Part shown: positions 1 to 25,869 of the stretch, one piece after another
Layout of the letters: each line of letters opens with the position of its first letter
How positions within the stretch are numbered: the first letter of the stretch is position 1
From: a virus
Direction: 5' to 3' (one strand)
Virus record (IMG/VR): IMGVR_UViG_3300035130_000047
Coordinates: 1 to 25,869 of that record
DNA length: 25,869 nt
Notes under the pieces: generated by a model
Databases searched by the model: none
What the model saw: the letters and a program-made list of their open reading frames with translations, nothing else
Told to the model about the DNA's origin: nothing
Translations under genes and position numbers: made by a program

Positions 1-460
1 CCCAACAAAATGAAAGCTTCCTTATACCCTCTAGTTCAAACCCAGCCATTTTGTATACCTTTGTCATTTTTTCATCTGGAGTTGATGACTCTATTTTTTT
101 TAAATTCAATTCCTTCATTATAGTCTTTAATAATTGCCTACCATTTTTGAGTAAAGTTTTACTCCATAATGAAGAGTCCCATAACTTAACTACCATAGTT
201 GCTTTCCACGGTAGTCTTATGTTTACTAATCCAAATACTCCACCCCATGAACCGATCTCATAAAATAGGTTTATACCACTAAAATAATACTGAAGTAAAT
301 TGAACGCCATTTGTTCCGTTCTGTATTCATCTGATAAATACAGTGGTGTGTTAAGTAATTTTCTATATAAATCCATCGTCTTGTCATTGTCGTCAAACGT
401 TGGTCTAAATATAGAGAATGGTTCTGGCGAAGCTTCAATTTTTTCCCAGTTTATATCCAT
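1..460 (-). CDS. GNAT-like acetyltransferase, 3'-truncated by window edge
   Basis: An open frame starts at ATG 460, directly after the tailspike stop codon, and runs 153 codons to the window edge without a stop. The visible C-terminal part reads MAGFELEGIRKLSF, which fits the GF..EG..R pattern near the acetyl-CoA-binding end of GNAT-fold N-acetyltransferases. The preceding part (SSTPDEKMTKVYKM) fits the helix before it. Phages often carry such a protein next to tailspike or internal virion genes. Its substrate is unknown; virion-protein or host-target acetylation is only inference. Adjacency (TAA then ATG) implies co-translation with the spike. It could be a GNAT-fold protein without catalytic activity. 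Family call moderately sure, function unsure. Confidence 0.6.
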   Translation of the reverse strand, partial: MDINWEKIEASPEPFSIFRPTFDDNDKTMDLYRKLLNTPLYLSDEYRTEQMAFNLLQYYFSGINLFYEIGSWGGVFGLVNIRLPWKATMVVKLWDSSLWSKTLLKNGRQLLKTIMKELNLKKIESSTPDEKMTKVYKMAGFELEGIRKLSFCW

Positions 461-3085
461 TTAATTATTACCCTTCTTTAATAAATCTTGTAAGACCATA
501 TTGTGAGCAGATACCAACGCTGAGATATTGCGTCCACCATTAGACTTAATAGAACTATGCAACGCTTCATGATCTACCTCCCCATCCTTACCGGAAACAG
601 ACTTAACAATGTCAACAGCCTCTTTAAGGCTTTTTGGGTATGGTGTTCTATCTGTAAACGTGAGAGCAGAAACATCTCCTGCGGCATATAGATTATCCAA
701 CTTTAAGTCATCGTATGTCGAACTGCCTGGTCCGTCAACAAGGTGTAACCATGTATCACCAAGGTCTCTAAACATAAAGTTAGTAACACCTATTTGAGTT
801 GATGCCTGTACCGCACCACCAGCTCCGTTACAAATTAATACACATTCATCGTCATTATTAGTTCCAATAAAAGCTGTGTTAAAATCGCCATAATAGTTTC
901 CGGCAATATAAGAACCAGACGCTTTATTTAATTGTATTGCATATGTAGTAGTTAATGTTCCAGAACTATTGTTTCCATAAAAAAAGCAATCTGTAATCGC
1001 TAAATTACAGACATCATGACTATCGCCGACATAAACCAACTCTGTAACAGTTCCAGAAATATCACTAGTTGGCTCAAACCAACACTGATGGAACGTTACA
1101 CTCCTGGCTCTCTTTATATTAACCACTCTTATGTGGGCGCCACCACTGTCAACATAAAACTCACACTTGCTAAAATGTGCTGACCATACATAATTACTAT
1201 CAGTTCCTATCCAAACCGCCGTGTGTTCCCCAGTAAAAATACAACCCTCTGCAACTACTTGACATATTAAATCGTTTTCATCATTAAGATACAATGGAAA
1301 TTGAGTATATCTTACGTATACCCTATAAAAATAGCATGACTGTGCTACTTTTGAATTCGCGTGTATTTCTATACCAGAACCAGCGTTGATATTCTCTATC
1401 CTAACATCTTGTAACACTACTGGGTTTGACGTGTCAACTAGATAGACAATACGGTCTAGTGTCGCATCGTCGTCTCCGTCAATATGAAGATTTTTCATTT
1501 TAAACGACTTATTAGTAACGCTAATCATATAGGTTGTAGATATACTGTCTGCTATAATTTTCGCGACACCATAACCGCCCCACCTGTGACGGCCAATGCC
1601 CTTAAATTCTATGTTATGATAATTTATTACCAACCCCGTTCCAATGTTATATGTACCACCAGGGAACAATATTGTTCCACCATTTGTTAACGTATCTATG
1701 GCCGCCTGTATTGCCGTAGAATCATCGTTTGAACCATTGCCCTTTGCACCCCACCAGTGTGGGTATACGGTTTCTCTGAGCCCAGCCACGTCACCGCTGC
1801 CGCTAAATATTTGATTAAGACCTGCTTTTATAACTCCGTTTATGGTTAGTGTCTTTGCTGAATCAACACTAAACTTCGCAGAACCAATCATTTCCATGGT
1901 TGTGTCTACTGCAGACGTTACATCATTTGAGAGTTTATATGTTCCATTAGGGAAAATTATTGTTCCTCCAGAAGATATAACACTTAACCCTGAATTTATT
2001 GCCGCAGAATCATCATTAGAACCGTTTCCAATAGCACCCCACCAATGTGGATAGATTGGCTGTTTTATTCCAGAAACTTCTCCAGAACCAGTAAAGACCT
2101 GATGTAACCCCGCCTTTATTGATCCGTTTATAGTAACCGTTTTGTCTAATGACACACTTAACTTTGAGCCATTAGTAAACCGTAATGTTATATCAGACCC
2201 AAAAGACATATCATCTTCAATAATATATGTGCCGACTAATGTTATGGTCCCTCCATTTGCAAGAGATGCTTCGGTCTGAACCATGTTTGAACGATCACTC
2301 GTCGAACCGTCCCCCTTACACCCAAACCATTGTGGATAAATTTCCCTGTCTCCAGTTGAACCAAAACTAACATTTCCAGGATAACTGAATATCTGCTGTA
2401 ATCCTGCGTCTATACTACCATTCATGGTTAAGACCTTACCAGACTCTATTTGTATTTTAGCTCCGTCTAAAAATTTTAATGTTGTTCCCTGACTGATTGT
2501 AAGGTTTGAATCAATCTTATACGATCCGTTTGTAAATATTATTTCACCAGAGTTGCCAATGGCATCTTTAGCACTTGTTATTGCAGATACATCATCGGTT
2601 GAACCGTCAGCTACTGCTCCCCACCACTCTGGATAAATGGCTTGTGTTAACCCTGAAACAGAACCATCCCCATCAAATATTTGATATAATCCGGCATTAA
2701 CACGTCCATTTATTGTAACCGTCTTTCCTGATGCAACATTTAAAGCACCGCCTTCTATAAACCAAACGGTTACATTCTCTGGTATGGTCATATCATCGCT
2801 TACAACATGTGTACCAGCCAATAATAGTGCTTTTTCGTTAGACCCTATAGATGTAATGGCGGCCTGTAAATCAATGGTATCATCTTTAACGCCATCAGCT
2901 TTACATCCATAGGTTCTACTGTCTACATATGGAACATGTGTAAGGTTTAAAATATTAAAGTCTTGTGAGCGCAATCTAGCATCTTCAACAAGAGCCGTAT
3001 ATAACCTCCTTAAGTATTGAGTGGTGTCACCTCCATGTATTTTTTCAGGATGAGGAAGTTCTGGAATTCTTTTTAATACACTCAT
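461..3085 (-). CDS. Tailspike / tail fibre with pectate-lyase-like beta-helix repeats
   Basis: This 874-residue protein would bind, and perhaps depolymerise, host surface glycans at the tail tip. It contains five copies of a roughly 95-residue unit. Each copy carries a motif like YPxWWGAxGNGSNDD, near residues 57, 148, 248, 344 and 440, followed by an (I)xFPxGTY strand. That signature is typical of the start of pectate-lyase-3-type right-handed beta-helices in phage spikes, where normally one copy is seen. The region from about 460 to 800 looks like the full beta-helix body. The C-terminus (DGEVDHEALH near residue 835, then a helical end) resembles a conserved tail-fibre terminus. The start overlaps the FN3 gene stop as TAATG. 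Enzymatic residues cannot be assigned by eye. Confidence 0.8.
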   Translation of the reverse strand: MSVLKRIPELPHPEKIHGGDTTQYLRRLYTALVEDARLRSQDFNILNLTHVPYVDSRTYGCKADGVKDDTIDLQAAITSIGSNEKALLLAGTHVVSDDMTIPENVTVWFIEGGALNVASGKTVTINGRVNAGLYQIFDGDGSVSGLTQAIYPEWWGAVADGSTDDVSAITSAKDAIGNSGEIIFTNGSYKIDSNLTISQGTTLKFLDGAKIQIESGKVLTMNGSIDAGLQQIFSYPGNVSFGSTGDREIYPQWFGCKGDGSTSDRSNMVQTEASLANGGTITLVGTYIIEDDMSFGSDITLRFTNGSKLSVSLDKTVTINGSIKAGLHQVFTGSGEVSGIKQPIYPHWWGAIGNGSNDDSAAINSGLSVISSGGTIIFPNGTYKLSNDVTSAVDTTMEMIGSAKFSVDSAKTLTINGVIKAGLNQIFSGSGDVAGLRETVYPHWWGAKGNGSNDDSTAIQAAIDTLTNGGTILFPGGTYNIGTGLVINYHNIEFKGIGRHRWGGYGVAKIIADSISTTYMISVTNKSFKMKNLHIDGDDDATLDRIVYLVDTSNPVVLQDVRIENINAGSGIEIHANSKVAQSCYFYRVYVRYTQFPLYLNDENDLICQVVAEGCIFTGEHTAVWIGTDSNYVWSAHFSKCEFYVDSGGAHIRVVNIKRARSVTFHQCWFEPTSDISGTVTELVYVGDSHDVCNLAITDCFFYGNNSSGTLTTTYAIQLNKASGSYIAGNYYGDFNTAFIGTNNDDECVLICNGAGGAVQASTQIGVTNFMFRDLGDTWLHLVDGPGSSTYDDLKLDNLYAAGDVSALTFTDRTPYPKSLKEAVDIVKSVSGKDGEVDHEALHSSIKSNGGRNISALVSAHNMVLQDLLKKGNN

Positions 3086-4014
3086 TAACTTAAACTAAAA
3101 TGTTCTCCCCTTACATCGTACGCACACTCAATCCCTAATAACTGCATGGTCGCAGATGTAGATGATCTTTGAACCCTTATCATAAACTTTTGACCAGTTA
3201 TATAAAACCAAAATGTATGATTTTTAGCTGTTCCAGTCCCAGTTCCCAATGAGGCCGATTTGTTAGTCCATGTATTACCACCGTCAATACTAACACCAAT
3301 AGAATAAGTAACGCTTGAGGCTGTATCTATATACCATAACTTAACCTCATGTAGTGTTTTCATTTTATCTATACATTGGACATCCTGATCACTTAACTCA
3401 CTATCCTTTGTAGTATACGTGCACGTTATAACCTCGCCATCGTCACTCTTGTAACTTGATGAATAATTAAATACTTTTCCATAGTTATCTGCGAGATAAT
3501 ATGCATAGTCTATAGGACTCTGTATTCCCTTTCTGTAATATACCGTAAGCGTAACCCCAGTAGATTGCGTATCTGTGGTAGCCCCACCCTCAGAACATGT
3601 GGGTAGTAAACGAATTAATACTGGAGGAGATTCATATACAATATCTGTTTCCCCAGTTGGTGAGTCATCTATAGTCTCTGTTGGTAATGGCACCGTGAGA
3701 TCAACTCCAGTAGATTGTGTTGTTGTATAAGCTGCAATATTAACCGTTGTACTCCAGGCTGTGTCGCCACCAACTAATTCATACCCTTTAACCCTAAATT
3801 GCCACGTTGTATTAAGTGTTATTCCAACGGAATATGTTGTCGATCTCCCATCTATGCTTATCTCGTGCCATACCCCAGCACTGTATCCGATTACAACATA
3901 CTGATAAGCATCGCCTATACCATCACCATGATTAGTCCAGGTTAATTTAACAGTAGCGCCACCATCACCAACTCCTGTTACCTCAACGCTTAATCCAGTT
4001 GGTGCCGTAGCCAT
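3085..4014 (-). CDS. Virion protein with N-terminal fibronectin type III-like domain
   Basis: The protein has 309 residues. Residues 1-95 look like an FN3 domain: APTGLSVEV opening, a central KLTWTNHGDG strand, YQYVVIGYSAG, TTYSVGITLNTTWQFRVKGY and a closing strand. The rest is beta-rich and contains SIGVSIDGGNTWTNKSASLG and a TFWFYITGQKFMIRVQRSS stretch, suggesting a second beta-sandwich for carbohydrate or protein contacts. It lies between the gp10-like tail protein and the spike, with TAATG couplings on both sides, so it is probably a tail component that helps attach or display the spike. The exact role is inferred from position. Confidence 0.6.
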   Translation of the reverse strand: MATAPTGLSVEVTGVGDGGATVKLTWTNHGDGIGDAYQYVVIGYSAGVWHEISIDGRSTTYSVGITLNTTWQFRVKGYELVGGDTAWSTTVNIAAYTTTQSTGVDLTVPLPTETIDDSPTGETDIVYESPPVLIRLLPTCSEGGATTDTQSTGVTLTVYYRKGIQSPIDYAYYLADNYGKVFNYSSSYKSDDGEVITCTYTTKDSELSDQDVQCIDKMKTLHEVKLWYIDTASSVTYSIGVSIDGGNTWTNKSASLGTGTGTAKNHTFWFYITGQKFMIRVQRSSTSATMQLLGIECAYDVRGEHFSLS

Positions 4015-5303
4015 TACACTGCCCCTGTTCCTGCCCCTGTAATTTCATGGGCAAATTGATATACTGTCCATTCGTTATTTCGATAGTTCCAGCAAAAACC
4101 AAGCTGTCCATCCTCTGTCTCTGTTATCCACACCAACTCATTTCTTGTATCATTTTTAAACCCCCATGTTTTCTGGATATTATCGTAACTGGTGATATCG
4201 AAAAATTTATTTCTAATTTTAGCACCAATAGAGACTGGATAGTCTCCATCTATAACATAAAAGTCATCCCTCCCAAGAAATGCATTAGTTCCCTTAAACT
4301 CTATTATACTATAAGAAGCCTCACAGCCTATCCCCTTACGCTCTGTTGGAAACTCTAGCGGAGCGGTGGCAATACCAGACCTATTTCCTATAATAATGCT
4401 ATTTCTTTTATAAACGAATATACTTGACCCCACCTTTCCAAGCCCAGTAATAAATGAACTTGTATCTAAAAACTGTTGCTCGCCATAGGTGCTATCAGAA
4501 AAGTCTGTTGGGTCTCCCTCTTTAGACCACGCTATTCCAAGTGGATCACGAGTTGACCCGAAATCACCAATCACTAATCTATTGGCATAATGTAACAAAT
4601 ATCTCGCTTTTATGGCTACTGAAGCATTTAGGTCGTCTGTGAATCCAGTCCCAGACCAATACTGTGTATTTATATTTCCGTTTCCAAAACAAAACTTATC
4701 ATCAACAATAGCCCATGACCACCTTTCTCCGGTAGGTATTGTATAAACCTGACGGACGTACCCAGTCTTTTCACTACCCCCCCAACTTCCAGTTGTTCCA
4801 GAATAACTGGCATCAAGGGTTATTGATGGAACTATATCACTGGCAGATGCTATAGAAGACCAGTGCGTATCTGGCTCTTCGTCGCTGGTTAAATCATCAT
4901 TGAGTATAAAATAATCTCCATCTGCAACACCGTCGGTTGATGGTGTCTCTCCAGCTTTTAAAGTAACTGTTGTCCCTGAAATTGCAGCAATCTTTGCTGT
5001 ATATGTGATTGATTGGGTTAGATAACTCCATGTTTTACTTGCACCACTTTCTTTCTTGCATAAATCACCGCTGGTTAAATACAGAGTATTCCTAGTTCCG
5101 TCTTTTTGCTGGAAAACAACAATATCATAAACAGGAGCTGATAAATCCCTGTATTCACTATACCCCCACCTGCTTTGAACAGACCTTTGGTCTATTACGC
5201 AGTTCATAACCGGATAAACACCATCGGAATAAGCCGTGTTGAAATCTGGCTGTTCTGAATTGATGCCGTGATCTAGCGGTCTAAAGAAATACCTTTGTCT
5301 CAT
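4014..5303 (-). CDS. P22 gp10-like tail hub / stabilisation protein
   Basis: ATG 5303 sits in a TGATG overlap with the upstream stop, so I use it rather than the TTG one codon upstream; this gives 429 residues. The N-terminus (RYFFRPLDHGINSEQPDFN) is followed by beta repeats, including VYDIVVFQQKDGTRNTLYLT, LLHYANRLVIGDFG, SSIFVYKRNSIIIGNRSG and GIGCEASYSIIEFKGTNAFL. This blade-like pattern is typical of phage tail accessory proteins of the P22 gp10 kind, which sit under the adaptor and hold the spike. Location after the adaptor and before the spike agrees. The assignment rests on pattern and context, not on alignment. Confidence 0.6.
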   Translation of the reverse strand: MRQRYFFRPLDHGINSEQPDFNTAYSDGVYPVMNCVIDQRSVQSRWGYSEYRDLSAPVYDIVVFQQKDGTRNTLYLTSGDLCKKESGASKTWSYLTQSITYTAKIAAISGTTVTLKAGETPSTDGVADGDYFILNDDLTSDEEPDTHWSSIASASDIVPSITLDASYSGTTGSWGGSEKTGYVRQVYTIPTGERWSWAIVDDKFCFGNGNINTQYWSGTGFTDDLNASVAIKARYLLHYANRLVIGDFGSTRDPLGIAWSKEGDPTDFSDSTYGEQQFLDTSSFITGLGKVGSSIFVYKRNSIIIGNRSGIATAPLEFPTERKGIGCEASYSIIEFKGTNAFLGRDDFYVIDGDYPVSIGAKIRNKFFDITSYDNIQKTWGFKNDTRNELVWITETEDGQLGFCWNYRNNEWTVYQFAHEITGAGTGAV

Positions 5304-5698
5304 CAAGATGAAGCAAGCTGCATTTTAATCATTGGTGTGTAGGTGTATCCGCTCGCAACGGCCGATGATAATCCAGCAATTCTAATCAACATATCACCAC
5401 TGGCACTGTTATTTAATATGCCAATTTCCTTAATAGTTGCTGTTCCGGTTACTGTAAATGTGTTAGTCCACTGAATTGTATCTCCGGCAAATGTTGTCGT
5501 AGCCGCAGTTGGTGTAACTTGTATTCTTGATAAACCACTTCCGGTAAACTCTGATCCTAATGCTGTTTGAGTTGCGGCGTAACCAGCAGTGCCGTCTCCA
5601 AGGGCAATATAAGTAAAAGCCGCTGGTGTACCAAAATTACCAGAAAGTTTTACTAACTCTACAATACCAGCGTTAGTTACTCCCTTCGTTACTGCCAT
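5303..5698 (-). CDS. Small beta-rich tail-associated protein
   Basis: This 131-residue protein begins after a clear GGAGG site inside the end of the preceding gene (26-nt overlap). It contains AAFTYIALGDGTAGYAATQT, SRIQVTPTAATTTFAGDTIQ and IKEIGILNNSASGDMLIRI. The ALGDGT...TQTALGSE...IKEIGI(L/F)N pattern recurs in small phage tail and fibre proteins, so a minor tail or tail-tip component is likely. No catalytic motif is visible. It is translationally coupled to the gp10-like gene downstream. Confidence 0.6.
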   Translation of the reverse strand: MAVTKGVTNAGIVELVKLSGNFGTPAAFTYIALGDGTAGYAATQTALGSEFTGSGLSRIQVTPTAATTTFAGDTIQWTNTFTVTGTATIKEIGILNNSASGDMLIRIAGLSSAVASGYTYTPMIKMQLASS

Positions 5699-5912
5699 TT
5701 AAACCTCCATTTAAATTTCCGGTCTTAACCCTTATTAAATCTCCACGGAGAGTTTTAGCAATTTCAGGATAACGTTTCTTTATAAAATCTATGGTCATCC
5801 ACGCTATCGCCCGCTCCTCTTTGGTTTGATATTTCGAGGTAATCCAGTTGTAAATATCTCTATTAAAATAAAACCTTTCTTCTAAAACCAATACATCACG
5901 TTTATCTGCCAT
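5673..5912 (-). CDS. Small conserved-type phage protein between adaptor and tail genes
   Basis: The protein has 79 residues starting at MADKRDVLVLEE. I chose ATG 5912 because AAGGAA lies just upstream and the adaptor stop at 5902 overlaps it by 11 nt; a longer frame would run deep inside the adaptor gene. The sequence is charged and probably helical (ERAIAWMTIDFIKKRYPEIA), ending in a Gly/Asn-rich tail encoded by the region holding the next ribosome site. Function is unknown. Its position suggests a virion-assembly or head-tail joining helper. Confidence 0.5.
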   Translation of the reverse strand: MADKRDVLVLEERFYFNRDIYNWITSKYQTKEERAIAWMTIDFIKKRYPEIAKTLRGDLIRVKTGNLNGGLNGSNEGSN

Positions 5913-6588
5913 AGTATTCCTTATCTGTAAATGTAGAACTTGGCAAGATTCTATCATCATTAGCCCGTTGCTCTTCGTTATAAATACCAGCAATGTTACG
6001 AATCATTTGCTGAACAATCGGTACTTTTGCATTAGCCTCTGGAAACTCACGTAACCTATAATGAGCCTTAATAACCGCTAATTGTAAAATAATCTCATCC
6101 CACTCTGAACCTATGGCTGTTGTATCAGTATTATCTGAAAGTGCATCTGGTCTTGCTTTAAATAAAATCCTCATTGAATAAGTGTCATCAGCGTCAGGCT
6201 GTATTCTTATAACGGTGTCGTCTCTATACCAATACTTTGGAGCACCGGTTCCAGAATTTCCCCATTTTTTCCACATCTCTGTTTGAGACACTCTCTTTAA
6301 TACATAATCTGATGTGTCGTCTCTTACGTGCCTTATAACCATTGCGTTATAAGGGATTGTTAATGTATTAGTATCGGTCGTGTTTACCGTTTGACTGGTA
6401 TCACCTTGTTCTAATTCTGGAAAATATACACGACCCTTTGCTCCATACAACTCTCTACTACACGCCAATTCTATATAGGCATCATTAACAACCCGACCAA
6501 GCCACGTTGCGCTTATATCTGTGTCGTTTCTATTACCTAGCTCAAATAAAACATCTGTTTTAAAATCGCTATACGTTCTATCTCCCAT
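5902..6588 (-). CDS. Head-tail adaptor (P22 gp4-like) protein
   Basis: The frame from ATG 6588 encodes 228 residues; the start follows the co-chaperonin stop by 1 nt. The N-terminus MGDRTYSDFKTDVLFELGNR, then WLGRVVNDAYIELAC, followed by a beta-rich middle (TLTIPYNAMVIRHVRDD) and a helical end (IILQLAVIKAHYRLREFPEA), matches the general design of phage adaptor proteins that dock under the portal. Length and position before the gp10-like gene agree with a podovirus connector. The extra 29 codons of a possible upstream start lie inside the co-chaperonin gene and are rejected. Confidence 0.6.
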   Translation of the reverse strand: MGDRTYSDFKTDVLFELGNRNDTDISATWLGRVVNDAYIELACSRELYGAKGRVYFPELEQGDTSQTVNTTDTNTLTIPYNAMVIRHVRDDTSDYVLKRVSQTEMWKKWGNSGTGAPKYWYRDDTVIRIQPDADDTYSMRILFKARPDALSDNTDTTAIGSEWDEIILQLAVIKAHYRLREFPEANAKVPIVQQMIRNIAGIYNEEQRANDDRILPSSTFTDKEYYGR

Positions 6589-6589
6589 G

Positions 6590-6871
6590 TTAATTTTCCA
6601 CTGTGCAAAGTATCTCGTCGTCAACAAACATGCGTAAAGACTCTCCATCTGCTTCTTCATAATCAAATAAGTCAATAGCTATACCATTAAAACAATTAAC
6701 TACAACTCTATCACCAACATTGTAATCCGTTACTTTTGACCCTATTTCAAGAATGGTTCCAATACGAGCCTGTTCACGGTGTTCGTCTGAAACATAAATA
6801 CTTCCAACTTTGCGTTCCTTTACTGCGTCTAATTTTACAAGAAGCTTATATCCCTTTGGTTTTAATCTCAT
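6590..6871 (-). CDS. GroES-like co-chaperonin
   Basis: This 93-residue protein follows the GroES layout from end to end: MRLKPKGYKLLVKLD (N-terminal strand), a mobile-loop-like region with KVGSIYVSDEHREQ, then GTILEIGSKVTDYNVGDRVVVN, FNGIAIDLFDYE and the closing FVDDEILCTVEN. GroES proteins cap GroEL and shape its folding chamber; phage versions such as T4 gp31 replace the host protein to fold capsid proteins. No GroEL-like gene is in the window, so it presumably works with host GroEL. It overlaps the upstream gene as ATGA and sits among connector genes. Confidence 0.8.
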   Translation of the reverse strand: MRLKPKGYKLLVKLDAVKERKVGSIYVSDEHREQARIGTILEIGSKVTDYNVGDRVVVNCFNGIAIDLFDYEEADGESLRMFVDDEILCTVEN

Positions 6872-7080
6872 GGTTCTCCTCTATCGCCTTCGTCAATATC
6901 AAGGATAATATCGTCTAGGTCACTTTTAAAAAATTTATACCTATAGTGATCCTTACAGTAATATCTACCATTGCGCTCTATAAGCAACCCTTTTGGCCAA
7001 TATCGTGTTGTGCTGCATAATTCGCAATGTGTCCACTTATCTCCACGCTCATGGTTTTTGGGTAATTTTATGTCTAACAT
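6868..7080 (-). CDS. Small zinc-binding protein (CxxC...CxxH)
   Basis: ATG 7080 lies in a TAATG overlap with the upstream stop, giving 70 residues. C19/C22 and C42/H45 form a likely zinc site, with an aromatic segment (TTRYWPKG) between them. The C-terminus is acidic (DLDDIILDIDEGD). The 3' end overlaps the co-chaperonin start (ATGA). It is one of three consecutive Cys-rich small proteins. Function is unknown; a virion or assembly role is possible from position only. Confidence 0.55.
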   Translation of the reverse strand: MLDIKLPKNHERGDKWTHCELCSTTRYWPKGLLIERNGRYYCKDHYRYKFFKSDLDDIILDIDEGDRGEP

Positions 7081-7463
7081 TATCCCCAATATCCTAACGA
7101 TTCTAATTTTTTCTTAATGGCGTCATCCATACTTGACCACTCATTAAAAGTCGGATGATAATGAATTCTATTACCACGCATTTCTAAAACTTTTTTTAAA
7201 TACTTCGGCTTATCCTCAACATAAAACCTTTCAACCCTAGCACACTGTGGACACTTCATACATACTATATTAACAGCCTTTTCAATACCAAGCTTCTCAA
7301 CGGGTGTCGGCACTGTCTCGCAAAACCGCAAATACATCTTGTGCCCACACATAAATACCTCTCCGTCTTTTTCCATAGTTGTGTTACAAACAATATCATA
7401 TAACGGCCAATGTCCAACCTTGCCATCAACCCTCGCCCACTTCGTTCCCCTGATTCTCTTCAA
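7080..7463 (-). CDS. Zinc-ribbon protein, start uncertain
   Basis: The frame is open well upstream, but the upstream part overlaps the 103-aa gene and does not look coding. I chose the TTG at 7463 (127 residues), which keeps all likely zinc ligands: C26, C39/H41, C48 and C68/C71/C74. The only downstream ATG (7376) would lose C26. Neither start has a convincing ribosome binding site, so coupling to the upstream gene (38-nt overlap) or a +1 shift near its stop at 7426 are alternatives. The C-terminal helix ends in KKKLESLGYWG. Function is unknown. Confidence 0.5.
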   Translation of the reverse strand: MKRIRGTKWARVDGKVGHWPLYDIVCNTTMEKDGEVFMCGHKMYLRFCETVPTPVEKLGIEKAVNIVCMKCPQCARVERFYVEDKPKYLKKVLEMRGNRIHYHPTFNEWSSMDDAIKKKLESLGYWG

Positions 7464-7737
7464 TGTCCAAAGTCGATGCCATTCCCTTGATTGCTTCAGA
7501 AACTTCTTTATAATGTTCCTTAGATATTGGAACACCGAAAACTTCCCAGTGTCGGCATTTGTTGCATATTGTTTCGACATCAATCGCATGTCCACGTTTA
7601 CCTTTTTTCGCATCGAGGTAGAACCTGAGGACTTTCGATTTGTAGAGACGTAGGGGGTTGAAACAATGGGGGCAAATTGGTTGGAATTCACATCCGATTC
7701 CGAGTAACGCTTCTTTTGTTTCATGCCATGCGCCCAT
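7426..7737 (-). CDS. Zinc-ribbon protein
   Basis: The protein has 103 residues. Two knuckles, C22/C25 (ICPHCFNPL) and C58/C61 (ICNKCRHW), form a likely zinc ribbon, separated by a basic hinge (DAKKGKRGH). A helical C-terminus (KEHYKEVSEAIKGMAST) follows. The start is two nucleotides after the preceding stop, with only a weak AAGAAG signal. The pattern resembles the following zinc-ribbon gene, so the two may be diverged relatives or parts of one interrupted gene. No function assigned. Confidence 0.5.
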   Translation of the reverse strand: MGAWHETKEALLGIGCEFQPICPHCFNPLRLYKSKVLRFYLDAKKGKRGHAIDVETICNKCRHWEVFGVPISKEHYKEVSEAIKGMASTLDIEENQGNEVGEG

Positions 7738-7739
7738 TA

Positions 7740-8000
7740 TTACTTCTTTTTCTTAGGTATTACTTTCTTTGGTTCTGGTTTCTGTAACTCTGCTTTTTCA
7801 CCACTATACTGCAATACACCAGCAACGGTCTGAAACTGTGTCCTAATAACTAATTCTTCTGCATTTAGCCTTCCCAGTTCTTTGTCTAATTCACGACGTT
7901 TAGCACTGGCATCATTAATTGCCTTTACTATCTCTTCGTGTTTACCTCGAAGAACCTCGGAATCACTTTGTAGCTTTGTTCTTAATTCATCAGACATCAC
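7740..8000 (-). CDS. Small coiled-coil protein with basic tail
   Basis: The protein has 86 residues. GTG 8000 has the better spacing (8 nt) from GGAGG; ATG 7997 is the alternative. Residues 5-65 are a continuous charged helix (DSEVLRGKHEEIVKAINDAS and onward), likely a coiled coil. The end is a Lys/Pro tail (KPEPKKVIPKKKK). Function is unknown; short coiled-coil proteins in virion modules are often assembly helpers. Confidence 0.55.
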   Translation of the reverse strand: MMSDELRTKLQSDSEVLRGKHEEIVKAINDASAKRRELDKELGRLNAEELVIRTQFQTVAGVLQYSGEKAELQKPEPKKVIPKKKK

Positions 8001-8013
8001 GTTAAAATTCCTC

Positions 8014-8274
8014 CTAATCTAAATTATTTTGATTTATATAAATCCCCAACTGTTTCATTGCATTAATTCTTGCTGAAATATCAGCCACAGTCCAGTCAGG
8101 ATGTATATTAATAATCTCAGTAATTCCATCAAGTCGCTCTTGATCATCAACAATCTTAACTTTCTCATTATTAAGATCAACAAGTTTAATAAATAATGAT
8201 TTTGTAGAAGACTCACATTCATCAAGTAAACTTGTAATAACGGAAAAATCCGACCACGCTAATTCATTAGCCAT
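8014..8274 (-). CDS. Small helical protein of unknown function
   Basis: This 86-residue protein is predominantly helical by eye (WSDFSVITSLLDECESSTK and NNEKVKIVDDQERLDGITEI). It starts at an ATG with upstream AGGAG. It lies between the fibre genes and the coiled-coil gene in the same operon, separated by about 14 nt on each side. No family is recognised. Confidence 0.55.
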   Translation of the reverse strand: MANELAWSDFSVITSLLDECESSTKSLFIKLVDLNNEKVKIVDDQERLDGITEIINIHPDWTVADISARINAMKQLGIYINQNNLD

Positions 8275-8288
8275 GATTTTCTCCTATG

Positions 8289-9488
8289 CTAAGTCCCTAA
8301 CTTAACTACGTTAGCGGCACTTGTATCTACCCATAACTCCCCAGTTCCAGCACCAGCCGCACCCTGATTTGCTCCAGACTTCATCCCAGATGGAAATATT
8401 CCTCCAGTATTATCAATTCTAAAGTTAGACGTTCCAGAGGTTGCACAATTAATGTAATTATTTCCATCTCCCGTAGTCCCGTCACCTTCAGATGTTAACG
8501 TCATATTGATATAGAGCGCATCTGCTGCCCCCGTAGAGCTTTGGTTAATCTTTGGCTCTACATATACCCATGCTTGTCTGCCATCTGTGTCGGTCAACTC
8601 TATACCCGCATCACTTTTAAAATAAAAAGCATTAAATGCAGAAAGATCACTTGTCACGGTAAACATTGTTTGGGTTGTAACCTCAAGTGTTAACTGGGCC
8701 CCTGATATTATTTTTCCGCTTGTACTAAATGTTATATCATTATAATCCATACTTAAACTGTTGCTAACATCAGCAGAGTATATTGATAACCTTGGATTTG
8801 CCGCTGCCGATAATCCAAGGTCAGCACCAGCATCCCCGCGGTCACATATAATACAACGACGAAGCCCCTCGTCTATCGCAAACCTAAGATCAGACTTATC
8901 GGCTATGCCCTCAGCATCACTTTGTGTAATAAGGCTATATGTACTATTAATACTATATAACTTCAACCCCTCTTCGCCAGAAGCCGCACCACTATTAGTC
9001 GTAAGGCTACCAGTTGTCGCAACTGTAGCAAACGCTGCGTCTGCATCACTTGAAAGGTCTTGATTTATTATACTCGTTGCTTCAACCGTAAGGTCGGCTC
9101 CAATAAATATGTTTCTATCTCCGTTATCTACATCAATAGTTAGTGTGCGATCTGCTGTTAAGGCAGTACCAGAACTATCAGAATCCAATATTAATTCATA
9201 AGCCGCAGTTGTATTATCAACTAAATGTACCGATGCAAACGTTGGAGACGCATCAGAACTCAAGTCTTGATTGACTATTGATGACGCCTCAACCGTTAGG
9301 TCTCCACCCAGGTCTAGTACCCTGTCGGCATTATTAACATCTATTGTCAGCGTTCTATCTGCCGTCAGTGCTGTGCCATCACTATCAGAATCAATAATTA
9401 AATATTTTCCAGACGTAGTATTATCCTCTAGTTTAACATCAGTCAGTACGGCCGTTTCACTATGTAAGTTGCTATTATAGATTAACAT
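8289..9488 (-). CDS. Fibre-like structural protein with internal duplication
   Basis: The 399-residue protein is rich in Asp, Thr, Ser and Ala with strand-turn repeats. A block is duplicated with a 69-residue period: GTALTADRTLTIDV occurs at residues 38-51 and 107-120, flanked by DNTT...DSDS before and VNQDLSSDA/INQDLSSDA after. This kind of repeat is seen in environmental phage fibres and capsid-attached filaments. The C-terminus (GANQGAAGAGTGELWVDTSA) resembles a tail-fibre end. The start overlaps the preceding stop as TAATG. It is probably a fibre or head appendage that works with the 759-aa neighbour. Confidence 0.6.
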   Translation of the reverse strand: MLIYNSNLHSETAVLTDVKLEDNTTSGKYLIIDSDSDGTALTADRTLTIDVNNADRVLDLGGDLTVEASSIVNQDLSSDASPTFASVHLVDNTTAAYELILDSDSSGTALTADRTLTIDVDNGDRNIFIGADLTVEATSIINQDLSSDADAAFATVATTGSLTTNSGAASGEEGLKLYSINSTYSLITQSDAEGIADKSDLRFAIDEGLRRCIICDRGDAGADLGLSAAANPRLSIYSADVSNSLSMDYNDITFSTSGKIISGAQLTLEVTTQTMFTVTSDLSAFNAFYFKSDAGIELTDTDGRQAWVYVEPKINQSSTGAADALYINMTLTSEGDGTTGDGNNYINCATSGTSNFRIDNTGGIFPSGMKSGANQGAAGAGTGELWVDTSAANVVKLGT

Positions 9489-10186
9489 TACCCAAGCTCC
9501 ATCACTGCCGTATATGTATTCGCCGCACTTCCTATTCCAAAGACCCGACAGTTGCTATCTAATGACATTCCAAAAAAATCATTCGGGCCGAGCTTAATCC
9601 CTCCGGTAGCAGCAGAATCACTGGCTGTAATATTACAATAATAACCAATAATAGCCTCGTATCTCTTGGATGGATTATTTGCCTCACTAGAACCATTAGT
9701 TCTAATATATAAAGTATTATATCCTAATGTATCACCATCTCCCCATCCCCATCCATGTTCAGCTGCCAGTGAACTCACGGTTCCATTTGTCCCAGCGGTC
9801 TCTACCCCACCAATCGTAGCATAGTCTAATGCCCTTACTTGAGTTAATCCAGGATCAGAGTGAGTGCCGTCTTTATCATCGGTGGCAACATACCACTCAT
9901 TTGTTCCATTGCCAGATAGGTACCATTTAAGATGTAGTTTATTGTTTACGGGACTCAGTGTATACTGTCTTTTCCCAATAAACACATATGGTTCGCCACT
10001 TCCAAAATAAAGGTTGTTAGAACTTTTATTTTGAATAATTATTGCCTTGCGATAAGCAGCATTTGACGCAGGAAGCGCCGTCATTGCTGTATTACTTACA
10101 GTAACAGTACTTGAACTTAGTATCATTTTGTAATGCTCAAGTACTGGCGTTGCTGTTGTTCCACTTAAATTTGGTTCACACCTCAT
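9488..10186 (-). CDS. Beta-rich putative head or fibre accessory protein
   Basis: This 232-residue protein starts at ATG 10186 with AAGGAGA upstream; an internal Met at residue 21 (MILSSSTVTVSNTAMTALP) is a possible later start. The N-terminal part (AAYRKAIIIQNKSSNNLYFG) resembles a beta-sandwich often placed at the base of phage structural proteins. The remainder is Gly/Asn/Ser-rich. It is coupled to the fibre-like gene downstream. Surface decoration or fibre attachment is an inference from company and composition. Confidence 0.5.
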   Translation of the reverse strand: MRCEPNLSGTTATPVLEHYKMILSSSTVTVSNTAMTALPASNAAYRKAIIIQNKSSNNLYFGSGEPYVFIGKRQYTLSPVNNKLHLKWYLSGNGTNEWYVATDDKDGTHSDPGLTQVRALDYATIGGVETAGTNGTVSSLAAEHGWGWGDGDTLGYNTLYIRTNGSSEANNPSKRYEAIIGYYCNITASDSAATGGIKLGPNDFFGMSLDSNCRVFGIGSAANTYTAVMELG

Positions 10187-10307
10187 CCTTTTTCTCCTTC
10201 TCTTTCTCCTTCTGTTTTTTTACATATTCTAAAAAATCTTCTTTACTTTTAAAAACAGGAAGACGGCCAATCTTACGAATGACCGTCTTCTCTTTAATCT
10301 CATTCAT
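10176..10307 (-). CDS. Small charged peptide between fibre genes
   Basis: The 43-residue frame starts in a TAATG overlap with the 759-aa fibre stop. The protein reads MNEIKEKTVIRKIGRLPVFK followed by a Lys/Glu-rich helix (KKQKEKEKEKKDEV). Its end overlaps the next start by 11 nt and supplies that gene's AAGGAG site. Position, coupling and composition support a real gene, or at least a translated bridge that maintains coupling. Function is unknown. Confidence 0.5.
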   Translation of the reverse strand: MNEIKEKTVIRKIGRLPVFKSKEDFLEYVKKQKEKEKEKKDEV

Positions 10308-12586
10308 TATGAACAAGCCGTGGCTGTTACCTGCCACCATTTCGTCCCGTCTGAAAAGACAATATACTCATTTGCGTGCCCACCTGCATCATCAACAATC
10401 GCCATATATCCAGCACCAAATGCAGCAGTAGCCGCATCTCCAATGGCAGCATCTAATTCAGCGTCAGTGGGTGGATTACTCACATCGGTCGTATCAACAT
10501 TGGTGAATATACCACCGCTAGCCTTCACCGTCTCATCTACAACAACTGTTCCTGTATCTACCTTTAAGGCTTCAATGTTAGCCCCAGCATTAATATAGGC
10601 GGCGTATTCTGTTCCACCGCCAGACGTAACCCCAGCAGTATCAATATGTACGGCAACTCCAAGCTGACCACTTGCAGATGTTCCATTATGGTCTAGATAC
10701 AGCATTGAGGTATCGGTATGAGCTGCAGTGCCATCAGTATGTAAATGTAACATACCAACATCTTGTGCTCCAAGCCAATCTCCAGTTGTTCCATCAATAG
10801 TTACTAATGATGTGGTTTGGCTAGCTGCGCCAATAAAGTGTGCTCCTCCACCAGTTGCGGTTTCAACCGTAGCACTTAAAACCTTACCAGTTCCAGCACA
10901 GGTGGCAACAATAGCATCTTTATTCTGAGTTGAATCATTTTGATCGACCAATAGAACATCTTGGCCAATATTATCAGTATTAGAAATTGTTACTTTCTCA
11001 TCAAATACAGATTGTCCCGTATCTACTTTCAATGCTTCATTATTTGTAGACGCAATATACACAGCATAAGTAGTGGCCTGTGCGTTACCAGTTTCCTCAA
11101 AGTATGCTATGGCACCATTCGTAGCCCCAGCAATATTCCCAGTACTTTTACCATAAAATAAATGCCCAGTATTTGCATTTGCTCCAGTTGAATCAATCTG
11201 AAATCCACCCCCAGCTAACGCACCTGTAATATCAATATGTACAATACCTTCTCCACTTGTTCCGGTAGCCGCCCCTGAAATATCAATAGCAGTTTCAGCA
11301 ACTTGGTTTGTCATTAAAATATCAATAACGTTTCCAGTTCTAGCTGCTGGAGCATCAATGTCTATTACTGGATAATCACCAGCCGAATCAATATCAAGTG
11401 TAGGTGCATTCCCAGTAGCATCCTGCGTCAATAACAAACAAGCGCCAGTAGCACCAGTATGATCTTGCTTAATCTGCATAACAGGATTGGTTGATGTTGC
11501 ATGATTTCTAGCCACATAAGATATAATATCCTGTGTAGTATCAACTTCAAACTTTCCATTGTCTAACTGGAGATTTCCAGCAGTAATTGTAAGCATATCG
11601 CTTCCAGCGGCACCAGTTATTTCAACTTCACCATCTTCTTTAACGGCAAAAACCGTTGCTGTACCAGTTAAATCATAAGCCTCGAAATATTTACCAGAAG
11701 TAAGCGTAGCTTCTGTTGCTGAAACCTTAACCCCACTTCCTGTGGTCATGGCAGAACAATTTAAGTCAATAGCATTAGCGGTTGTAACCGAAGATGTCCA
11801 ATCAATATCATCGTTAGTTGTTCCAGAAAAACTCCACGCACCAGCAACCTCATCAGAAGAATCGGTCCATATAATCTTGCCATCGCTTAGGGTTAAGTCG
11901 CCTGAGAATGTAGGGCTTGTACCAGCTAATTGACTAAGCGTTACTGTAGACCCGTATGCCGAGTCGTAAAAGGTTAAATTACCCGATCCATCAAAAAGCA
12001 TATAAGAGTCTGTATCATCGCTTGCACCAAGTGTAATCTTAACATTATCAGCTCCAACTTGTAACTGTGCCGTAGTATCAATCGCAGTTGCTGTATTTAC
12101 TATACCCTGACAAGTCACCGCTCCGGTTGTAGTTAAGTTTTCATCATCAAAACTAATATCTCCTCCAGCCGCAGTAATGATTAAATCATCGGCAAGTGCG
12201 GCTATATAAGGATTGCTACCATCGTGATAAAAAGCTATTTTATCATTAGTAGCTGCACCACCAACTTTCATTGCCGTCCCAGAACTTGAAGCACCATCAA
12301 TAATTTTCCCATTATCAAAAGCACCATCTAAGCTAAGTGAGGCAGACGTTAAAAACGCCGATCCATCACTATCCTGATCAGTTGGAACCGAAGTGTGCAT
12401 TCTAAGATTTCCAGAATGATCAACCCATAAATAATGGTCACCTACTACGCCACTATCATCAACATCCTGCAAATCCAATAAACCTGGCTTATCAGCCTCG
12501 GCTTTCGCAGGAATCATAAGAATAGATTGTTTCTCGTTTCGCCTACTGCCTAAAGCAATAACGCTCAACGTTTCATTTACAGCCAT
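10307..12586 (-). CDS. Large fibre-like structural protein
   Basis: The 759-residue protein begins after a strong GGAGG site 72 nt after the capsid gene. It is built of short strand-turn units rich in Asp, Gly, Thr and Ala (GKIIDGASSSGTAMKVGGAA, LTLSDGKIIWTDSSDEVAG), as in beta-helical phage fibres and capsid appendages. An EALKVDTG...V.DE.V unit occurs near residues 516 and 671. The C-terminal part (PPTDAELDAAIGDAATAA, then EYIVFSDGTKWWQVTA) looks like a small carbohydrate-binding or trimerisation end. Its place right after the capsid gene, not in the tail cluster, suggests a head fibre or an abundant virion fibre. Confidence 0.6.
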   Translation of the reverse strand: MAVNETLSVIALGSRRNEKQSILMIPAKAEADKPGLLDLQDVDDSGVVGDHYLWVDHSGNLRMHTSVPTDQDSDGSAFLTSASLSLDGAFDNGKIIDGASSSGTAMKVGGAATNDKIAFYHDGSNPYIAALADDLIITAAGGDISFDDENLTTTGAVTCQGIVNTATAIDTTAQLQVGADNVKITLGASDDTDSYMLFDGSGNLTFYDSAYGSTVTLSQLAGTSPTFSGDLTLSDGKIIWTDSSDEVAGAWSFSGTTNDDIDWTSSVTTANAIDLNCSAMTTGSGVKVSATEATLTSGKYFEAYDLTGTATVFAVKEDGEVEITGAAGSDMLTITAGNLQLDNGKFEVDTTQDIISYVARNHATSTNPVMQIKQDHTGATGACLLLTQDATGNAPTLDIDSAGDYPVIDIDAPAARTGNVIDILMTNQVAETAIDISGAATGTSGEGIVHIDITGALAGGGFQIDSTGANANTGHLFYGKSTGNIAGATNGAIAYFEETGNAQATTYAVYIASTNNEALKVDTGQSVFDEKVTISNTDNIGQDVLLVDQNDSTQNKDAIVATCAGTGKVLSATVETATGGGAHFIGAASQTTSLVTIDGTTGDWLGAQDVGMLHLHTDGTAAHTDTSMLYLDHNGTSASGQLGVAVHIDTAGVTSGGGTEYAAYINAGANIEALKVDTGTVVVDETVKASGGIFTNVDTTDVSNPPTDAELDAAIGDAATAAFGAGYMAIVDDAGGHANEYIVFSDGTKWWQVTATACS

Positions 12587-12620
12587 TTTACCTCCTCCAC
12601 CCTAATGGCATAAGGGAAAT

Positions 12621-12643
12621 GGGGTCGGATGTAAACCGACCCC
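12621..12643 (-). terminator. Hairpin after the major capsid gene (terminator or attenuator)
   Basis: GGGGTCGG and CCGACCCC form a perfect 8-bp stem with a 7-nt loop, 14 nt after the capsid stop. On the minus strand the stem is followed by ATTTCCC, a poor U-tract, so partial termination or mRNA 3'-end protection is likelier than full termination. On the plus strand it is followed by TTATTTTT and could stop antisense transcripts. Confidence 0.55.
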
Positions 12644-12657
12644 TTATTTTTAATTCA

Positions 12658-13569
12658 TTAAGCATCGCCAATATACACCATTCTTGGATCGTCAAATCCA
12701 TAAGTAAAATACTGTAGCGATGTCATTACAGTATCCCTGGTATCATCATACGCATCATGCACGTCCCTATCTGGGTTCATAGCTGTAAATACATACACCC
12801 CATAATCCTCATTACTGTTCGCCGTAAGCGACCAAGCCGTAGTTGAAGTGTACCTATGATAAACATTTACCTTTAAATCGGGAATTACATTCTTTGTGTT
12901 AGACAACTCGTGAGCGATGTTATCGCTTCTCAAAATCTCATTTGCGGTGAACCTATAAGCATAGTTCACATTTAACTGAGTCGGTTTAGCGGTCATAACG
13001 TGTCCCATGTCATCATACATGTAATCAAAATAATTCATCGCAGACTTTAAAGCACTATAGGTCAATGCCGCATCACCATAGTTATCATAAGTAGTAGAGG
13101 CTGCATCTTTACACGTATGGGAATCATACGCTAATTGAAAACCATCGTAACCAGAAGCATAAGTCGTAGACGTAACGTTATTCCACAACAGAGCAACTGT
13201 CGTATCCTTGACCTCTTTCATATTTTTAGCCAAATTCTTAGCCCAACTCTCAACAAGATGCCACTTATTGAATCGCTTAAACCTATCTGATACCCTAAAC
13301 CCACCTCCGTAAGCCTTTACACTCCATTCCTTGGTTGAATCATATGTGGGTTCTGACATCGGGATAGCACTTCCCTCATCAACTTCTCCAGGGTAGTCCA
13401 TTCCAGCGATTCTCATTTTCCGTTCGTAGTCATCATTCGTCTTGATTTCTTTAAACATTGTCTGCCATTCAACTAGAGCTTCTCGTTGAGTATTGTCAAA
13501 AACGTCCAAAAGTAACGTCTTAAACAAATCCTTGTTTGTCGATTGATCAAAAGTTGTTAAAATACCCAT
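12658..13569 (-). CDS. Major capsid protein
   Basis: The protein has 303 residues and probably forms the HK97-fold icosahedral shell. Support is its size, its place after portal, scaffold and decoration-like genes, and its pattern: N-terminal helix (DLFKTLLLDVFDNTQREALV), a GGFRVSDRFKRFNKWHLVES segment followed by AKNLAKNMKEVKDTT, and a C-terminal beta domain ending DDPRMVYIGDA. The middle part, with VMTAKPTQLNVNYAYRFTAN and the NVIPDLKVNVYHRY strand, fits the A-domain region of phage coats. The start overlaps the preceding stop (TAATG), and a stable hairpin follows the gene, as is common for abundant coat mRNAs. Fold assignment is inferred. Confidence 0.75.
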   Translation of the reverse strand: MGILTTFDQSTNKDLFKTLLLDVFDNTQREALVEWQTMFKEIKTNDDYERKMRIAGMDYPGEVDEGSAIPMSEPTYDSTKEWSVKAYGGGFRVSDRFKRFNKWHLVESWAKNLAKNMKEVKDTTVALLWNNVTSTTYASGYDGFQLAYDSHTCKDAASTTYDNYGDAALTYSALKSAMNYFDYMYDDMGHVMTAKPTQLNVNYAYRFTANEILRSDNIAHELSNTKNVIPDLKVNVYHRYTSTTAWSLTANSNEDYGVYVFTAMNPDRDVHDAYDDTRDTVMTSLQYFTYGFDDPRMVYIGDA

Positions 13570-14018
13570 TATCCTGTATACCCCTGAATAACCCCAGGTT
13601 TGAACTTTACTACAACACGTCCATTAGCCTTTGGGCCATCCCTTTCATCAAGACGCTGTACTACCACAGAAGTGGTTGTCTCGTCGCCAACATCCACAGA
13701 CATACTACCAGGCGTTCCAATGTTAAGACCATAATCTACGCCCTCATTTGCTATTGTAGTGGTAGTGTCTGCTTGCATAACAAATTCAGCATTGGAATCT
13801 AATACCATAACAGGTATTAATGTACCTTCCGTACCTGAATATCCTTTCTTCGCCACACCGAATAAAGCCTGGTCGCTCGCAGCAACCTGTAGCTTCCCAT
13901 TAGTATCTAATTTTACAAGGTCTCCAACCGCAAAACTACCGTGCGTAGCATGCTCGGGATAATTATAGACCTTCGGTGCAGGATTATTGTTCTTTGCTTG
14001 AACACCAATCGTAGCCAA
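13569..14018 (-). CDS. Capsid decoration-like protein (TTG start)
   Basis: The protein has 149 residues and starts at TTG 14018, placed 6 nt after a strong GGAGG. The sequence opens MATIGVQAKNNNPAPKVYNY and has the beta pattern of head-decoration or stabilisation proteins (GSFAVGDLVKLDTNGKLQVA, ALFGVAKKGYSGTEGTLIPV). Small beta proteins of this type sit directly before coat genes in many phages. It ends coupled to the capsid gene. A weak start codon with a strong ribosome site may tune its ratio to the coat protein. Confidence 0.6.
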   Translation of the reverse strand: MATIGVQAKNNNPAPKVYNYPEHATHGSFAVGDLVKLDTNGKLQVAASDQALFGVAKKGYSGTEGTLIPVMVLDSNAEFVMQADTTTTIANEGVDYGLNIGTPGSMSVDVGDETTTSVVVQRLDERDGPKANGRVVVKFKPGVIQGYTG

Positions 14019-14063
14019 TTATATCCTCCATTAATCTTAAGAGGCTAATTGACATAAAAGTAT

Positions 14064-14540
14064 TTAATAGATGCCGTATTTCTTATGTAATCTTTCTTTG
14101 TCCCTTTCGGTTAACTGTGCATCTTTTGGCACGTTATCAGTGAGTTTGGCCCTTGAAGACTTGGCTTGTACCTCTGCTCGATTGTGTGCTTCCAGCCTTG
14201 TAGATATGTGTTTGTTAATATTAGCCATCATTAATACCGCATCACCTGCCTGATAATGCCCCTCTGCATTAAGTGGAATACCAAGTGCTAAATACGGATC
14301 TTCTTTTGTAACGTTTTTAAACCCTAGTTCATAAGTCCACTCTAGCCTATCTTGTCCTGCGTGTGGCCCCCACTTCACTTTGTGCCTGGGTAACGGTTTC
14401 TTCTTCCAATCTATAATATGCATTTTTGGCTTACCGCTCGCATCCTTCTTAAAGACGTGTTCACCCTTATATAAATCACTCTTTTCTTCGTCTAATTCAG
14501 AACGCGAAAGGTCTACTATTTTTATTTTTTTTAGATTCAT
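14064..14540 (-). CDS. Unknown virion-module protein
   Basis: The 158-residue protein overlaps the scaffold stop as ATGA. It is basic and charged, with a tryptophan-rich centre (MHIIDWKKKPLPRHKVKWGP) and a helical C-terminus (TERDKERLHKKYGIY). No family is recognised. Placement between scaffold and decoration-like protein suggests a capsid assembly or minor head role. Confidence 0.55.
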   Translation of the reverse strand: MNLKKIKIVDLSRSELDEEKSDLYKGEHVFKKDASGKPKMHIIDWKKKPLPRHKVKWGPHAGQDRLEWTYELGFKNVTKEDPYLALGIPLNAEGHYQAGDAVLMMANINKHISTRLEAHNRAEVQAKSSRAKLTDNVPKDAQLTERDKERLHKKYGIY

Positions 14541-15373
14541 CTCAAGTCTCCGCTATCTCTATACTTTTTCATCAATTCAGCCGCTTTTTTTTCACTTACT
14601 TTCGCTTTACCTAGGAAAGCTCTGGCACTTTCGTCAAAATTAACAGATGGAGTTGACTCTGTTTCCTGTGAGCCACCACCAGGTGTCTCCGTCCCCATCC
14701 CACCTTGTGGTGCAGAAATAGGGATTTTGAAGTCCTTTGGTACAACCTTACTATAATTACCCTGTGCTATATGAAATGTCATCCCAGCAGTTCGCCATGT
14801 ATTAGGATCGGACAGGATACGTTCATCCACGTATGGATTCGCCTGTTTAACGCCCTGATAGTAGTTCTTAACGGTATTACGAACTTCGTTTTCAATACCA
14901 TTAAATAACTCAGGATTCTCTGCAACCGCTTGCTTAAAACCCTGCTCAAACAAATCTGATTCACGACGCCCTCTTTGTACTTTTTCATACTCACCGAATT
15001 TTTCGTCGATGACTCGCTTGATAATTTTTTCAGGATTAGAAAAAAAGTCATTTTCATCAGTATCTGTATCTCTGTCCTGGGATGCATCAGGCTTCGCCTG
15101 ATTCTGTTGCATTTGTCCAGCTAAATTCTGCAGATACTGCTCGTAATAACTCACCCCCTCCCGAAGTTTTCCAACCTCAGAGGCAAGTCGACCTTTTTCT
15201 GTCTCCACCTCTTGATACGCTCTTACCACATCTTTTAACGATTTACCCCGAAACTTTTCGGGAATCTGAAGTTGTGACTCCTGCGCATCGCCTTCCTGGG
15301 CAGGTTGAGCTTCTTCGTTATCCGGTTTATCGGGCGATTCAACCTGTTGTCCAGATTTTTCATCCTCTGCCAT
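14537..15373 (-). CDS. Scaffolding-like protein
   Basis: The 278-residue protein has an acidic, low-complexity N-terminus (Glu/Gln/Asp-rich to about residue 35), then IPEKFRGKSLKDVVRAYQEV, a coiled-coil region (ETEKGRLASEVGKLREGVSY), an acidic linker (DRDTDTDEND), more helices, and a basic helical C-terminus (KKAAELMKKYRDSGDLR). This is the usual layout of phage scaffolds, which direct coat assembly and are removed before DNA packaging. Position between portal and coat agrees. It has an AAGGAG site upstream. Confidence 0.65.
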   Translation of the reverse strand: MAEDEKSGQQVESPDKPDNEEAQPAQEGDAQESQLQIPEKFRGKSLKDVVRAYQEVETEKGRLASEVGKLREGVSYYEQYLQNLAGQMQQNQAKPDASQDRDTDTDENDFFSNPEKIIKRVIDEKFGEYEKVQRGRRESDLFEQGFKQAVAENPELFNGIENEVRNTVKNYYQGVKQANPYVDERILSDPNTWRTAGMTFHIAQGNYSKVVPKDFKIPISAPQGGMGTETPGGGSQETESTPSVNFDESARAFLGKAKVSEKKAAELMKKYRDSGDLR

Positions 15374-15390
15374 AAAACTACTCCTTAACT

Positions 15391-15633
15391 TTATTTATCA
15401 TCGGGTTTTCCTAACCACTTCTTTTCCATTCTCTCTGGAAGCGACTTTATGGTCTCATACGCATGTATTTGTCCCTGTAAGTGCCTCAGAGTCGTTAGCT
15501 CAGGATTGGTTTTTAAAAACTCAATTGAATTACCTAATCTTTTATTTATTTCTTCTTGGTACTCTTCATACCAAAGTCCGTTCCTTACCCTGTCCCACTC
15601 ATTGAGAAGTTTAGATGTACTACGTTTAGACAT
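15391..15633 (-). CDS. Small helical protein after portal
   Basis: This 80-residue protein overlaps the portal stop by 8 nt. It is helical and charged (LLNEWDRVRNGLWYEEYQEE and LRHLQGQIHAYETIKSLPER). Short genes in this place occur in many podovirus-like genomes without known function. It could be a small assembly or portal-associated factor. Confidence 0.55.
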   Translation of the reverse strand: MSKRSTSKLLNEWDRVRNGLWYEEYQEEINKRLGNSIEFLKTNPELTTLRHLQGQIHAYETIKSLPERMEKKWLGKPDDK

Positions 15634-17617
15634 AATCCATCATCTCCTCTGGAATTTCATCACCCTGTTGCTGTTGCTGCTGTGGTTGTCCAGCACCAAC
15701 CTGGGGCTGTCCAGGTGGCGGTTGTGGCGGTGGCTGCATCATATCTTCTTGGGTAATTACTTCATCTAATGCCACTATAATAGACTCCGCATCTGCTATA
15801 TCGAAATCTCGAAGTACCCTCTCAAGCATTTTCGAGCCTATTTGAGACACGGCTATCACGAACTTTTTGAATGCAGGTGGCATCATTGGGTTAACCAAGG
15901 CTTGTGCCATTCCAGCAAGTTTTGTATAATAATCACTAACAATAGTATAAACCTGTAACCCAATTTCCCTACGGATTTCCTGGCTCATCATATCGCCAGA
16001 AACAGTAAGTGTAATATCTAAGCCGTCTCTAATTGAATCTAAAGGAAAATCTAAAGATTCCTGACGCAGTATTCCATCGCCATCTCTTGTATAATAAGTC
16101 ATGGTTGGTTGGTATTGAGCATACATTTCAAGTGCCTTATACCCCAACTCCTCTAATCGACGTAAAATATTGGCTGTTCCAAACTTAAACTTTTTATTAG
16201 CCTCCTCTACCTTAGAAAGAGTATCTTTAGCCACTGGACGTTCACTGGTTGGCATACCTAAAACATGTGGTGTAACACCTATAGATTGCTGTCCATAGTT
16301 TACAAGCATATTTTCTTCATTGACCGTACTCGGCGTGGTGTCGCTGAATTTAAATTCTCTTATCAACTGATTTGGATCACCATTACAAACAACCACCTTC
16401 CCTGGGTCTAATTCCAACTTCTGTTCAAATGCTCCTTCTTGTACAAAAATCATTGGCGCATTTACCTCGGTAAGCCTGTCTAAACGCCTATTGTGCACAT
16501 CGTCTATTTCTTTCTGAATAGATTCCAATATTTGACACGCACCTTCCCCGTCAAATGAATACTCTACTGGATAAAAGGTAAAATCAATAAATGGTCTAAA
16601 ATTTGCAAATGTTGGATTATAAATAGCATTCAACACAGTTCCAGTTTCAGCGTGGAAATATATAACTATTGAGTCGTCCTCTCCGTCTTCGTCTACATCA
16701 TATTGTGTCCAAAGTTCCCAAACTTCAAAATCTCTACTTTCAGAATCAACAACCTCTTTACCCTGCTCCTCTGCTCTGTCTTTTTCATGTTCTGGATATT
16801 TATCTGGAACAACCAACTTATTTGCCTGTTCCTCCAAATAAACACCAAGTTTAACCCTTCTATCAATCTCTGGTCGTTTTAATCGACGACGAAATCCAAC
16901 CAAATGGGCATCATCTATCGTTGTGGCATTTGATGATATAATAAAATCATCTCTTGGTATCGGATAAACATTTACACCATCAAATGTAGTCTCAACAACC
17001 TTAACCACCAACTCACCATTGCCAAGTTTATATTTCTTTTTATTTGGGTTTTCTCTTTCTTCTAAAGTGGCATATCTATATGATGTTCTATGTTTCCGCT
17101 CATAAATAAGTTTTACTATTCCAGTTCCAGTCCTGACCGATTGGAGAAGTGGCGATAAAAGCTTCTGTCTTAGCCGTACAACGTCTTTCTGCCACCAGTC
17201 TAACCCATCCTCTATATCCGGTGCAACATCTACGAATTCGTCATTTTTCGGCTTAACCATCCACACTTTTTTATTTCCGTAGATACCATCAATCATTCGC
17301 ACGGCAACTGTATCGGCATTGATCCTAGTTATCGGAACTGCTACATTAGCACAGTTTTGAAATGGATAATGTTTCGGCTCTCTCTTTCCTCGAAACATCT
17401 TGCGCCATTCACGGAGCTTGCTACAAAGTTTTTCTTGATTCTTCAACTCATCAGACAACCATTGTTTTATATCTGACTGCAAAACTTCTAAAAGAGTGCT
17501 ACCCCCTGTCATCTTACGCTTAAGATTAACTGGTAACCCCCCAAGAAAATCGTCTATATTTGACTTAGTTGCTTCGTTTTTTTGTTTTGCTGTAGTTTTT
17601 TTAGCCTTTTCTGCCAT
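15626..17617 (-). CDS. Portal protein (P22-like)
   Basis: The 663-residue protein would form the dodecameric ring through which DNA enters and leaves the head. Typical portal features are visible: early NCANVAVPITRINADTVAVR, then LLQSVRTGTGIVKLIYERKH, FDGVNVYPIPRDDFIISSNA, the stem/crown segment DFTFYPVEYSFDGEGACQIL followed by QKEIDDVHNRRLDRLTEVNA, and IGVTPHVLGMPTSERPVAKD with TLSKVEEANKKFKFG. Length is near that of P22-type portals. The C-terminus has a Pro/Gln stretch including QPQQQQQQ near residue 649, encoded by a CAG/CAA run. The start overlaps the small basic gene by 1 nt. No terminase gene precedes it within the window. Confidence 0.85.
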   Translation of the reverse strand: MAEKAKKTTAKQKNEATKSNIDDFLGGLPVNLKRKMTGGSTLLEVLQSDIKQWLSDELKNQEKLCSKLREWRKMFRGKREPKHYPFQNCANVAVPITRINADTVAVRMIDGIYGNKKVWMVKPKNDEFVDVAPDIEDGLDWWQKDVVRLRQKLLSPLLQSVRTGTGIVKLIYERKHRTSYRYATLEERENPNKKKYKLGNGELVVKVVETTFDGVNVYPIPRDDFIISSNATTIDDAHLVGFRRRLKRPEIDRRVKLGVYLEEQANKLVVPDKYPEHEKDRAEEQGKEVVDSESRDFEVWELWTQYDVDEDGEDDSIVIYFHAETGTVLNAIYNPTFANFRPFIDFTFYPVEYSFDGEGACQILESIQKEIDDVHNRRLDRLTEVNAPMIFVQEGAFEQKLELDPGKVVVCNGDPNQLIREFKFSDTTPSTVNEENMLVNYGQQSIGVTPHVLGMPTSERPVAKDTLSKVEEANKKFKFGTANILRRLEELGYKALEMYAQYQPTMTYYTRDGDGILRQESLDFPLDSIRDGLDITLTVSGDMMSQEIRREIGLQVYTIVSDYYTKLAGMAQALVNPMMPPAFKKFVIAVSQIGSKMLERVLRDFDIADAESIIVALDEVITQEDMMQPPPQPPPGQPQVGAGQPQQQQQQGDEIPEEMMDYV

Positions 17618-17772
17618 TATCTCTTGCCACGCTTACATGTTCTTTTCTTTTTTGGTCTCCAACTTGTCTTTTTTATCATAGTCCTGTACACATATCTATC
17701 TTGTCTTTCCTTATTACCAGGAAATTTCTTCTTTGCCGTCTTTTTAAGAGACTTTTCCATCTTTTTTGGCAT
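17617..17772 (-). CDS. Small highly basic protein upstream of portal
   Basis: The 51-residue frame runs from ATG 17772 to a TAA sharing one base with the portal ATG (TAATG). The protein opens MPKKMEKSLKKTAKKKFPG and ends RPKKKRTCKRGKR; roughly 40% of residues are Lys or Arg. Small basic proteins near portal genes may bind nucleic acid or be assembly factors. No family is recognised. Tight coupling to portal supports reality. Confidence 0.55.
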   Translation of the reverse strand: MPKKMEKSLKKTAKKKFPGNKERQDRYVYRTMIKKTSWRPKKKRTCKRGKR

Positions 17773-17857
17773 TTTTACCGCCCAACACTTTTCTAATTGC
17801 CCTAAAAATAGCTTTTAACGCCTCGCCTTTTAAAGCCCTTAACAACTTCTTAAACAC
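17744..17857 (-). CDS. Small basic amphipathic peptide (GTG start)
   Basis: The 37-residue frame from GTG 17857 overlaps the upstream zinc-ribbon stop by 8 nt and the next basic gene by 29 nt. It reads as an amphipathic helix (FKKLLRALKGEALKAIFRAI) with Lys, Leu and Ile in alternating faces, then GGKNAKKDG. GGAG lies about 9 nt before the start, inside the previous gene. It could be a membrane-active or DNA-binding peptide; function is not known. Confidence 0.4.
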   Translation of the reverse strand: MFKKLLRALKGEALKAIFRAIRKVLGGKNAKKDGKVS

Positions 17858-18041
17858 TTGCCCTATCTCCTGTAAAATAATTCCATGAATATGAACAATA
17901 CGGACACGTTATAATAACATTCTCATGCCAATAGAACGCCTTACACCCTGTTGCATCTGTAAAGAATCGACCATTACACTTCTGACAGATCACATGTTCA
18001 TGCAATAACCTTCCACCTTGGTTATAATGGTCATCCTGCAT
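17850..18041 (-). CDS. Small zinc-ribbon protein
   Basis: The 63-residue protein has CxxC pairs at residues 19/22 (CQKC) and 46/49 (CPYC) plus C33, with aromatic residues around the second knuckle (YCSYSWNYF). This fits a zinc ribbon. It lies directly after the small membrane protein and before the basic peptides. Its role is unknown. Confidence 0.55.
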   Translation of the reverse strand: MQDDHYNQGGRLLHEHVICQKCNGRFFTDATGCKAFYWHENVIITCPYCSYSWNYFTGDRASV

Positions 18042-18057
18042 GTTTTTTACCCGCTAA

Positions 18058-18186
18058 TTAGCTACCCTTTCCTTTTTTTATTAGCCTATATACCAAATAA
18101 GCAATAACACCAATGGCAATAAACCATAATTTACCAGCTATAGCCAAATTACCGTTTGCAAACACTATTTGTATTAATGAATTCAT
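18058..18186 (-). CDS. Small single-span membrane protein, holin-like size
   Basis: A 42-residue frame from ATG 18186 encodes one hydrophobic span (residues 19-36, KLWFIAIGVIAYLVYRLI) followed by a basic end (KKGKGS), so the C-terminus should face the cytoplasm. An AGAGAGAG purine run lies directly before the ATG. It is the first gene after the promoter at 18203-18242 and follows the M15 endolysin gene. Small one-span proteins next to endolysins can be holins or lysis helpers, but with one span and no further motif this is only a possibility. Confidence 0.6.
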   Translation of the reverse strand: MNSLIQIVFANGNLAIAGKLWFIAIGVIAYLVYRLIKKGKGS

Positions 18187-18202
18187 CTCTCTCTCTAAAC
18201 AT

Positions 18203-18242
18203 ATTATAACATATAAAGTCTCAAAAACAGTGATTTTGTCAA
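18203..18242 (-). promoter_or_regulatory. Leftward sigma-70-type promoter for the virion block
   Basis: On the minus strand a perfect TTGACA (18242-18237) is preceded by an AT run (about 18243-18263) that could act as an UP element. TTTATA lies 19 nt downstream, and an extended -10, TGTTATAAT, ends at 18203. Either -10 would start RNA just before the small membrane gene. The perfect boxes are 28 nt apart, so they probably belong to overlapping alternatives. Confidence 0.55.
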
Positions 18243-18270
18243 GCAGATTTTAAAAAAAAATTAAAATTAA

Positions 18271-18696
18271 TTATATTGACTTTCCATAGAATGTATATCC
18301 AGGATTCCAAAACCTAGATAACCTAGGATTAACCTTATACCCAATATCCATATGGATAAAAGTTTTATTGCCCTTATAAATCCCAATCCTAACATCCCTC
18401 GAAACTTCTCTTATAATTTCATATAATTTATCAACATCCCTGTCATCGTCACAGTCCATATCAAGGGCTAGTCCGAATAAATGAACACTCCTAAGGCTAC
18501 CGCCAATTACAAGGTTGTGTTTTGGACATCTAAACCCAGAATTAATATAAATTGAACTTCCTTTTCGCTCACGGACAGCCTTAAATATATCGAATAATTC
18601 TACATATATTTGGTTTGCAAACAAATCCGGCGGTAATTGACCACAGCATCGACACTCATACTCTGATCTCGTGATATAATCAGATATGTATTTCAT
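18271..18696 (-). CDS. M15-family peptidase endolysin
   Basis: Starting at ATG 18696 the protein has 141 residues; a TTG 18 nt upstream is less likely. The metal-site signature SxHxxGxAxD is complete (S70, H72, G75, A77, D79), and H115 in FIHMDIG supplies the third zinc ligand. The INSGFRCPKHNLVIGG segment is typical of M15 D-Ala-D-Ala-type carboxypeptidases and phage endolysins that cleave peptidoglycan cross-links. An N-terminal ECRCCG cluster (C15, C17, C18) is also common in this subfamily. It starts inside the end of the preceding small gene. The expected role is host lysis, or local wall digestion at entry. Confidence 0.85.
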   Translation of the reverse strand: MKYISDYITRSEYECRCCGQLPPDLFANQIYVELFDIFKAVRERKGSSIYINSGFRCPKHNLVIGGSLRSVHLFGLALDMDCDDDRDVDKLYEIIREVSRDVRIGIYKGNKTFIHMDIGYKVNPRLSRFWNPGYTFYGKSI

Positions 18697-18856
18697 TAAA
18701 ATGTTCCATAACAATATCTTGTAAAACTTTTATTTTTTTGATTAGTAGATTAGTATGGTTACAATTCTTATTAAACATTGTCTGTTGAAAAAAATCTAAT
18801 ATCTCTAATAAATACTCAATATCATGTGAATCTATTATAATCTCATTTTTTTTCAA
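18680..18856 (-). CDS. Small helical protein before endolysin (TTG start)
   Basis: The 58-residue frame begins at TTG 18856, 7 nt after a strong GGAGG, with no in-frame ATG nearby. It is helical and AT-biased (HDIEYLLEILDFFQQTMFNK, then LLIKKIKVLQDIVMEHF). Its stop lies 17 nt inside the endolysin start region, so the two are coupled. No transmembrane span is clear and no family is recognised. Confidence 0.5.
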   Translation of the reverse strand: MKKNEIIIDSHDIEYLLEILDFFQQTMFNKNCNHTNLLIKKIKVLQDIVMEHFNEIHI

Positions 18857-18870
18857 TCTTATTCCTCCAA

Positions 18871-18972
18871 TTAAAGCCGGATTGCTTCGTGCTTATGGTA
18901 TCTACCGCGCGTCTTGCCCCAATAAGCATAGGGCATAGTCACCATTAGTCTGTATCCGCAATCCGGCTTCAT
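18871..18972 (-). CDS. Possible 33-aa peptide overlapping the structured element
   Basis: An ATG overlaps the preceding stop (ATGA) and the frame stays open for 33 codons, to a TAA just before the next GGAGG. The predicted peptide opens MKPDCGYRLMVTMPYAYWG and ends HKHEAIRL. Coupled starts of this form are normal in this operon. However, both ends coincide with the arms of a perfect inverted repeat and the stretch is unusually GC-rich, so the same bases may be an RNA instead. The two readings are not exclusive. Confidence 0.3.
   Translation of the reverse strand: MKPDCGYRLMVTMPYAYWGKTRGRYHKHEAIRL
18874..18969 (-). ncRNA. Candidate structured RNA element closed by a 12-bp stem
   Basis: On the minus strand AAGCCGGATTGC (18969-18958) pairs perfectly with GCAATCCGGCTT (18885-18874), extendable by a G-U and a U-A pair. 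Inside, TGCCC pairs with GGGCA, ATGGT with ACCAT, and GCTT in the first inner loop can pair with AAGC just after ACCAT, giving a possible pseudoknot. GC is about 51% over 96 nt, against a far more AT-rich flank. It lies between two genes and just before a GGAGG site. No known class is recognised. It could also be a 33-aa ORF. Confidence 0.45.
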
Positions 18973-19127
18973 TGCGACTTTAATACTTTATTCAGAGTTT
19001 TAACAAGCGACTCTATAGACTTAGCAAGTAATCTTATACTACACTCTTTACCAGACCATAACGCACACCTGTCTTTTTGACACCGTGCATAGCTCTTTAA
19101 CGGACAACCAGCATCAATATCATTCAT
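18969..19127 (-). CDS. Small Cys-rich protein (CPL...CALW type)
   Basis: The 52-residue frame starts at ATG 19127 and overlaps the preceding stop by 8 nt. Cysteines at 8, 16, 21 and 29 lie in the pattern CPLKSYARCQKDRCALWSGK, followed by an amphipathic helix (IRLLAKSIESLVKTLNKVLK). Short phage proteins with CP...C..(K/R)CALW..(E)C followed by a helix are common in metagenomic phage genomes, with unknown function. A metal-bound knuckle is likely. Confidence 0.6.
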   Translation of the reverse strand: MNDIDAGCPLKSYARCQKDRCALWSGKECSIRLLAKSIESLVKTLNKVLKSQ

Positions 19128-19368
19128 TTTTCTCTCCAATCTTTAAATTGAACACATCAACCATTTCATTGGTAGCTATTACATATTTATTATCAATCAT
19201 CCATTTTATAAATTTCAGTAATATATTTAAATTATTAAACCTTTTTTCATTATGGCCTATATTCTCAAAATATTCAACCAAAACCATATAATTTGGATGC
19301 TTGTCGATCGGCATGAATTCTCTAAGCCAATTCTTATTTAAACCATCATCCCACGTAATATGTGTCAC
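19120..19368 (-). CDS. Unknown protein in lysis-proximal cluster
   Basis: The 82-residue protein is coupled by a 4-nt overlap to the lipoprotein-like gene upstream and by 8 nt to the Cys-rich gene downstream. It is mostly helical (NLNILLKFIKWMIDNKYVIA) and has WDDGLNKNWLREF near the N-terminus. No signal peptide or family is recognised. Confidence 0.5.
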   Translation of the reverse strand: MTHITWDDGLNKNWLREFMPIDKHPNYMVLVEYFENIGHNEKRFNNLNILLKFIKWMIDNKYVIATNEMVDVFNLKIGEKNE

Positions 19369-19652
19369 TGTTTGCCTCCTCTTTCTATTAACTCCCTTAA
19401 TTTTTTAACCTCAAGTTTTAATATATCACACTCAGCTTTTAAATCAAACACCCAAATAATAAAAGCTGATGTCACCTCATAATTGCCATTATCCAACCTC
19501 TGTACTATCTTAGCATCACCAACTGGCACAAGAACAGTTTCTGTCCGGCAACCATTAACCAAATAAAATACTATTAATAGTGTCAATATCACCAGAAGCC
19601 ACGGCCTCAATAAGCCTTTTTCTCTTTTCTTCATTTTCCTTTTCCAAATCAT
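19365..19652 (-). CDS. Membrane-anchored or lipoprotein, spanin-like candidate
   Basis: The frame encodes up to 95 residues; an ATG at 19634 preceded by AAAAGGAAA is an equally good start. A basic N-terminus (KMKKREKG) is followed by a hydrophobic stretch (residues 18-34) ending LVNGC35, a possible although imperfect lipobox. The end (residues 75-95, ILKLEVKKLRELIERGGKQ) is a short coiled coil. It overlaps a coiled-coil gene by 98 nt in another frame. Outer-membrane spanins are small lipoproteins whose genes often overlap the inner-membrane spanin gene, and the endolysin is nearby. The lipobox and pairing are not conclusive. Confidence 0.5.
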   Translation of the reverse strand: MIWKRKMKKREKGLLRPWLLVILTLLIVFYLVNGCRTETVLVPVGDAKIVQRLDNGNYEVTSAFIIWVFDLKAECDILKLEVKKLRELIERGGKQ

Positions 19653-19737
19653 TTATTTTATTTTTAATCTTTTGCAAATCTGAAGGCTTTACAATAGGTA
19701 AAACCTGAATAATTAAATCAATAATTTTTTCAATCAT
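19555..19737 (-). CDS. Small coiled-coil protein overlapping the lipoprotein-like gene
   Basis: The 60-residue frame overlaps the preceding stop as ATGA. An apolar N-terminus (IIDLIIQVLPIV) is followed by a strongly charged coiled coil (SDLQKIKNKINDLEKENEEK). The apolar part is short and holds Asp and Gln, so a true membrane span is doubtful. It may be the partner of the overlapping lipoprotein-like protein, or an independent small structural protein. Confidence 0.45.
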   Translation of the reverse strand: MIEKIIDLIIQVLPIVKPSDLQKIKNKINDLEKENEEKRKRLIEAVASGDIDTINSILFG

Positions 19738-19970
19738 TTCAATTCCCTTGTTTCAATAATTGCTCCATTGGGAATGGTTAACCTACCCAAAATTTGGCCA
19801 GTATCAATGCTGGTAGTTTGTACCAATGTCTTGTAATTTACATGATCTTCAATAAGAAACCCAATAGAAATACACTCACAAGGTATTAGGGAATCCATCT
19901 CATCAAGGTGTTCCCATTTCTCGGTCACGCCTACACTGTCAAACCATCTAATTAACATTTTTTTCATCAT
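19734..19970 (-). CDS. Conserved-type small phage protein
   Basis: The 78-residue protein follows GGAGGGG. It has the pattern RWFDSVGVTEKWEHLDEMDS, then ISIGFLIEDHVNYKTLVQTT and a closing TIPNGAIIETREL. Small proteins of the form W.DS...W.......SVG.LIED......T.....G...IP..AI...R.L recur in tailed phages. A compact beta fold is likely. Function is not known. Confidence 0.6.
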   Translation of the reverse strand: MMKKMLIRWFDSVGVTEKWEHLDEMDSLIPCECISIGFLIEDHVNYKTLVQTTSIDTGQILGRLTIPNGAIIETRELK

Positions 19971-19985
19971 TTCTTATTCCCCTCC

Positions 19986-20204
19986 TCACCAGTCATACCG
20001 CTTTAAAACTCTCCAATCATGCTTCTCAAATATCTCAACTATACTGCGGAGAAACAATTCAACCGCCAATTCATATTCTGGGTCGTCGGAATAAAATACC
20101 AAATCGCAAAGTGTATCTTTTAAATCCTCATATAACCCATCTAAACCATCCCAGAAACCATCGTCATGTTCCAGAGAAAAATCGCCGCCACCATCTTCTT
20201 TCAT
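19986..20204 (-). CDS. Small acidic protein, first gene of the leftward block
   Basis: The 72-residue protein starts at ATG 20204 with AAGGAG about 10 nt upstream. It is strongly acidic (DGFWDGLDGLYEDLKDTLCD; about one residue in three is Asp or Glu) and helical at the end (LAVELFLRSIVEIFEKHDW). Small acidic early proteins in phages may mimic DNA or bind host proteins, but nothing specific shows that here. It lies directly behind the consensus promoter at 20240-20268. Confidence 0.55.
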   Translation of the reverse strand: MKEDGGGDFSLEHDDGFWDGLDGLYEDLKDTLCDLVFYSDDPEYELAVELFLRSIVEIFEKHDWRVLKRYDW

Positions 20205-20239
20205 AGTTTCTAATACTCCTTTTATCTTACCTCCCTAAT

Positions 20240-20268
20240 AGTATAACATTTTAAATCGTGCCTGTCAA
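20240..20268 (-). promoter_or_regulatory. Strong leftward sigma-70 promoter
   Basis: On the minus strand TTGACA (20268-20263), a 17-nt spacer and TATACT (20245-20240) form a near-consensus promoter. A TG sits one base before the -10. Transcription would start about 20233 and reach the acidic gene at 20204 after a leader of about 30 nt. Confidence 0.8.
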
Positions 20269-20594
20269 GTACTTTTTTTACCCAAACCCGTAATGCTTCC
20301 AAAATGTTCCCTATATGAGAATGGGGGTTATCTCCTCCCCCACCCTGCCAATGGGGTAAACGGGTCTCTCTTGGGATGTTGTGAAGGAGCGGGGACAGGG
20401 AGGGAGGGGTAAGCGTGGGCGTACGCCGGCAGTGTTTCTACTGGTTATTAGTAATATATATATGTATTAGGGAGTGATGGTGAGTGTTGTATAGTGTATT
20501 AGGTAGAGTGGTGTTGTTGTTACCCGCGGATTTGGTTTGACTGTGGGGGGGGGTTGAGGTATGTTCTGTGTGTCAATGGCGTCTCCGGTGATTT
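20269..20594. other. Non-coding G-rich divergent control region
   Basis: No convincing gene is present between the leftward promoter and the repeat cluster. The plus strand is unusually G-rich. It holds a G-quadruplex motif (20391-20409), a GGCGTACGCC palindrome (20418-20427), an alternating AT stretch near 20455-20462 and a G9 run (20545-20553). A 60-codon minus-strand frame at 20467-20649 lacks protein-like composition. The region could include a replication origin or an early-gene switch. Confidence 0.6.
20391..20409 (+). other. Canonical G-quadruplex motif
   Basis: The plus strand reads GGGG-ACA-GGG-A-GGG-A-GGGG, four G-tracts with loops of 3, 1 and 1 nt. Such short loops are known to favour stable intramolecular quadruplexes. 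It lies between the two divergent promoters in an otherwise AT-rich genome. Confidence 0.65.
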
Positions 20595-20672
20595 TAGGGG
20601 GTGATCTTATCTCACCCCTAAGGGTGATATTGGGGGTTAGAAATATCACCCCTTAATTCACCCCTAAAGGGG
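20595..20672. repeat. Cluster of TCACCCCTA-type repeats (operator or iteron candidate)
   Basis: Copies of TCACCC(C)(C)TA are seen on the plus strand at 20612-20620, 20647-20655 (TCACCCCTTA) and 20658-20666, and on the minus strand at 20595-20604 (TCACCCCCTA) and about 20619-20627 (TCACCCTTA). Two form inverted pairs (TCACCCCTAAGGGTGA). They lie directly upstream of the rightward promoter candidate at 20674-20702, where a repressor or initiator could bind. Confidence 0.55.
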
Positions 20673-20673
20673 A

Positions 20674-20702
20674 TTGCATTTAGTTTATCGGCGGGTTATG
20701 AT
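20674..20702 (+). promoter_or_regulatory. Candidate rightward early promoter
   Basis: TTGCAT (20674-20679), a 17-nt spacer and TATGAT (20697-20702) give a good -10 and a weak -35, typical of an activated or regulated promoter. RNA would begin near 20709, before a 7-bp hairpin (AACCGCT/AGCGGTT, 20721-20741) and the first rightward ribosome site. Confidence 0.45.
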
Positions 20703-20760
20703 GTACTTGAAAAAATTAATAACCGCTGGCGGATAGCGGTTAAAGAGGAGGTAATGAGAC

Positions 20761-20919
20761 GTGATAAAAAGAGAATACTTAAAAACGGTTGAAAACTTAG
20801 GATGTTATCATTGTAAATTCGTAGATAGAGTAGCTATCGGAAGGGGTCAAGCTTGCTGCACTTATCCTGGAAAAATTCAACTAACTAAAAATGGTAAATG
20901 TAAATCAAAAAGGAAATAG
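20761..20919 (+). CDS. Small Cys-rich protein (GTG start), first rightward gene
   Basis: The 52-residue frame starts at GTG 20761, 9 nt after GGAGG. An ATG seven bases earlier is out of frame and stops after 12 codons. Cysteines at 15, 18, 32, 33 and 47 (NLGCYHCKF, QACCTYPG, GKCKSK) suggest a metal-binding fold. The C-terminus is basic. A hairpin at 20721-20741 lies in its leader and could modulate translation. First genes of early operons are often regulators, but no DNA-binding motif is recognised. Confidence 0.6.
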   Translation: MIKREYLKTVENLGCYHCKFVDRVAIGRGQACCTYPGKIQLTKNGKCKSKRK

Positions 20920-20944
20920 CTGGACAAGGATATAAGGAGAAACA

Positions 20945-21115
20945 ATGAAACAACAAAAAATTAAAATTGAGTTAACAAAGGATGAAATTGACTTAATCAC
21001 TCTTGCCTTAGAAGAAAGAGTAAGAAACATTATGGTTAATTGGATTAATGCAGAAGATAGAAACCGAGGGGCTTTAGAATGTCGCGAACTATCCAAGAAA
21101 CTTTGTAATGTATAA
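20945..21115 (+). CDS. Small helical protein of unknown function
   Basis: The 56-residue frame follows AAGGAG. It has one short strand (KIKIELT), a helix (KDEIDLITLALEERVRNIM) and a second charged helix (AEDRNRGALECRELSKKL). The strand-helix-helix order is compatible with a small ribbon-helix-helix protein but is not diagnostic. It begins MKQQK, as does the following gene, perhaps from a duplicated start region. Confidence 0.55.
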   Translation: MKQQKIKIELTKDEIDLITLALEERVRNIMVNWINAEDRNRGALECRELSKKLCNV

Positions 21116-21130
21116 CTTTTACAATCCGAA

Positions 21131-21168
21131 ACCTGGGGAACATCCCAGGTATACAGGTTTAACCTGTA
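21131..21168 (+). promoter_or_regulatory. Tandem hairpins, attenuator-like, before gene 21198
   Basis: ACCTGGG (21131-21137) and CCCAGGT (21144-21150) form a 7-bp stem with a 6-nt loop. TACAGGTT (21152-21159) and AACCTGTA (21161-21168) form a perfect 8-bp stem with one central base. Because the arms share ACCTG/CAGGT, alternative pairings between the hairpins are possible. They lie about 20 nt before a GGAGGTG ribosome site. The second could also be a palindromic operator. Confidence 0.45.
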
Positions 21169-21197
21169 CTGATGAGGATTTAAATGGAGGTGAAAAG

Positions 21198-21602
21198 ATG
21201 AAACAACAAAAACAAGGGTTGATCAGTGAAGACAACCTAAAGTGTGCACAGAGAGTAGAAGGACATCTTAAATCAAGGTTAAACGCCCTATCAATCCTCT
21301 GGGATAGGGAGTGTGAGGGAATAGAAGAATATCATGAAGAGTTTGGCGCTCTTTCTGAGTATGGATTATGCTTTGATTACGTAGAGCCTAACTCTTTTGA
21401 AGGTCAAAAGGAGGGTTACTATAGGTACCAGATATCCTGGGGCGGCCCTTCTGATGAATTCCGGTTTTTTGTCAATCTAGACAAATCCATACACAGGATT
21501 GAATACTGGTTTCTTGATTGGTTCGATGGGGCACATAGGAAATTAAGGGGAAGGGACTTTAAATTACTAGAAACTATTTTTCATTGGCACATGCAGGTTT
21601 GA
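21198..21602 (+). CDS. Conserved-type phage protein of unknown function
   Basis: The start at ATG 21198 is set by GGAGGTG five bases upstream, giving 134 residues. The frame is open back to ATG 21108, but that start lacks a ribosome site and would cover two hairpins. Distinctive segments are GLCFDYVEPNSFEGQKEGYY, RYQISWGGPSDEFRFF and IEYWFLDWFDGAHRKLRG. I recognise this pattern as one that recurs in phage genomes, without an assigned function. It appears to be a soluble alpha/beta protein. Confidence 0.65.
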   Translation: MKQQKQGLISEDNLKCAQRVEGHLKSRLNALSILWDRECEGIEEYHEEFGALSEYGLCFDYVEPNSFEGQKEGYYRYQISWGGPSDEFRFFVNLDKSIHRIEYWFLDWFDGAHRKLRGRDFKLLETIFHWHMQV

Positions 21603-21604
21603 CA

Positions 21605-21745
21605 ATGGCAGAAAAGACTAAGATTTGTCGCGTAAAAATCATACGCTGTGTGTACTGTGGGTCAATTATAACCACTAATGATAAGTATTGCACGGCTTGC
21701 GGTAAAGAAAATTTAAGGTATTTAAAAAGAGTAAAGGAGGATTAA
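21605..21745 (+). CDS. Small zinc-ribbon protein
   Basis: The 46-residue frame starts two bases after the previous stop. C15/C18 (RCVYCGS) and C29/C32 (YCTACGK) make a standard short zinc ribbon with CG after each knuckle. The C-terminus is basic and carries the GGAGG site for the next gene, whose ATG overlaps the stop (TAATG). A nucleic-acid or protein-binding adapter is plausible; the target is unknown. Confidence 0.6.
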   Translation: MAEKTKICRVKIIRCVYCGSIITTNDKYCTACGKENLRYLKRVKED

Positions 21746-22404
21746 TGAAAAAACAAGAGATTTTAAATGGAGTTGATAATGTAAGGCACTCATGGTTTGT
21801 TAAACCCAACACTCTATTCATTGAGTTAGAAAATGGGGATAAAATCACAAGACTATACGAAACAAATATTGTTATTAACAAAAAAGATGGAACCACAATT
21901 TTAAACTCAGGGGGTTGGAGAACACAAACAACAAGAGAGCGGTTAAATAATTTGACCCCTTTTCACATTTATCAAGAAAAGCTCGTATGGTATATTAGTA
22001 CCCCTAAATCTCAAACGTTTCAGTTTTATGATGGAATAACCTTTAATAGAGATTACACCTTAAAAGGGAGGGTGGTTGACACAAGAAAGGGGATAGAAAA
22101 AAGAAAGTCGATAATAAAGGGGTATGTCAAATTATTAGACAATATAAACCAAATTCCAAACCCATCACCTGGTGATTGCTGGTATTGTTTATTACAAACA
22201 GAAAAAAGTCAATCATTAGGGGACTCTTTTAAAGACACAGATCATTTATGGAGCCATTTAAAAGAAGGATACTTATTCGGATCTATTATTTGGAACAGCT
22301 TAAAAGAGAACGGCTATAATCCTAGTTTTGTGATTTTATTGAATGTGAAAGACGTTATAAAACGAAGTTTAAGAAACTATTTGTATAAAAGGTTATTATA
22401 TTAA
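21745..22404 (+). CDS. Phage protein of unknown function (SGGWRTxTT family pattern)
   Basis: The 219-residue protein has two parts. Residues 1-100 are beta-rich with ILNSGGWRTQTTRERLNNLT followed by a short WYIS strand. Residues 120-219 are helical and include PSPGDCWYCLLQTEKSQSLG, TDHLWSHLKEGYLFGSIIWN and SLKENGYNP. Both motifs recur together in uncharacterised phage proteins. The Cys-Trp-Tyr-Cys and the DHLxxHL pair could bind a metal. It is coupled to the zinc-ribbon gene upstream. Confidence 0.65.
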   Translation: MKKQEILNGVDNVRHSWFVKPNTLFIELENGDKITRLYETNIVINKKDGTTILNSGGWRTQTTRERLNNLTPFHIYQEKLVWYISTPKSQTFQFYDGITFNRDYTLKGRVVDTRKGIEKRKSIIKGYVKLLDNINQIPNPSPGDCWYCLLQTEKSQSLGDSFKDTDHLWSHLKEGYLFGSIIWNSLKENGYNPSFVILLNVKDVIKRSLRNYLYKRLLY

Positions 22405-22448
22405 CCGAAATTACCATCAAACCCAAAGGATGCCCAAGAAAGAAATGG

Positions 22449-22760
22449 TTATTTTCGAAAATTGGCATACTTTCTTAATCCTAATTTTGGAGAATAATAA
22501 TAACAGGGAACTCCACATGCAGATAATCTATCAAAAAGTAAAAACTGAGGTTTACTTAATCTTTGACCACTCTTCTTTACTTCACATAAACAAAATGATC
22601 CGTCAGGGTGTAAAGCAAAAAAATCCGGCATACCTCTTTTGGTTACTACTGTATAACCTTTACTGTGTAAGGCATCATACGCCTCAGCCTCGTTGCTATT
22701 CTTTGGTTTTTTGTCTAATGTTCCACATGGCTTTCCATCAGATTGTCTCATTCCAGGCAT
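22449..22760 (-). CDS. VRR-NUC family nuclease
   Basis: ATG 22760 has GGAGG six bases upstream; the longer frame would begin inside the promoter, so 103 residues is right. The PD-(D/E)xK core is visible: E24/E26 in NSNEAEAYDAL, G43-x-P45-D46-F47, E60-V61-K62 after the strand FCLCE, and Q72 in KPQFLLF, then GVPCYYY. VRR-NUC proteins are nucleases of DNA repair and phage recombination and may act on branched DNA. It is the only gene in the right part that runs leftward, with a private promoter and palindrome. Confidence 0.85.
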   Translation of the reverse strand: MPGMRQSDGKPCGTLDKKPKNSNEAEAYDALHSKGYTVVTKRGMPDFFALHPDGSFCLCEVKKSGQRLSKPQFLLFDRLSACGVPCYYYSPKLGLRKYANFRK

Positions 22761-22779
22761 TTTATACCTCCATACAACT

Positions 22780-22808
22780 ATTATATCATTTAAGAAGTAT
22801 ACCGTCAA
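22780..22808 (-). promoter_or_regulatory. Strong promoter for the VRR-NUC gene
   Basis: On the minus strand TTGACG (22808-22803), a 17-nt spacer and TATAAT (22785-22780) are near-consensus. RNA would start around 22773, just before GGAGG (22771-22767), so the leader is very short. This also fixes the gene start at 22760. Confidence 0.8.
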
Positions 22809-22828
22809 GTAGATTTCGCGAAATCTAC
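22809..22828. promoter_or_regulatory. 20-bp perfect palindrome (operator candidate)
   Basis: GTAGATTTCGCGAAATCTAC is perfectly symmetric over 20 bp with a TCGCGA centre. It abuts the -35 box of the VRR-NUC promoter. A dimeric repressor or an activator could bind here. No DNA-binding protein is assigned. Confidence 0.65.
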
Positions 22829-22834
22829 AGGGTA

Positions 22835-22860
22835 ATATTATTCTCTCTAAAGAATAATAT
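22835..22860. repeat. AT-rich 10-bp inverted repeat
   Basis: ATATTATTCT (22835-22844) and AGAATAATAT (22851-22860) are perfect inverted arms around CTCTAA. There is little GC in the stem and no U-tract, so a terminator is unlikely. An easily melted or protein-bound site next to the palindrome and the YGTACR array fits an origin or control region. Confidence 0.5.
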
Positions 22861-22959
22861 ATAAAAATAGAGTATTATGTTAAACCCTAAGAGATAAAAA
22901 ACCTATGGAAAAAACAAACAATTTGCAACGGCCACGGCCACCGCCCCATATGGCAAGGC

Positions 22960-23029
22960 GTACGAAAGTGTACAAAAACGTACAAAAGTGTACAGGTCGT
23001 ACATATTGTACAATGTGTACGAAACGTAC
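22960..23029 (+). repeat. Eight phased YGTACR boxes (iteron, operator or partition-site candidate)
   Basis: GTAC occurs at 22960, 22970, 22980, 22990, 22999, 23008, 23017 and 23026, so the spacings are 10, 10, 10, 9, 9, 9 and 9 bp. All eight copies fit YGTACR; spacer bases vary but are A-rich. The change from 10 to 9 and the variable spacers exclude a simple coding repeat. Near-helical spacing puts the sites on almost one DNA face, as in arrays bound cooperatively by ribbon-helix-helix repressors, partition proteins or replication initiators. It ends about 15 nt before the ribosome site of the next gene. Confidence 0.75.
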
Positions 23030-23058
23030 AACACTAAAAAGAAAGGAGTTAAGTTAAA

Positions 23059-23421
23059 ATGAGTAAAAATAAAATTGAAAAGATTGAAATTAGGTGGGCA
23101 TATGATGATTTATTTGATCCGGAAATAAGCTTAGATTCCCAAAAAGATAAAGACTTAGTTGATTCCGGAGAAGTTGTGCCCTATAGTTGCACGGCAGAGG
23201 CTATGGTATCATATCCTATTGGTAACGGATCAAGAAGACTAGAGTGGTTAAGTAGTAGTGGTTTATATGGAATTTTACTTGACAACTCACAACTCAGTGT
23301 TGACGATAGACGAGAATGTGCAGAGGTTCAAATAGAGTGGCTTAGGGAACACTTGTTACATTTTAATGTCGAAATGAAAAACTTTAATAAACTTGCAAGG
23401 GAGGCCATAGAAAATGGATAA
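23059..23421 (+). CDS. Unknown protein behind the YGTACR array
   Basis: The 120-residue protein follows AAGGAG. Segments are IEIRWAYDDLFDPEISLD, AEAMVSYPIGNGSRRLEWLS, SSGLYGILLDNSQ and a C-terminal helix (CAEVQIEWLREHLLHFNVEM). The acidic N-terminus and WLSSSGLYGI centre resemble uncharacterised phage proteins. Its leader contains the YGTACR array, so it may be controlled by, or encode part of, the system that binds it. No direct motif for DNA binding is visible. Confidence 0.6.
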   Translation: MSKNKIEKIEIRWAYDDLFDPEISLDSQKDKDLVDSGEVVPYSCTAEAMVSYPIGNGSRRLEWLSSSGLYGILLDNSQLSVDDRRECAEVQIEWLREHLLHFNVEMKNFNKLAREAIENG

Positions 23422-23686
23422 AGAAACAATGGAAGAAAGGTTATTTTGGGTGCATATCTTGCGCATGGCGATTGAAAAAACTTATAAGGCTAAAGGTGAT
23501 ACGGCGAGAAAGTGGAGGCCACATGTAAGGAAAATAGTTAAGTACTTTCTAAAAATGTTGTGGATGCCCCCTTCTTACCAGTATATATTACTGTGTATCA
23601 TTAGTAAACATGAGTTTGAATTACCGGATGAAAAATATATTATCCACGGTAAACAAACGTCAACGGCTCTGTTTAAAACAAATTAG
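23414..23686 (+). CDS. Small basic protein of unknown function
   Basis: The 90-residue protein overlaps the preceding stop by 8 nt. The N-terminal half is helical and basic (MEERLFWVHILRMAIEKTYK, then GDTARKWRPHVRKIVKYFLK), consistent with nucleic-acid binding. The C-terminus is unremarkable. Its stop lies at the foot of a 9-bp hairpin. No family is recognised. Confidence 0.5.
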   Translation: MDKETMEERLFWVHILRMAIEKTYKAKGDTARKWRPHVRKIVKYFLKMLWMPPSYQYILLCIISKHEFELPDEKYIIHGKQTSTALFKTN

Positions 23687-23713
23687 TCAGAAGTGGGAAG
23701 CCTTACTTCTGAC
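23686..23713 (+). terminator. Hairpin after gene 23414 (no U-tract)
   Basis: GTCAGAAGT (23686-23694) and ACTTCTGAC (23705-23713) form a perfect 9-bp stem with a 10-nt loop, starting on the last base of the stop codon. AACTTAGGAGG follows, so it is not a classical intrinsic terminator. It may protect the mRNA, weakly attenuate, or space the next ribosome site. Confidence 0.4.
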
Positions 23714-23729
23714 AACTTAGGAGGAATTT

Positions 23730-23891
23730 ATGAAAAAAGTAAAAGTAAATATTCGGGGATTAAAAAGATATGTAGGATATTCGGACCTAATAACAACTTA
23801 TTGTTGTTCGTCACAACCCACTTACTTCATTAAGTTTCCGGCGATAGAATATTCTGGTTATTTTTCTATTTATGATGTGAGGGAATTATGA
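23730..23891 (+). CDS. Small protein of unknown function
   Basis: The 53-residue frame has a strong GGAGG with 6-nt spacing. It opens MKKVKVNIRGLKRYVGYSDL and contains TTYCCSSQPTYFIKF and YSGYFSIYDVREL. It is aromatic, probably beta-rich, and ends in a 4-nt ATGA overlap with the next frame. No family is recognised. Confidence 0.5.
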   Translation: MKKVKVNIRGLKRYVGYSDLITTYCCSSQPTYFIKFPAIEYSGYFSIYDVREL

Positions 23892-24082
23892 AAATTAACA
23901 AATTTCAAATAGACTTTATAAGAGAAAAACCCATGAGAGTTCTACCCAATAGAATTTTAAGGCTAGAATTAACGATCTTAGGTTTGACATTATTAGTCAG
24001 TTTTTTTAAGACAAACTTCCATCTAAGAAAACATCATTTAATAATTCAGGTTTTTTGCTTCTATTTTTACTTAGCACGGTGA
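23888..24082 (+). CDS. Possible small membrane-associated protein
   Basis: The 64-residue frame is coupled (ATGA) to the preceding gene. It has a basic start and a hydrophobic stretch (LTILGLTLLVSFF), then an aromatic tail. The second half is AT-rich and not very protein-like, so the gene may be shorter than shown or decayed. Confidence is low. Confidence 0.35.
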   Translation: MKINKFQIDFIREKPMRVLPNRILRLELTILGLTLLVSFFKTNFHLRKHHLIIQVFCFYFYLAR

Positions 24083-24091
24083 GGTGAGAAC

Positions 24092-24289
24092 ATGAGTAAA
24101 CAAGACTATATAAAAGTATCTGACTTAATGGAATTTATCGAAATACAAAAAGCCGATGCCACTCGCAGGGCAACATTGCAGACTGAAGATGAAAGATATA
24201 TAGATGCTTATATAAGTATCGGCGAGCGATCCGGTTTTGGGATAGTTGAAAACTGGGCGCTTGAAAAGGCAAAAAAAAGAATGGTTTAA
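24092..24289 (+). CDS. Small helical protein of unknown function
   Basis: The 65-residue protein has GAGGTGAG upstream. It is acidic to neutral and helical (SKQDYIKVSDLMEFIEIQKA, then DERYIDAYISIGERSGFGIV), with a basic end (LEKAKKRMV). It is followed by an intrinsic-terminator-like hairpin, so it is the last gene of this transcript segment. Confidence 0.5.
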   Translation: MSKQDYIKVSDLMEFIEIQKADATRRATLQTEDERYIDAYISIGERSGFGIVENWALEKAKKRMV

Positions 24290-24312
24290 TACCACTGGAG
24301 AACATTAAATAA

Positions 24313-24337
24313 AAAAACGGTTGACAAAACCGTTTTT
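24313..24337 (+). terminator. Intrinsic terminator after gene 24092
   Basis: AAAAACGGTT (24313-24322) and AACCGTTTTT (24328-24337) make a 10-bp stem with a 5-nt loop; the 3' arm itself supplies a U-run, followed by ATTT. It lies 24 nt after the gene stop. The A-run on the other side could allow bidirectional use. Confidence 0.6.
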
Positions 24338-24349
24338 ATTTGATAAGAT
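24321..24349 (+). promoter_or_regulatory. Possible promoter overlapping the terminator
   Basis: TTGACA (24321-24326) in the hairpin loop region, a 17-nt spacer and TAAGAT (24344-24349) make a good sigma-70 match. The predicted start falls at or in GGAGG (24355-24359), which would leave almost no leader and weakens the call. It would drive the exported-protein gene. Confidence 0.4.
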
Positions 24350-24366
24350 ATTTTGGAGGATAAAAA

Positions 24367-24741
24367 ATGAGAAAAATAATTATTTCGGCGATTTTACTAG
24401 GATTAACATTTGGTACGTTAAGTGCCGATGTTAAACTGTTGATGGTTGGAACAAAAAGCCTTAACAGTGATGGGTATCAGTTTGGGTATAACCTAAATGA
24501 GCCAATGGATATACCATTTGTGGTAGTTGTGCTTATTAATACCTCTGATGTTTATCGTCAAGTACGCGTTCGTATAGTAATTAATAAGCAATTGGTTATT
24601 CGACGAGTAAAGGTTCAGCCAAACTCTATACACTCTTATTGGGTTGATGTCCTATCCCAAGCTGGATATAACAAAGCGATAGTTAAGATCGGTAAGGGTG
24701 AACGCACTCAGGTTGGGTACTTCTGTGCCCACGGGAGGTAA
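24367..24741 (+). CDS. Exported small protein with signal peptide
   Basis: The 124-residue protein has a classical Sec signal: MRKIII, a hydrophobic core to about residue 17, and a likely cut after TLSA20. The mature part is beta-rich (IPFVVVVLINTSDVYRQVRV, RIVINKQLVIRRVKV) with an Ig-like feel, and has one Cys (YFCAHGR), so no disulphide is expected. GGAGG lies upstream. A phage protein exported to the periplasm or surface may change host surface properties or exclude other phages, but no motif proves this. Confidence 0.65.
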   Translation: MRKIIISAILLGLTFGTLSADVKLLMVGTKSLNSDGYQFGYNLNEPMDIPFVVVVLINTSDVYRQVRVRIVINKQLVIRRVKVQPNSIHSYWVDVLSQAGYNKAIVKIGKGERTQVGYFCAHGR

Positions 24742-24743
24742 AT

Positions 24744-25466
24744 ATGTGCAGGGCATTTTCTGGGATAATTAATAAGAATGGGAGAGTTTTTTGGAAGCTT
24801 GGAATTGACTCTCATTCTGGAATTATTACACACTACCATATTAAGGACGATACTTATGATCCTAAAAACCTAAGGTTTGCCAAGTTTGAAATCACGCCAA
24901 AAAACAATAACTATTTATACCCAAATAAATGGACGTTTCGATTAGATGAATCAGTAAAACCATTGTGGTGGAATAAAGGGTATGAACAATTCTGTTTTGC
25001 GGCTAAAGATGAATGGTATAAAGAATTAGAGGAATATATTGTCAGGAAGCCTATTATTCATCCGTTTATGGACATAAAACCACCTAAAAAGATTACTGGA
25101 AAACATTTAGATTTACTTAGAAAGTGGTCTTCAGTCAGGTCTTCAGTCGGGTCTTTAGTCAGGGCCTCGGTCGGGCCTTCAGTCGGGGCTTCAGTCGTGT
25201 CTTCAGTCTGGGCTTCGGTCTGGGCTTCGGTCTGGCCTTCAGTCGGGGCTTCAGTCGTGTCTTCAGTCTGGGCTTTGGTCTGGCCTTATACTGGCTCATT
25301 TTTTAAGTTGCCAAAATGGGGGGGTGTAAAACACAAGAAAGGCGAGTACCCTTTTCAAGTTGCCGTAGACCTTTGGGAGATGGGGTTAGTTCCATCCTCT
25401 GACGTTAGGGTATGGAGACTATATGGTGGAAAAGATGGCGGGGTGCTATGGGAAGGTAAATTATAA
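24744..25466 (+). CDS. Unknown protein with central SVxA tetrapeptide repeats
   Basis: The 240-residue protein starts two bases after the exported-protein stop, with GGGAGG upstream. The N-terminal domain (MCRAFSGIINKNGRVFWKLG, then IDSHSGIITHYHIKDD, FEITP, WTFRLDE, PLWWNKG) matches a recurrent uncharacterised phage family. Residues 130-181 are 13 tandem units of S-V-(R/G/V/W)-(S/A/P). The C-terminal part (YPFQVAVDLWEMGLVPSSDV, then VRVWRLYGG) resumes an ordinary globular domain. The repeats may form a regular coil or stack. Function is unknown. Confidence 0.65.
   Translation: MCRAFSGIINKNGRVFWKLGIDSHSGIITHYHIKDDTYDPKNLRFAKFEITPKNNNYLYPNKWTFRLDESVKPLWWNKGYEQFCFAAKDEWYKELEEYIVRKPIIHPFMDIKPPKKITGKHLDLLRKWSSVRSSVGSLVRASVGPSVGASVVSSVWASVWASVWPSVGASVVSSVWALVWPYTGSFFKLPKWGGVKHKKGEYPFQVAVDLWEMGLVPSSDVRVWRLYGGKDGGVLWEGKL
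25131..25286 (+). repeat. 12-bp tandem repeat, 13 units, inside gene 24744
   Basis: The unit is close to TCAGTCNGGNCT. Thirteen units give 156 bp, all in frame. A longer segment of about 40 bp recurs exactly 60 bp apart (around 25176-25217 and 25236-25277), so a five-unit block was duplicated recently. Gain or loss of units keeps the reading frame, so the length can vary without breaking the gene. Confidence 0.85.
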
Positions 25467-25642
25467 TGCCGTATTATGTATATTTATGTGAAACCTGTGG
25501 ACGAATGGATGAGTTTTATCGGCGCGTAAATCAAAGGGATGGGGAACAAAAGTGCCAAACGTGTGGTACCATTATGGAGAGATTACCATCTACACCTAGC
25601 CTTAAGTTTATTGGTGACGGCTGGGGTAACAAGGAGGAATAG
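25466..25642 (+). CDS. FmdB-type zinc-ribbon protein
   Basis: The 58-residue frame begins on the last base of the previous stop codon. It opens MPYYVYLCETCGRMDEFY, has C8/C11 and C30/C33 (KCQTCGTIM), and continues LPSTPSLKFIGDGW. This order, with a four-Cys ribbon and a final FxGxGW, is typical of the FmdB family of small putative regulators. FmdB proteins are named for an amide/formamidase regulon, but most members have no proven role. Here it is a phage copy next to another zinc-ribbon gene. Confidence 0.75.
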   Translation: MPYYVYLCETCGRMDEFYRRVNQRDGEQKCQTCGTIMERLPSTPSLKFIGDGWGNKEE

Positions 25643-25833
25643 TGAAGTGTCCTGCGTGTTATAGCGGTTCTGCAGTATCTGTTTATGATAACCTAAGGCG
25701 GGAAGTATTCTGGTGTAAAATGTGTGGTTCAATATTCAGCCTGGTAAATGGGAAAATTAGCAGTAAATGTATACCATCTGCCATTTCAATGCCTCTGATA
25801 AAGGATTTAAGGGATATATTTAAAGATGACTGA
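25642..25833 (+). CDS. Zinc-ribbon protein (GTG start)
   Basis: The GTG at 25642 shares one base with the previous stop and follows AAGGAGG. The 63-residue protein has C3/C6 (KCPACYS) and C25/C28 (WCKMCGS), a two-knuckle zinc ribbon, then a short C-terminal helix (PLIKDLRDIFKDD). It may bind nucleic acid or a protein. It overlaps the next start by 8 nt. Confidence 0.6.
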   Translation: MKCPACYSGSAVSVYDNLRREVFWCKMCGSIFSLVNGKISSKCIPSAISMPLIKDLRDIFKDD

Positions 25834-25869
25834 TACAAGTTTTAAAGCATGGGAGCGACGTGGCAGTAA
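25826..25869 (+). CDS. Start of a gene cut by the window edge, possibly a nuclease
   Basis: An ATG at 25826 overlaps the preceding frame by 8 nt and reads MTDTSFKAWERRGS to the edge. The S/KxWERR opening resembles the N-terminus of phage Holliday-junction-resolvase-like or PDDEXK nucleases, but 14 residues cannot prove that. Confidence 0.3.
   Translation, partial: MTDTSFKAWERRGS

Follow-up and report, generated by a model that had tools for sequence, protein, structure and literature searches.

Eight tandem YGTACR boxes beside an AT-rich stretch in a metagenomic tailed phage: a candidate replication origin

Several described systems invite comparison with a tandem array of short DNA boxes. 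The replication origin of phage lambda carries four iterons of about 18 bp, MetJ boxes follow one another at a step of 8 bp and Omega heptads at a step of 7 bp, and partition sites are typically made of tandem short boxes with a near-helical spacing. The origins of SaPI/PICI elements are located directly 3' of the gene for the initiator helicase (PMC6092414, PMC7581432), and the putative origin of SCCmec Cch2 is characterized by very short iterons of 5 nt that are bound by the C-terminal domain of a self-loading helicase (PMC7581432). For most phages documented by metagenomes only, the replication origin has yet to be located.

The window analysed here is the whole of a 25,869-base IMG/VR record of a bacterial virus, which is probably a fragment. 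With its capsid and portal genes it is a tailed-phage genome, in which the structural genes (SU10-kind portal, head and tail) run leftward from about 20 kb. Pattern search and sequence confirmed the eight-box YGTACR array reported with its spacing in the initial annotation (Table 1). The boxes read, in order, CGTACG, TGTACA, CGTACA, TGTACA, CGTACA, TGTACA, TGTACG and CGTACA, all eight fitting YGTACR, and their GTAC cores begin at 22960, 22970, 22980, 22990, 22999, 23008, 23017 and 23026, with start-to-start steps of 10, 10, 10, 9, 9, 9 and 9 bp. Each core column holds 2.0 bits of information and the outer Y and R hold 1.0 and 1.2 bits, against 0.1-1.5 bits in the flanking and spacer columns; the view that conserved cores are set among drifting spacers is thereby upheld, GTAC itself being invariant. 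The window contains no second array of this kind, the 7 remaining YGTACR sites being scattered, and its total of 15 sites falls short of the 18.7 expected by chance, so that the word is not enriched and its clustering alone is unusual. With steps of 8-12 bp allowed, the longest YGTACR chain has 8 members in the window and at most 2 in 400 windows simulated by a first-order Markov model of the same dinucleotide content, and chains of any 4-mer reached 5 at best across 30 simulated windows. Since the 10-bp steps break codon phase, the array encodes no peptide repeat. A site of the NtcA type (GTA-N8-TAC) was considered and dropped, as it suits the 10-bp steps only and the 9-bp steps do not fit.

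Table 1. Coordinates of the array and its neighbours in the window
Feature	Coordinates	Strand	Evidence and remarks
VRR-NUC nuclease gene	22449..22760	-	Pfam PF08774; ATG at 22760 behind GGAGG
Sigma-70-type promoter TTGACG-N17-TATAAT	22780..22808	-	Consensus scan; faces portal side
Perfect 20-bp palindrome GTAGATTTCGCGAAATCTAC	22809..22828	.	Repeat search; adjoins -35 box of leftward promoter
AT-rich stretch, 79% A+T	22831..22905	.	Composition; proposed DNA unwinding element
GC-rich linker from AT-rich stretch to array (...ACGGCCACGGCCACCGCCCCATATGGCAAGG)	22906..22958	.	Composition
YGTACR array, eight boxes	22959..23030	.	Pattern search, chance test, near-twin in L274; proposed initiator-binding iterons
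Orphan gene, 120 aa	23059..23421	+	ORF; ribosome-binding site AAAGGAG; start 28 bp right of array

The array lies between two divergent genes and close to the most AT-rich DNA of the early region (20200-25869), where the 70-bp segments richest in A+T (81%) start at 22832-22833, about 55 bp from the array. The leftward promoter matches 11 of the 12 consensus positions and has a TG preceding its -10 box, and the adjoining palindrome is a possible operator; the consensus scan revealed no rightward sigma-70 promoter between the divergent genes. The leftward gene was assigned to VRR-NUC with a Pfam score just above the cut-off (E=2.4e-05, 24.8 bits vs 23.8). Nucleotide and protein searches returned no close relatives of the array region, the VRR-NUC gene or the gene at 23059, the product of which is without relatives in either phages or viral contigs, nor any relative close enough for the conservation of YGTACR itself to be assessed. 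A recognisable initiator or helicase gene is absent from the window, the fragment stopping at 25869 before any replication gene that could be recognised. Further to the right, a 240-aa ORF without family match (24744-25466) has a series of SVGASVVSSVWASVW-like repeats in its interior. The minimum of the cumulative GC skew is found near 20.3 kb, at the point where transcription diverges and not at the array. This point falls in a non-coding region of 550 bp (20210-20760) between the late and the early genes, in which TCACCCCT words recur alongside inverted repeats and which might itself contain an origin or control region.

A search with the portal protein identified 16 viral contigs at 38-46% identity. 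Among these, the portals of L106/L107 and of L108 are about 46% identical to that of the window. L106 (IMGVR_UViG_3300032171_000006) and L107 (IMGVR_UViG_3300032190_000010) were obtained from different samples and represent one phage, being 100% identical with different break points and overlapping at both ends, so that the map closes to a circle of about 43.8 kb. All three records carry an array in the interval that separates the early genes from those leading up to the portal, in the region that matches the window's, and upstream of a TTGACA-N17-TATATT promoter facing the portal, in the same direction as the window promoter. The cousin box is TTCTACA, which is not palindromic and is repeated head to tail at steps of 10-11 bp. 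In L107, a 260-bp block of 78% A+T separates this set from a second one, whose boxes run the opposite way (GTAGAAC), and in L108 a GC-rich stretch directly precedes the array, as in the window. Between L107 and L108, whose portal-region DNA is 81% identical, the boxes are kept while linkers and flanks drift. The suggestion that related phages share the array with its core was thus borne out in part: place, design and AT-rich neighbour recur between the window and its cousins, but the box itself differs, YGTACR in the former and TTCTACA in the latter. None of the cousin arrays is beside a recognisable initiator or helicase gene; the nearest candidate, about 6.5 kb off, encodes a protein of 340 aa whose matches are AbiEi_4/MarR-like and, weakly, DnaB-like, and for which structure prediction gave no reliable fold (pLDDT 33).

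Arrays of the YGTACR and TCTACA types were then scanned in viral contigs and bacterial genomes, coding repeats being removed. Among the families encoded close to non-coding arrays were AAA_25 (4 proteins), DnaG-type primase (3) and VapE (2); for the more distant proteins of the same loci, none of the three appeared among the best 25 of 45 families. In a targeted search for these genes, the accompanying arrays were on the 3' side throughout, in most cases at 1-151 bp from the stop codon. Non-coding TCTACA arrays were found within 500 bp 3' of an AAA_25, DnaG-type or VapE gene in 12 of 35 cases and on the 5' side in none of the 35. This 3'-side position (<=500 bp) is shared by 2.2% of the intergenic positions in the scanned loci, and by our own arithmetic the probability of such a count by chance is about 1e-11, for three families that were picked after seeing examples. 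For non-coding YGTACR arrays, the corresponding figure was only 2 of 36 (L080 and L274). That of L274 is a near-twin of the window array, with eight YGTACR boxes at steps of 9, 10, 9, 10, 10, 10 and 9 bp beginning one base past the stop codon of an AAA_25 helicase gene, the product of which is related to RSF1010 RepA (1g8y, E=4e-9) and displays a weak MarR-like match at its C-terminus. The YGTACR arrays of L080 and L337 follow AAA_25 helicase genes at 3 and 6 bp, and those of L378, L380 and L381 are located inside genes for phage replication initiation proteins (PHROGs 270, 26426 and 678, "O-like"; best E 1e-22 to 1e-40). YGTACR clusters also occur beside unrelated genes, namely terminase (L063) and adenylosuccinate synthetase (L329), the latter being a dense cluster upstream of the gene in a Roseovarius genome (L329:3290-3460). 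No C-terminal domain common to AAA_25, DnaG-type and VapE proteins that might read the box was found, matches being confined to each family, and the open-licence literature searched yielded no account of such a class of arrays downstream of RepA or VapE genes.

Several other matches of these scans were set aside. The first YGTACR matches were dominated by coding Gly-Val-Gln repeats, mostly in large phage contigs, with a fixed 9-bp period and AGG/GGG spacers, and the very long 9-bp YGTACR tracts of L012, L018, L041, L062 and L085 resemble collagen-like coding repeats of the same kind. A large number of genome matches, mostly from Streptomyces, were excluded as tandem duplications or coding tracts. 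A non-coding region of L374 (300-830) combines six YGTACR boxes at exactly 10 bp with a repeated AAAATCGTGA and several GTTAAC words; a homologue of the window protein at 21108 is encoded in L374, but this is a weak link between the two arrays, the family being scattered in unrelated Vibrio phages.

The initial annotation had left the choice between an operator, a centromere-like site and a replication origin. The comparative evidence favours the last, because the boxes adjoin an AT-rich element, the cousins match, and look-alike arrays occur behind or inside replication genes. Judged from sequence, the array would thus represent, with somewhat better than an even chance, the initiator iterons of a phage replication origin having 22831-22905 as its unwinding element. 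It shows what is generally expected of an iteron origin, that is, repeats with a conserved core, a step of about one helical turn and the proximity of an AT-rich element. The initiator, most likely a helicase, or a partner of one, that has a winged-helix domain and is encoded in the missing part of the genome, would bind in a row to the eight boxes, about one to each helical turn; the resulting nucleoprotein would strain and open the AT-rich stretch, where the replicative helicase would be loaded, and the flanking promoter may also be regulated by the same box-binding protein. The binding protein, the melting and the start of replication at the array are what we infer from its anatomy and its association with replication genes. 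Evidence against an origin comes from the lack of an initiator gene in the window and beside the cousin arrays, from the different cousin box, from the small share of non-coding YGTACR arrays behind the three replication families and the YGTACR clusters next to unrelated genes, and from the location of the GC-skew minimum elsewhere.

With SaPI/PICI origins, the window shares multiple short iterons beside an AT-rich region. The two sets that flank an AT-rich core in these elements are seen in the cousin L107, whereas the window has one set. Look-alike arrays in other phages are likewise directly 3' of helicase genes; the neighbours in the window are instead an opposite-strand VRR-NUC gene and orphans, with no adjacent rep or pri helicase gene and no PICI gene content in what is a tailed-phage genome. 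Binding of the iterons by the element's own helicase is a candidate feature only, the presumed initiator gene lying outside the fragment. The window resembles a lambda-type origin in having an array of putative initiator boxes next to AT-rich DNA, and the position of iterons inside an initiator gene is found in other phages, with YGTACR in the O-like genes of L378, L380 and L381; the window differs in its eight 6-bp boxes at steps of 9-10 bp, which are non-coding, with no O-like gene. Because the gene position that defines each of these two types was looked for in the window and not found, the array cannot be filed under either. The putative origin of SCCmec Cch2 is comparable in its very short iterons, but consists of three AAGTG iterons behind cch2, in another element and with another helicase family.

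An operator is rather unlikely by comparison, yet it is the alternative with most in its favour. A repressor or activator would cover the eight boxes cooperatively and control divergent early transcripts, leftward through VRR-NUC and rightward through the gene at 23059. The array is indeed placed between a good leftward promoter and a rightward gene start, the cousin arrays are just upstream of their promoter, the palindromic YGTACR suits a dimer, and some YGTACR clusters accompany non-replication genes (L063, L329). Against this, the leftward -35 box is 150 bp downstream of the array, no rightward consensus promoter was found between the divergent genes, and eight boxes are many for an operator, which would moreover leave unexplained the opposed sets around the AT-rich block in the cousins and the repeated association with replication genes. 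This reading retains some likelihood because the array occupies a divergent promoter region in both the window and the cousins, and the roles of operator and origin can coexist. A ribbon-helix-helix protein had been put forward as the binder, with the small proteins at 20945 and 23059 as candidates. This proposal found no support: structure prediction for the 56-aa product at 20945 gave a hairpin of two helices (12-34 and 36-54) and no strand, with a pLDDT of 87, neither protein has a Pfam match above the cut-off, and no ribbon-helix-helix protein was recognised among the small proteins of the window, from which part of the early region is missing. MetJ boxes and Omega heptads resemble the array as contiguous short boxes with a fixed step and a conserved core, but their steps of 8 and 7 bp, respectively, are shorter than the 9-10 bp of the window, and one symmetric MetJ-type dimer per box is unsuited to the cousins because their box is non-palindromic and arranged head to tail.

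The remaining explanations are far less probable. A centromere-like partition site (parS/parC or tubC type) recognised by a small adaptor protein would agree with tandem short boxes at near-helical spacing, but is very unlikely, as no ParA, ParM or TubZ-like motor gene was found among the scanned proteins of the window, an incomplete genome, or among the cousin early proteins examined. It is still less likely that the array is a functionless product of chance or recent slippage. Tandem YGTACR tracts with identical spacers do exist in coding or low-complexity DNA; here, however, GTAC is constant although the spacers differ, the chain is far longer than chance produces, and the cousins keep an array. 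Least likely of all, the repeats might act as RNA or protein, through a leader structure or the 50-aa ORF that spans the array (22905-23057). The + strand RNA folds somewhat better than shuffled sequences (z = -2.1), but the 10-bp steps shift the frame, the ORF has neither a family match nor a clear ribosome-binding site, and the non-palindromic box of the cousins would not keep such a fold.

The association was also approached in reverse, from 17 records of RepA-family helicases in named phages and plasmids that were chosen regardless of arrays. About half of them have dense short repeats behind the helicase: TATACA and ACTACA boxes in Roseobacter phages CRP-831 and CRP-811, respectively, GGTACA in Idiomarinaceae phage 1N2-2, GTGACA in 16 copies in Rhizobium phage RHph_X2_25, GGTTCA in two Alteromonas phages, TGCGGCA in a Klebsiella plasmid and, behind the gene following the helicase, CGGACA in one Vibrio phage. 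No such repeats were detected behind the helicase in Baka, Jflix2, GB2A, 82E33.2 and two metagenomic phages. The helicases of CRP-811 and CRP-831 resemble each other in their C-termini but go with different boxes, which parallels the situation of the window and its cousins. It is conceivable, at a little less than an even chance, that NNTACA-type arrays with steps of 9-11 bp form a widespread and largely unannotated class of phage origins, in which unrelated initiators (RepA/AAA_25 helicases, DnaG-type primases, VapE and O-like proteins) would be used, box and initiator would co-evolve, and the bases preceding TACA would change between relatives; the window array would be a member located away from the helicase. 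Were these arrays origins, their signature (a conserved box of 5-6 bp, a step of 9-11 bp, an AT-rich neighbour, and often a position behind a helicase gene) would locate origins in many genomes together with the matching initiator, and cousin pairs with different boxes, such as CTACA vs GTACA here and CTACA vs TATACA in CRP-811 and CRP-831, would reveal changes of initiator specificity.

Arrays behind RepA-type helicase genes often include a short perfect hairpin (for example ACCCTTTAGGGT or ACACCTATATAGGTGT), as observed in L392:3551-3725, L407:3051-3236, L395:3509-3773 and L274:350-530. This hairpin is possibly a common origin or terminator element.
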